Shown here: positions 1 through 45,270 of the stretch, piece by piece
Layout: every line of letters starts with the position of its first letter
How positions within the stretch are numbered: the stretch's first letter is position 1
Assembly: GCA_903845295.1 (NCBI GenBank)
Contig: CAIMWV010000001.1
Location: 1-45,270, forward strand
Direction of reading: 5' to 3'
Source of the DNA: Candidatus Staskawiczbacteria bacterium
GTDB lineage: Bacteria; Patescibacteriota; Minisyncoccia; Minisyncoccales; Staskawiczbacteraceae
DNA: 45,270 nucleotides
Notes under the pieces: generated by a model
The model's database searches: none
What the model was told of the DNA's origin: nothing
The model's input: only the letters and a program-made list of their open reading frames with translations
Program-made: the position numbers and the translations under genes

Positions 1-97
1 CGGATTGGAAGCGACAATCGTAACAAATGCAAAAAGCAAAGTAGAGGGGCTGGAATTATATAAATTATTAGGATTTCCTATAAAGGAAAGCAAATAA
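1..97 (+). CDS. rplE: 50S ribosomal protein L5 (uL5), C-terminal fragment
   Basis: The window opens inside frame 2. Its last 31 residues end in LLGFPIKESK, preceded by GLEATIVTNAK, which matches the C-terminus of ribosomal protein uL5. This protein binds 5S rRNA and contacts P-site tRNA in the central protuberance. Only the 3' end is present; the start lies upstream of the window. Position directly before rpsZ is the normal spc-operon order. The stop is followed two bases later by a strong hairpin. The call rests on a short motif plus synteny. Confidence 0.85.
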   Translation, partial: GLEATIVTNAKSKVEGLELYKLLGFPIKESK

Positions 98-99
98 AT

Positions 100-130
100 A
101 TTATAGAAATGGCTCCGCCATTTCTATAAT
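100..130 (+). repeat. Perfect 14-bp hairpin between rplE and rpsZ
   Basis: The arms attatagaaatggc (100-113) and gccatttctataat (117-130) are perfectly complementary around the 3-nt loop tcc. No T-tract follows, so it is more likely an RNA-processing or pausing hairpin than an intrinsic terminator. It belongs to the dense set of intergenic palindromes in this ribosomal operon. Confidence 0.8.
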
Positions 131-189
131 TAATCGCTCGGTCGGAGTATGAAAATAAATTTTCACATTCCTCCCTTACTCATAATTAT
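126..189 (+). promoter_or_regulatory. Palindromic element closing on the rpsZ start codon
   Basis: The outer arms ataatta (126-132) and taattat (183-189) pair. The second arm includes the AT of the rpsZ ATG at 188. The interior carries tcgctcggtcgga and gaaaataaattttc, and this core recurs almost unchanged upstream of holB (25386-25414). No Shine-Dalgarno sequence is present, so the structure could control access to the start codon. That role is inference. Confidence 0.6.
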
Positions 190-373
190 GGCAAAAGTAT
201 CACAAGAAGCAAAAGCAAAAAAGAAACCGAAATTTTCCAGCAGAAAGATCAGACGCTGTTTTCGATGCGGCAGAAGGCACGGTTTCATGAGGGCGTTCGG
301 CCTTTGCAGGATATGTTTCAGGGAATTGGCGAATAAAGGAGAAATTCCGGGAATTAAAAAATCAAGTTGGTAA
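188..373 (+). CDS. rpsZ: 30S ribosomal protein S14 type Z (uS14)
   Basis: This 61-residue protein has the length of zinc-type S14 and carries two CxxC pairs (RCFRCGRR and LCRICFREL) that form the zinc knuckle. It assembles into the head of the 30S subunit. I chose the ATG at 188 because it gives MAKVSQEAK, the usual family start. The longer track ORF from 149 translates the upstream palindrome (MKINFHIPP), which has no family support. It lies between rplE and rpsH as in the standard spc operon. No Shine-Dalgarno sequence is visible. Confidence 0.95.
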
Positions 374-392
374 ACATAAAAATTTCAAAACT

Positions 393-782
393 ATGACTGA
401 TCCCATAACAGACATATTAAACCAGATAAAAAATGCGCAAGCTGTCGGTAAGACAGAGGTTTTGGTTCCTTCCTCAAAAATAAAAAACGAAATTGCAATG
501 ATTTTATCCAAAGAAAATTTTATCGGAGAAGTCAAAAAGGCCACGAAGGAGAAGATCAAAGCTTTAAAAATTTCCTTGAAATATGATAATGGGGTTCCGG
601 CAATAGCAGGATTTAAAAGAATTTCGAAGCCCGGGCAAAGAATCTACAACGGAGTTTCTGAAATAAAAAGAGTGCGTGGAGGATATGGAATATCAATAAT
701 TTCGACATCAAAAGGTCTTATGACGAATACAGAAGCAAGAAAAGCAAAGTTGGGCGGAGAAGTAATCTGCCAAATTTGGTAA
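393..782 (+). CDS. rpsH: 30S ribosomal protein S8 (uS8)
   Basis: At 129 aa the protein is the usual S8 length. The N-terminus MTDPITDILNQIKNA and the C-terminal GGYGISIISTSKGLMTNTEARK block are diagnostic of uS8, which binds the central domain of 16S rRNA and organises 30S platform assembly. In other bacteria S8 is also the translational repressor of the spc operon; whether that holds here cannot be seen. The start is a plain ATG 19 nt after rpsZ, with no evident Shine-Dalgarno sequence. Confidence 0.96.
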   Translation: MTDPITDILNQIKNAQAVGKTEVLVPSSKIKNEIAMILSKENFIGEVKKATKEKIKALKISLKYDNGVPAIAGFKRISKPGQRIYNGVSEIKRVRGGYGISIISTSKGLMTNTEARKAKLGGEVICQIW

Positions 783-850
783 CCCTTCGGCAGGCTCAGG
801 GTTATCCTGAGGACATTCGGCTGAGCTCAGTCGAAGCCCGGAGTCGAAGG
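783..850 (+). repeat. GC-rich palindromic intergenic element before rplF
   Basis: Outer arms ccttcg (784-789) and cgaagg (845-850) enclose the hairpin ctcagg/cctgag (795-811) and the palindrome ctgagctcag (821-830). The CCTTCG and GGCTCAGG words are shared with the elements before rplR, secY and rpsK. It therefore belongs to the same dispersed palindrome family, but it ends 19 nt before the ATG. Confidence 0.65.
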
Positions 851-869
851 ATAATTAATATATAAAATT

Positions 870-1418
870 ATGTCAAGAATAGGCAAAAAACCAATAGAAA
901 TCCCACAGGGGGTGAAAACGGAAATCACAGAAAAAGAAATAAAGGTTTCCGGCCCCAAAGGAGAATTAAAGCAGACTATACACCATGAAATCAAAGTTGA
1001 ATTAAAAGACGGCAAGATTTTAGTTTCTCCAAAAACAGAGCTTTCAAAGAAAGGCAGGGGATTGTGGGGCTTATACAGGGCTTTAATATCAAATATGGTT
1101 ACGGGCGTTTCCAAGGGTTTTGAAAAAAAATTAGAAATTGAGGGAGTCGGATTTAAGGCAAACGTTGAAGGGGATAATCTGGTTTTGAACCTAGGATTTA
1201 CAAATCCTGTTAAAATAAAAAAAATACCCGGAGTTGATTTTAAAGTGGAAAAAAATGTTATTATAGTTTCCGGTTCGGATAAGGAAAGGATCGGATATAT
1301 TGCGGCACTGATCAGGAAACAGAAAAAAGCAGAGCCGTATAAAGGCAAAGGAATCAGATATCAGGGAGAAAAAGTCAGGAGAAAAGAAGGTAAAAAAGTA
1401 GTAGCATCTAGCAAGTAA
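870..1418 (+). CDS. rplF: 50S ribosomal protein L6 (uL6)
   Basis: This 182-aa protein starts MSRIGKKPIEIPQGVK and contains two L6 repeats. The C-terminal KGKGIRYQGEKVRRKEGKK block is the conserved uL6 signature at the sarcin-ricin loop and factor-binding site. Length and order (rpsH-rplF-rplR) are standard. The C-terminus ends in a short basic tail (VVASSK). The upstream spacer is occupied by a palindromic element, and no Shine-Dalgarno sequence is visible before the ATG. Confidence 0.96.
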   Translation: MSRIGKKPIEIPQGVKTEITEKEIKVSGPKGELKQTIHHEIKVELKDGKILVSPKTELSKKGRGLWGLYRALISNMVTGVSKGFEKKLEIEGVGFKANVEGDNLVLNLGFTNPVKIKKIPGVDFKVEKNVIIVSGSDKERIGYIAALIRKQKKAEPYKGKGIRYQGEKVRRKEGKKVVASSK

Positions 1419-1430
1419 AAGCAAGGCATA

Positions 1431-1478
1431 CCCTTCGCCTGCGGGCTCAGGGTGATTTCCTCGCTTCGCTCGAAAATC
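1431..1478 (+). promoter_or_regulatory. Start-codon palindrome of rplR (copy 1 of shared element)
   Basis: Reading cccttcgcctgcgggctcag and then gatttcctcgcttcgctcgaaaatc, this element is a double hairpin whose second arm (aaatc, 1474-1478) ends directly at the rplR ATG (1479). The same two-part element precedes secY and rpsK with only small changes in loop length. No Shine-Dalgarno sequence exists between the hairpin and the ATG. Confidence 0.7.
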
Positions 1479-1829
1479 ATGTCAGTAAAAAAAGACAAAA
1501 GAATAAGAAGGCATAAGAAAATAAGGATAAATATGCATGGCACCAAAGACAGGCCGAGGCTTTTTGTTTTCAGGTCAAACCAGCATATCTACGCCCAATT
1601 GGTTGACGATGACAAGGCAAAAGTTTTGCTTTCTGCATCAGATAAGGACTTAAAGCTGAAAAAGGGAGAAAAGAAATCTGATGCTGCAAAAGAGCTCGGT
1701 AAATTAATGGCCAAAAAAGCTATAGAAAATAAAATTGAAAAAGTTGTTTTTGACAGAGGAGGAATTGTTTTTCATGGCAGGATAAAGGCATTGGCCGACG
1801 GAGCAAGGGAAGGAGGGTTGCAATTCTAA
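1479..1829 (+). CDS. rplR: 50S ribosomal protein L18 (uL18)
   Basis: From ATG 1479 the protein is 116 aa, the usual uL18 length. It contains RPRLFVFRSNQHIYAQL and the C-terminal VVFDRGGIVFHGRIKALADGAR, both diagnostic of L18, which binds 5S rRNA with uL5. The track starts at GTG 1452, but that adds nine residues encoded by the upstream palindrome, so I reject it. Neighbours and order are standard for the spc operon. The start codon abuts the 3' arm of a hairpin. Confidence 0.95.
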   Translation: MSVKKDKRIRRHKKIRINMHGTKDRPRLFVFRSNQHIYAQLVDDDKAKVLLSASDKDLKLKKGEKKSDAAKELGKLMAKKAIENKIEKVVFDRGGIVFHGRIKALADGAREGGLQF

Positions 1830-1897
1830 TTTAAAAGTTAATATTAGAACCGCTTATTACATAGCTGTAATTCTGCGGAATTAAATAAAATTTTCAC

Positions 1898-2515
1898 ATG
1901 GCAGAAGAAATAAAAAAAGAAGCGCCCACGGGGGACAAAAAAGCAAATGACGGCTTTGTGCCGATTCCTACTGGCAGCGACCAGCCGGCTCCACAGAGAG
2001 CAGGGGGACAAAGAAATGATGGCTTCAGGCAGAGAAGGCCCGGTTTTGGCAGGGCCGGATTTGGCAGAGACAGGCAAAAAGACGAGTTCCAGACAAAACT
2101 TTTGGATTTAGCCAGAGTTACCAGAGTAACTGGCGGAGGCAAAAGAATGAGTTTTCGCGCAGTTGTTGTTGCCGGAGACAAAAAGGGCAAAGTTGGCATT
2201 GGCATAGACAAAGGAAAAGATGTTTCTCAAGCTATTGAAAAGGCTACCAGGCGCGCCAAAAAGGAGCTAGTCAGCGTTATTATTATAGATGGAACCATTC
2301 CTCATGAAGTTGAGGCAAAATACGGACCAGCGGTAATTTTATTAAAACCACAGAAAAAAGGAAGGGGATTGGTGGCTGGAGGTGCCGTCAGAACTATCTG
2401 CGATTTGGCCGGAATTAAAAATATTTCTTCAAAAATTCTTTCCGGTTCAAAAAATAAATTGAACAATGCAAGAGCCACAATGGAGGCGCTGAAAAAGTTA
2501 AAATCAAAAACATAA
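1898..2515 (+). CDS. rpsE: 30S ribosomal protein S5 (uS5) with N-terminal Gly/Arg-rich extension
   Basis: The 205-aa protein has the S5 double-stranded-RNA-binding fold from about residue 63 (FQTKLLDLARVTRVTGGGKR) and the C-terminal KSRT-like segment LAGIKNISSKILSGS. uS5 sits at the mRNA entry site and affects decoding fidelity. Residues 1-60 form a low-complexity extension rich in Gly, Arg, Gln and Pro (RQRRPGFGRAGFGRDRQK), longer than in model bacteria. A nested hairpin (ccgc/gcgg around attaca/tgtaat) lies just upstream. rpmD, normally next, is absent. Confidence 0.95.
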   Translation: MAEEIKKEAPTGDKKANDGFVPIPTGSDQPAPQRAGGQRNDGFRQRRPGFGRAGFGRDRQKDEFQTKLLDLARVTRVTGGGKRMSFRAVVVAGDKKGKVGIGIDKGKDVSQAIEKATRRAKKELVSVIIIDGTIPHEVEAKYGPAVILLKPQKKGRGLVAGGAVRTICDLAGIKNISSKILSGSKNKLNNARATMEALKKLKSKT

Positions 2516-2517
2516 TT

Positions 2518-2949
2518 ATGCAACTTCACGAATTAAAACCAAAACATAAAAATAGGGCTAAAAAAAGAGTAGGCAGGGGAGGAGCACATGGAACTTATTC
2601 GGGCCATGGAATGAAGGGTCAAAAGTCAAGAGCCGGCAGAAAAATGGAACCTATTATCAGATCATTAATTAAAAGATATCCTAAATTGAAAGGATACAGA
2701 AGTTTTGCCATAGACAATTATTTTGCAGTGGTTAATCTTGAGGTTTTAGAAAAAACTTCAAAAGACGGCGAAACTATAAATCCGGAAAATTTGATTAAAA
2801 AGGGGCTTATTAGTAAAATGAAAGGAAGAACGCCAAAAGTTAAAATTTTAGGTACAGGCAAACTTACAAAAAAATTAGTTGTAGAAAATTGCAAAACATC
2901 GAAAACAGCGAAGGAAGCCGTAGAGAAAGCGGGAGGTTCAATTAAATAA
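2518..2949 (+). CDS. rplO: 50S ribosomal protein L15 (uL15)
   Basis: The 143-aa protein begins MQLHELKPKHKNRAKKRVGRGG and has the Gly/Arg-rich N-terminal tail GAHGTYSGHGMKGQKSRAG typical of uL15, a late-assembling 50S protein. It starts two bases after the rpsE stop, which implies translational coupling. The rpmD gene normally found between rpsE and rplO is missing; this matches the known general loss of uL30 in CPR bacteria. Confidence 0.95.
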   Translation: MQLHELKPKHKNRAKKRVGRGGAHGTYSGHGMKGQKSRAGRKMEPIIRSLIKRYPKLKGYRSFAIDNYFAVVNLEVLEKTSKDGETINPENLIKKGLISKMKGRTPKVKILGTGKLTKKLVVENCKTSKTAKEAVEKAGGSIK

Positions 2950-2963
2950 CAAAGCAAGGTATA

Positions 2964-3005
2964 CCCTTCGCCCTGCGGGGCTCAGGGTGATTTGCTTCGC
3001 AAATC
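2964..3005 (+). promoter_or_regulatory. Start-codon palindrome of secY (copy 2 of shared element)
   Basis: cccttcgccctgcggggctc is followed by gatttgc-ttc-gcaaatc, a perfect 7-bp hairpin (2989-3005) that ends one base before the secY ATG at 3006. It is the shortest copy of the element also found before rplR and rpsK. There is no room for a Shine-Dalgarno sequence outside the hairpin. Confidence 0.75.
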
Positions 3006-4283
3006 ATGTGGTACGAAAAAATAATTTTTCTTTTTAAGAACAAAGAATTAAGAGCCAAATTTTTATTTGTAATTTTTCTTTTTGTTGTTTTTCGGTTGGC
3101 GGCGAATATTCCAATACCGGGAATCGGCGCCGAAAATTTAAGAAAATTCTTTGACCAAAATCAGGTTTTTGGCCTTTTAAATTTGTTTACAGGCGGCGCC
3201 CTGAGTAATTTTTCAATTGTTTTGCTTGGGTTAGGCCCTTATATTACAGCTACGATCATTTTGCAGCTTTTAACAATGATTTTTCCGGGTCTGGAAAAGC
3301 TTTATAAGGAAGAAGGAGAAGCCGGCAGGCAAAAATTCAACCAATATTCAAGATTGCTTACAATTCCACTGGCTGCATTTGAAGGATATGGAATGCTTAT
3401 AGTTTTTGCGAAAGAGGGCATTATTTCCGGGCTTTCATTACCGGTTATGATCTCAGCTATTTTAACAATCACGGCCGGAGCAATGTTTTTAATGTGGATT
3501 GGTGAAATAATTTCTGAACAGGGAATGGGCAACGGTATTTCTTTATTGATTTTTGCCGGTATAGTTGCAAGAGTTCCAATTAATATTTTTCAGACATTTT
3601 CGACTTATAATCCCGCTCAGATTCCTTCTTATGTCGCATTTTTTGTACTTTCTATAGTTATAGTTGCCGGAGTTGTTTTGATTACCGAAGCTCGCAGAAA
3701 TATTCCGGTTTCCTACGCAAAGAGAGTCAGAGGCATGAAGATGTATGGAGGAACTTCAACTTATTTGCCGTTAAGCGTTAATCCGGCCGGAGTTATACCA
3801 ATTATCTTTGCCTTGTCTATACTTTTGTTCCCGGGAATGATAGCCAGCTATTTTGGCACATATTCAGGGATGGTTGGCAGCGTAGCCACAAACATCGGCG
3901 TATTTTTTAACAATGTTTGGATACACGGAGTTCTATATTTCTTATTAGTTATTCTTTTCACATATTTTTATACCGCAGTAACTTTTGATCCGAATACAAT
4001 CGCTGAAAACCTGCAGAAAATGGGCGGGTTTGTGCCGGGAGTAAGGCCGGGACAATCAACTGCTATTTTCGTAAAACACATTTTAAACAGAGTGTTGTTT
4101 ACAGGCGCAATATTTTTAGGATTAATAGCAATATTGCCGTCAATTGTTGCAGGCCTTACGGGCGTGACCGGATTTACATTTTTGGTTGGAGGAACCTCGC
4201 TTTTGATCGTTGTGAGCGTTGTTTTAGACACAGTAAGGCAAATTAATGCGCAATTGCAAATGCGCGAATACGAGACATTCTAA
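3006..4283 (+). CDS. secY: Protein translocase subunit SecY
   Basis: The 425-aa polytopic protein has about ten hydrophobic segments. The opening ANIPIPGIGAENLR, the loop RNIPVSYAKRVRGMKMYGG and the C-terminal QLQMREYETF are SecY hallmarks. It forms the SecYEG channel for protein export and membrane insertion. It follows rplO as in most spc operons and is separated from adk by only three bases. The start codon is buried against a hairpin, a possible control point for this translocon subunit. Confidence 0.97.
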   Translation: MWYEKIIFLFKNKELRAKFLFVIFLFVVFRLAANIPIPGIGAENLRKFFDQNQVFGLLNLFTGGALSNFSIVLLGLGPYITATIILQLLTMIFPGLEKLYKEEGEAGRQKFNQYSRLLTIPLAAFEGYGMLIVFAKEGIISGLSLPVMISAILTITAGAMFLMWIGEIISEQGMGNGISLLIFAGIVARVPINIFQTFSTYNPAQIPSYVAFFVLSIVIVAGVVLITEARRNIPVSYAKRVRGMKMYGGTSTYLPLSVNPAGVIPIIFALSILLFPGMIASYFGTYSGMVGSVATNIGVFFNNVWIHGVLYFLLVILFTYFYTAVTFDPNTIAENLQKMGGFVPGVRPGQSTAIFVKHILNRVLFTGAIFLGLIAILPSIVAGLTGVTGFTFLVGGTSLLIVVSVVLDTVRQINAQLQMREYETF

Positions 4284-4286
4284 TCT

Positions 4287-4979
4287 ATGCCTAAACAAGC
4301 TATAATGCTATTTGGCCCTCCCGGAGCCGGCAAAGGAACCCAGGCAGAACTTTTATCTGATAAAACCGGATATTATCATTTCGAGTCCAGCAAAGTTATA
4401 GAAGCTTGTTTCAATAAGGAAAGTCCGGAAAAAGTTTTTAAGATAGAAGGCAAAAGCTATAAAGTTAAAGACGAAAAAAAACTATGGAACACAGGAGAAC
4501 TTAACAGCCCGCCTTTTGTTGTTTTTCTGATGGAAGAAAAAATAAAGGAATTGGCCGAAGAAGGAAAATCTATTATCTTTTCTGGCTCTCCGAGAACTGT
4601 TTATGAAGCAGAAAAAGAAATACCTATTTTGAAAAAGCTTTATGGCATAAAGAATATCAGATTTATATTACTTGAGATAAAAGCCGAAACTACAATTTTC
4701 AGGAATTCTCACAGAAGAATTTGTGAATTAATCCGCCATTCAATTTTATTCAGTCCTGAAACAGAAAAACTGACAAAATGTCCCCTGGACGGCTCAGATT
4801 TAGTCAGAAGAAAAGGTTTAGATGACCCCGAATCAATTAAAAGAAGATTGGAAGTTTTTAAAGAGCAAACTTTTCCAGTAATAGAGATTATACAAAAATA
4901 CGGCGTGCATCTGCATAAAGTGAACGGGGAACAAACTGTGGCAGATGTCCATAAAAACGTTTTGAATTCTATAAAATGA
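4287..4979 (+). CDS. adk: Adenylate kinase family protein, divergent
   Basis: The P-loop GPPGAGKGTQ spans residues 10-19, and a LID-like region contains HRRICELIRH and CPLDGSDLVRRKGLDDPE. The usual four-Cys zinc LID is not complete; only scattered Cys remain. At 230 aa it is slightly longer than typical Adk (about 215). It should interconvert AMP, ATP and ADP in the cytosol. Position between secY and map is the classic adk locus, which supports the name despite sequence divergence. Its TGA stop overlaps the map ATG (ATGA). Confidence 0.85.
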   Translation: MPKQAIMLFGPPGAGKGTQAELLSDKTGYYHFESSKVIEACFNKESPEKVFKIEGKSYKVKDEKKLWNTGELNSPPFVVFLMEEKIKELAEEGKSIIFSGSPRTVYEAEKEIPILKKLYGIKNIRFILLEIKAETTIFRNSHRRICELIRHSILFSPETEKLTKCPLDGSDLVRRKGLDDPESIKRRLEVFKEQTFPVIEIIQKYGVHLHKVNGEQTVADVHKNVLNSIK

Positions 4980-5725
4980 CAATAATCAAATCAGAAAAAG
5001 AAATTCAAATAATAAAAGAAGGCGGAAAAATTTTAGCCACCGTTGTAAAGGAATTAGAGAAAATGGCTAAACCCGGAATTACAACTTTAGAATTAGACAG
5101 AGCCGCAGAGGCTCTTATTTTGTCTTTTGGGGGCAAACCGGCTTTCAAAGGTTATGACGGCTTTCCTTATTCTCTCTGCGCCTCGGTAAATGAAAATATT
5201 GTGCATGGGTTTCCTTCAGATTATGTTTTGAAAAATGGCGATATATTAAAATTAGACCTTGGAGTCTTATATAATGGTTACAATACAGATATGGCAATAA
5301 CAGTTGCTGTCGGAGAAGTTTCCTTTGAGGCAAAACGACTGATGAATGTTACAAAAAAATCTTTAAGGTTAGGAATTAAAAAAGCAAAAATTGGAAATAC
5401 AATTGGAGATATTGGAAACACCGTCGGCAGATTTATTGAAGACCAGGGATTTGGAGTTGTAAGGGACTTGTGCGGCCACGGAATCGGAAAAAACGTCCAC
5501 GAAGACCCGAAAATCCCAAACTTCGGGAAAAGGGGGACAGGAGAAAAACTGGCTGAAGGAATGGTAATTTGCATTGAACCGATGGTAACAATGGGCGACT
5601 GGCAGATAAAAAGATCCAAAGACGGTTATGGTTACCAGACAAAAGACGACTCTCTTTCAGCTCATTTTGAACACACGCTTGCTATTACCAAAAACGGGCC
5701 GGTTGTATTGACAGAAATAGATTAA
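4976..5725 (+). CDS. map: Methionine aminopeptidase, type I
   Basis: The 249-aa protein shows the metal-binding pattern of the pita-bread fold: LDLGVLYNGYNTDMA (two Asp), CGHGIG (His), CIEPM (Glu) and FEHTLAI (Glu), with substrate-binding His in ENIVHGFP. It removes the initiator Met from nascent proteins. It overlaps adk by four bases (ATGA), so it is likely translationally coupled. The 3' end contains a TTGACA box that starts the promoter of the next, GC-rich gene. Confidence 0.96.
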   Translation: MTIIKSEKEIQIIKEGGKILATVVKELEKMAKPGITTLELDRAAEALILSFGGKPAFKGYDGFPYSLCASVNENIVHGFPSDYVLKNGDILKLDLGVLYNGYNTDMAITVAVGEVSFEAKRLMNVTKKSLRLGIKKAKIGNTIGDIGNTVGRFIEDQGFGVVRDLCGHGIGKNVHEDPKIPNFGKRGTGEKLAEGMVICIEPMVTMGDWQIKRSKDGYGYQTKDDSLSAHFEHTLAITKNGPVVLTEID

Positions 5726-5736
5726 TATGATACAAT
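5708..5736 (+). promoter_or_regulatory. Near-consensus sigma70-type promoter for orphan gene A
   Basis: TTGACA (5708-5713) and TACAAT (5731-5736) are separated by exactly 17 nt. The -35 box lies inside the last codons of map. The predicted start near 5743 gives a leader of about 125 nt for gene A. Confidence 0.75.
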
Positions 5737-5750
5737 ATAAATATAAATTC

Positions 5751-5851
5751 GGACTTTGAAAACTTATTTTTGTCCCCGCTAAAGAGCATTTATATGTTTT
5801 TTCGCGGGGACAAAATCTTTTTTCGACGCGTGGGCGAAAAAAGATAAGTCC
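5751..5851 (+). promoter_or_regulatory. Structured leader of orphan gene A (attenuator-like)
   Basis: Arms ggactt (5751-5756) and aagtcc (5846-5851) close a domain holding two hairpins. Hairpin 1 is ttttgtccccgc/gcggggacaaaa (5768-5779/5804-5815), followed by TCTTTTTT like an intrinsic terminator. Hairpin 2 is atcttttttcg/cgaaaaaagat (5815-5825/5835-5845) and captures the same U-tract. This competition resembles a terminator with a built-in switch. No known riboswitch class is recognised, and the ligand or trigger is unknown. Confidence 0.6.
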
Positions 5852-5868
5852 TAGGAAGGGAGCTAAAG

Positions 5869-6105
5869 ATGGCGATATCCGTTTTGAATACGACCGTTCC
5901 CGGGTCTCAACATGAGGCCTGCGAGGGCTGTGGCAGTTCGTCAGTCAGCATCCAGTTAACCGATGAAGCTAACGCGGCTTGGTTCTGCGGAACCTGCGCG
6001 GGAGACTCGGAGAAGGTTGGGGTCGCATTTGCGAAGATGCGAAGGGTGTTGACGGCCCGCACGGAGGGAAGGAAACTCCACCTGGGACTGGCTTGCTCCA
6101 ACTAG
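5869..6105 (+). CDS. Orphan gene A: small zinc-ribbon-like protein, GC-rich
   Basis: I do not recognise a family. The 78-aa protein has two CxxC pairs (C18-x2-C21 and C40-x2-C43), a spacing consistent with a single zinc ribbon. A basic helix-like stretch follows (FAKMRRVLTARTEGRK). Zinc binding is inference. The ATG at 5869 is preceded by an aaggga ribosome binding site, unusual among its native neighbours. Codon use is GC-rich, unlike map and tpiA. It is a single-gene unit with its own promoter, structured leader and terminator, which suggests transfer or a separate history. Confidence 0.7.
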   Translation: MAISVLNTTVPGSQHEACEGCGSSSVSIQLTDEANAAWFCGTCAGDSEKVGVAFAKMRRVLTARTEGRKLHLGLACSN

Positions 6106-6125
6106 GAAGCTAGTATTTTGTTTAT

Positions 6126-6156
6126 GGGCAGCGCGCGTTGTGCTGCCTTTTGTTTT
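6126..6156 (+). terminator. Intrinsic terminator of gene A
   Basis: Stem ggcagc/gctgcc (6127-6132/6142-6147) is followed by ttttgttt. It ends the gene A unit just before the next promoter. Confidence 0.75.
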
Positions 6157-6170
6157 GCAGATTTATATAT

Positions 6171-6199
6171 TTGACAAAGAAATATTTATAAATTAATAT
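6171..6199 (+). promoter_or_regulatory. Near-consensus promoter for orphan gene B
   Basis: TTGACA (6171-6176) and TAATAT (6194-6199) are spaced by 17 nt, directly after the gene A terminator. The leader to the ATG at 6320 is about 115 nt. Confidence 0.75.
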
Positions 6200-6231
6200 T
6201 TAACCATTGTTCTTTAAAATTTTTATATTTG

Positions 6232-6273
6232 ACTCCACATTTTAGGGCGTTTAAGTGTTTTAAAATGTGGAGT
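6232..6273 (+). promoter_or_regulatory. 13-bp leader hairpin of gene B
   Basis: actccacatttta (6232-6244) pairs perfectly with taaaatgtggagt (6261-6273), and taagggttttgttt follows. A strong hairpin between promoter and ribosome binding site is shared by the neighbouring GC-rich units A and C. It could act as a weak attenuator or stability element. Confidence 0.6.
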
Positions 6274-6319
6274 TAAGGGTTTTGTTTCAGTTTGAGCCCG
6301 CAGAAATGGAGGAGGATTT

Positions 6320-6646
6320 ATGGCTTTAATTGTTTTAGAGCGTGATCAGAAATCAGATCATGCCTGCCAGGCTCAGGGCTGTCCTTTTGTGCCATGTAAG
6401 GCGAGTACATTCATCTTGGAAGACACATCAGATCGCATGCTCGGCTTTTGTGCCAATTGTGCTGAGCCATGGGGAGAAGGCAACGGTTTCGGGGATAGGG
6501 TTTATCTGACTTTCAATTTGCCGATTCCTGAACGCCCTAAACCCGAGCCTGCTTCCAAACGGCCGATAAGTAAAGAGGAGCGCGAGTTTCTGGTTGCTAA
6601 GGGTAGCAAACCGAGCCGCCGGCTAGACATCGGCATACCGGCTTGA
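6320..6646 (+). CDS. Orphan gene B: Cys-rich zinc-ribbon-like protein, GC-rich
   Basis: The family is not recognised. The 108-aa protein has Cys at 16, 21, 26, 44 and 47 (HACQAQGCPFVPCK and GFCANCAEPWG), a likely metal site similar in layout to gene A. A Pro-rich linker (PIPERPKPEP) and a basic C-terminal tail (KPSRRLDIGIPA) follow. A ggaggagg ribosome binding site precedes the ATG. Composition is GC-rich. The two adjacent Cys-rich orphans may be distant relatives or work together; sequence alone does not show their role. Confidence 0.65.
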   Translation: MALIVLERDQKSDHACQAQGCPFVPCKASTFILEDTSDRMLGFCANCAEPWGEGNGFGDRVYLTFNLPIPERPKPEPASKRPISKEEREFLVAKGSKPSRRLDIGIPA

Positions 6647-6668
6647 TACATCCCTTTTTTGCCGTAGA

Positions 6669-6707
6669 CCCCGCAGTCGCACCAAGCGATTGCGGGGCTA
6701 TTTTTTA
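6669..6707 (+). terminator. Intrinsic terminator of gene B
   Basis: ccccgcagtcg/cgattgcgggg (6669-6679/6687-6697, one G-U pair) is followed by ctatttttt. The stem is strikingly like the gene C terminator, which shares CCCGCA and CGATTGCGGG. Confidence 0.85.
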
Positions 6708-6732
6708 CAATTTTTTATAGAATACATTAATA

Positions 6733-6761
6733 TTGACAAATTTTTATTTATGTTATACAAT
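6733..6761 (+). promoter_or_regulatory. Near-consensus promoter for orphan gene C
   Basis: TTGACA (6733-6738) and TACAAT (6756-6761) are separated by 17 nt. The leader holds two small hairpins, caaaac/gttttg and ctgcga/tcgcag, before an aaggag ribosome binding site. Confidence 0.75.
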
Positions 6762-6833
6762 ATCAGTATCAAAACACTGTGTTTTGGTCTGCGATTAACT
6801 TCGCAGTTTGTAAACTAAAACAAGGAGATGGCC

Positions 6834-7190
6834 ATGGTTTACGTTGCGTTGATTCTCGGTTTCAACTTCTTGGTTGGCACTGGTATCGCCACCGCAGTTA
6901 TCATCAGCCGCCTGCGGAGTCGCCGGTCACAGATCGACTGGGACGCGCCATTGGCTGCCAGCCGTCAGCCACAGATCGACTGGGACGCGCCATCGACGGC
7001 CGCTGGGTGGGATCCGGATGATGAGTACCGCCAGCGCAAGGCCGCAGAACGTGAGCGCCAGTTGGCAAAGCGCGAGCCGAAGCTGCGCGCGGTGATTCGC
7101 ATGTTCATCATCCGCGACGATGGCACCAGGATTCCGTTGGCCTACGGCGCCACGGTGCCTCTCGGCGCCACGGTCGAGCTTCGCGGCTAG
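6834..7190 (+). CDS. Orphan gene C: small single-pass membrane protein, GC-rich
   Basis: No family is recognised. The 118-aa protein begins with a hydrophobic segment (about residues 2-25, VALILGFNFLVGTGIATAVII) followed by basic RLRSRR, so the C-terminus should be cytosolic. A tandem repeat QIDWDAP occurs twice, encoded by two identical 24-nt blocks 42 nt apart. A charged helix-like region (RQRKAAERERQLAKRE) and a beta-rich tail follow. I chose ATG 6834 because its distance from AGGAG is right; ATG 6828 is too close. It is a stand-alone unit with its own promoter and terminator. Confidence 0.65.
   Translation: MVYVALILGFNFLVGTGIATAVIISRLRSRRSQIDWDAPLAASRQPQIDWDAPSTAAGWDPDDEYRQRKAAERERQLAKREPKLRAVIRMFIIRDDGTRIPLAYGATVPLGATVELRG
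6928..6993 (+). repeat. Tandem 24-nt repeat inside gene C
   Basis: cacagatcgactgggacgcg plus ccat is identical at 6928-6951 and 6970-6993, a 42-nt period. It encodes the duplicated QIDWDAP motif. Confidence 0.9.
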
Positions 7191-7215
7191 GACCCGCTGA
7201 TTGTGAAGGTTAAGA

Positions 7216-7256
7216 AGTCCCGCAGAATCGTTTAACGATTGCGGGACTGTTTTTTT
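7216..7256 (+). terminator. Intrinsic terminator of gene C
   Basis: agtcccgca/tgcgggact with inner aatcg/cgatt is followed by gttttttt. It ends just before tpiA and shares its CGATTGCGGG arm with the gene B terminator. Confidence 0.85.
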
Positions 7257-7292
7257 ACATTTCGATATTTTATGATAGAATATATTAATATT

Positions 7293-7994
7293 ATGAAATC
7301 TTTAATTGTAGCTAACTGGAAAATGAATCCGGAAAGCGCCAAAGAAGCGAAGGCTCTTTTTAGCGCAGTGAAAAAAGGAATAGCCGGATTGAATAAAAAA
7401 ATAGATGTTGTTATGTGCCCGCCATACGAATATTTAGGCCTTTTAAAGGGTTTAATTTTGGGAGCGCAGAATTGTTTCTATGAGGAAAAAGGAGCTTACA
7501 CAGGCGAAATTTCAGCTTTAATGCTGAAAAATATGGGCGTTGAATATGTTATTTTGGGGCATTCTGAGAGGAGACGAATGGGCGAAACTGATGAGCAAAT
7601 TAATAAAAAGCTCGTAAAGGCCGTCCAGGCGGGATTAACGCCTATCCTATGCGTCGGCGAAAAAAAAGAAGATAAAGACCGGGGTAAAAAACAAGAGGTT
7701 TTAGAAGCCCAAATTAAGCAATGTTTAGGGGGGATTACCGCAGATGTAGTTATAGCATACGAACCTGTCTGGGCTATTGGAACGGGGGATAATTGCGGGG
7801 TTGACGAAACCAAAGAGTCAATTGATTTTATAAGAAAATTTGTTAAAACTGGAACAAGAATACTTTACGGGGGGAGTGTGAAAAGCGATAATTCCGGTAG
7901 TTATTTAAAAGAAGCTGGTGCTAATGGTTTGTTGGTTGGCGGAGCTTCATTAAATGCCAAAGAATTTATTGGAATTGTAAAATCAGCGGAGTAA
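7293..7994 (+). CDS. tpiA: Triosephosphate isomerase
   Basis: From ATG 7293 the protein is 233 aa and starts MKSLIVANWKMN. Catalytic residues are visible: Lys in NWKMN, His in LGHSERR, Glu in AYEPVWAIGTG, and the phosphate-binding YGGSV and GLLVGGASL. It interconverts dihydroxyacetone phosphate and glyceraldehyde 3-phosphate in glycolysis. The track start at 7239 lies within the upstream terminator and is rejected. Composition returns to AT-rich here. With eno and gpmA in the same window it points to a functional lower glycolysis. Confidence 0.96.
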   Translation: MKSLIVANWKMNPESAKEAKALFSAVKKGIAGLNKKIDVVMCPPYEYLGLLKGLILGAQNCFYEEKGAYTGEISALMLKNMGVEYVILGHSERRRMGETDEQINKKLVKAVQAGLTPILCVGEKKEDKDRGKKQEVLEAQIKQCLGGITADVVIAYEPVWAIGTGDNCGVDETKESIDFIRKFVKTGTRILYGGSVKSDNSGSYLKEAGANGLLVGGASLNAKEFIGIVKSAE

Positions 7995-8003
7995 ATAATA
8001 TTT

Positions 8004-8040
8004 AAAAAGGCCGTTCTGCAATATTGAGCGGTCTTTTTGT
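8004..8040 (+). terminator. Intrinsic terminator of tpiA
   Basis: aaaaaggccg pairs with cggtcttttt (one G-U) around a 15-nt loop and ends in TTTTTGT. It separates tpiA from the RNA gene that follows. Confidence 0.75.
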
Positions 8041-8041
8041 A

Positions 8042-8070
8042 TTGACGTGGCTTGTGAAAAGGTGTAAAAA
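8042..8070 (+). promoter_or_regulatory. Promoter of the structured RNA
   Basis: TTGACG (8042-8047) and TAAAAA (8065-8070) have 17-nt spacing. The predicted start is near 8077, just before the first long stem of the RNA. Confidence 0.65.
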
Positions 8071-8076
8071 AAAGAT

Positions 8077-8438
8077 ATCCGGGCGGTTGGCGTGCTTACA
8101 AGCACATTTGTGGCATGAGCCTCCCGCGAAGTTGGGCTCATAATATGATGTGGGGTCCGAGAGATTCCGCGCCAACCGCCCTAGCTGTCATTTGACATTC
8201 AAGGTTGGAACGATTGGTAGTTCTTTTGAGGGGGTTCTCTCTAGCCGCGTTTTCTCAGTAGCGGCGAGCGAAAAGAAAACCTGAGGGAATTCCGCTCAAA
8301 AGAGGACTGTCTGTCACGCATATCTCTCCCGGGCTAACAAATGATTGGAGAGAAATACTGCAAAGTTTGCGTGATGGCGGCTTAGTGCCGCGCCAGTCGT
8401 TCCTTCATATTCCCAGTGCTTTAGCGCTGGTTTTTTTT
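8077..8438 (+). ncRNA. Stand-alone structured RNA of about 360 nt, class unknown
   Basis: The region has no credible ORF, is more GC-rich than the genes around it, and has its own promoter and terminator. Domain 1 is closed by a perfect 12-bp stem gggcggttggcg/cgccaaccgccc (8081-8092/8170-8181) with inner ATGAGCC/GGCTCAT (8115-8121/8135-8141). Domain 2 is closed by tcttttgag/ctcaaaaga (8222-8230/8295-8303) and can form a pseudoknot: gccgc/gcggc (8244-8248/8261-8265), with loop gttttct (8249-8255) pairing agaaaac (8274-8280). Domain 3 is closed by gactg/cagtc (8305-8309/8394-8398) with tcacgca/tgcgtga, tctctcc/ggagaga and gcggc/gccgc. I looked for and did not find the RNase P GAGGAAAGTCC core, the tmRNA tRNA-like ends or the SRP GGAAGGAAGC motif. 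A highly divergent version of a known RNA remains possible. Confidence 0.75.
8413..8438 (+). terminator. Intrinsic terminator of the structured RNA
   Basis: ccagtgc/gcgctgg (8413-8419/8424-8430) with a ttta loop is followed by eight T residues, giving a sharp 3' end. Confidence 0.9.
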
Positions 8439-8462
8439 GCACACCGGAGAAAACAGCGGAAG

Positions 8463-8491
8463 TTGACAGGAATATAAATTTTTTGTATTGT
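8463..8491 (+). promoter_or_regulatory. Promoter of the YkuK-family gene
   Basis: TTGACA (8463-8468) and TATTGT (8486-8491) are 17 nt apart. The -10 box ends only nine bases before the ATG at 8501, so the transcript is probably leaderless or nearly so. Confidence 0.65.
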
Positions 8492-8500
8492 GGAGGATAT

Positions 8501-9022
8501 ATGTCAGACGAAATACAAAACGGAAAATTTTTTAGCCCCAGCAAGGGTGATTTAAGCTTTGAGCAGGTCATAAATGAAATTTTTGGCTATATGCAGGAAT
8601 CTCCGGAGAGCTCTTATGAAGTTGTGGTCGGATGCGATTCGCCGTCATCTGAAAAGCCATTTTTTCCGATTGCCATCGTTATTTTAAGAAAGGGCTTTGG
8701 CGGCAGGTTTTTTCTTAAAAAAATGCATTATCCGGAAGAATTTTTGAAAAGGTTTGTTGTCTGGAAAAACAGGATCTTGCAGGAGGTTTATTTATCCTGT
8801 GAATTAGCCCTTCTTTTAAGGGAAGTTTTGGAAAATAAAAATAAAGAATTAAATTATAATTTCAATTATCAGTTTGAATATATCCACGCTGATGTGGGCG
8901 AGCACGGCAAAACAAAAGAAATGATAAAAGAAGTGGTCGGTTTGATCAAAAGCAATGGCTTTGAAGCAAGAATAAAACCGCATTCATTCGCCGCGACAGT
9001 TGTTGCAGACAGGTACACATAA
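8501..9022 (+). CDS. YkuK/DUF458 family RNase H-like protein
   Basis: From ATG 8501 the protein is 173 aa. The opening FFSPSKGDLSFEQVINEI matches the YkuK (DUF458) signature. Acidic residues in VVGCDSPSSEK and EYIHADVGEHGKT fit an RNase H-like fold, and the closing KPHSFAATVVADRYT is also family-typical. Biochemical function is not established for the family; nuclease activity is a prediction. ATG 8501 was preferred over the track start (8483, within the promoter). It stands alone between the structured RNA and alaS, with its own promoter and terminator. Confidence 0.8.
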   Translation: MSDEIQNGKFFSPSKGDLSFEQVINEIFGYMQESPESSYEVVVGCDSPSSEKPFFPIAIVILRKGFGGRFFLKKMHYPEEFLKRFVVWKNRILQEVYLSCELALLLREVLENKNKELNYNFNYQFEYIHADVGEHGKTKEMIKEVVGLIKSNGFEARIKPHSFAATVVADRYT

Positions 9023-9033
9023 ATTTAATTTGT

Positions 9034-9057
9034 AAAACCGCTGAGAGGCGGTTTTTG
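9034..9057 (+). terminator. Terminator after the YkuK-family gene
   Basis: aaaaccgc/gcggtttt (9034-9041/9048-9055) with loop tgagag ends in a short T-run. Confidence 0.75.
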
Positions 9058-9097
9058 GATGTTGCGCGAAACTATTTTTTAATGTAAAATAATAAAT

Positions 9098-10846
9098 ATG
9101 AAGTCGTCTGAATTGCGTCAGAAGTTTTTAGATTTTTTCGCAAAGCATGGGCATAAGATAATCCCCAGCGCTTCTTTGATTCCGGAAAATGACCCGACGG
9201 TTTTGTTTACTACAGCAGGAATGCATCCGTTGGTACCTTATTTGCTGGGCCAAAAACATCCGGAGGGGAAAAGATTGACTAGTTCGCAAAAATGCATAAG
9301 AACCGGAGATATTGACGATGTCGGCGACGATACCCATGTGACTTTTTTTGAAATGCTTGGAAATTGGTCTTTGGGAGACTATTGGAAAGAAGATGCAATG
9401 AAAATGAGTTTTGAATTTTTAACCAAAGAACTAGGGATTCCGTTGGGGAGACTGGCATTTACATGCTTTGCCGGCGATAAAAATGCGCCAAAAGACGAAG
9501 AATCCGCAAAAATTTGGGAAAGCCTGGGCGTAAAAAAAGAAAGGATTGCTTTTCTGGCCAAGGAAGATAATTGGTGGGGCCCGGCAGGAAAAACCGGTCC
9601 TTGCGGTCCGGATACGGAAATGTTCTATTGGAAGCTGAACGACAAGCCGGCACCGAAAGTTTATGACCCGAAAGATAAAAATTGGGTTGAAATCTGGAAC
9701 GATGTTTTTATGCAATATGTCAAAGACGAAAATGGTAATTATTTAGGGGCTAGCCAGAAAAATGTTGATACCGGGATGGGTTTGGAAAGGACATTAGCTG
9801 TTTTAAATGGAAAAGAAAATGTTTATGAAACCGATTTATTTGAACCTATTATAAAAAAAATTGAAGAATTATCCGGGAAAAAATACGAGGACAACAAAAA
9901 ATTGTTCAGAATTTTAGCTGACCATGCCAAGGCATCTGTATTTTTGGCATCTGAAGGAATTGTGCCTTCAAATGTTGAACAAGGTTATATTCTGAGAAGA
10001 TTATTAAGGAGAGCAATCAGATACGGGAGGATTTTGCAAATGCCAGAGGATTTTTTAACTTATCTGATAAAATCAGTTGTTGCAATTTATAAAGATGCTT
10101 GTCCGGAATTGGCGGAGAACGAGGATGGGGTTATTTTCATTGTGCGACAAGAAGGAAAAAAGTTTGAAAAAACTTTGGATAACGGTTTGAGGGAATTCGG
10201 AAAATTGGAATCTGTGTCCGGTAAAGATGCTTTTAATCTCTATCAAACCTATGGATTTCCCATTGAAATAACGGAAGAACTGGCAAGAGAGAAAGGCTTG
10301 AAAATTGATATTGAAGAATTTAAAAAAGAATTGGAAAAACATCAGGAGCTTTCAAGGACGGCCGGGGCAGGAATGTTCAAGGGCGGGCTGGCTGATGCGA
10401 GTTTAGAAACTACAAAATTGCACACGGCTGCTCATTTAATGCTTGCCGGTTTGAGAAAAGTTTTAGGAGAAGATGTTTATCAGAAAGGAAGCAATATTAC
10501 CGCCGAAAGACTGAGGTTTGATTTTTCTTACAAAGAAAAAATGACCGGTGGACAACTAAAAGATGTGGAAAATTTTGTAAATGGTATAATAAAGAAAGAT
10601 TTACCCGTAAGCTGCGAAGAAATGTCTTTGGAAAAAGCCAGAGAATTGAATGCTATGGGAGTTTTTGAGTCAAAATACGGAGAAAAGGTAAAAGTTTATA
10701 CTATCGGCTCCGGCGACAATGCAGTCAGCAGGGAAATTTGCGGCGGGCCTCATGTTGGAAGAACAGGAATTTTGGGGCATTTTAGAATTCAAAAGGAGGA
10801 AAGTTCATCCTCAGGAGTTCGCAGAATTAAAGCGATATTAGAATAA
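9098..10846 (+). CDS. alaS: Alanyl-tRNA synthetase, short form without C-Ala domain
   Basis: The 582-aa protein contains the class II catalytic core (FTTAGMHPLVPYLLG, DDVGDDTHVTFFEMLGNWS, GMGLERTLAVL) and the editing domain with the metal ligands HTAAH (H442, H446) and CGGPH (C548, H552). Usual bacterial AlaRS is about 870 aa, and the C-terminal oligomerisation (C-Ala) domain is missing here, so it is probably monomeric. It charges tRNA-Ala and should still edit mischarged Ser. The stop is clean and no downstream frame continues the protein, so this is a natural short form. Confidence 0.95.
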   Translation: MKSSELRQKFLDFFAKHGHKIIPSASLIPENDPTVLFTTAGMHPLVPYLLGQKHPEGKRLTSSQKCIRTGDIDDVGDDTHVTFFEMLGNWSLGDYWKEDAMKMSFEFLTKELGIPLGRLAFTCFAGDKNAPKDEESAKIWESLGVKKERIAFLAKEDNWWGPAGKTGPCGPDTEMFYWKLNDKPAPKVYDPKDKNWVEIWNDVFMQYVKDENGNYLGASQKNVDTGMGLERTLAVLNGKENVYETDLFEPIIKKIEELSGKKYEDNKKLFRILADHAKASVFLASEGIVPSNVEQGYILRRLLRRAIRYGRILQMPEDFLTYLIKSVVAIYKDACPELAENEDGVIFIVRQEGKKFEKTLDNGLREFGKLESVSGKDAFNLYQTYGFPIEITEELAREKGLKIDIEEFKKELEKHQELSRTAGAGMFKGGLADASLETTKLHTAAHLMLAGLRKVLGEDVYQKGSNITAERLRFDFSYKEKMTGGQLKDVENFVNGIIKKDLPVSCEEMSLEKARELNAMGVFESKYGEKVKVYTIGSGDNAVSREICGGPHVGRTGILGHFRIQKEESSSSGVRRIKAILE

Positions 10847-10926
10847 ATTTTCAATTTCTAGTTTTCATTAAATTTTCAATTATCAATTAGGAATTTAATA
10901 GAAATTAAAAATTATAAATTAATAAA

Positions 10927-12225
10927 ATGGCAAAAAAAATCTACGATATCAGGCCTCCTAAGATAGTTCATAAAGCAGCAGCCTCAAGCGAATCTCGCCA
11001 AAGACGGCAAAAAGAACCACAAGATGCCGAAATGATAAAACACCAAGGCCGCCACAAGAAAGAAGGCCATTCTGTTTGGTGGTCAGTTTCAATTTGCATT
11101 TTAATAGTTATACTTGTTGTCGGCGTATATTTGTTTTTCAAGCTGCCCAAAGCCACTATCGCCATTTGGCCGAAAGTAGATACATTGAGTTTCCAGCAGA
11201 CGATAGTAGCTGATAAATCAGTGACTTCGGTAGATCTTGCCAAGGCTGTTATTCCGGCCCAGTATTTTCAGGCAACTAAAACAAATTCGCAAGATTTTCC
11301 GGCTACCGGAAATGCATCAAACGGAGGCGAGGCTCAGGGAACCATAACAATATACAATAAATATGATCCGCCAATGCCTTTTACTTTTAAAGCAGGCACG
11401 CATTTCATGTCTGACTCCGGTAAACTTTTTGTTGCTTTGCAAAAAATTGTAATTCCGGCAGCCAAAAAATCCGGGAGTAAAATTACGCCTGGATCAGTTC
11501 AGACACAAGTCCAGGCTGTCGAGGGTGGAAGCGATTATAATATAGCTCCGTCTAATTTTTCGATACCCGGACTGAAAGGAACTTCTTATTATTACAGCAT
11601 TTATGCCACATCTACCAGTGCTATGACAGGTGGCTATACCGGCAAAGTTAAAAAAGTAACAGACGACGACATCCAGGGAGCTAAAGATGTTTTAACCCAA
11701 AAAACAACATCTGATGCGATATCTGCTTTAAAAAGCCAGATTTCATCTGATTATATATTATTAGATAATGCAGTTTTATCTATTGTTACCGACGCTTCAA
11801 CCCCGATAAAATCCGGGACAGTTACAGATAATTTCAATTACCATGTGTCAGTTCAGGCAAGCGCTTTGGTCTTCAAAAAATCTGATTTAGATCAATTTGC
11901 AAAAAATTATATTATTTCTCAAATGCCGGAAGGGAAAACTTTGCTGGACAGCAGCTTTAAGATAAATTATTCAGCCAGTACAGTAGATGTCTCGGGCGGA
12001 AAAGCAACTCTTAATTTAGATTTTTCATCAGGCACTTATAAGAATATTGATAAAAATTCCTTGTCTTTGTCAATGCTTGGCGAGAATGCCGATCAAATAA
12101 AAGAAACCATAAATAGCAGCTTAGGAGATCAGGCCTCTAAAATCCAAATAAATTTCTGGCCATTTTGGGTAGCTTCAGCCCCAAATAATCAGAACGCAGT
12201 CAATATAGAACTGAAATTCCAATAA
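10927..12225 (+). CDS. Membrane-anchored baseplate-J-like extracytoplasmic protein
   Basis: The 432-aa protein has a basic cytosolic N-terminus (about residues 1-48), one transmembrane helix (about 50-72, VSICILIVILVVGVYLFF) and a large outside domain rich in Ser, Thr and Asn. The block QGTITIYNKYDPPMPFTFKAGT followed by Q.QAVEGGSDYNIAPSNFSIPG resembles the baseplate J/gp47-like domain common in CPR surface proteins. The role is unknown; a cell-envelope or surface-appendage anchor is plausible. It sits alone between alaS and infA after an AT-rich 80-nt spacer without notable motifs. Confidence 0.7.
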   Translation: MAKKIYDIRPPKIVHKAAASSESRQRRQKEPQDAEMIKHQGRHKKEGHSVWWSVSICILIVILVVGVYLFFKLPKATIAIWPKVDTLSFQQTIVADKSVTSVDLAKAVIPAQYFQATKTNSQDFPATGNASNGGEAQGTITIYNKYDPPMPFTFKAGTHFMSDSGKLFVALQKIVIPAAKKSGSKITPGSVQTQVQAVEGGSDYNIAPSNFSIPGLKGTSYYYSIYATSTSAMTGGYTGKVKKVTDDDIQGAKDVLTQKTTSDAISALKSQISSDYILLDNAVLSIVTDASTPIKSGTVTDNFNYHVSVQASALVFKKSDLDQFAKNYIISQMPEGKTLLDSSFKINYSASTVDVSGGKATLNLDFSSGTYKNIDKNSLSLSMLGENADQIKETINSSLGDQASKIQINFWPFWVASAPNNQNAVNIELKFQ

Positions 12226-12285
12226 AGACTTGACCTTTTAAACTTAATTTGCTAATATACTATTATTGTCGAGGATAGTGAGAAA

Positions 12286-12394
12286 AATACAAATAAGCAT
12301 ATTTGTATTTTCGAACGACGAGGAGGCAGCTTCGCTTTTGGCGAAGGCTGAACTCCCGCCAGACAACAAAGGATTTAATATCCTTTATATACAA
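12286..12394 (+). promoter_or_regulatory. infA leader with serial hairpins
   Basis: Three hairpins precede infA: aatacaaat/atttgtatt, agcttcgc/gcgaaggct (12328-12349) and aaaggat/atccttt (about 12369-12387). The last ends seven bases before the ATG. The leader happens to be open in frame from TTG 12266, but its translation shows no IF-1 homology. Confidence 0.45.
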
Positions 12395-12628
12395 ATGGCC
12401 CCAAAAGAGGGAAAAAACAATCAAGTCATTAAAAAAGAAGGAAGGGTTACAGAAGCTTTGCCAAATGCTTTTTTTAAGATAGCATTAAGCGATGGAAAAG
12501 AGATTTTAGGATTTCTGTCGGGAAAGATGAGGATGAATAGAATTACCATTTTACCGGGAGACAGGGTTACTGTAGAAATGACTCCTTATGACGAAGGAAA
12601 GGGCAGAATTGTATATAGATTAAAATAG
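12395..12628 (+). CDS. infA: Translation initiation factor IF-1
   Basis: From ATG 12395 the protein is 77 aa, close to the usual 72. The S1/OB-fold motifs [40 protein letters not shown] and [13 protein letters not shown] are diagnostic. It binds the ribosomal A site during initiation. The track start (TTG 12266) would add 43 residues encoded by a hairpin-rich leader; I reject it. In most genomes infA follows map directly; here about 6.6 kb separates them, so the spc and alpha operons have been split. Confidence 0.93.
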
Positions 12629-12716
12629 AAAAAATAAAGAAATAAAAACTAAAAACTTTTTAGATTTTTCTTTTTTTATAGAGAAGGGGATAATAATTTT
12701 ATATTTTTTTCCAATT

Positions 12717-12833
12717 ATGAAAGTCAGGCCGTCAATCAGAAAAATATGTAATGATTGCAAAATCGTCAGAAGAGAGGGAAGGCTTTACGTTATTTGCAAA
12801 AAGAATCCAAAACACAAACAGAGACAAGGATAA
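12717..12833 (+). CDS. rpmJ: 50S ribosomal protein L36 (bL36)
   Basis: This 38-aa gene is too short for the ORF track. It reads [21 protein letters not shown] and ends in [12 protein letters not shown], the standard bL36 pattern with Cys-Cys...Cys-His zinc ligands. It lies between infA and rpsM as expected. The final lysine-rich motif shows K.P.HKQRQG as in other bacteria. Confidence 0.95.
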
Positions 12834-12842
12834 TTTAAAATC

Positions 12843-13232
12843 ATGCCAAGAATTGCCGGGGTAAACATACCCGAAAACAAAAGAATAGAAATTTCATTAA
12901 CCTATATTTATGGGATAGGCAGGTCTTTGAGTAGAAAAATTTTAGATGAATTAAAAATAGATATAAACAAAAAAGCATCTGCTTTAAATCCGAAAGAAGT
13001 CAACGATTTAAAAGAATTTATTGAAAAAAAATATAAGATTGAAGGCGATTTGAGAAGGCAAATTATGGTAAATATAAAAAGATTGAAAGATATCGGAACA
13101 TGGCGCGGATACAGGCATATCAAGGGTTTGCCGGTAAGGGGGCAGAGAACAAAAACAAATAACAGGACAGTAAGAGGAAACGTCAGAAAAACAATGGGTT
13201 CTGGCAGGAAACCGCCGGCAGCGCCGACATAA
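12843..13232 (+). CDS. rpsM: 30S ribosomal protein S13 (uS13)
   Basis: The 129-aa protein starts MPRIAGVNIPENKRIEISLTYIYGIG and contains the C-terminal GLPVRGQRTKTNNRTVRG block, both diagnostic of uS13, which bridges the 30S head to the 50S subunit and contacts P-site tRNA. It starts nine bases after rpmJ. The tail (GSGRKPPAAPT) is richer in Pro/Ala than the usual lysine tail and is encoded by GC-rich sequence that runs into a palindromic intergenic region. Confidence 0.95.
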   Translation: MPRIAGVNIPENKRIEISLTYIYGIGRSLSRKILDELKIDINKKASALNPKEVNDLKEFIEKKYKIEGDLRRQIMVNIKRLKDIGTWRGYRHIKGLPVRGQRTKTNNRTVRGNVRKTMGSGRKPPAAPT

Positions 13233-13248
13233 AGGAGCGTAGCGAACA

Positions 13249-13341
13249 CTTATCCCGAGCATAGCGAGGGATACACCAAAATTAGTATATATCCTTCGCC
13301 CCGCGGGGCTCAGGATGATTTATTCACTTCGTTCATAAATC
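13249..13341 (+). promoter_or_regulatory. Palindromes upstream of rpsK (copy 3 of shared element)
   Basis: A first hairpin atccc/gggat surrounds agcatagcg (about 13250-13272). The shared element follows: ccttcgccccgcggggctca (13293-13312), then gatttat/ataaatc (13317-13323/13335-13341), which ends exactly before the rpsK ATG at 13342. The layout and most bases match the elements before rplR and secY. Confidence 0.7.
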
Positions 13342-13800
13342 ATGGGGAAAAAGCATATTATCGAAACAAATCAAGAAGAATTAATAAAAGAACAGGAGAA
13401 AATTGATAAAACAGTTGGAAAAGAAGTTAAAACAAAGCCAACTGTAGCCGGAGTCCAGACTGGAAAAATTTATATTTCTTCTTCTTATAACAATACAATA
13501 CTAACCCTTACCAATTCAAAGGGCCAGGTTTTAGCATGGAAGTCGGCCGGCTCAGTCGGGTTTAAGGGAACTAAAAAGTCAACTTCTTTTGCTGCGTCGA
13601 GAGTGGCAGAAACCATAGCGAATATCTGTAAAAAAATGGGCATTGTTGATAAGATAGAAGTTCTGGTCAAAGGCATCGGAGCTGGCCGCGAATCTGCCGT
13701 AAGAACATTAATAACGCAGGGATTGAATGTTGTTTCTATAAAAGACATAACGCCCCTTCCGCATAACGGATGCAGGCAGAAAAAAGTAAGACGAGTATAA
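13342..13800 (+). CDS. rpsK: 30S ribosomal protein S11 (uS11) with N-terminal extension
   Basis: The 152-aa protein has the uS11 core from about residue 35: GKIYISSSYNNTILTLTNSKG, GVGAGRES-like GIGAGRESAVRTL and the C-terminal PLPHNGCRQKKVRRV. It forms part of the 30S platform near the mRNA exit. About 30 charged residues precede the core (ETNQEELIKEQEKIDK), longer than in model bacteria. The start codon abuts the 3' arm of a hairpin. The order rpsM-rpsK-rpsD-rpoA-rplQ is standard. Confidence 0.95.
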   Translation: MGKKHIIETNQEELIKEQEKIDKTVGKEVKTKPTVAGVQTGKIYISSSYNNTILTLTNSKGQVLAWKSAGSVGFKGTKKSTSFAASRVAETIANICKKMGIVDKIEVLVKGIGAGRESAVRTLITQGLNVVSIKDITPLPHNGCRQKKVRRV

Positions 13801-13817
13801 ATTAAGTCAAAAGTCTT

Positions 13818-14447
13818 ATGCAATACGATCAATGTAAAACTTGCAGACGGTTGGGACAAAAGCTCTTTTTGAAGGGCGATCGTTGTTTTTCGCAAAAATG
13901 CGCCATGGTGAGAAGACCGTCGACCCCGGGACCCAAAAAAAAGAGAAGGGGCGGTACTCCGTCAGAATATAAAAAATCATTGGAGGAAAAACAAACTTTA
14001 AAAAAGTGGTACGGACTTTCTGAAAGGCAATTTAAAAGATATGTAAAAGAAACGCTTGAAAAGATGGATAAGGTTGACGATGTGTCAGCTGAACTTATCA
14101 GAAGATTAGAAAAAAGATTGGATAATGTTATTTTCAGGTTAGGATTTGCGAAGTCCAGAGTGCAGGCAAGGCAGCTAGTATCTCACAGCTATTTTTTGAT
14201 AAACGGCAAGCCAGTTAATATACCGTCTTACCAAGTCAAAAAAGACGATTCAGTTGCCATAAAAGAAAATAAAAAAGCAAAAGGTATATTCAAAGAATTA
14301 GCAAATGAACTGAAGAGAAAAGAAGTGCCGGCATGGCTGTCGCTTAATAAAGAAAAATTAGAAGCAAAAACTATCGGGGAGCCGAACTTAGATGAAGTCA
14401 AGCCTCCGGCAGAAATTTCATTAATATTCGAGTTTTATTCACGTTAA
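13818..14447 (+). CDS. rpsD: 30S ribosomal protein S4 (uS4), zinc-binding form
   Basis: The 209-aa protein keeps four Cys near its N-terminus (CKTCRRLGQK and RCFSQKCAMVRR), so it is the C+ zinc form. The S4 RNA-binding domain follows (RLDNVIFRLGFAKSRVQARQLVSH). uS4 nucleates 30S assembly and lies at the mRNA entry channel. The start is a plain ATG 17 nt after rpsK. The C-terminus FEFYSR matches the family ending. Confidence 0.96.
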   Translation: MQYDQCKTCRRLGQKLFLKGDRCFSQKCAMVRRPSTPGPKKKRRGGTPSEYKKSLEEKQTLKKWYGLSERQFKRYVKETLEKMDKVDDVSAELIRRLEKRLDNVIFRLGFAKSRVQARQLVSHSYFLINGKPVNIPSYQVKKDDSVAIKENKKAKGIFKELANELKRKEVPAWLSLNKEKLEAKTIGEPNLDEVKPPAEISLIFEFYSR

Positions 14448-14473
14448 TTTTAGATTTTAGCCTTCAGGGTGAT

Positions 14474-14497
14474 AGTCCCGAGCAGTGCCGAGGGACT
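14474..14497 (+). repeat. Hairpin in the rpsD-rpoA spacer
   Basis: AGTCCC (14474-14479) pairs with GGGACT (14492-14497) around gagcagtgccga. The flanking ccttcagggtgat resembles words in the ribosomal-operon palindromes. It ends 29 nt before the rpoA ATG. Confidence 0.6.
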
Positions 14498-14526
14498 GAT
14501 ATCTGCGGGTTAAAAGCTAATAAAAA

Positions 14527-15477
14527 ATGATTCCTCTTCCATTGCCTCCAAAAGTAATTCAAAAGAAGAAAAACCAGGCGGTTTTTGAGGTAGAAGGATT
14601 ATACCCGGGATACGGCGTTACCATTGGCAACGCTTTGAGGAGAGTTTTATTGTCCTCTTTGCAGGGAGCGGCTGTCACTGAAGTTAAAATAAAAGGAGTC
14701 CCGCATGAATTTTCAACAATTTCCGGTGTTTTAGAGGATACCATAATGATACTTTTGAATATAAAAAATTTAAGATTCAAGATTTTTGAAGGAGAATCGC
14801 AAAAAGTCCAGTTAAAAGTAAAGGGAGACAGCGAAGTAAAAGGATCTGATTTCGAATATCCTTCACAGATAAAATTAATAAATCCTGACTTGCACATCGC
14901 TACAATTACGGACAAAAAAACAGAATTAAATATTGAGCTTTTAGTTGAAAAAGGAATTGGATACGTGCCAAGAGACCAAATAAAAACAAAGAAAGCAGAA
15001 ATTGGAGCTATTGCAGTGGATGCCATATTCACCCCAATAAGAAATGTAAATTTCCAAGTTGAAAATATGCGCGTTGGAGACAGGACAGACTTTGATAAAT
15101 TAAGTTTGGAAATTGAAACCGACGGCACAATCACTCCGGAGGAAGCCTTTTTTGAAGCTTGTGATATTTTAATAAAACATTTTAATATTATTTTTGAGGG
15201 CAAGGCGGGTGAAGGGAAAAAGGAAAAGACCGAAGGGCAACCCTCTGAAAAAGTCCCCGAAGTCCAAGAAGATGTGACTAAATTAGTAGTCGAGGATTTG
15301 AAATTAACCGGCAGAACGGTTAATGCCCTGTTGAGCAATGGCATAAAAACCGTAGGCGGAATTGTTAAAAAATCAGAAAAGAGTTTAGCTGAGTTAGAGG
15401 GCATGGGGGACAAAGCAATTTCAGAAATAAAAAGAAAATTAAAGAAGTTAGGCCTAGAATTAAGAGGAGAAGAATAA
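14527..15477 (+). CDS. rpoA: DNA-directed RNA polymerase subunit alpha
   Basis: The 316-aa protein has the alpha N-terminal dimerisation domain (GYGVTIGNALRRVLLSSLQGAAV, FSTISGVLEDTIMILLNIK, VGDRTDFDKLSLEIETDG) and a C-terminal helix-hairpin-helix domain (about residues 250-316, LKLTGRTVNALLSNGIKTVGGI). A charged linker EGKKEKTEGQPSEKVP joins them. It assembles RNA polymerase and contacts UP elements and activators. It overlaps nothing and leaves one base before rplQ. Confidence 0.97.
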   Translation: MIPLPLPPKVIQKKKNQAVFEVEGLYPGYGVTIGNALRRVLLSSLQGAAVTEVKIKGVPHEFSTISGVLEDTIMILLNIKNLRFKIFEGESQKVQLKVKGDSEVKGSDFEYPSQIKLINPDLHIATITDKKTELNIELLVEKGIGYVPRDQIKTKKAEIGAIAVDAIFTPIRNVNFQVENMRVGDRTDFDKLSLEIETDGTITPEEAFFEACDILIKHFNIIFEGKAGEGKKEKTEGQPSEKVPEVQEDVTKLVVEDLKLTGRTVNALLSNGIKTVGGIVKKSEKSLAELEGMGDKAISEIKRKLKKLGLELRGEE

Positions 15478-15478
15478 C

Positions 15479-15829
15479 ATGCGTAAGCTGAACAAAGGCA
15501 GAAAATTTTCAATGAAGGTGGGTCCGAGAAAGCTGATGTTAAGAGTATTAGTGAATAATTTTCTGTTGCACGAAAAAATAAAAACTACAGAAGCCAAAGC
15601 AAAAGAATTAAGATCTATTGCTGAAAAAATGATTACGAAAGCCAAAAATATTGATTTGGCAAATCGCAGATTATTGGCGCGGGATTTGACTCCGGAGATG
15701 ACAAAGAAAATAATTGATAATATTGCCCCCAAATATAAAGAGAGACAAGGAGGATATACCAGAATTATAAAATTAGGACCCCGTAATTCAGACGGAGCTC
15801 ATATGGCAATTATTGAGTTTGTAAAATAG
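15479..15829 (+). CDS. rplQ: 50S ribosomal protein L17 (bL17)
   Basis: The 116-aa protein begins MRKLNKGRKFSMKVGPRKLMLR (a variant of the usual RKLGR..AHR start) and contains EKIKTTEAKAKELRSIAEKMIT and the C-terminal GPRNSDGAHMAIIEFVK. bL17 sits near the peptide exit tunnel. The ATG lies one base after the rpoA stop, so translation is probably coupled. Confidence 0.95.
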   Translation: MRKLNKGRKFSMKVGPRKLMLRVLVNNFLLHEKIKTTEAKAKELRSIAEKMITKAKNIDLANRRLLARDLTPEMTKKIIDNIAPKYKERQGGYTRIIKLGPRNSDGAHMAIIEFVK

Positions 15830-15837
15830 AAATTATA

Positions 15838-16206
15838 ATGAAAACTACAGAGCAAATACAAAGAAAAATCATTACAGTAGATGCGGAAAACAAATCCTTG
15901 GGCAGACTGGCTGTCGAGGTAGCTGTTTTGCTCCGCGGGAAAAACAAGCCTAATTACGTTCCCTATAAAGATGTAGGGGACACTGTTGTTGTAAAAAATG
16001 TCGACAAGATGAAATTTACCGGCAATAAGCTGGAAAACAAAAATTATTTTCATTATACGGGATATTTAGGAAACTTGAAGAAGAAGACGTTAAAAGAGTT
16101 TTTAATCAAAAGAGGACCCAAAGAAGTTTTAAGAAACGCCATAATGGGCATGCTCCAAAAAAATAAATTAAGGGCAAGACAAATTAAAAGATTAAGATTT
16201 GAGTAA
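15838..16206 (+). CDS. rplM: 50S ribosomal protein L13 (uL13)
   Basis: The 122-aa protein contains VDAENKSLGRLAVEVAVLLRGKNKPNY, the DTVVVKNVDKMKFTGNK block and HYTGYLGNLKKKTLKEFL, all conserved in uL13, an early 50S assembly protein. It is shorter at the C-terminus than E. coli L13 (142 aa) but within the range of bacterial forms. It pairs with rpsI as in most bacteria, directly after rplQ. Confidence 0.95.
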   Translation: MKTTEQIQRKIITVDAENKSLGRLAVEVAVLLRGKNKPNYVPYKDVGDTVVVKNVDKMKFTGNKLENKNYFHYTGYLGNLKKKTLKEFLIKRGPKEVLRNAIMGMLQKNKLRARQIKRLRFE

Positions 16207-16207
16207 T

Positions 16208-16798
16208 ATGCCAAGAACTAAAAAAATAACTACAAAAGTAGAAGAAAAAAAGGAAGAAAACGCACCTGCCGTCACTGAAGCTGCAGTAAATAAGGAGGAA
16301 ATCAAAGCCCCCGTTATTGAAATTGAGCAGAATTTGTCAGAGGATATAGGAGAAGATGACATTTCAAAAGAGATTGCAAAAACAATAAAAGAGACGGCCG
16401 GCAAATCAGACCGCTATTTTGAAGCAATTGGCAGGAGAAAGACAGCGGTTGCCCGCGTGCGTCTTTTCACAAAAGGAGACAAAGAATTCATAGTAAACAA
16501 CAAGCCATATCAGCAATATTTCCAGACACAGGAAGACCAGGAAACAGCCGTTGCTTCAATGAAAAAAATGAAATGCCTGGATAAGTTCAGGATAATAGTC
16601 AAGGTGAAAGGCGGAGGGCACAGAGCACAGGCAGGAGCTATAAGGCATGGGACAGCCAGAGTATTGGTAGATTTCAATCAAAACTTCAGAAAACGCTTGA
16701 GAAAGGCAGGATTTCTGACAAGGGATCCAAGAATGAGGGAAAGAAAGAAATTTGGACTGAAAAGAGCAAGACGAGCTCCGCAGTGGGCCAAGAGATAG
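16208..16798 (+). CDS. rpsI: 30S ribosomal protein S9 (uS9) with long acidic N-terminal extension
   Basis: From ATG 16208 the protein is 196 aa, against about 130 in model bacteria. The uS9 core starts near residue 65 (RYFEAIGRRKTAVARVRLF) and ends in KKFGLKRARRAPQWAKR, whose basic tail reaches P-site tRNA. Residues 1-64 are low-complexity and mostly acidic. The gene starts one base after the rplM stop; the track start (TTG 16199) overlaps rplM and adds only three residues. A strong terminator follows. Confidence 0.94.
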   Translation: MPRTKKITTKVEEKKEENAPAVTEAAVNKEEIKAPVIEIEQNLSEDIGEDDISKEIAKTIKETAGKSDRYFEAIGRRKTAVARVRLFTKGDKEFIVNNKPYQQYFQTQEDQETAVASMKKMKCLDKFRIIVKVKGGGHRAQAGAIRHGTARVLVDFNQNFRKRLRKAGFLTRDPRMRERKKFGLKRARRAPQWAKR

Positions 16799-16835
16799 CG
16801 CAGGTCCTGAGCCTGTCGAAGGGCAAAAAGATAAT

Positions 16836-16866
16836 AAAAAAGTCGCCAGAAATGGCGACTTTTTGT
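16836..16866 (+). terminator. Intrinsic terminator of the alpha operon (after rpsI)
   Basis: aaaaagtcgcca/tggcgacttttt with a gaaa tetraloop (16849-16852) and a T-run. A short caggtcctgagcctg hairpin precedes it. Confidence 0.92.
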
Positions 16867-16871
16867 TTAAC

Positions 16872-16899
16872 TTGTATTTTTTATAGTTTAGTGTAAATT
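16872..16899 (+). promoter_or_regulatory. Possible promoter of purH
   Basis: TTGTAT (16872-16877) and TAAATT (16894-16899) have 16-nt spacing, a weak match. A cagc/gctg hairpin lies between it and the purH ribosome binding site. Confidence 0.4.
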
Positions 16900-16970
16900 T
16901 AGAATGGCAGCTTGAGGCGTTCTCTTGCTGTTGTACGTTGAGTCAAACAAGACTGGAGGGAGGAAGAGCC

Positions 16971-18572
16971 ATGAGTGCGAAAATCGCGAGGGCGCTATTG
17001 AGCGTCTCCAATAAGGCCTGCATCGTCGAGTTTGCCCAGGCGCTTGTAGCGATGGGCATAGAGTTGCTTTCCACAGGCGGAACAGCCAGTTCTTTGCGCG
17101 CCGCCGGAGTCAATGTCAGGGATGTCAGTGAACTGACAGGCTTTCCGGAAATCATGGATGGCCGCGTCAAAACGCTGCATCCCAAGGTTCACGGAGGGCT
17201 GTTGAAGAGGCGCGGTAATCTAAAGCACGAAGCCGAGGCAACTACCAATGGAATCGGAGAGATTGATCTGCTCGTGGTCAACCTCTATCCTTTCGAAGAG
17301 ACAGTGGTTAAGCCAGGCTGTACATTCGCCGATGCAATCGAGCAGATTGATATCGGCGGCCCGGCCATGCTGCGTTCTGCCGCAAAGAACTCGGAATTCG
17401 TGACCGTTGTCTGTGATCCGGGCGACTACGCCAGTGTACTGGTGGAATTGCGAGCCAATAGCGGCAACACCCTGCTCGCAACGCGAATGGAGCTCGCGGC
17501 CAAGGTCTTTGCTATGACCAGCCGCTATGACGCGGCCATCTGCAGGTATTTGGAGGTTGAGGGCCAAGCAGGCCCGCCGGCCACCTTCGCCCTGCACGCG
17601 ACCCTGAAACAGGCCCTTCGCTATGGCGAAAATTCGCATCAGAAAGACACTGCGCTGTATGCGTTGCCTTCCGACGAACCATGTGCGGCCAATGGTCGCA
17701 AAGCCTCGGGCAAGGAGATGGGCTACAACAATCTGATGGATATGGATGCCGCGTTCGAAGTTGTCAAGGAATTCCCGCGACCTGCGGCCTGTATCGTCAA
17801 ACACCGCAATCCTTGCGGTGTAGCAGTTGCGGATAGCTTACTTGCGGCCTATCAGGCGGCTTATGCTGGTGATCCGGTTTCGGCCTTCGGTGGAGTACTT
17901 GGATTGAATGGCATATTGGACGAAAGGATCGCTGAGGCGATGCTGGCAGTGAAGGGCTTCAAGCTCGACGCAATTGTCGTACTCGCGATTGTTCCTGGCG
18001 CCCTGGAAATACTGACAACGAAAAAGAAATGGGGCAAGGAAGTCATCGTGGTCGAGACTGGTGGGCCTACCGGTGCAGATGGCATCCTCAGCCTCGGAAA
18101 GCGAGCTATATGGCGCGACGCTCGCACAATTCCGGGCGGCGTGCTGACGCAGTCCTGCGATAGGCTGACGCAAGAGGAGGAGTTCGCCAACCTGAAGACC
18201 GTGACGAAGCGCGAGCCGACTGCAGAGGAAATCGAGGCACTGAAGTTTGCCTGGGTTGTCTGCAAGCACGTCAAGTCTAACGCTATCGTGTTGGGCAGAG
18301 GAAACACGATTGTGGGAGTTGGCGCGGGGCAGATGTCTCGCGTGGACTCGGTTGAAATCTCCATTAAGAAGGCAGGTGATCGGGCCAGGGGCGCGGTGTT
18401 GGCCAGCGATGCCTTCTTCCCATTCCCGGACGGACCTGAAGCTGCGGCAAGGGCTGGTGTGACAGCCATAATCCAGCCCGGCGGCAGTCAGAAGGACAGC
18501 GAAACGATTGCCGTGTGCGACAAATACGGCATCGCCATGGCCTTCACCGGGATCAGGCACTTCAGGCACTAA
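16971..18572 (+). CDS. purH: Bifunctional AICAR formyltransferase / IMP cyclohydrolase
   Basis: From ATG 16971, preceded by ggagggagg, the protein is 533 aa, the normal PurH length. The N-terminal MGS-like cyclohydrolase domain shows STGGTASSLRAAGV and GFPEIMDGRVKTLHPKVHGG. The C-terminal AICARFT domain shows LRYGENSHQ, the catalytic KHRNPCG (K277, H278) and SDAFFPFPDG. It performs the last two steps to IMP. Composition is clearly GC-rich, with a strong ribosome binding site, unlike flanking native genes. It is a single-gene unit ending in its own terminator, which suggests horizontal origin. Both active sites look intact. Confidence 0.95.
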   Translation: MSAKIARALLSVSNKACIVEFAQALVAMGIELLSTGGTASSLRAAGVNVRDVSELTGFPEIMDGRVKTLHPKVHGGLLKRRGNLKHEAEATTNGIGEIDLLVVNLYPFEETVVKPGCTFADAIEQIDIGGPAMLRSAAKNSEFVTVVCDPGDYASVLVELRANSGNTLLATRMELAAKVFAMTSRYDAAICRYLEVEGQAGPPATFALHATLKQALRYGENSHQKDTALYALPSDEPCAANGRKASGKEMGYNNLMDMDAAFEVVKEFPRPAACIVKHRNPCGVAVADSLLAAYQAAYAGDPVSAFGGVLGLNGILDERIAEAMLAVKGFKLDAIVVLAIVPGALEILTTKKKWGKEVIVVETGGPTGADGILSLGKRAIWRDARTIPGGVLTQSCDRLTQEEEFANLKTVTKREPTAEEIEALKFAWVVCKHVKSNAIVLGRGNTIVGVGAGQMSRVDSVEISIKKAGDRARGAVLASDAFFPFPDGPEAAARAGVTAIIQPGGSQKDSETIAVCDKYGIAMAFTGIRHFRH

Positions 18573-18622
18573 CAAAGCTCTTTCAATATAAAACAAAGGT
18601 ATCCTTAGAAGGATAGTCAGTC

Positions 18623-18656
18623 GCCGGGGTAGCGTACAGCTTCCCGGCTTTTTTTA
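18623..18656 (+). terminator. Intrinsic terminator of purH
   Basis: gccggg/cccggc (18623-18628/18643-18648) is followed by seven T. A smaller tatcct/aggata hairpin lies just before it. Confidence 0.85.
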
Positions 18657-18658
18657 TC

Positions 18659-18686
18659 TTGCTTATTTTTTCACAATTGGTAATAT
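18659..18686 (+). promoter_or_regulatory. Promoter of purM
   Basis: TTGCTT (18659-18664) and TAATAT (18681-18686) have 16-nt spacing, immediately after the purH terminator. Confidence 0.5.
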
Positions 18687-18692
18687 CTAATC

Positions 18693-18743
18693 AGCACCTG
18701 AAAAATTTAATTCCGAACAGTTCGGATTTTTTCCGGTGGTGCT
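18693..18743 (+). promoter_or_regulatory. purM leader hairpin with terminator-like core
   Basis: agcacc (18693-18698) pairs with ggtgct (18738-18743), and gaaaaat pairs with attttttc. The core hairpin ccgaa-cag-ttcgg (18713-18725) is followed by A and six T, as in an intrinsic terminator. The T-run can thus be paired (read-through) or free (termination), an attenuator-like arrangement. The trigger is unknown. Confidence 0.5.
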
Positions 18744-18758
18744 AAGTGGAGGTGGGTC

Positions 18759-19919
18759 ATGAATAGCGCGAATGGCGTTGTAGAAACTAAGTACACCCAA
18801 GATGGAGTAAACGTGGTTGAAGGAGACACATTCAGCCGCTTTGCCGGTAATCTCTGCCGAACAACTTACGGAAACTCTCGGTACGTTGAGGTGCGGGATT
18901 TTTCCCGCGGCCATTTCCGGGGTCCCCGAGGTTTCCGGCTGAAGGGAATACCCGAAGACTGTTGGCTGGACGCCACTCCTGATGGCGATGGGACCAAGGT
19001 AGTGCTGGTTGACGCCGCCGGCGACTATGACAACGCGGCTTATGGCTGGATTGCGATGGTATGCGGAGACATCACACGCTGGGGCGGAATTCCGCTGGTC
19101 TTGGTTAACAACCTGGATACGGAAACCATCGGCAAACGCGGCCAGCCGGTCAACGATGCGTTCCGTGCCATGATGGTTAGTGTTCAGCGGATCGCAAATG
19201 AGCAACAGCTCATCATGTTCAAAGGTGAAACCGCAGAACTTCCGGGCTGTGTAACTTCGCCAAACACAATGGCTCTCGCAAAGTATCTCTGGTCAGGGGT
19301 CGCCATCGGCGCTTATAACCCCAGAACCATCATCACCGGCGATCAGATTCAAGAAGGCATGGTGGTCATGGCTCTGCGCGAACTGGGCCTGCGCAATAAC
19401 GGCATCAGTTCGGCGCGTAAGGCCATTGTTATGGCATTCGGGTCGCTCTCTTGTCCTGAGGCCAAGGAGGCTGTCAAAAAGGCGGCAACGCATGCCGTTC
19501 TCTACGACAAATTCCTGGCAACCGCCAATGGTTGGTTTGCTGAAGACTTCAATCCGCTTGTCCCGATGTATCTAATCGTGCATGTGACGGGCGGGGCCAT
19601 CAAGTCGAAGTTTGCCGAGGATATTCTCTTCCCGAGAGGACTTTCGGCGCATCTCGACAATCTGTGGGAACCGCCGGAGATTATGCAGCAGTGCGCTAAA
19701 TGGCGCGGCATGAGCGATGAGGAATGCTACGAAACCTGGCATGGCGGACAAGGGGCGCTTGCGGTGATCGACGCCGCTTACGAGCTGAAGTTCGTCAATT
19801 TGGCGAGAATCTTCGGTGTCGAAGCAAGATGCGCCGGCAAGATCACCAAAGAAGACCGGCCTACCATGGTAATTGAATCCAAATTCACCGGGAAGACCAT
19901 TCCATGGTTTGCGAAGTGA
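18759..19919 (+). CDS. purM: Phosphoribosylformylglycinamidine cyclo-ligase-like protein (AIR synthetase), divergent
   Basis: The 386-aa protein shows the PurM motifs in order: DGDGTKVVLVDAAGDY (family DGVGTK), GGIPLVLVNNLD, FKGETAELPG, GLRNNGISSARK (family SNGYSLVRK) and HVTGGAI, then MSDEECYETWHGGQGAL. AIR synthetase closes the imidazole ring in step five of purine synthesis. It is longer than E. coli PurM (345 aa), with changes inside otherwise fixed motifs, so substrate should be confirmed. A ggaggtggg ribosome binding site, GC-rich codons and a private terminator match purH just upstream. Confidence 0.8.
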   Translation: MNSANGVVETKYTQDGVNVVEGDTFSRFAGNLCRTTYGNSRYVEVRDFSRGHFRGPRGFRLKGIPEDCWLDATPDGDGTKVVLVDAAGDYDNAAYGWIAMVCGDITRWGGIPLVLVNNLDTETIGKRGQPVNDAFRAMMVSVQRIANEQQLIMFKGETAELPGCVTSPNTMALAKYLWSGVAIGAYNPRTIITGDQIQEGMVVMALRELGLRNNGISSARKAIVMAFGSLSCPEAKEAVKKAATHAVLYDKFLATANGWFAEDFNPLVPMYLIVHVTGGAIKSKFAEDILFPRGLSAHLDNLWEPPEIMQQCAKWRGMSDEECYETWHGGQGALAVIDAAYELKFVNLARIFGVEARCAGKITKEDRPTMVIESKFTGKTIPWFAK

Positions 19920-19972
19920 AAGCTTCCTTTGTGGAGTGATCCGCGCAAGCAACATTTTTCAGAAAACCACAG

Positions 19973-20007
19973 GCCCGACGATTGCAGTTTCGTTGGGCTC
20001 TTTTTTA
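19973..20007 (+). terminator. Intrinsic terminator of purM
   Basis: gcccgacg/cgttgggc (19973-19980/19991-19998) then CTCTTTTTT. The loop contains attgcag, a word also seen in the terminators of genes B and C. Confidence 0.85.
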
Positions 20008-20053
20008 CATTTTTGCCTATTGCATATATTTTTTGAAATGATAAAATACTAAT

Positions 20054-20722
20054 ATGTTAAAAGAACTTATCGACCAGTTTTATTTGGAGAACCAGAAAAA
20101 TAAGGATCAGACAAAATTTTATATTACAGATGCAGGCAAATGTCCGCGGTCTGTTTTTTTTAAATTTAAAAATGCGCCCCGCGAGCCTATGGATGCCAGG
20201 ATTTTGCGTATATTCGAGCGCGGAGAAAATATCCACAGATCCATTTTTAATATTTTATACCGATTGAGATTAGGCGTTGTCACAGAAATTCCAATTCCTT
20301 CGCAGGAAATAATCTCCGGCAGGGCAGACGCTATTTTATGTGTTGGAAATGAAAACTATGTATTGGATATAAAAAGCATAAACAGCATGATTTTCAGGAA
20401 TATGTCGGCTCCCAAAGAGGAAAATGTCTATCAAATACAGCTTTACCTGCATTTTTTTAATATTAAAAAAGGAATCCTTCTTTATATAGATAAAGACCAG
20501 CAGGAAATGAAGGAATTCTTTATTGACTACGACGAAGCCCTTTGCAAATCACTCATGGACAAGTTTAATGCTCTGAAAGACCAGGTAGAAAAAAATATTT
20601 TGCCGGCGCGATTGGCCGATTACCCGCGCAATTGGCAGTGCAACTATTGTCCATTCAAAGATGTCTGTAAAATGGAAAATGGAGAGGAATATAAAAAGCA
20701 GACAGAACCTCAAAAACCATAA
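20054..20722 (+). CDS. PD-(D/E)XK nuclease with Fe-S-type Cys motif (Cas4/RecB-like)
   Basis: The 222-aa protein has a PD-(D/E)XK core: GRADAILCVG (Asp) and YVLDIKSIN (D..K), then YQIQLYLHF. One N-terminal Cys (AGKCPRSVFF) and a C-terminal CNYCPFKDVC give four Cys, the layout of the iron-sulfur cluster in Cas4 and AddB-type nucleases. It probably cuts or processes DNA ends in repair. No CRISPR array or other cas gene is visible, so a Cas4 name is not justified. It is followed by a bidirectional terminator shared with the convergent gene. Confidence 0.75.
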   Translation: MLKELIDQFYLENQKNKDQTKFYITDAGKCPRSVFFKFKNAPREPMDARILRIFERGENIHRSIFNILYRLRLGVVTEIPIPSQEIISGRADAILCVGNENYVLDIKSINSMIFRNMSAPKEENVYQIQLYLHFFNIKKGILLYIDKDQQEMKEFFIDYDEALCKSLMDKFNALKDQVEKNILPARLADYPRNWQCNYCPFKDVCKMENGEEYKKQTEPQKP

Positions 20723-20772
20723 AAACAAAAAGCCGCTTGTCCTGAAAGGAACCCAGCGGCTTTTTGTTTTTA
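20721..20772. terminator. Bidirectional terminator between convergent genes
   Basis: aaaaacaaaaagccgct pairs with agcggctttttgttttt, giving A-runs and T-runs on both sides. It serves the nuclease gene on + and the PEGA protein gene on -. Confidence 0.9.
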
Positions 20773-21921
20773 TTACGGAGTTATTTTTTCTGATGACATC
20801 AATATTTTGTTTGTCAGAATATAAAGTTTGCCGTCTTGTTGGTTAAAAAATATTTGAGGATTTTCAATATCGATTTCTTTGCCCGGGGATATAACTATTG
20901 TCTGAGGTAAAATTTCTGAATTAATATTTCCGCGGTAATCAGTTTCAGAAATTGCGATTTTGTTTCCGGCAGCGAAAATAATGTAGTTATTATTGAGCCA
21001 CAAACAGTCGGTAATCTTTCCAGATGATTTGTATAAAATATTTTTTTGGGGAGCCGCAGTTGAAATTAGTGAAACGTAAATATTATTATCGTTATAAAAG
21101 ATTATACTTGCGCCATCCGGAGAAATTTTCGCGTCTTTGACGGGAGCATCAAAATTATCTAGGTTATTTGTTTTTGTATTTAAAAACAGGAGATTGCTGT
21201 TGTTATTAATGAAGATATTGCTGTTATTGTTTATTATTTTATAAGAGCCGGTTTTGACTATTTTTATCGGAGTTAAAATAAGTTTTATTGGGCTAGCGGT
21301 TAAATTTGCCAAGTCAGATTTGTAAAGAAACCCGTCAGTGCCTATCCATATGATATTATTGTTTTGCAAAGCAAATGCAAGTATTTTTTTTAAGACAGGG
21401 GTTGATTTCTGGACAGCGGGTAACCCAGAGTTTTCCGGGGCATCGGAGTAATACAGATTGTTATTTTTTATAATAAATTTTTCTTGCTTATTGAAGGGGG
21501 AAGGTAAACCTTGGGTCGTTTTACCTGTCTGTGTAGTCAAGTCTGTGAGGACTTCAAACTGCATATTTTTTTTGATCAAAAGCACATTTTCCAACTTCGT
21601 AACCTGGTTTTTCTGTACAGGTATGGTTTTCAAGTAATCATAATAACCGCTTTTTTCGACTAAAACAGTATGGTCTTTGGGCAGCAAGCTTTGCACAAAA
21701 ATTGAATTTGAAAACATGCCAGGTTTTTCTGTAATTTTAGAGTCAACAATGATCTCTCCGGCTGCAGGGTATGTTCTCACATAAATGCCTCCAGTTGATG
21801 TAATTTCCATCTTTTCAAAATCAAACCTGTATCCCATGGAATAAAGCACTAAAATCGGGGCTATAACAAAAAAGCAGGCCACGCAAACAAGCAGTATTAT
21901 TAAGCGGGTTTTTTTTCTCAT
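20773..21921 (-). CDS. PEGA-domain membrane-anchored protein with propeller-like repeats
   Basis: This is the only convincing minus-strand gene in the window. The 382-aa protein has an N-terminal transmembrane anchor (about residues 7-29, LIILLVCVACFFVIAPILVLY) and a PEGA domain (about 40-110, GGIYVRTYPAAGEIIVDSKI, HTVLVEKSGYYDYLKTIPV). The rest is Asn-rich repeats suggesting a beta-propeller (ISPDGASIIFYNDNNIYV). PEGA domains usually act in surface or cell-wall contacts. Specific function is unknown. It ends in a bidirectional terminator and diverges from the PP2C gene. Confidence 0.7.
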   Translation of the reverse strand: MRKKTRLIILLVCVACFFVIAPILVLYSMGYRFDFEKMEITSTGGIYVRTYPAAGEIIVDSKITEKPGMFSNSIFVQSLLPKDHTVLVEKSGYYDYLKTIPVQKNQVTKLENVLLIKKNMQFEVLTDLTTQTGKTTQGLPSPFNKQEKFIIKNNNLYYSDAPENSGLPAVQKSTPVLKKILAFALQNNNIIWIGTDGFLYKSDLANLTASPIKLILTPIKIVKTGSYKIINNNSNIFINNNSNLLFLNTKTNNLDNFDAPVKDAKISPDGASIIFYNDNNIYVSLISTAAPQKNILYKSSGKITDCLWLNNNYIIFAAGNKIAISETDYRGNINSEILPQTIVISPGKEIDIENPQIFFNQQDGKLYILTNKILMSSEKITP

Positions 21922-22028
21922 AATTATAGCTATATTATCATAAAACAGTTGTTTTTTCCATATTTTTGCAGCTTTTCAAAAGTAAATTTTTATTGTAAAA
22001 TTAAACATTAGCCAGCGTGTCTATAATT

Positions 22029-22850
22029 ATGAAAGTTTTTTCAGCAACGTATCCGGACGTTATAAAATTTGATAAAAAGCCCAACGAGGACTTTTATTTA
22101 GTTTCCAAAAAGCTTCCTATTTTTGTAGTGGCTGACGGAGTAACCCGCTCGCATTTTGAAGATGGCAGGTACGCCCACTACAGCGGAGCCAGGAAGGCGG
22201 CAGAAATCTTTTGTAAAAGTGCATTGAGTTATTTAGAAGAAAGATTTAATCCTGAAAAAATAAAAGAAGCTTTTGATTTCGCCAACCAAAAAATAAAAGA
22301 TCTGAATATAGAAGCCGGCATAAATAAAAAATTAAATTACATAGAATATGATTGGTTAGATACAGTCGGAGTTGCCGGAATGATTTCAGGGGGTAATCTT
22401 TATTACGGATATGTCGGTGACTGCGGATTGATTATTTTTGATAAAAACAACAAGAAAAAATTCCAGACTGAAGACATGGTTTCTCCGGCGGTAAAAAAAT
22501 TTATAGAAAGTTATAAAAATTGGAAAAACTTTGCATCAAATCAAAAAAGGCTGATTATACACAAAGAATTGCGGAATAATACTGACAAAAAAGGATATGG
22601 CACATTCAGCGGGGAAAACGGAGTAAAAAATTATTATAATATTGGCTCTGAAAAACTTGAAGAAGGGGACTTAGTTGTTTTTTATTCTGACGGTTTTTTA
22701 GAATATATAGGAGACAAGCATTTTATCGATATATTGAGGAAGGGCGACAGGAAAGAACTAAATAAGGCCATGTTCTGGAAGGTTATAAAAAATCCGATAA
22801 AATGCGGCCATGACCGCACATTTATCGCAATAAATTTTGATAAAAAATAA
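22029..22850 (+). CDS. PP2C-family serine/threonine protein phosphatase
   Basis: From ATG 22029 the protein is 273 aa. Motifs are NEDFYLVSKK (metal Asp), VVADGVTRS, DTVGVAGMISGGNLYYGYVGDCG and VVFYSDGFLEYI, the signature of PPM/PP2C phosphatases. It would reverse Ser/Thr phosphorylation; no partner kinase is in this window. GTG 22017, used by the track, is possible but adds only four residues. It is divergent from the PEGA gene and upstream of murA, with no shared operon signal. Confidence 0.85.
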   Translation: MKVFSATYPDVIKFDKKPNEDFYLVSKKLPIFVVADGVTRSHFEDGRYAHYSGARKAAEIFCKSALSYLEERFNPEKIKEAFDFANQKIKDLNIEAGINKKLNYIEYDWLDTVGVAGMISGGNLYYGYVGDCGLIIFDKNNKKKFQTEDMVSPAVKKFIESYKNWKNFASNQKRLIIHKELRNNTDKKGYGTFSGENGVKNYYNIGSEKLEEGDLVVFYSDGFLEYIGDKHFIDILRKGDRKELNKAMFWKVIKNPIKCGHDRTFIAINFDKK

Positions 22851-22914
22851 CGTAAAAATAGGGTATTGATAATTTTGAGATTATCAATTAATATACAGTA
22901 TTATATACGATATT

Positions 22915-24174
22915 ATGTCTGATAAATTTATTATCAATGGTGGGAAGCCATTGGAAGGAGAAATCGAAGTAAGAGGTTCAAAAAATGCAGCCGGTCCTGC
23001 CCTGATCGCTTGTTTGCTTACGCAGGAAGAATGCATTGTTGATAATGTGCCTTGTATTGAAGATATTTTGAATATTCTGGATATAATGAAGAGTATGGGC
23101 ATTAAGGTTGAAAAGACGGGCGAGGAAACATTTAAAATAAAGGCAGAAAAAGTTGAGGCAGATAAAATGGATTTTGAAAAAATCTCAAAAACCAGAATTT
23201 CCGTATTATTTCTTGGAGCCCTTTTATCCAGAGTTAAAAATTTTAAAATGCCGCCGCCCGGGGGAGACAGGATAGGGCTTCGTCCGATTTCCGTCCAGTT
23301 GAATGCTTTAGAAAAATTAGGAGCAAAAATTGAAAAACGAGACAATGTTTATGAAGTCAGCCGTGAAAAACTTACAGGGAAAGAGATCGTTTTAGAGGAA
23401 TTTTCCGTAACAGCTACTGAGGCTATAATGCTGGCAGCTGTTTTGGCGGAAGGGAAAACTGTTATAAAAGGAGCTGCTGCAGAACCGCAGATCCAGGATT
23501 TAGGCCAGATGCTTTTGAAAATGGGGGCTAAAATAGAAGGATTCGGAACCCATGTTATTAAAATTGAAGGAGTTGAAAAATTGCATGGATGCACTCATTC
23601 GGTAATCCCGGACCCGATAGAGGCGGGAACTTTTATAATTATCGGAGCCTTGACTCCGGGAAAGGTAAAAGTAACGGGCGTTAATTTGTCGCATTTAGAT
23701 TTGTTTTTGGCAAAACTTGAAGAGATGGGGGTTAATATAGAAAAAGGAGAAGATTATGTTTCAGTATCCCATTCGCCGAATTTGAATTCAGTAAAAGTGC
23801 AGGCGCTTCCGTATCCGGGATTCCCGACAGATTTATTGCCGATAATAATCCCTCTTTTAATTATGGCCCAGGGGAAAAGTTTGGTGCACGATCCTTTATA
23901 TGAAAACAGGTTTAATTATATCCAGGAGTTGAAAAAGATGGGGGCGGATATTGAAATGGTTGATCCTCACAGAACTTTTGTTTTCGGCCCGACAAAACTT
24001 TCTGGCGCGAATATTGATTCCTGGGATATAAGAGCAGGAGCCTGTTTAGTAATCGCGGCTTTGCTGGCAGAAGGGAAAACAACCATTGAAAACGTCTTTC
24101 AAATCGACAGAGGATATGAGAAGATAGAAGAGCGCTTACAAAAGATTGGCGCAGATATAAAAAGAATAAAGTAA
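22915..24174 (+). CDS. murA: UDP-N-acetylglucosamine 1-carboxyvinyltransferase with Cys-to-Asp active-site change
   Basis: The 419-aa protein has the EPSP-synthase-like fold with GSKNAAGPALIA near the N-terminus, VTATEAIMLAAVLAEGKT, the late PYPGFPTDLLP and the closing IDRGYEKIEERLQKIGA. It commits UDP-GlcNAc to peptidoglycan synthesis. The active-site loop reads PGGDRIG, where most MurA have PGGC; residue 118 is Asp. In Mycobacterium and Chlamydia the same Asp gives an active but fosfomycin-insensitive enzyme. It lies upstream of mreB, consistent with wall synthesis. Confidence 0.95.
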   Translation: MSDKFIINGGKPLEGEIEVRGSKNAAGPALIACLLTQEECIVDNVPCIEDILNILDIMKSMGIKVEKTGEETFKIKAEKVEADKMDFEKISKTRISVLFLGALLSRVKNFKMPPPGGDRIGLRPISVQLNALEKLGAKIEKRDNVYEVSREKLTGKEIVLEEFSVTATEAIMLAAVLAEGKTVIKGAAAEPQIQDLGQMLLKMGAKIEGFGTHVIKIEGVEKLHGCTHSVIPDPIEAGTFIIIGALTPGKVKVTGVNLSHLDLFLAKLEEMGVNIEKGEDYVSVSHSPNLNSVKVQALPYPGFPTDLLPIIIPLLIMAQGKSLVHDPLYENRFNYIQELKKMGADIEMVDPHRTFVFGPTKLSGANIDSWDIRAGACLVIAALLAEGKTTIENVFQIDRGYEKIEERLQKIGADIKRIK

Positions 24175-24195
24175 GAGAGCCACAGCGATACTTAC

Positions 24196-24347
24196 CCCAG
24201 AGACAGTTTTTGTCTTAGACAAGAACTGAACTCTCGTCGCCCTCTATGCTAATTGTTTGGACAGGTAAAAAATAAAATTATAAAATAAATTTTGGTTATT
24301 CTGCCCCTTTGTGACAGCTTAGAGGGCGGGGTGCTCACTTCGTTCGC
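24196..24347 (+). promoter_or_regulatory. Structured spacer upstream of first mreB
   Basis: A hairpin cagtttttgtc/gacaagaactg sits near 24202-24226. A second long-range stem pairs cgccctctatgct (about 24238-24250) with agcttagagggcg (about 24317-24329, one mismatch) across an AT-rich loop. gtgctcacttcgttcgc then runs directly into the ATG at 24348. It resembles the other start-codon palindromes but is longer. No Shine-Dalgarno sequence is present. Confidence 0.5.
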
Positions 24348-25355
24348 ATGTTTAATAATAAAATTGCCATTGATTTAGGAACCTGTAATTCTCTTGTCTA
24401 TGTCCAGGGCAAGGGAGTTGTTTTATATGAGCCCTCTGTTGTGGCGATTTCTTTAACTGATAATAAAATTTTAGCGGTGGGCGAGGGTGCAAAAGAAATG
24501 ATCGGTAGAACCCCTGCGGATATAAAAGTTTACAGGCCACTTAAAGACGGAGTAATCGCAGACTACAGGGTAACGCAGGCAATGCTCCGTTATTTTATAA
24601 ATAAAACATCTGGCAGATTTAAAATGTTTAAGCCGGAATTAGTTATTTCTGTCCCCGCTGGGATTACCAGTACAGAAAGAAGGGCTGTAATTGAAGCGGC
24701 GTTAGCCGCCGGAGCAAAATCAGCCTACGTTGCTAAAGAGCCGATTTTAGCCGCTATCGGTGCAGGCATTCCTATTAACTCATGTTCGGGACACATGATA
24801 GTTGATATAGGCGGAGGTACTTCTGAAGTAGCAGTAATTTCTCTGGGAGGAATTGTGACGTGGCACTCTGTAAGGATTGCCGGAGATAAGATAGATGTGG
24901 CGATAGGCGAATATATAAAGAAAAAATATAATTTGGCCGTCGGAACCCAGTCAGCCGAGGAAATAAAAATAAAAATAGGCACGGCACTTCCGCAAAAAGA
25001 GTTGAGGTTTTTAGAGATACAGGGTAGGGATTTGATTTTGGGATTGCCGAGAAATATTAAAGTATCTAACAACGAAATTTGCGAAGCGATATCAGATGTT
25101 TTGGCCGAAATTGTGCAAGCTGTAAAGCACGTGCTGGCGGAAACTCCGCCGGAACTTTCTGCTGATATAATGAATAAGGGAATTATTATGGCTGGCGGCG
25201 GATCATTATTGCCGAAAATAAATGAATTGGTTGCCCAAAGTACGGGCGTTCCGTGTTTTGTGGCAGAAGAGCCGCTTTTCTGCGTTGTAAAGGGAACCGG
25301 AACAGTGCTTGAGAATTTAGAAGAATACAAAAAAGTTGTGATGAGCAAAAAATAG
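24348..25355 (+). CDS. mreB: Rod-shape determining protein MreB, first copy
   Basis: The 335-aa actin-fold protein has phosphate-1 IAIDLGTCNSLVYV, VISVPAGITSTERRAVIEAA, phosphate-2 IVDIGGGTSEVAVISLGGIV and adenosine motif IMAGGGSLLPKINEL. MreB forms membrane-associated filaments that guide wall growth. Length matches the family (about 340). It follows murA. A second, non-identical copy lies at 29481-30542. This copy has Cys in the usual GTAN motif (GTCN). Confidence 0.95.
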   Translation: MFNNKIAIDLGTCNSLVYVQGKGVVLYEPSVVAISLTDNKILAVGEGAKEMIGRTPADIKVYRPLKDGVIADYRVTQAMLRYFINKTSGRFKMFKPELVISVPAGITSTERRAVIEAALAAGAKSAYVAKEPILAAIGAGIPINSCSGHMIVDIGGGTSEVAVISLGGIVTWHSVRIAGDKIDVAIGEYIKKKYNLAVGTQSAEEIKIKIGTALPQKELRFLEIQGRDLILGLPRNIKVSNNEICEAISDVLAEIVQAVKHVLAETPPELSADIMNKGIIMAGGGSLLPKINELVAQSTGVPCFVAEEPLFCVVKGTGTVLENLEEYKKVVMSKK

Positions 25356-25375
25356 AAATTACCTGCGGCAATTTA

Positions 25376-25438
25376 TATAATTACGTCGCTCGGTCGGAAT
25401 GAAAATAAATTTTCACTCCTCCCTCGCTAGTAATTATA
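25376..25438 (+). promoter_or_regulatory. Palindromic element upstream of holB (second copy of the rpsZ element)
   Basis: Outer arms tataattac/gtaattata (25376-25384/25430-25438) enclose tcgctcggtcgga and gaaaataaattttc, the same core found before rpsZ at 134-164. The arm ends seven bases before the GTG start of holB. Two distant copies with the same core and stem position show this is a dispersed element. Confidence 0.7.
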
Positions 25439-25445
25439 AAAAATA

Positions 25446-26348
25446 GTGATAATCGGACATGAAAAGCAATGGGATTTTCTGAAAAATAAATTTGAGCTGA
25501 ATCAACTTTCTCATGCGTATTTGTTTACAGGAGCCAAAGAGATTGGGAAGAAAACATTTGCCGTAGAATTTGTAAAATATATAAACTGTTTGAATAGATT
25601 GAATCAACCCGCCACTACCAGTTCGCCTGCGGGCGAATGGTGTGGGGGCAAGTGCGTAAATTGCCAAATGATAGAAAAAAACAGCTTTCCGGATCTGTTG
25701 ATTGTAAAATCTGCCAACAGCACATCATCAATCAAAAATGAAAAAGACAGCTTGGAAATTGATATCGGACAAATAAGGGCTGCTCAAAATTTTTTAAGCT
25801 ACAAGTCTTATTACGGTTCCTTTAAATCAGTGATTATAGATGATGCCGAAAGAATGAACATTGATGCTCAGGATTGTTTTTTAAAAAACTTAGAGGAGCC
25901 AAAAGGAAAAACCCTGCTCATTCTAATTTCTTCCAAACCCGATATGCTGTTGCCGACTGTAGTTTCCAGATGCCAGACATTAAAGCTTCTCCGGCCGAAA
26001 GATTTGCCGTTAAATTCCGAAAGATTAAAAAAAGACCAAGAAATTTTAAAAGACCTGATGTCGGTGATTAATTCAGACTTTTCAGAAAAATTCAAATATG
26101 TAAAATCGATTGATTTTGATCAGCAAGATCCCAATGAGATTTTAGAGGCAATGCAAAGGTATTTGAGGCATTTATTGCTTCTAGAAACAGGAGTTGAAAA
26201 AATAAAATCAGATGTTCCGGCTTTAAGAGACTGTTCAATTCAAAAAATTAAAAAGATTATAAACTTGATAGACGATGTAAATAATAGATTGCTTTTTACA
26301 AATGCCAATCCAAAGTTAGCTTTAGAAATATTATTAATGGAGTTTTAA
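25446..26348 (+). CDS. holB: DNA polymerase III subunit delta' (clamp loader)
   Basis: The 300-aa protein opens with IIGHEKQWDFLKNKF, a degenerate Walker A (LFTGAKEIGKKTFA), zinc-binding Cys (CGGKCVNCQMI), VIIDDAERMNIDAQDCFLKNLEEP and SSKPDMLLPTVVSRCQTL (sensor 1 and SRC). It acts in the clamp-loader complex that opens the beta clamp. GTG 25446 gives the family start. Between the zinc Cys residues lies an extra QPATTSSPAGEW segment encoded by a palindrome (ttcgcc/ggcgaa), probably a small inserted element. frr follows closely. Confidence 0.9.
   Translation: MIIGHEKQWDFLKNKFELNQLSHAYLFTGAKEIGKKTFAVEFVKYINCLNRLNQPATTSSPAGEWCGGKCVNCQMIEKNSFPDLLIVKSANSTSSIKNEKDSLEIDIGQIRAAQNFLSYKSYYGSFKSVIIDDAERMNIDAQDCFLKNLEEPKGKTLLILISSKPDMLLPTVVSRCQTLKLLRPKDLPLNSERLKKDQEILKDLMSVINSDFSEKFKYVKSIDFDQQDPNEILEAMQRYLRHLLLLETGVEKIKSDVPALRDCSIQKIKKIINLIDDVNNRLLFTNANPKLALEILLMEF
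25618..25640 (+). repeat. Palindrome inside holB
   Basis: cca-g-ttcgcc-tgcg-ggcgaa-t-gg is an almost perfect inverted repeat within the coding region. It resembles the intergenic cttcgcctgcgggc word and encodes SSPAGEW in the zinc-module loop, where delta' proteins normally have no such insert. Confidence 0.6.
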
Positions 26349-26355
26349 AAATACA

Positions 26356-26910
26356 ATGAATTACAAAGAATTCATAGACAAAGTTAAGCCGGAGTTTGAA
26401 AAATCCTTCAAATTTTTAGAGCAGGAACTGGCAAAGATACGCACGTCCAGAGCCAGCCCTACTTTGGTTGAAGACATAGAAGTGAATGCTTTCGGATCAA
26501 AATTTACAATAAAACAACTGGGCGCAATTTCTGCCCCGCAGATAAATCAGATAGTTATACAGCCATGGGATATTTCATATATAGAACCCATAGAAAAGGC
26601 GATTTCCCAATCAGGATTGGGAATGTCTTGCGCTGTCGATAAAAATATTATCCGGTTGAATTTGCCTATGCTTACTGAAGAATATCGGTTGGCATTAAAC
26701 AAAATTTTAAATGAGAAAGCAGAGCAGGCAAAGCAGGTGATAAGGAGGCAAAGGGAAGATACCTGGAATAAAATACAGGCATCTCAGAAAGCAAAAGAAA
26801 TCTCAGAAGACGATAAGTTCCGCGGGAAAGACGAGCTTCAGAAAGTAGTCGATGAATACCACGAAAAAATAAAAAGCTTGGTAGAAAAGAAAAAGAACGA
26901 GATAATATAA
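26356..26910 (+). CDS. frr: Ribosome recycling factor
   Basis: At 184 aa it matches the standard RRF length. It contains FEKSFKFLEQELAKIRTSRASPTLVED, the LGAISAPQINQIVIQPWD block and the C-terminal RRQREDTWNKIQASQKAKEISEDDKFRGKDELQK. It splits post-termination ribosomes together with EF-G. It lies seven bases after holB and 14 nt before rseP, so the three probably share a transcript. Confidence 0.96.
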   Translation: MNYKEFIDKVKPEFEKSFKFLEQELAKIRTSRASPTLVEDIEVNAFGSKFTIKQLGAISAPQINQIVIQPWDISYIEPIEKAISQSGLGMSCAVDKNIIRLNLPMLTEEYRLALNKILNEKAEQAKQVIRRQREDTWNKIQASQKAKEISEDDKFRGKDELQKVVDEYHEKIKSLVEKKKNEII

Positions 26911-26924
26911 TAAAATTTAACTTA

Positions 26925-28055
26925 ATGATATCTGCAATTTTAATTTTAGCAATCGCTTTTCTAAGTTTAATAGCCCTGATGATTATACACGAGTTCGGGC
27001 ATTTCATCATAGCCAAAAAATTCGGCGTAAGGGTTGATGAATTCGGCATCGGATATCCGCCGAGGATTTTCGGCAAAAAAATAGGCGACACGATTTATTC
27101 TATAAACTGGATACCCCTTGGTGCATTTGTGAAAATTTATGGAGAGGAAGGAGGAGTTGATGATTACAGAAGTTTCACAAATCTTAAGATCTGGCAAAGA
27201 GTTTTAATTATCATAGGAGGGGTTGCGGCATTTTGGATAGCAGCTGTGATCATTTTTTCCATTGTTTTTGCAATGGGAACTGATTTGCCGGTGGGAGATC
27301 AGGATGTCCAAGGATTAACTAATGTGCAAGTGAAAATAGTTTCGGTTTCGCAAAATTCTCCGGCAAGCGGAGCAGGGCTTGAAATTGCTGACACGATAAA
27401 GGACATAAAAGTGGGGAACTCCGATACAAAAATTAACAAGATTGCGGATTTTCAAAAAATTACGATTGATAATAAAGGGAAAGAAATAACTTTGACAATT
27501 GAGAGAAACGGCAAAACTTTTGATGCCAGCCTGACGCCAAGAGTGAATCCGCCCTCAGACCAGGGGGCAGTGGGAGTCGGATTGGAAAGAATGGCAACTC
27601 TCATTAAAAAATATCCATTTTACGAAGCCCCAATCCAGGGAGCAATTTATACCTGGCAAACAACAGTAAATGCCTTAGGGGGATTGTACGCTACTTTAAG
27701 CGGTTTATTTGCGGGCAAAGGCGCTCCGCAAGGAGCAGAATTCGCAGGGCCTCTTGGCATAACGGTATTTTTAGCTAATGCGGCAAGCTATGGAATCGGA
27801 TTTTTCCTGTATTTTATAGGGATCATTTCTGTTTTTATCGCCATATTTAATTTATTTCCCATACCGGCTTTAGACGGAGGGAAACTGATATTTTTGCTGA
27901 TTGAAAAAATAAAAGGCAGGCCGGTTTCAGCAAGAGTGGAACAGGGGATTACTATGGTATTTTTTATAATATTAATATGCCTTTCCCTTTTTATAACAAT
28001 AAAATTTGACATCCCGCGCTTCTCAGACTTTTTGAAATCATCATTATTCAGATAA
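26925..28055 (+). CDS. rseP: Site-2 protease RseP-like zinc metalloprotease (M50)
   Basis: The 376-aa membrane protein has HEFGH in the first transmembrane segment (about residues 22-26), a PDZ domain (about 115-205, VSVSQNSPASGAGLEIADTI) and the third ligand motif NLFPIPALDGGKLIFLL. Four hydrophobic segments are visible. It cleaves substrates within the membrane, for example anti-sigma factors or signal peptides; no such partner is in the window. frr-rseP-proS is a common bacterial order. Confidence 0.93.
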   Translation: MISAILILAIAFLSLIALMIIHEFGHFIIAKKFGVRVDEFGIGYPPRIFGKKIGDTIYSINWIPLGAFVKIYGEEGGVDDYRSFTNLKIWQRVLIIIGGVAAFWIAAVIIFSIVFAMGTDLPVGDQDVQGLTNVQVKIVSVSQNSPASGAGLEIADTIKDIKVGNSDTKINKIADFQKITIDNKGKEITLTIERNGKTFDASLTPRVNPPSDQGAVGVGLERMATLIKKYPFYEAPIQGAIYTWQTTVNALGGLYATLSGLFAGKGAPQGAEFAGPLGITVFLANAASYGIGFFLYFIGIISVFIAIFNLFPIPALDGGKLIFLLIEKIKGRPVSARVEQGITMVFFIILICLSLFITIKFDIPRFSDFLKSSLFR

Positions 28056-28065
28056 AAAACGGAAT

Positions 28066-28127
28066 AGGGCATTCCTCGCCATTAACGGCTCGGGATGAAT
28101 TTTCTTCACTCCGTTCATAAAATTCAT
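28066..28127 (+). promoter_or_regulatory. Start-codon palindrome of proS
   Basis: A GC-rich hairpin (cctcgcc...ggctcggg, imperfect) precedes a perfect 9-bp stem atgaatttt/aaaattcat (28095-28103/28119-28127), which ends exactly at the proS ATG (28128). The two-part layout mirrors the elements before rplR, secY and rpsK, but the sequence is more divergent. Confidence 0.65.
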
Positions 28128-29369
28128 ATGTTGCAATCAAAACTTTTTTACAAGACAACTAAAGAGAAATCCGCGGAAGCAGAGGCGGTTTCACACGACC
28201 TGTTGACGCGGGCTGGGTTTGTGGACCAGCTGATGTCCGGAGTTTATACTTTTTTGCCTTTGGGATTCAGGGTTTTAAAAAATATTGAAAATATAATCAG
28301 GAAAAACATGGAAGGTGTTGATGGGCAGGAAATGTTAATGCCTGCTTTGAACCCGAAAGAAAATTGGATGAAAACCGGAAGGTGGAACAGCTTAGACATA
28401 CTTTTTAAAATTAATGGATCTGGAGATAAAGAATATGCTTTGGCTCCAACACATGAGGAAGTTGTGGCTCCTTTGGCAAAGAAAATTATTTTTTCATATA
28501 GGGATTTGCCCTTGTATGTCTTTCATATCCAGAATAAATTCAGGGATGAGCTAAGGGCAAAATCAGGGATTTTAAGAACCAGGGAATTTATGATGAAGGA
28601 TTTATATTCTTTTCATACTGATCAGGCAGACCTGGATAAATATTACGATAAACTGGTAAAAGCATATTTGAATATATTCAAGGAAGCCGGAATCGGGAAG
28701 GTGACTTACAGGACATTTGCTTCCGGCGGAACTTTTTCAAAATATTCCGATGAATTTCAGACCATTACGGATGCCGGCGAAGACATAATTTATATCTGTG
28801 AGAAATGCGGATTAGCCATCAATAAAGAAATAAAGGCAGAAAATCCGGTCTGCCCGAAATGCAGTTCAGACAGATTTGAGGAAAAAAAGGCGGTTGAAGT
28901 GGGAAACATTTTTAAAATGGGAACAAAATATTCTCTGCCCTTTGATTTAAAATTCAAGGATAAAGATGGCGTAGAAAAGCCGGTTATAATGGGTTGCTAT
29001 GGGATAGGCCTAGGCAGGCTTATTGGGGCAGTGGTTGAAGTTAATCACGATGACAGGGGAATTATATGGCCGAAGAACATAGCTCCTTTTTTAGCTCACC
29101 TGATTCAACTGGGGGATAATAAGAAAGTTGAGGCCATGGCTGGAAAAATTTATCAAGATTTACAAAAGCAGGGCATTCAAGTATTATACGATGATAGGCA
29201 AGACAAATCTGCAGGAGAAAAATTCTCAGAGGCGGATCTGATCGGTATACCCTACAGAATTATTGTTTCAGAAAAAACATTGGCTAAAAATTCGGTCGAG
29301 TTAAAAGAAAGGAATAAAAATATAGCAAAGCTGGTAAAAGTTAAACAGCTAACAAAATTACTGAAATAA
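28128..29369 (+). CDS. proS: Prolyl-tRNA synthetase, short form without editing insert
   Basis: From ATG 28128 the protein is 413 aa. Class II motifs appear in SGVYTFLPLGFRVLKNIENII, YALAPTHEEVVAPL, FRDELRAKSGILRTREFMMKDLYSF and GCYGIGLGRLIGAVVE, and the anticodon-binding domain follows. The roughly 180-residue YbaK-type editing insert of E. coli ProRS is absent; instead there is a short segment with two CxxC pairs (CEKCGL, CPKCSS). The longer track start at 28095 translates the palindrome and is rejected. It charges tRNA-Pro. Confidence 0.94.
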   Translation: MLQSKLFYKTTKEKSAEAEAVSHDLLTRAGFVDQLMSGVYTFLPLGFRVLKNIENIIRKNMEGVDGQEMLMPALNPKENWMKTGRWNSLDILFKINGSGDKEYALAPTHEEVVAPLAKKIIFSYRDLPLYVFHIQNKFRDELRAKSGILRTREFMMKDLYSFHTDQADLDKYYDKLVKAYLNIFKEAGIGKVTYRTFASGGTFSKYSDEFQTITDAGEDIIYICEKCGLAINKEIKAENPVCPKCSSDRFEEKKAVEVGNIFKMGTKYSLPFDLKFKDKDGVEKPVIMGCYGIGLGRLIGAVVEVNHDDRGIIWPKNIAPFLAHLIQLGDNKKVEAMAGKIYQDLQKQGIQVLYDDRQDKSAGEKFSEADLIGIPYRIIVSEKTLAKNSVELKERNKNIAKLVKVKQLTKLLK

Positions 29370-29481
29370 AAACGAAATTTAAAGCATTTTTTTTGATTGT
29401 GCAAATGAGCTTGTAACCGTCTTATAAAAAATATATAAAAGGTTATTAAAGTTAAACAGCTAACAAAATTACTGAAATAAA
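29337..29481 (+). repeat. 34-nt direct repeat spanning the proS 3' end and the mreB spacer
   Basis: aaagttaaacagctaacaaa followed by attactgaaataaa occurs at 29337-29370 (the last proS codons) and again at 29448-29481, directly before the second mreB ATG. The period is 111 nt. The intervening 77 nt contain a taacc/ggtta stem. It looks like a recent local duplication or an insertion flanked by repeats. Confidence 0.9.
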
Positions 29482-30542
29482 TGTTTAAGAAGTTATTTTC
29501 ATTATTATCGATTGATATGGCGGTTGATTTGGGTACTGCTAATTCTTTGGTTTATGTAAAAGATAGGGGAATAATTATCAATGAGCCGTCGGTGGTGGCC
29601 ATAAATAATAAAACCGGCCAGATTTTGTCAATTGGTGAAGAAGCAAAAAAAATGGTAGGACGTACGCCCTCATACATTTCTGCCACGAGACCCTTAGTCA
29701 ATGGAGTTATCTCTGATTTTGAAGTAACAGAGCAGATGTTGAAATACTTTATTGAAAAGGCAGCTGCTGCCGGCAAAAAAATGTTTGGCTTAGGCTTTTT
29801 GCCGAGAGTAATTATTGGCATTCCTTGCGGTGTTACAGAAGTTGAAAGGAAAGCAGTCAGAGATGCGGCAAAAAATGCCGGAGCCAGAACAGTATTTTTG
29901 ATTGAGGAGCCCTTGGCTTCTGCAATAGGCGCAAAATTGCCGATACAGGAGGCGGGCGGAAATTTTATTGTTGATATTGGCGGGGGAACAACGGAGGTAG
30001 CAGTTATATCTTTGGGGGGAATTGTAACTTTTAAAAGCCTTAGAATTGCCGGAGACAAGCTGAATGACGATATTGTGCAATTTGCGCAAAAAGAATACAA
30101 ACTTTTGATCGGGGAAAGAACCGCAGAATTGATTAAAATAAATATCGGTTCAGCCATGCCGTTAAAAGAAAAAAAGGAGATGCCCATGCGCGGGCGAAAT
30201 TTAGTCACAGGCTTGCCGGAGGAAGTTGTAATTTTTAATGACGATGTGCAGAGAGCTTTAGACAGGTCGGTAAAACAAATTATTGCAGCCATAAAAACAA
30301 CGATTGAGGAAACTCCGCCCGAGTTGTTGGCAGACGTCATGTCCAATGGAATCTATTTGTCCGGCGGAGGGTCTTTATTAAGAGGACTTGATGCTTTAAT
30401 TTCAAAAGAAACTAAAATGCCGTGTAAAATAATTGACGATCCTTTGACCGCGGTTGTGCGCGGCGCCGGCATTGCTTTAGAAAATATAGAGATGTTAGAG
30501 GAAGTAATGTCAAGAGACGAGGAAGGCGAAGTCCCATTTTAA
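29481..30542 (+). CDS. mreB: Rod-shape determining protein MreB, second copy
   Basis: The 353-aa protein carries MAVDLGTANSLVYVKDRG, IPCGVTEVERKAVRDAA, IVDIGGGTTEVAVISLGGIV and YLSGGGSLLRGLDAL. It has the canonical GTAN, unlike the first copy (GTCN), plus an N-terminal FKKLFSLL stretch that could be an amphipathic membrane-binding helix. Two MreB paralogues may form mixed filaments or have divided roles. The ATG overlaps the last base of the duplicated 34-nt sequence. Confidence 0.95.
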   Translation: MFKKLFSLLSIDMAVDLGTANSLVYVKDRGIIINEPSVVAINNKTGQILSIGEEAKKMVGRTPSYISATRPLVNGVISDFEVTEQMLKYFIEKAAAAGKKMFGLGFLPRVIIGIPCGVTEVERKAVRDAAKNAGARTVFLIEEPLASAIGAKLPIQEAGGNFIVDIGGGTTEVAVISLGGIVTFKSLRIAGDKLNDDIVQFAQKEYKLLIGERTAELIKINIGSAMPLKEKKEMPMRGRNLVTGLPEEVVIFNDDVQRALDRSVKQIIAAIKTTIEETPPELLADVMSNGIYLSGGGSLLRGLDALISKETKMPCKIIDDPLTAVVRGAGIALENIEMLEEVMSRDEEGEVPF

Positions 30543-30571
30543 AAATAGTAATCGCTATTGATCGCTATCGT

Positions 30572-30853
30572 ATGATTTCAAAAGAAGAAGTAGAACATAT
30601 TGCGAAACTGGCGAGGCTGGAATTGACGGAAAAGGAGGTAGAAAAAATGCAGAAAGATCTGTCAGCCATTTTAGATTATTTCAATTTATTAAAAAATGTG
30701 CCCGCAATCAAAATGGAAAAACCCGCCTCCGGTAAGGCGGTGCCGTGGAGGGAGGACGAATCAAAACCTAAAGATGCGGGTTTGGCTGAAAAACTTATTG
30801 CAGCGGCTCCGGATAAAAAAGACGATTATATCAAGGTAAAAGCAATTTTATAA
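30572..30853 (+). CDS. gatC: Asp/Glu-tRNA amidotransferase subunit C
   Basis: The 93-aa protein matches Gat[40 protein letters not shown] and the late [10 protein letters not shown]. It stabilises GatA within GatCAB, which converts misacylated Glu-tRNA-Gln to Gln-tRNA-Gln. It ends in TAATG overlap with gatA. A ccgcct/aggcgg hairpin (30723-30740) lies in the middle and encodes PASGKAVPW. gatB is not in this window. Confidence 0.92.
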
Positions 30854-32262
30854 TGAATTTAACAGAACTTACAATCACACAAGCTCATAATGGTTTAAAG
30901 AACAAAGAGTTTTCTTCTGTTGATTTAACCAAAGCTTATTTGGAAAAAATAAAAAAATCAGACAAGGAATTGAATGCCTTTCTGTCTGTAACCGAAGAGC
31001 TAGCTTTGTCACAAGCAGAGTCAGCCGATAAAAAAATAAATTCAGGAAATTTCGGCGAACTGACAGGAATTCCTTGCGCGATAAAAGATGCGATTTTGGT
31101 TGAAGGCCAGAAATGCACGGCGGCGTCAAAGATTTTAGAAAATTATGTTGCGCCATACGATGCAACCGTCATACAAAAACTTAAAAAAGAGGGAACTGTT
31201 ATTTTAGGAAAAACAAATACAGATGAATTCACAATGGGTTCATCTACTGAAAATTCCGCGTTTGGCGTGACAAAAAATCCGTACGACAAAACACGAGTTG
31301 CAGGAGGGAGCTCGGGAGGTTCTGCGGCAGCTGTAGCTGCGAATGAGGCTTGCTATGCATTAGGTTCTGATACCGGCGGATCGATAAGACAGCCGGCCTC
31401 TCTATGCGGAGTTATAGGGCTTTGTCCGACATATGGATCAGTTTCTCGTTACGGCTTGATTGCCCATGCCTCTTCGCTTGATCAAATTGGACCTCTTACT
31501 AAAAACGTCGAAGATGCAAAAATAGTTTTTGAGGCAATTTCCGGAAAAGATAAAATGGATGCGACTTCAACTGATTATAAATTTGAGGAAGCTAAAGTGG
31601 AATTAAAAGGATTAAAAATCGGAGTTCCTAAAGAATATTTTGCCAAAGGAATTGATAAAGAAGTTGAAAAGATAATTAAAAATTCAATTAAAAAAGCACA
31701 AGATCAGGGAGCAAAAATTAAAGAGATAAGCTTGCCGAGCTCTGAATACGCTTTGGCTTGCTATTATATAATTGGCCCAGCCGAAATATCGGCTAATTTG
31801 GCAAGATTTGACGGAATAAAATATGGATTATCTGTTGATGGGAAAGACCTGCTCGATGTCTATTTAAAATCAAAAGGACACGGATTCGGGGCAGAAGTTA
31901 AACGCAGGATTATGATCGGAACATATGTTTTGTCATCAGGATATTACGATGCATATTATAAAAAAGCACAGGAAGTAAGACAGTTTATACGCCAAGATTT
32001 TGCAAAAGCCTTTGAAAAAGTTGATTTGATATTCTGTCCAGTTTCTCCATTTCCGGCGTTTAAAATAGGCGAAAAAGCAGATGATCCGATTTCTATGTAT
32101 TTAGCTGATATTTACACTATTCCTATGAAATTAGCTGGTTTGCCAGGAATTTCTTTACCAGTTGGAAAAATTGGAGAATTGCCGGTCGGTTTGCAAATTA
32201 TTGGAAATCATTTCCAGGAAAACAAAATTTTAGCTATCGCTGAGACGATTGAAAAATTATAG
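30853..32262 (+). CDS. gatA: Asp/Glu-tRNA amidotransferase subunit A
   Basis: The 469-aa amidase-signature enzyme shows the catalytic Ser-cisSer-Lys triad: Lys in [10 protein letters not shown], Ser in [16 protein letters not shown] and Ser in [16 protein letters not shown]. It releases ammonia from glutamine for GatB. The one-base overlap with gatC (TAATG) implies coupled translation. Length is normal (about 480). GatB must be encoded elsewhere; glutaminyl-tRNA synthetase is commonly missing in bacteria with this route. Confidence 0.96.
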
Positions 32263-32288
32263 TTTTTGTGTTAAAGTATTAAATAATT

Positions 32289-32360
32289 GGGCTCGTAGTT
32301 CAGTGGTAGAACGCTGTCCTGATAAGACAGAGGTCGAAGGTCCGATTCCTTCCGGGCCCA
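32289..32360 (+). tRNA. tRNA-Ile (anticodon GAT)
   Basis: A 72-nt cloverleaf: acceptor GGGCTCG/CGGGCCC (one G-U), D arm gttc/gaac, anticodon stem ctgtc/gacag with loop ctgataa (anticodon GAT), and T arm gaagg/ccttc with loop tccgatt. The discriminator is A. The genome does not encode CCA (acaaa follows), so a CCA-adding enzyme is needed. It stands alone after gatA. Confidence 0.95.
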
Positions 32361-32457
32361 CAAATACAATCTAATAATTTATATAAACAACATGCTTCTT
32401 CTAAAAAAGGAGTTTTTTGTTTTAAAATCTAGAACATAACTAAAAAACAGAATACTG

Positions 32458-32486
32458 TTGCTTAAATTTTTTTGGAGTTATATAAT
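32458..32486 (+). promoter_or_regulatory. Promoter with perfect -10 before the small membrane protein
   Basis: TTGCTT (32458-32463) and TATAAT (32481-32486) are 17 nt apart. The ATG at 32494 is only seven bases further, which implies a leaderless mRNA. Confidence 0.6.
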
Positions 32487-32493
32487 TAAGCAT

Positions 32494-32667
32494 ATGCAGA
32501 AATTTTTTTCTAAAATAGATAAAGAAATCCTGATAATTTTGGTTGCATTGCTGTTCGTGCTTTTATTGGCCGGTTTTGCGTTTTATAAATATATGTCCGG
32601 AGTGTATTCTCCGGGCCAGGTTAAGGTGCAAAACTTAACCGGCGGATTGCAAACAGAAACAAGATGA
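32494..32667 (+). CDS. Small single-pass membrane protein
   Basis: From ATG 32494 the protein is 57 aa: a short charged start (MQKFFSKIDKE), one transmembrane helix (about residues 12-34, ILIILVALLFVLLLAGFAFY) and a polar tail. No family is recognised. The track start (TTG 32458) falls in the promoter and is rejected. Its stop overlaps the tspO ATG by four bases (ATGA), so the two are co-translated, and it may assist or be regulated with TspO. Confidence 0.6.
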   Translation: MQKFFSKIDKEILIILVALLFVLLLAGFAFYKYMSGVYSPGQVKVQNLTGGLQTETR

Positions 32668-33251
32668 AATACGACAATCTTCTTAAATTTTTTACCAGCA
32701 TAATAATTTGTGAATTGGCTGGGGTAATAGGCTCATTTTTTACAATTTCACAAATTAATGGCTGGTATAAAAATTTGAATAAACCGAGCTTTAATCCTCC
32801 GAATTGGATTTTTGGCCCGGTGTGGACAACCATTTTCGTTTTGATGGGAATTTCTCTATATTTGGTTTGGTCAAAAAAGTGGCATCCCAAAAATAAAATC
32901 AGCCGTGAAAAGGCGAAAACGACAAATCTGACATCTAAGTCAAAAATTTCTGCTGTCCGGGCAATTTCCACGGCGCGACAAAAATTTTCTTCGGGGCCGT
33001 GGCAAAAGTTAAATATAGTTTTGATTTTTACGGTGCAGCTTGTTCTTAATATTTTATGGTCAATAATATTTTTCGGTATACATTCTACCGGATTAGCTTT
33101 TTTTGAGCTGTTGATGCTTTGGTTTGCAATAATATTTACAATGGCAAATTTCTATAGAGTCTCTAAAATTGCGGCATTATTGTTGCTGCCTTATATTTTA
33201 TGGGTTTCGTTTGCGGCAATTTTAAACCTAGCAATTTTTTTAATAAACTAA
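32664..33251 (+). CDS. TspO/MBR family tryptophan-rich sensory protein
   Basis: The 195-aa protein has five hydrophobic segments and the TspO motifs KPSFNPPNWIFGPVWTTIF, QLVLNILWSIIFFG and LWVSFAAILNLAIF. Family members bind porphyrins and other hydrophobic ligands. The loop after TM2 is extended by about 35 residues (HPKNKISREKAKTTNLTS...). Its DNA includes the inverted repeat ccacggc/gccgtgg, so it may be a palindromic insertion. It overlaps the small membrane protein gene upstream. Confidence 0.85.
   Translation: MKYDNLLKFFTSIIICELAGVIGSFFTISQINGWYKNLNKPSFNPPNWIFGPVWTTIFVLMGISLYLVWSKKWHPKNKISREKAKTTNLTSKSKISAVRAISTARQKFSSGPWQKLNIVLIFTVQLVLNILWSIIFFGIHSTGLAFFELLMLWFAIIFTMANFYRVSKIAALLLLPYILWVSFAAILNLAIFLIN
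32968..33002 (+). repeat. Palindrome inside the tspO loop insertion
   Basis: ccacggc (32968-32974) and gccgtgg (32996-33002) flank 21 nt, within the family-atypical loop between TM2 and TM3. Confidence 0.55.
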
Positions 33252-33262
33252 ACGGATGAAAT

Positions 33263-33321
33263 GAGTTTACCCAGCACTTATTTTCCAGCTTGAAAAATAA
33301 GTGCTGGGTGCTCGCAAACTC
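33263..33321 (+). promoter_or_regulatory. Start-codon palindrome of the basic micro-ORF
   Basis: Outer gagttt/aaactc (33263-33268/33316-33321) encloses a 16-bp stem cccagcacttattttc paired to gaaaaataagtgctggg (one extra A). The outer arm ends two bases before the ATG at 33324. The architecture is like the palindromes before proS, secY and others. Confidence 0.6.
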
Positions 33322-33323
33322 GC

Positions 33324-33479
33324 ATGCAAAAATATTTTCCTAAGAATGCGAAAAAGTTTCAGCAGGAACAGAGGACATTTAAGGCTGTTCAAAATAAATC
33401 TGTCAGCAGATTTCAGCAGAATGCATCCAGGCTGGAACATTCCAATGTAAGGAATAAAAATAAGGGCAAAAAAGGATAA
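33324..33479 (+). CDS. Basic micro-protein, 51 aa
   Basis: This ORF is too short for the track. It encodes MQKYFPKNAKKFQQEQRTFK and a tail NKNKGKKG, rich in Lys, Gln and Arg and without hydrophobic segments. No family is recognised; nucleic-acid binding would fit the charge but is speculation. Support for it being real comes from the start-codon palindrome before it and an intrinsic terminator beginning at its stop codon. Confidence 0.5.
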   Translation: MQKYFPKNAKKFQQEQRTFKAVQNKSVSRFQQNASRLEHSNVRNKNKGKKG

Positions 33480-33500
33480 ACCGCTTTTAGCGGTTTATTT
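33478..33500 (+). terminator. Terminator after the micro-ORF
   Basis: aaaccgc/gcggttt (33478-33484/33490-33496) with loop tttta, then atttgtt. It overlaps the micro-ORF stop codon. Confidence 0.7.
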
Positions 33501-33581
33501 GTTGAAATTTATTTCAAAAAGGTATATGAATAAATGGGATTATTCATATAATTAATAATAGGGTTTTATTTATACAAATAT

Positions 33582-34376
33582 ATGCCAGCTGAAGTTAAAA
33601 TTTTAGTAGAAGGTTTTACAAATGCCGACTCGGTGGCTGAAACAGGCGAAGAGCATACTCAGCCGACTATTTCTCTGGTTAGAGACGGAGATTTAATAAT
33701 GGTGGTTGATCCGGGAATTTTAGAAAGCCAGCAGATTTTGCTAGATGCATTGGAAAAAGAAAATTTAACAGTCCAAGATGTTAATATTGTTTGTATCACG
33801 CATTCGCACATTGACCATTATAGAAATATAGGAATGTTTCCTGATGCAAAAATTTTAGAATACTTCGGGTTGTGGAATAAAACTACCGTTGAAAATTGGT
33901 CTGAAAGTTTTACCGAAAATATCCGGGTTTTACATACTCCCGGGCATGATTATACCGGCATATCTCTTTTTGTGACAACGGCAGACGGGGTTGTTTCAAT
34001 ATGCGGAGATGTTTTTTGGAAAAAAAATTATCCTCAGGACCCGCATGATGATGCTTATGCTTCGAATCCCGAAAAATTAAAAGAAAGCAGGCTGATGGTT
34101 TTGAAAATGGCCGATTGGATAATCCCAGGCCACGGCGGAATGTATAAAAATATCAGGATCAACGCCTCAACTGAAAAAGGGGAAGCAGAAAAGTCAAATG
34201 AGCACCTCGGGTATTTTGCAAAAACAAAAGAAGCTAAAATTGCCGTAAGGTGCAAAAAATGCGGCAGGCAGATGAATCAGAAAGATAAATGCAAATGCAG
34301 GCCGTATCTTTGTTTCAGGTGCTGCGAATGCGGTTTAGATTGCGAGGTTTGCTACTGCAGCCACCAGATTAAATAA
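33582..34376 (+). CDS. Metallo-beta-lactamase-fold hydrolase with Cys-rich C-terminal tail
   Basis: The 264-aa protein has the MBL metal motif THSHIDHYRN (H74, H76, D78, H79), then HTPGHDYTGIS, CGDVFW and IIPGHGG. This resembles the MBLAC1/glyoxalase II-like group of hydrolases; substrate is unknown. The last 45 residues carry eleven Cys (KKCGRQM, KCKCRPYLCFRCCECGLDCEVCYC), probably binding zinc, a tail not usual for the family. It may recruit the enzyme to RNA or a protein partner; that is inference. Confidence 0.8.
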   Translation: MPAEVKILVEGFTNADSVAETGEEHTQPTISLVRDGDLIMVVDPGILESQQILLDALEKENLTVQDVNIVCITHSHIDHYRNIGMFPDAKILEYFGLWNKTTVENWSESFTENIRVLHTPGHDYTGISLFVTTADGVVSICGDVFWKKNYPQDPHDDAYASNPEKLKESRLMVLKMADWIIPGHGGMYKNIRINASTEKGEAEKSNEHLGYFAKTKEAKIAVRCKKCGRQMNQKDKCKCRPYLCFRCCECGLDCEVCYCSHQIK

Positions 34377-34409
34377 CATAATATATAAGACGGTTGCGAA
34401 TAAAATCAT

Positions 34410-35726
34410 ATGAGAAGGGTAACACTGTGTATAGTCTTTTTTTTATTTTTATCAGGATGCCTTCTGGGGCCCTGCAAGGTTTCGGCTCATCAGCCAAGAA
34501 TTGTTTATTCTCAGCCGGGAGACATCCAGATAAACAATCCTGAGATATCTCAGGCATTTTATGATGAGTTGAAGGGAAAACCTCGAGATTATTTTATCAA
34601 TTCAAGCAAGGATTTTGCATTATATATTAATCTTTTGGTTCCGGAAGAGGCTAACAGAAATGGCAGATATTCTGCCAATATTTTTTTAGTGAACGACAGC
34701 GGAGCAGAACAAATCGGTTCTATGGACGGAGCTTCATTTGAATGGAAGGAATTTTATGAAGAGTTCGGCAGGGATTATTATTTAAAAGGCCCGGAGCTTA
34801 CAAAAGAAGTGCCGGCAGGAAAATATAAAATTGAAATTTATTCAAAGGATAACCAGGGAAAATATGTTTTGGCTGTCGGTCAAAAAGAGTCCTACGACAT
34901 CCAGTCGATATTAAATATTTATTGGCAACTGCCGTTGTTAAAGGTGTCGTTTTTTAAAACATCGGTATTACAATTTTTTCTTACGCCTTTTGGAATAGCC
35001 GGCATCGGAGTAATAGGGGCGATATTAATACTTCTGGCTTTTATTAATTATTTGGTGGGGCTTATTAAAGCAATTATAAAACACAATCAGGCAAAGACCT
35101 TGCTTTTAACTTCAGCCGGCATGCAGATGAAAGATGATATAATAAAATTATTGCAAAAACCAGCCTATGATGTGACAGTTGCTTTTATTACAACTGCCGC
35201 AAAACCAGAGGAAAATCTTGATTATCTGCAAAAAGATTGGAATATTATGAAAGAAATAGGTTTTAATATTGAGGAGGTTGACATTGAGGGAAAAAAAGAA
35301 GCCGAAGTCATGAAATTACTGGAACTGAACGATATTATTTTTGTTGAAGGCGGAAATACTTTTTACCTGTTAAAAGCGATGAGGGCCTGTAATTTTGAAA
35401 AAGTGATACGGAAATTATTAAAACAAGGCAAGGTTTATATTGGGGCTTCGGCTGGAAGCGTGGTGGCCGGGCGTACTATACAAACAGCCGGCTGGAAAGA
35501 TGCAGACAAAAATACTGTCGGTTTGAAAGATTTGAAAGGATTGAATCTTGTGACGTTTGATATTTTTGCACACTATCAGCCGGAATATGCAGAAATTATA
35601 AAGCAGAAAATAAGCGATCCAAGGAAAAGAGCGAAGAATTTAAGAATTTTGACAGATGATCAGGCAATTCTGGTCCAAGGGAAAGAAGTAGACCTTATTG
35701 GAGAAGGCGAAGCAATTGTTATATAA
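34410..35726 (+). CDS. Membrane-tethered S51 (dipeptidase E-like) peptidase fusion
   Basis: The single 438-aa ORF combines an N-terminal signal (residues 1-20, lipobox-like LSGC), an exported beta-rich domain (about 25-175), a transmembrane helix (about 195-220, IAGIGVIGAILILLAFINYLV) and a cytosolic S51 domain (about 230-438). The S51 part has EGGNTFYLLKAM, the nucleophile GASAGS (S347) and HYQPE (H388). Family members are cytosolic Asp-specific dipeptidases or cyanophycinases. A membrane-tethered form with an outside sensor-like domain is unusual. No frameshift is seen. Confidence 0.75.
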   Translation: MRRVTLCIVFFLFLSGCLLGPCKVSAHQPRIVYSQPGDIQINNPEISQAFYDELKGKPRDYFINSSKDFALYINLLVPEEANRNGRYSANIFLVNDSGAEQIGSMDGASFEWKEFYEEFGRDYYLKGPELTKEVPAGKYKIEIYSKDNQGKYVLAVGQKESYDIQSILNIYWQLPLLKVSFFKTSVLQFFLTPFGIAGIGVIGAILILLAFINYLVGLIKAIIKHNQAKTLLLTSAGMQMKDDIIKLLQKPAYDVTVAFITTAAKPEENLDYLQKDWNIMKEIGFNIEEVDIEGKKEAEVMKLLELNDIIFVEGGNTFYLLKAMRACNFEKVIRKLLKQGKVYIGASAGSVVAGRTIQTAGWKDADKNTVGLKDLKGLNLVTFDIFAHYQPEYAEIIKQKISDPRKRAKNLRILTDDQAILVQGKEVDLIGEGEAIVI

Positions 35727-35761
35727 TTATTAAAATTACAAAAGAAAGAGGTGTTCAGCGT

Positions 35762-35834
35762 AAATGAGGCCATCAATGTATAAGATATATCAAGGCCTCA
35801 TTTCCGAAGCAATCTTGTTCGCTCTGCTCACAAG
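35762..35834 (+). promoter_or_regulatory. Double hairpin upstream of the DUF167 gene
   Basis: aaatgaggcc/ggcctcattt (35762-35771/35794-35803) is followed by cttgt/acaag (35814-35818/35830-35834), which ends three bases before the GTG start at 35838. It follows the same two-hairpin plan as the other start-codon elements. Confidence 0.6.
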
Positions 35835-35837
35835 ACA

Positions 35838-36056
35838 GTGAAAATTTTTATTAAAGCGAAACCCAATTCTAAAGAGGAAAAAGTGGAACAGGTGGATGAA
35901 AACCATTATATTGTTTTTGTAAAAGAGCCGCCAATCAAGGGTAAAGCGAACGATGCGATTAGGAATGCATTGGCAATATATTTTAAAACAGGGTCATCTT
36001 GTGTTCGGATTGTTTCGGGTTATAATTCGCGAAACAAAATTGTTGAAATAGTATAA
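35838..36056 (+). CDS. DUF167 (YggU family) protein
   Basis: The 72-aa protein has the YggU/DUF167 pattern: IKAKPNSKEEKVEQVDENHYIVFVKEPPIKGKANDAI and VRIVSGYNSRNKIVEI. The fold is known but function is not established. GTG 35838 is used, with no ATG option upstream in frame near it. A double hairpin lies directly before it. Two short paralogous genes follow. Confidence 0.85.
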   Translation: MKIFIKAKPNSKEEKVEQVDENHYIVFVKEPPIKGKANDAIRNALAIYFKTGSSCVRIVSGYNSRNKIVEIV

Positions 36057-36080
36057 TATATTATTTAAAAAAATAAAATT

Positions 36081-36293
36081 ATGGAAGAATTAAACGTTCA
36101 CGGACATATTGTTAATTTTGAAGATGGTTCAAGACAAGGCGCTCACTATTTAATTAATTTAGGTTATGGCCAGGCCGAAGTGATTTTTAATAAAGCTGTC
36201 AGTAATGGTTCGGTTACATTCGAGTGCGATGCCGGCGGATATAAATTATCATGGGCTGGCGGATCGAGTTATACTATTTCGAAAAAATATTAA
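36081..36293 (+). CDS. Small protein, paralogue 1 of a tandem pair
   Basis: The 70-aa protein is not of a family I recognise. It reads HGHIVNFEDGS, then YGQAEVIFNKAVSNGSVTFE and GYKLSWAGGSSYTI, without Cys, signal or transmembrane segments. It aligns along its length with the next ORF (shared G-H-x-V, A-x-V-x-F, GS-x-TF and YKL), so the pair arose by duplication. Both look like compact beta-rich domains. They start 24 nt after the DUF167 gene and probably share its transcript. Confidence 0.65.
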   Translation: MEELNVHGHIVNFEDGSRQGAHYLINLGYGQAEVIFNKAVSNGSVTFECDAGGYKLSWAGGSSYTISKKY

Positions 36294-36322
36294 AAATAAA
36301 TATAAATTTTAATATTCTAAAC

Positions 36323-36538
36323 ATGGAAACAAAAACAATAATTTACGGCCATACCGTGTCCCACGATGAGAGCGTCAGCGGAGGGATGTATTTTTTAACT
36401 CGCCAAATCAATGCCCAAGAGGCAAAAGTATTTTTTGACGAGGCGTATAATTATGGTTCTGCCACATTCCAGGACCATATGGGATACAAATATAAATTAG
36501 TCCATCATGGAGCGGAGTACCAGCTAGTCAAGCCATAA
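36323..36538 (+). CDS. Small protein, paralogue 2 of a tandem pair
   Basis: From ATG 36323 the protein is 71 aa and begins METKTIIYGHTVSHDES. It shares AKVFFDEAYNYGSATFQ and YKYKLVHHGAEYQL with the preceding gene (AEVIFNKAVSNGSVTFE and YKLSW...SYTI). The track start at 36251 overlaps paralogue 1 in another frame and is rejected. Function is unknown. A terminator about 25 bases downstream ends this small cluster. Confidence 0.65.
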   Translation: METKTIIYGHTVSHDESVSGGMYFLTRQINAQEAKVFFDEAYNYGSATFQDHMGYKYKLVHHGAEYQLVKP

Positions 36539-36562
36539 ATTATCCAAATTTTATATCAAATC

Positions 36563-36586
36563 AGCCCGCATCCGAGGGCTTTTTGA
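36563..36586 (+). terminator. Intrinsic terminator after the paralogue pair
   Basis: agccc/gggct (36563-36567/36576-36580) followed by TTTTTG. Confidence 0.7.
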
Positions 36587-36593
36587 TTACACG

Positions 36594-36622
36594 TTGACAC
36601 CAGTTTAATTTTTTTGTAAAGT
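36594..36622 (+). promoter_or_regulatory. Promoter of the pyrF-pyrE unit
   Basis: TTGACA (36594-36599) and TAAAGT (36617-36622) with 17-nt spacing. The leader to the pyrF ATG at 36888 is about 260 nt, far longer than for any other gene here. Confidence 0.55.
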
Positions 36623-36659
36623 CATTATACAAAGGATTTCACATGCGCATTGTGCGTTG

Positions 36660-36860
36660 TGGTCCTTTCGAGGCCCTTTGACATTTGAAAATAGGACGAG
36701 AGCAGATATCTTCGGCGTTGATGGTTGGCTTCCAATGGGGGCCCCAACGCATACTTGGTTGCTTTCTATAAGACCAAGAAGATATTGCTCGACTCCGACA
36801 ACAGAGTGTCGAAGCAAGGTGTCGCCTGTCCTTTGGATGGGTCCCGTGTCCTCAGAATAA
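36660..36860 (+). ncRNA. Structured pyrF leader RNA (riboswitch-like, class unknown)
   Basis: A 13-bp stem gagca-g-atatcttc/gaagatat-tgctc (36700-36713/36778-36790) closes a three-way junction with hairpins gcgttg/caacgc (36715-36720/36745-36750) and cttggt/accaag (36754-36759/36773-36778). GTCCT occurs at 36662, 36828 and 36848 and can pair alternatively with AGGAC (36693-36697), which allows switching. The layout recalls a riboswitch upstream of a pyrimidine gene, but the conserved purine-riboswitch junction bases are not present. No credible ORF is seen (the 67-aa track ORF lacks support). This covers most of the 349-nt gene-free stretch. Confidence 0.55.
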
Positions 36861-36887
36861 GGGGGAATAAGTAAAGGAGGATTCGCC

Positions 36888-37775
36888 ATGGGTTTTCGGG
36901 CGATGTTGGAAAAAAGACAGAAGGAGGCCAAGACCTTGGTTTGTGTGGGGCTTGATCCTCTCGGAGACAAGCTGCCTGACTGCATGAGGGTTGGGGATGA
37001 TGTGGCGCAGAACATAAGGGTTTGGATGACGAAGATCGCTGATGCGACGGCGCCATTCGCCTCGATGTTCAAACCGCAGCGGGCGCACTGGGAGGCAATC
37101 CGCGGAGGGGAGCAAGCTCTCAGGGAATTGGTTACGATCATCCATGAAAAGCATCCGGGGATTCCGGTGTTTGGAGACTGCAAGCGCGGCGACATTGGCC
37201 GCACCCAGCAGCAGTACCGCAAAGCGCATCTGGATCTGGACGGCTTCAACGGCATGAACTTTTCGCCCTACATGGGCCGGGACTGCATGTCTGGGCTCGT
37301 TGACAAGAAGAGCCCTGGCAGGGCTCTGGTAGGGCTGTGCTACACAAGCAATCCGGACGCCAGGGAAGTTCAGGACGTGAAGCTCGCCGACGGCAGATGT
37401 TATTGGGAATTCATTGCCGAGCGCACATTGGCTTGGGCCAAGGAACTCGGTGTTGTCGAAGACGCTGGCATGGTGATGGCGGCAGCTTACGAACTTCCGC
37501 CAAAAGGATCAGGTCAGGTTTATGCCGAACATCTTCGGCGTTGCCGCCAGATAGTCGGTAACAGCCTGTGGTTCCTTATTCCCGGCGTCGGCGCCCAGAA
37601 AGGCGCTGTCGCTGAGACGGTGCGCTATGCCTATGCCGGGCCTGGAAGCATCGCCATTAACTCATCGTCGGAAATTGATTTTGCCAGTTCCGGCGCCGAT
37701 TTCGCCGAGGCGGCTGCGAAGAAGGCCATGGAATTGCGCGATGCGATAAACCTCGCGCTTCCGCAAACCGCCTAA
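36888..37775 (+). CDS. pyrF: Orotidine 5'-phosphate decarboxylase (type 2)
   Basis: The 295-aa protein matches the longer type 2 OMP decarboxylases: LVCVGLDPLGDKLP, the catalytic DCKRGDIGRT (D97, K99, D102), LVGLCYTSNPDAREVQD and FLIPGVGAQKGAV. It makes UMP from OMP. An aggagg ribosome binding site precedes the ATG. GC-rich composition contrasts with the genes on either side. It is followed after 103 nt by pyrE in the same orientation without a terminator in between, so the two form an operon. Confidence 0.94.
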   Translation: MGFRAMLEKRQKEAKTLVCVGLDPLGDKLPDCMRVGDDVAQNIRVWMTKIADATAPFASMFKPQRAHWEAIRGGEQALRELVTIIHEKHPGIPVFGDCKRGDIGRTQQQYRKAHLDLDGFNGMNFSPYMGRDCMSGLVDKKSPGRALVGLCYTSNPDAREVQDVKLADGRCYWEFIAERTLAWAKELGVVEDAGMVMAAAYELPPKGSGQVYAEHLRRCRQIVGNSLWFLIPGVGAQKGAVAETVRYAYAGPGSIAINSSSEIDFASSGADFAEAAAKKAMELRDAINLALPQTA

Positions 37776-37802
37776 CGCAACTCTATCCAGGTGTTTTAAT
37801 CC

Positions 37803-37831
37803 GCCGTTGTATATTCGCGGCGGATTGATTG
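37803..37831 (+). repeat. Hairpin in the pyrF-pyrE spacer
   Basis: ccgccg/cggcgg with flanking aat/att pairs forms a strong hairpin (about 37799-37828) without a T-tract, so it may stabilise or process the mRNA. Nested around it are aggtg and cacct, which could form an outer stem. Confidence 0.55.
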
Positions 37832-37878
37832 GGAAGTTTTGAAGTTTGGCACCTAACCCAAAGAAAGGCAGGTAAAAC

Positions 37879-38526
37879 ATGAAAACCTGGAAACAGGTTT
37901 TTCAGGAAGCGGGAGCCGTCTGGATTCACGATGGGCGGCCAACCGCTCCGCATGCAGAGCTTACGTCCGGGCTTCATTCGGACGGATTTGTGAACTGCAC
38001 GTTCGTTACTCGTCAGCCGGGTCTGATTCGGCAAATGGTCTCAAAGAACCAGCCGATCGGCATGGAGACGAACCTTTGGCCGATTCTGGCCCCGCTCATG
38101 AACCAGCTCGACTGGGTGGTCGGTTCGGCGTTCGGGGCAATTACCCTTGCTTCCGCTATTGCCGAGGAAGCTGGCGGCGGGGTGATGGCCGGCTTTACGG
38201 AAAAGGACGGCGACCTGATGAAGTTGGCCCGTTTCGAGATCGGGAAAGGCCGACGGGTGTTGGTGGTCGAAGACGTAATTTCGACCGGAGGTTCCACGCT
38301 CAAAACCATCGCCGGCATTCTCGCCAGCGGTGTACCGGCGGAGAATATTCTCCCGTACATCGTTTGTCTGGTGAACCGTTCTGGTTTCGGGACTCTGGAT
38401 GGTCGGACAATTCGGGCTCTCCTGGAACCCGAAATTCACACGTGGCAACCGGCTGGGTGCCCGCTGTGCCAAGGCGGTTCCAAGGTGCTTCGGCCCAAGA
38501 AACATTGGGCCGAGCTCACTAAGTAA
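37879..38526 (+). CDS. pyrE: Orotate phosphoribosyltransferase
   Basis: The 215-aa protein has LTSGLHSDGFVN near residue 29 and the PRPP-binding VLVVEDVISTGGST (127-140), preceded by GAITLASAIAEEAGG. It joins orotate and PRPP to make OMP, the substrate of the neighbouring PyrF. The C-terminus has CPLCQGGSKVLRPKKHW, a Cys pair absent from E. coli PyrE. An aggcagg site precedes the ATG. GC-rich like pyrF. It ends in its own terminator. Confidence 0.93.
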   Translation: MKTWKQVFQEAGAVWIHDGRPTAPHAELTSGLHSDGFVNCTFVTRQPGLIRQMVSKNQPIGMETNLWPILAPLMNQLDWVVGSAFGAITLASAIAEEAGGGVMAGFTEKDGDLMKLARFEIGKGRRVLVVEDVISTGGSTLKTIAGILASGVPAENILPYIVCLVNRSGFGTLDGRTIRALLEPEIHTWQPAGCPLCQGGSKVLRPKKHWAELTK

Positions 38527-38554
38527 GTCCCTTCGGGGAATAGAATGAATCTAA

Positions 38555-38594
38555 AGGTCTTTTGGCATTTGCACGCCATTGGACCTCTTTTTTT
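38555..38594 (+). terminator. Intrinsic terminator of pyrF-pyrE
   Basis: aggtc/gacct with inner tggc/gcca (38555-38586), then CTTTTTTTG. Confidence 0.8.
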
Positions 38595-38615
38595 GTAAAT
38601 TTTGAACAGGTCTTG

Positions 38616-38712
38616 AGTCTTCACCCTAAAGGCAAAACTTTTATAAAACAATTAAAATATCATTAAATAATTTATTTTTTAAACGAAACTTATTGTGGGA
38701 AGGGTGAAGACT
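38616..38712 (+). repeat. 12-bp inverted repeat with AT-rich centre
   Basis: agtcttcaccct (38616-38627) and agggtgaagact (38701-38712) are perfect inverted repeats around 73 nt of AT-rich sequence. They lie between pyrE and the ftsZ-like gene. No ORF fits inside. It may be a large hairpin or a remnant of a small mobile element. Confidence 0.75.
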
Positions 38713-38758
38713 TGATTTAATTTTATAAGCGTTTAATATAAAGTATAATAAATCAACA

Positions 38759-40417
38759 ATGGCCAAGGCAAAGAAAAAGAAATCAGCAATGAAAAGAAAG
38801 AAGTCGAAAATTTTTAAACTTGCAAAACGCAGGAAAGTTTTAAATAAGAAAAAAGTAAAAAAAGTTGTTGGCAAAAAAGCGGCTAAAAAAACTGCAAAGC
38901 CTAAAAAAATAATTTCCAGGAAAATAAAAAGAATTGTACCGCATAAGCCCAAAAGACATACTGTAAAAAACCTTGTATCGGGTTTTCCGGCAGAATCCCT
39001 ATTTAAAGCAAAAATTAAGGTTATCGGAATCGGCGGAGGCGGGGGATCAATTGTCTCTGAAATAGGCAGGTCTCTTAAAAAAGCAACTTTTGTCATTGCC
39101 GACACAGATATCAGGGCTTTAAGAAAGAAGTCAGGAATAAAATACCTTTGGTTTGGCGGAGATTTAACCCATGGTTTGGGAACAGGAGTCAACGTAGAAC
39201 TGGCAAAACAAGCCGCAGAATCAGCCAAAGAAAAAATCAGCAGCATTTTTGAAGACCAGGACATTATAATTTTTGTTGCTTCATTGGGCGGCGGGCTGGG
39301 ATCTGGAGCTACGCAGGTTTTTGCCGAGGCTGCAAGAGAGTTCGGCGGAATTACTCTTGGCATATTTACTATGCCCTTTAAATTCGAGGGAAAAAATAAA
39401 CACCGCATAGCCCAAAATGCATTGAAATCCTTGCGCAAATCATTGAATGTTTCGCTGGTTATTCCCAACGAAAAGATTTTTAAAATTATAGATGAGACAA
39501 CCCCGATCACAAACGCTTTCTCAACCGTCAATAAAAGCCTTATAGAATCTTTGGAGAGCCTGATAGATTTAATTTCTAATCCGGGAATCATAAATATTGA
39601 TTTTGCTGATTTGCGCACAATCTTAAAAGGCAGGGGAAATTCAGCCTTTTTGAATACCATCGAGGAGTCGGGCAAGGGCAGGGCGGAAAAAATTTGTGAA
39701 AATATATTTAAAAATCCTTTACTGCAGAATAACGGTTTTGAGGCGGAAAAGATTTTATTTAACGTCGCCGGCGCTGAAAATCTTTCAATGTTTGAAGTGG
39801 AAAAAATCAGCAGCCATATAGGCAGATCGAACCCGAAAGCAAAAATTATATTCGGGATTTCCAAAGATTCCAATTTAAAAAATAAAATAAAAACTACAAT
39901 TTTAATGACAGGTTTAACCCCTGGGGTCAAAATTGAAGAGGAAATTCCTAAAGAAACTCCAGTTGAAAAAATAGAACTTAAAAAATTAGCTGTAAAGGAA
40001 AAAGCTGAAAAAGCCGAAATTGTCCAAAAGAAACCTCAAGACGCAAGTATCCAAAAACCAAAAAAAATAAAAAAACCAAAAAATAAGAAAACTCCGGAAA
40101 AGCCTGCTAAAAAGTCAGAAAAATCCAAAGATCGCTCAGGCCACCCAAAAATCCAAAAGCCAGCCACTAATGGCGGTAAAGATGAAAAGCCGGTTTCTTT
40201 TATTCCTGTATTTGAAGTTCCTACCCCTGCAATTCCAATCTTAGACCAGAAAAAAATGGAAGTTAATCAAGCAGCGCTGGAATCGAATAAGAAAACTATA
40301 AGAAGAAGCGGCCTGGAAATTAAAAAAGCAGAGGAGCTTCAGGAGAAAAAGAGGTTGGCTCAGGAAAAAGAATGGGAAATCCCTGCATTTTTGAGAAAGG
40401 TTAGGTTTAGAGGTTAG
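38759..40417 (+). CDS. FtsZ-like tubulin-fold protein with Lys-rich N-terminal extension
   Basis: The 552-aa protein has an FtsZ core from about residue 82: KVIGIGGGGGSIVSEIG, IADTDIRAL, the G-box GGGLGSGATQ (177-186; canonical GGGTGTGAAP) and the T7 loop NIDFADLRTIL. It ends in EIPAFLRKVRF like the FtsZ C-terminal peptide. Residues 1-70 are extremely Lys/Arg-rich (KKKKSAMKRKKSKIFK), and another Lys/Pro-rich linker precedes the C-terminal peptide. The Thr-to-Leu change in the G-box may alter GTP use. It could be the division FtsZ or a second paralogue. A TATAAT box nine bases upstream suggests a leaderless mRNA. Confidence 0.85.
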   Translation: MAKAKKKKSAMKRKKSKIFKLAKRRKVLNKKKVKKVVGKKAAKKTAKPKKIISRKIKRIVPHKPKRHTVKNLVSGFPAESLFKAKIKVIGIGGGGGSIVSEIGRSLKKATFVIADTDIRALRKKSGIKYLWFGGDLTHGLGTGVNVELAKQAAESAKEKISSIFEDQDIIIFVASLGGGLGSGATQVFAEAAREFGGITLGIFTMPFKFEGKNKHRIAQNALKSLRKSLNVSLVIPNEKIFKIIDETTPITNAFSTVNKSLIESLESLIDLISNPGIINIDFADLRTILKGRGNSAFLNTIEESGKGRAEKICENIFKNPLLQNNGFEAEKILFNVAGAENLSMFEVEKISSHIGRSNPKAKIIFGISKDSNLKNKIKTTILMTGLTPGVKIEEEIPKETPVEKIELKKLAVKEKAEKAEIVQKKPQDASIQKPKKIKKPKNKKTPEKPAKKSEKSKDRSGHPKIQKPATNGGKDEKPVSFIPVFEVPTPAIPILDQKKMEVNQAALESNKKTIRRSGLEIKKAEELQEKKRLAQEKEWEIPAFLRKVRFRG

Positions 40418-40648
40418 CGCCAGCATAAAATAGATAAAAAAAATAAATTGTGTGAGCTAAGCTCGATAATCTGCTCGCAACCATCATTTTAAAAATATCT
40501 TGTACCCTTCATATAGAAATTATATAAAAGGCTATATAGAAGGTTGCTGAGAAAAATAGAATTTAAATCATAATTAGGTTTTGAGTGTCGGATTTTAAGT
40601 ATTTTATTTAATATCTTAAATTCAACACCAAATACCCACGCCTATTTT
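40418..40648 (+). other. AT-rich 231-nt spacer upstream of galU with two hairpins
   Basis: gcaacc (about 40478) pairs with ggttgc (about 40542) across an AT-rich loop. Further on, gtgt-cgg-attttaag pairs imperfectly with cttaaattcaacac (about 40583-40626). No ORF or clear promoter is seen. Similar ggttgc and atataaaagg words occur before the second mreB and before the S51 peptidase gene. Confidence 0.4.
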
Positions 40649-41536
40649 ATGGAAGAACAAAAAGAAGTAAAAAAAGCGATTATTCCGGTGGCGGGATTAG
40701 GCACCAGGTTTTTACCGCTCTCCAGGGCAATATCCAAGGATTTTTTCCCTTTGGTGGATAAGCCTATAATCCAATACATAATTGAAGAGGTTAAGAAATC
40801 CGGCATCAAGGAAATAGTTTTTGTCATCAGCCCCGGCCAGAAAACCATCTTTAATTATTTCCAAAAAGATCCCGAGCTGGAAAAAACGCTGGTAAAAAGG
40901 AAAAAAGACAAGATACTGAAAGAAATGAAAGATTTCGAAGAAGTTTTTGAAGGAATTACATTTTCTTCCGTTGTTCAAAAAACACCGCTTGGCGACGGCC
41001 ACGCTATTTTACAGGCGGCAAAGAAAATAAAGGGGGAGCCGGTTGCCGTCTCATTTGGCGACGACATTATAGATTCAAGCGAACCGGCACTATCCCAGCT
41101 GATCAATATTTTTAAAACATGCAATGCGCCGGTAATAGCTTTGAAATCTTTGCCAAGGGAAAAAATTCCGGCTTATGCGGGTCTGACCGTTGAAAAGATT
41201 GCAAACAGGCTTTATAAAATTAAAAAGATAACAGAGAAGCCCGAGCCTTCGGAAATTTCTTCAGACCTGACCATTTGCGGAAAGTATGTCCTGACTCCGG
41301 AAGTTTTCCAATATCTTAAGAAAGCAACTCCTTCGAAAAAAGGAGAAATAATTTTAGCCGAAGTTTTTGATAAAATGCTTTCTGACGGAAAAATTATTTA
41401 CGGATGCGAACTGAAAGGCGATTGGTTGGAGTGCGGAGACAAACTGAAATGGTTAAAATCTTTTTTCTATTTGTCGCTGAAAGACCCGAGGTTTAAGGAT
41501 GAACTGAAACAATATTTAAAAACAATAAAGTATTAA
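40649..41536 (+). CDS. galU: UTP-glucose-1-phosphate uridylyltransferase
   Basis: The 295-aa protein has the nucleotidyltransferase signature IIPVAGLGTRFLPLSRAISKDFFPLVDKP, then TPLGDGHAILQAA, FGDDIID and GDWLECGDKLKWLKS. It makes UDP-glucose for surface polysaccharides. The common KAIPKEMLP segment reads RAISKDFFP, a mild variant. Length matches the family. It is AT-rich like other native genes and ends in its own terminator. Confidence 0.92.
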   Translation: MEEQKEVKKAIIPVAGLGTRFLPLSRAISKDFFPLVDKPIIQYIIEEVKKSGIKEIVFVISPGQKTIFNYFQKDPELEKTLVKRKKDKILKEMKDFEEVFEGITFSSVVQKTPLGDGHAILQAAKKIKGEPVAVSFGDDIIDSSEPALSQLINIFKTCNAPVIALKSLPREKIPAYAGLTVEKIANRLYKIKKITEKPEPSEISSDLTICGKYVLTPEVFQYLKKATPSKKGEIILAEVFDKMLSDGKIIYGCELKGDWLECGDKLKWLKSFFYLSLKDPRFKDELKQYLKTIKY

Positions 41537-41542
41537 AAAGAT

Positions 41543-41570
41543 AAAACAACCTATACACGGGTTGTTTTAT
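41543..41570 (+). terminator. Intrinsic terminator of galU
   Basis: aaaacaacc/ggttgtttt around tatacacg, followed by atttac. Confidence 0.75.
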
Positions 41571-41626
41571 TTACTGAAAAATTAAGTTATAATTATACAA
41601 TTAGCTTAGAGTTATAATTTATAAAT

Positions 41627-42556
41627 ATGTTGTACGATTTAATTATTATCGGGGGAGGGCCGGCTGGCATTACAGCCGGTATTTATGCCGGCAGGCAGCG
41701 GATGAAAACTCTTTTGATTACGAAAGAATTTGGCGGACAAATGGCTAAAAAAGCCACAGAGGTCTGCAATTATCCGGGTTTTGAAAAAATCTCAGGGACA
41801 GAACTGATAGAAAAATTTGTTGAGCAATTGGAAAAACAGGAATCTGTTGAAATAAAATTCTGCCAGGCAGAAAAAATTGAAAAAGAAAAAAATACTTTTA
41901 CGGTTACCACTACTGAAAATGAAAAGATTTTAAGCAAAACCGTTATAATTGCCACAGGAGCTGACCCCAGGCCACTTGAAGCTATAGGAGAAAAAGATTT
42001 TATAGGCAAAGGCGTCAGTTACTGCGTTACATGCGACGGACCGATATTCAGGAATAAAACAATAGCAATAATTGGCGGAGGGAATGCAGGGCTTGAAGCC
42101 GCCGCGTTTATGACAAACTACGCCAACAAAATTTATGTTTTGGAATTTGGGCCGGAAATAAAAGCAGACAAGGAAAATCAAAAAGAAGCTGAAAAATCCG
42201 GCAAAGTTGAAATTATCACAAACGCCGCCGTAAAAGAGATTAAAGGGAGTGCAATGGTAGATTCCTTGATTTATCAGGATAATGTTTTAAAAGAAAATAA
42301 AACTTTAGAAGTCCAGGGAGTTTTTATAGAAATCGGGAGCCAACCCGCGACAGCTTTGGCAAAAGGATTAGTTGATTTTACTAAGAGAGACGAAATAGAA
42401 GTTGAGCCGGAGACATTCCAGACAAAAACCCCTGGCCTTTTTGCAGCCGGAGATAATAATTCAGGTCCGTATAAACAAATTGTCACAGCCGCCGGCGAAG
42501 GATGCAAAGCTTGTCTGGCGGCATACGACTATTTAAGGGGACTAAACAAATTTTAG
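41627..42556 (+). CDS. trxB: Thioredoxin reductase
   Basis: The 309-aa flavoprotein has FAD-binding IIIGGGPAGITAGIYAGR, the redox-active CVTCDG (C133, C136), NADPH-binding IAIIGGGNAGLEAAAF and the late GLFAAGDNNSGPYKQIVTAAGEG. It reduces thioredoxin in the cytosol. CVTC is a known variant of CATC. It lies three bases before eno, so the two are probably co-transcribed. Confidence 0.93.
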   Translation: MLYDLIIIGGGPAGITAGIYAGRQRMKTLLITKEFGGQMAKKATEVCNYPGFEKISGTELIEKFVEQLEKQESVEIKFCQAEKIEKEKNTFTVTTTENEKILSKTVIIATGADPRPLEAIGEKDFIGKGVSYCVTCDGPIFRNKTIAIIGGGNAGLEAAAFMTNYANKIYVLEFGPEIKADKENQKEAEKSGKVEIITNAAVKEIKGSAMVDSLIYQDNVLKENKTLEVQGVFIEIGSQPATALAKGLVDFTKRDEIEVEPETFQTKTPGLFAAGDNNSGPYKQIVTAAGEGCKACLAAYDYLRGLNKF

Positions 42557-42559
42557 CGC

Positions 42560-43771
42560 ATGAGTAAAATAAAAAGCATAATTGCGAGAGAGATTAAAGA
42601 CTCACGGGGGAATCCGACGGTTGAGGTCGAATTGGAAACCGATAAAGGAGTTTTTTTGGCGTCTGTTCCATCGGGCGCATCAACCGGGCAAAATGAAGCG
42701 CTGGAATTACGAGATGCGGATGGGAAAGGCGTGTCGAAAGCGATAGAAAATGTAAACAAAATTATTGCACCAAAACTTAAAGGAAAAGACGTATTAAATC
42801 AAAAGGAGATAGACGGGCTGATGATTGGTTTAGACGGAACCCCAAACAAATCAAAATTGGGAGCAAATGCAATCTTAGCTGTTTCAATGGCAGTTTGCAG
42901 GGCAGGAGCCGGCAGCCAAAAAATTTCTTTGTATGAATATATCGCTGATTTGGCGGGTGCAGAAACACCAAGGATTCCTTTTCCGATGTTCAACATTTTA
43001 GAAGGTGGCTCTCACGTTCATTTAGAAAAACATTTAGATATCCAGGAATTTATAATAATTCCGCAAAAAAAGACATTCGCGGAAAATTTAGTTTCGTGCA
43101 ATAAAATTTTCCTGAACTTGAAGGAACTTATTGAAAAAAGTTATGGCAGGGTGGAAATGGGGGATGAGGGCGGGTTTGCGGTTCAAATATCCAAAACCGA
43201 ACAGGCGCTATATCTTTTAAAAAGCGCAATAAAGGACGAGGATGCAAAAATTGCTCTAGATTGCGCTGCTTCGCAATTTTTTAGTGACGGAAAATACAAA
43301 GTAGACGGCCAAGAATTTACAGATGCCGGGCTTTCGCAATTTTATGAAGACTTGGTGAAAAATTTTGCGATTATATCAATTGAAGATCCTTTTGCGGAAG
43401 AAGATTGGAATGGTTTTGAGTCTATTGTGCGACAATTGGGCAATAAAATTATTATTGTGGGAGACGATTTGACAACGACGAATATCAAAAGAATCAAAGA
43501 GGCGCACAATAAATCAGCCTGCAACGGAGTTATTTTAAAATTAAATCAAATCGGAACGGTTTCTGAAACGATTGAAGCATCAAATTTGGCAAAATCATTC
43601 GGCTGGAAAACAATAGTGAGCCACCGCAGTGGCGAAACTATGGATAATTTTATCGCTGATCTAGCAGTCGGTTTGAAAGCAGACTTTCTAAAAGCCGGCT
43701 CTCCCGCAAAACCAGAAAGGATGATAAAATACAGTAGGCTATTAGAAATCGAAAAAGAACTGAAAAAATAA
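42560..43771 (+). CDS. eno: Enolase
   Basis: The 403-aa protein contains SRGNPTVEVELET, VPSGASTGQNEALELRD, catalytic MGDEGGFA (E203), the metal residues in ALDCAASQFF, SIEDPFAEEDW and GDDLTTTN, LKLNQIGTVSET (Lys) and SHRSGETMD. It makes phosphoenolpyruvate. The usual NGGAHADNNVDIQEF segment reads EGGSHVHLEKHLDIQEF, two residues longer near the active-site His, a local oddity. It is somewhat shorter than E. coli enolase (432). An HD-domain gene follows after one base. Confidence 0.95.
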   Translation: MSKIKSIIAREIKDSRGNPTVEVELETDKGVFLASVPSGASTGQNEALELRDADGKGVSKAIENVNKIIAPKLKGKDVLNQKEIDGLMIGLDGTPNKSKLGANAILAVSMAVCRAGAGSQKISLYEYIADLAGAETPRIPFPMFNILEGGSHVHLEKHLDIQEFIIIPQKKTFAENLVSCNKIFLNLKELIEKSYGRVEMGDEGGFAVQISKTEQALYLLKSAIKDEDAKIALDCAASQFFSDGKYKVDGQEFTDAGLSQFYEDLVKNFAIISIEDPFAEEDWNGFESIVRQLGNKIIIVGDDLTTTNIKRIKEAHNKSACNGVILKLNQIGTVSETIEASNLAKSFGWKTIVSHRSGETMDNFIADLAVGLKADFLKAGSPAKPERMIKYSRLLEIEKELKK

Positions 43772-43772
43772 T

Positions 43773-44618
43773 ATGGAAAACAAACCACTACCTACTTCGG
43801 AAAAAGGAAGCAGCTCATTTGAAGAAAAAAAGACAAATTTTTTCGTGAAAATTGGCTTGAAATTAAAGCCCGAATTTTTACTGCACCGAGAAGCTGGTTT
43901 ATGGGAAAAGGATACAAAAAAAGAAGAGGGGACAGAAAATGAAGATAATGCAGAAAATTGGAGGAGTGTATCAGAGCATTGCCTCATGGAAGTAGCCAGG
44001 GTTTCGGTATTTGCAGAACAATTAGGATTATCAGAAAGCGTAACTAAAGATTTAATTGAGGCCGCGGCACTGCACGATTTTTTTAAAAAAGAAGAAATGA
44101 AAAAGGCGGGACCGAACGGCTTGAGTTGGTATGATATGGAAGTTGCTTCGAAAAGGGCAGCAGAATTTTTGAGGAAAAAAGGAATAAGAGAAAAAGTCAT
44201 TACACTGGTAAATTCTGTTTCCTTAGACTCATTGAAAGATATGGAAAAGATTTGTGGGAAAATACACCTTTCAGGATCAGACATAGCGCGCCTTGTTTTA
44301 CATTATGTGGATGACTATACGCAGGGAAGCGATTGGGTGGAGCCGGCTGTTGTCAGCGGAGGGAAAAAAATGAATTCGCTAGATATCCGCGTTGCTAAGG
44401 CAGAAGGAAACCCAAAATACAAACAATTGGACGAAGACGGGAAGAAATTTTTTGGGGGAGAAATGCCGCACGAGGCGCAGCGCAGGATCGGCCACCTTGT
44501 TGAAAAAAGATTATTTGATATTTTGAATGCGAAATCAGCTCAGAATATCGACCCGGAAGACTTGCCTCAATTTATAGATCAGCAGATAATAGCAAAAATA
44601 GAATCGGAAAACATTTAA
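43773..44618 (+). CDS. HD-domain protein
   Basis: The 281-aa protein has HD-superfamily metal residues: SEHCLMEVARVSVFAEQLG (His) and AAALHDFFKKEEM (His-Asp), with a distal LVLHYVDDYTQGSDW (Asp). HD enzymes hydrolyse phosphate esters, often nucleotides. Substrate is unknown. The first 60 residues are charged and low in complexity. It starts one base after the eno stop and 13 nt before gpmA, so it is embedded in a glycolytic operon. Confidence 0.7.
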   Translation: MENKPLPTSEKGSSSFEEKKTNFFVKIGLKLKPEFLLHREAGLWEKDTKKEEGTENEDNAENWRSVSEHCLMEVARVSVFAEQLGLSESVTKDLIEAAALHDFFKKEEMKKAGPNGLSWYDMEVASKRAAEFLRKKGIREKVITLVNSVSLDSLKDMEKICGKIHLSGSDIARLVLHYVDDYTQGSDWVEPAVVSGGKKMNSLDIRVAKAEGNPKYKQLDEDGKKFFGGEMPHEAQRRIGHLVEKRLFDILNAKSAQNIDPEDLPQFIDQQIIAKIESENI

Positions 44619-44631
44619 TCCAAAAAAATTT

Positions 44632-45270
44632 ATGTCAAAATTATTTTTATTAAGGCATTTTAAATCGCAGTGGAATTTAGACGATAGGTTCGCTGGCTGG
44701 GTTGATAATCCTTTGTCAGAGGAGGGGATAAAGGAATCAGAAAATATTGCTCAACAATTTGTCGGTTTTGATATGGATGTAATATATACTTCTCCATTGT
44801 CAAGAAATCATCAGACAGTTTGCAGGACACTAAGGTTAATTGGTCGGGATGCGAGAGCTTCCCTCAAAGAGGGAGCTCCCATCCTAGAAAAATATCCGCT
44901 TTTTATACATTTAGACGGCGGAAAAATGCAAAAATGGGGTAATTTTACCGATATCAGCGAAAATGATTTAACCACTTATGTTTCAGAAAAATTGAATGAA
45001 AGATATTATGGGAAATTGCAGGGTTTGAATAAACAAGATACAATCAAAAAATATGGAGAGGAACAAGTCCATTTATGGCGCAGGAGTTATGATATCGCTC
45101 CTCCCGGAGGAGAAAGCGAAAAAGACGTTTACAAAAGGACAATTCCTTTTTATAAAAAATATATTGAAAAAGATTTGAAATCTGGGAAAAATGTTTTGGT
45201 GGTGGCCAGCCATAATAGCTTGAGGGCAATAGTAAAATATATTGAAAATATATCCGATGAAAAAATTATC
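44632..45270 (+). CDS. gpmA: 2,3-bisphosphoglycerate-dependent phosphoglycerate mutase-like protein, 3' truncated by window end
   Basis: The frame opens at ATG 44632 and is still open after 213 codons, so the track missed it. MSKLFLLRHFKSQWN, RFAGWVDNPLSEEGIKE, ERYYGKLQGLNKQDT, GEEQVHLWRRSYD, PPGGESEKDV and ASHNSLRAIVKYIE align with GpmA. It interconverts 3- and 2-phosphoglycerate. The near-universal RHG reads RHF, and AHGNS reads SHNS, with both catalytic His kept. An insertion of about 30 residues after SPLSRNHQT contains a 38-bp palindrome. Activity should be tested before assigning it to glycolysis. Confidence 0.82.
   Translation, partial: MSKLFLLRHFKSQWNLDDRFAGWVDNPLSEEGIKESENIAQQFVGFDMDVIYTSPLSRNHQTVCRTLRLIGRDARASLKEGAPILEKYPLFIHLDGGKMQKWGNFTDISENDLTTYVSEKLNERYYGKLQGLNKQDTIKKYGEEQVHLWRRSYDIAPPGGESEKDVYKRTIPFYKKYIEKDLKSGKNVLVVASHNSLRAIVKYIENISDEKII
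44847..44884 (+). repeat. 38-bp palindrome inside gpmA
   Basis: Arms GGATG-cga-GAGCT-t-CCCTC and GAGGG-AGCTC-c-CATCC surround an AAA loop: about 15 paired bases with small bulges. It is read as RDARASLKEGAP within a segment absent from typical GpmA. This looks like a palindromic element inserted in frame. Confidence 0.75.

Follow-up and report, generated by a model that had tools for sequence, protein, structure and literature searches.

Three consecutive genes of a Candidatus Staskawiczbacteria bacterium, designated A, B and C, are probably autonomous, moron-like single-gene units that were acquired laterally at a port between map and tpiA, and they are counted among about 60 modules for accessory traits in the same genome. 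The window, a stretch of 45,270 nucleotides, is the entire contig C1 of a draft genome (G000; 779 kb in 35 contigs, GC 39.4%, 95% complete), whose size and gene content are consistent with Patescibacteria. Ribosomal protein genes, secY, adk and alaS, in addition to map and tpiA, are found around the three units. A sequence-only reading of this DNA had described A, B and C as interrupting the map-infA region, but the pair that they separate is map-tpiA, their immediate neighbours; map is in any event separated from infA by tpiA, alaS and other genes. No mobility genes were present in the list of open reading frames for positions 5700-7300.

Table 1. Features of the three units, of neighbouring sequence and of further modules in the window
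Feature	Position	Strand	Basis and remarks
Promoter A, TTGACA-17-TACAAT	5708..5736	+	Pattern scan, sequence reading
Leader A	5743..5868	+	Two strong hairpins, SD; fold z = -5.9
ORF A, 78 aa	5869..6105	+	CxxC...CxxC zinc-ribbon-like orphan; GC3 0.68
Intrinsic terminator A	6126..6156	+	Terminator scan; stem-loop 6126-6148
AT-rich spacer after A	6154..6201	+	Copies the spacer after B in degenerate form (65%); contains promoter B
Promoter B, TTGACA-17-TAATAT	6171..6199	+	Pattern scan
Leader B	6200..6319	+	20-bp hairpin 6229-6276, SD; fold z = -4.6
ORF B, 108 aa	6320..6646	+	Cys-rich orphan
Intrinsic terminator B	6669..6704	+	Scan; stem-loop 6669-6697, CCCCGCAG...CGATTGCGGGG
Spacer after B	6702..6749	+	Direct repeat of the spacer after C and tpiA promoter region
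Promoter C, TTGACA-17-TACAAT	6733..6761	+	Scan; 74% like promoter A over 42 nt
Leader C	6768..6833	+	Hairpins, SD AAGGAG 6822-6827; fold z = -2.4
ORF C, 118 aa	6834..7190	+	GC3 0.76
Intrinsic terminator C	7219..7258	+	Read from sequence; stem-loop ~7219-7245, then TTTTTTT
tpiA promoter region	7260..7292	+	-10 TAGAAT 7276-7281, ~11 nt before ATG; leaderless-like
purH module	16899..18660	+	Leader, SD, ORF 16971-18572, terminator
Divergent purM module	18670..20010	+	ORF 18759-19919
pyrF module	36594..37870	+	ORF 36888-37775
pyrE-like module	37871..38600	+	ORF 37879-38526, terminator
MITE-like element	38619-38708		Downstream of the pyrE-like module

Architecture of the three units

The succession of promoter, leader, SD, gene and terminator that had been claimed for each of the three genes was found complete in all of them, and the open reading frames are coding-like. 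Strict matches to TTGACA-N16-18-TANNNT numbered six in the 45-kb window versus 1.1 expected (none of 100 shuffles reached six), and three of the six belong to A, B and C. The -35 box of promoter A sits within the final codons of map. Leader A contains hairpins with 22-nt arms (5768-5789/5794-5815), and all three leaders were more strongly folded than dinucleotide shuffles (scores in Table 1). A strong SD lies a few nucleotides upstream of the start in all three genes (AGGAAGGGAG at 5853-5862 for A and GGAGGAGG at 6308-6315 for B); for C, the ATG at 6828 directly adjoins the SD, and the start was therefore placed at 6834. Terminator C is 70% like terminator B over 44 nt. The units had also been called GC-rich, which holds for A and C, while B is only moderately so (GC 0.51, GC3 0.48).

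Each unit would be transcribed from a sigma-70-type promoter of its own and translated via a strong SD that follows a folded 5' leader, and its own terminator would insulate it. With these three elements a module could sit among native genes that mostly lack an SD without disturbing them.

Proteins encoded by A, B and C

Paired cysteines in A and B and a hydrophobic segment in C agree with the description of two Cys-rich, zinc-ribbon-like proteins and one small membrane protein, and A and B are predicted to be small zinc-binding proteins and C a small membrane-anchored protein. Protein C, which resembles a one-TM protein, consists in order of an N-terminal hydrophobic segment, a tandem QIDWDAP repeat encoded by an in-frame 42-nt tandem repeat (6918-7001), a basic linker and a short C-terminal segment. 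The C-terminal motif of B, SxxxxEFLxxxGxxPSRR, recurs in another module protein of the genome, C30:40234 (0/500 shuffles).

The proteins had been considered unrecognisable, and profile, genome, virus, plasmid and PDB searches gave no convincing match. No relative was detected among 246 other genomes of the order, no match above a curated cut-off in Pfam, NCBIfam, PHROGs or PADLOC, and no convincing match in PDB; pattern scans, which reach close relatives only, gave no genuine relative in GTDB r220 or in IMG/VR, phages or plasmids. Three candidate matches were set aside: the GTDB match L107 was a chance similarity to an MFS transporter, a match on C35 of the same genome was not real, with stop codons inside and in AT-rich DNA, and a single whole-sequence match of A in PDB (E = 6e-7) was to a designed-looking repeat protein, with no stretch passing alone, and is probably due to chance. 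Alignment-free AlphaFold models were of poor quality (pLDDT 54 for A and 50 for B).

Strong leader hairpins and the lack of homologues would fit structured non-coding DNA in place of protein genes. This is very improbable, since a codon model trained on other modules ranked the annotated frame first of six in all three (z = 2.9 for A, 3.2 for B and 4.6 for C), and since SDs and zinc-ribbon cysteines are present; a search of Rfam at E ≤ 1 gave no family for A, B or C, returning just a real tRNA and weak chance matches. A shared undescribed function, the other possibility raised from the sequence, is unsupported, because no homology of A, B and C to one another was detected and because their class comprises products as different as purine enzymes, a radical SAM protein, ACP and orphans.

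A genome-wide class of GC-rich modules

A, B and C are members of a class of about 60 such modules rather than a unit of their own. Between 55 and 66 open reading frames of the genome combine an SD with GC3 ≥ 0.55-0.57, counts that are approximate because the open reading frames were called by a simple script on contigs; they are scattered between AT-rich genes, alone or a few in a row, and together cover about 47 kb. GC3 is about 0.57-0.65 in modules versus 0.37 in native genes. A strong SD was found in 76-77% of the GC-rich set versus 6-8% of native genes, with SD counts somewhat inflated in both classes, as start-site choice prefers SD-bearing starts in every open reading frame. Conversely, a -10 box located 4-12 nt before the start was found in 0% of the GC-rich SD class versus 26-33% of native genes. 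In Fisher tests, GC3 ≥ 0.55 was associated with a strong SD (odds ratio 25, p = 2e-27), with an own terminator (odds ratio 8.4, p = 6e-14) and with an exact TTGACA (odds ratio 8.0, p = 4e-10). When genes were selected by SD and terminator, so that composition played no part in the choice, their median GC3 was 0.57 versus 0.37 for genes without an SD (p = 2e-25). Leaders of modules were more strongly folded than native upstream regions (mean z -1.8 versus -0.8, p = 2e-4).

The same split into two classes was found in a complete genome of the same family, G018, where the selection by SD and terminator gave GC3 of 0.59 versus 0.43 (p = 9e-11), and where 22 GC-rich genes were identified, of which 95% have an SD of 4 or more bases, 77% have a terminator and none is leaderless-like. 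Few modules were found in partial samples of eight other genomes; their numbers therefore vary, and the present genome may hold an exceptional number of them.

Among the cargo, proteins that scored above NCBIfam cut-offs included PurH, PurL (long single-chain type), PurC, PurD, PurN, PyrF and DapA, and cargo under the cut-off but clear included PurM, PurB, PyrE, a LeuB-like dehydrogenase, a sugar kinase, cytidine deaminase, ACP and a radical SAM protein. Many other modules encode small orphans, several with zinc-ribbon cysteines. The modules would thus provide accessory traits, most visibly a purine pathway built from separate modules.

The purH leader carries the hairpin GCTTGAGGCGTTCTCTTGC at 16910-16928. 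A leader element specific to purine genes was ruled out, since in G004 that element stands ahead of a non-purine gene. Module leaders were rejected as commonly shared parts, with 10 pairs at E ≤ 0.01 versus 30 among native flanks, and a boxA-like CTTTGA was dropped, being weakly enriched (9 versus 3.3 in the present genome and 3 versus 2.4 in G018).

Contents of two ports in related genomes

Comparison of the locus in relatives, which had been proposed as a check, showed that map and tpiA are adjacent, leaving an empty site, in at least five genomes of the same genus (G001, G003, G004, G006 and G009), and that different GC-rich genes occupy the position elsewhere in the order. In G011 the gap holds a short AT-rich insert only. 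In G018, G015, G013, G020 and G025, map is followed by unrelated open reading frames with GC3 above that of local genes, which encode two different one-TM proteins, a STAS-like protein and two larger orphans. A homologue with native composition, which had been named as an observation that would refute the reading, was not seen at the map locus in the genomes examined.

A second port lies between rpsI and a PDDEXK gene. This site is empty in G010 and holds purH and purM in the present genome, purM in G007, another purM in G003, purL in G004, ACP in G001, a zinc-ribbon gene and a second open reading frame in G009, and a secreted-type gene in G014.

Sequence identities and the origin of the modules

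Map is 75-85% identical across the genus, and 80-81% identical where PurH or PurL were compared, whereas PurH of the present genome is 51% identical to that of G002 and 35% to that of G008, and PurL is 38% identical to that of G004 (partial). PurH is also 47-50% identical to records labelled Acinetobacter, Salmonella and Listeria, which may be bacterial DNA filed as phage. Outside the family, at the few loci read, purH was not GC-rich compared with its surroundings. The purM genes of the present genome and G007, located at the same port, are 77% identical and have a similar leader hairpin and terminator position; some modules have therefore been inherited.

The inheritance of purM, with its related leader, and the presence of the same class in the complete genome G018 could indicate that modules are old residents, whose separate codon usage, SD and leader are kept by selection for strong or conditional expression, and not recent imports. 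A possible distant relative of C at the map port of G018, a member of another genus (score 41 versus 24.6 ± 4.1, 0/500 shuffles; one of three candidates tried), would, if real, likewise mean a longer residence. Long residence is nevertheless a decidedly unlikely explanation for the class, as the PurH and PurL proteins of sister species are not orthologous (35-38% versus about 80% for Map), PurH resembles gammaproteobacterial records (48-50%) as much as its counterpart in G002 and more than that in G008, and the ports are either empty or occupied by unrelated genes.

Lateral acquisition of the modules is thus well supported, and the cassette-like gain of DNA of alien composition first suggested for A, B and C is backed by the empty sites in sister genomes, the other genes found in the gap and the distinct GC-rich class. 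For A, B and C themselves, which have no relatives, the case for a lateral origin is built on composition, the empty sites and analogy with other modules.

Possible traces of insertion

In degenerate form, the spacers after A, B and C repeat one another directly; they are located at 6154, 6702 and 7260, with a spacing of 548 and 558. The repeat between the spacers after B and C exceeded 500 shuffles, and direct repeats bracket C. Flanking repeats above the 99% null were found at five of 62 modules (0.6 expected) versus one of 95 native genes, and at 0 of 46 in G018. Repeats of the present genome compared with the empty sites of relatives were mostly not significant. As a separate observation, flanking repeats are weak except at C and a few other modules.

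Promoter A, with its -35 box in the end of map, occupies the position of the tpiA promoter of relatives, in which a -35-like hexamer is found at the end of map and a -10 box where promoter A lies. This arrangement would point to an insertion at the tpiA promoter that was accompanied by partial duplication. Alternatively, single genes may have been transferred in the ordinary way, with promoters, leaders and terminators arising or being captured in place, such that the format is convergent and the position of the former tpiA promoter may now serve A. The boxes found in relatives are compatible with this possibility, as is the fact that most module leaders and terminators are mutually unrelated, but C has its own promoter copy, and the purM leader hairpin and terminator position are alike in the present genome and G007. 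Convergence in place is therefore regarded as somewhat unlikely, though the strongest of the alternatives.

A single mobile vector, such as a plasmid or virus of the clade or a cassette system, might instead bring the units, which a dedicated recombinase would insert. Consistent with a vector, a common promoter-leader precedes unrelated open reading frames at C21:3188, 9594 and 12684 (78-81% over 72-78 nt), and the hairpin GCNYGAGGMGTWCTCYNGC stands ahead of purH, of purN and of a secreted-type gene of 290 aa in three species. Also in favour of a vector, an inverted-repeat element of 100 bp was found in three intact copies, each beside a module, and repeats flank C. However, repeats are shared among native flanks about as often or more often, and no homologue of the modules tried (A, B, C, purM and pyrF) was found in IMG/VR or plasmids. 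Furthermore, the sole tyrosine recombinase found in the draft genome (PF00589) is closest to Xer, scoring 229 bits as XerD and 105 as integron integrase, far under the cut-off of 265. Delivery by one vector is thus highly unlikely.

Under the preferred reading of laterally acquired, self-contained units, DNA could have entered by natural transformation, for which a ComEC family protein is present, and could have been joined by recombination near operon-end terminators, with the port sequence partly duplicated. A bolder version, which we consider doubtful, is that a dedicated and undescribed uptake route handles units with the order promoter-leader-SD-gene-terminator, placing them at fixed ports behind operon-end terminators with duplication of port sequence, and that insulated genes, added singly, rebuild pathways such as purine synthesis in reduced genomes and form a separate SD-dependent expression layer over a largely SD-less native one.

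Comparison with known systems

The anatomy of the modules fits the definition of a phage moron (PMC4378225). Like morons, they are single open reading frames with their own promoter and terminator, are located between genes that are adjacent in relatives (map-tpiA, and rpsI-PDDEXK, which is empty in G010), differ in composition from their neighbours (B weakly so), and have diverse cargo and no visible recombinase target. Unlike morons, they reside in a bacterial chromosome at about 60 per genome, include core biosynthetic enzymes, and carry an SD, which most native genes of the genome lack. The modules resemble integron cassettes in being small single genes, in forming arrays of up to three and in turning over between related genomes, but, unlike the promoterless ORF of a cassette, they have their own promoters, and the recombinase found in the draft genome is Xer-like, with no IntI-type integrase found.

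Larger islands are typical of chromosomal hotspots of horizontal transfer, whereas the ports described here hold one to three self-contained single-gene units. The same flanks with differing content in related genomes, observed at two ports, resemble such hotspots, which are fixed intergenic spots where unrelated genes turn over between related genomes (PMC5635113). Patchy, independently acquired metabolic genes have been reported for the Candidate Phyla Radiation (PMC7304191); the portion of that paper available deals with gene distributions and trees, and not with module architecture or ports. Some narrow literature searches on leaderless genes or the SD in Patescibacteria or Parcubacteria found no paper, which is only weak evidence of novelty.

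Small genomes of this kind are poor in biosynthesis. In a single small genome, two classes of genes differ in their apparent signals for translation start. With the module format as a guide (an SD, high GC3, and a promoter and terminator of its own), together with location at comparable ports, likely acquired genes can be listed without homology, including orphans such as A, B and C. Sister species carry different combinations of modules at the same spots, which suggests that these minimal genomes gain traits gene by gene.

Shared leaders and recurrent cargo of GC-rich modules

The promoter and leader were found to be common to three modules of G000 (C21:3188, 9594 and 12684; 78-81% over 72-78 nt), the ORFs of which are mutually unrelated. 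GC-rich modules encoding STAS-domain-like proteins were repeated across genomes at differing sites, and a CsrA-like module was present at 233333 in G018, a complete genome of the same family. The orphan module proteins L084 (G020) and L094 (G025), from two other genomes of the order and both encoded at the map port, the gap between map and tpiA, had a C-terminal segment in common (E = 2e-4).

MITE-like elements of ~100 bp, with inverted ends resembling TTGACCCTTCACC/GGTGAAGGGTTGA, were also identified, and GC-rich modules adjoined all three copies found. At G000 C26:9285-18654, modules were present in two identical inverted copies at mirror positions, which represent either a genuine inverted repeat or an assembly fold.

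Downstream of tpiA, the stretch up to the next gene (window 8040-8440) was GC-rich, lacked a long ORF and was closed by a terminator-like hairpin (8413-8430); it is perhaps a non-coding RNA or a further module.

The 19-nt leader hairpin GCNYGAGGMGTWCTCYNGC occurred four times among 247 genomes of the order, exclusively within the genus of G000, and is possibly a cis-regulatory RNA.

Locations of module proteins, leader hairpins (loci L169-L172) and MITE-like elements
Feature	Location	Downstream gene
STAS-domain-like module protein	L083 (G013)	
STAS-domain-like module protein	G018:430996	
STAS-domain-like module protein	G018:503704	
GCNYGAGGMGTWCTCYNGC hairpin	window 16910-16928	purH
GCNYGAGGMGTWCTCYNGC hairpin	G000 C30:13766-13784	purN
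GCNYGAGGMGTWCTCYNGC hairpin	G008 C6:16301-16319	distant purH
GCNYGAGGMGTWCTCYNGC hairpin	G004 C3:9196-9214	290-aa secreted-type gene
MITE-like element	window 38619-38708	
MITE-like element	G000 C27:11370-11462	
MITE-like element	G000 C27:61657-61750
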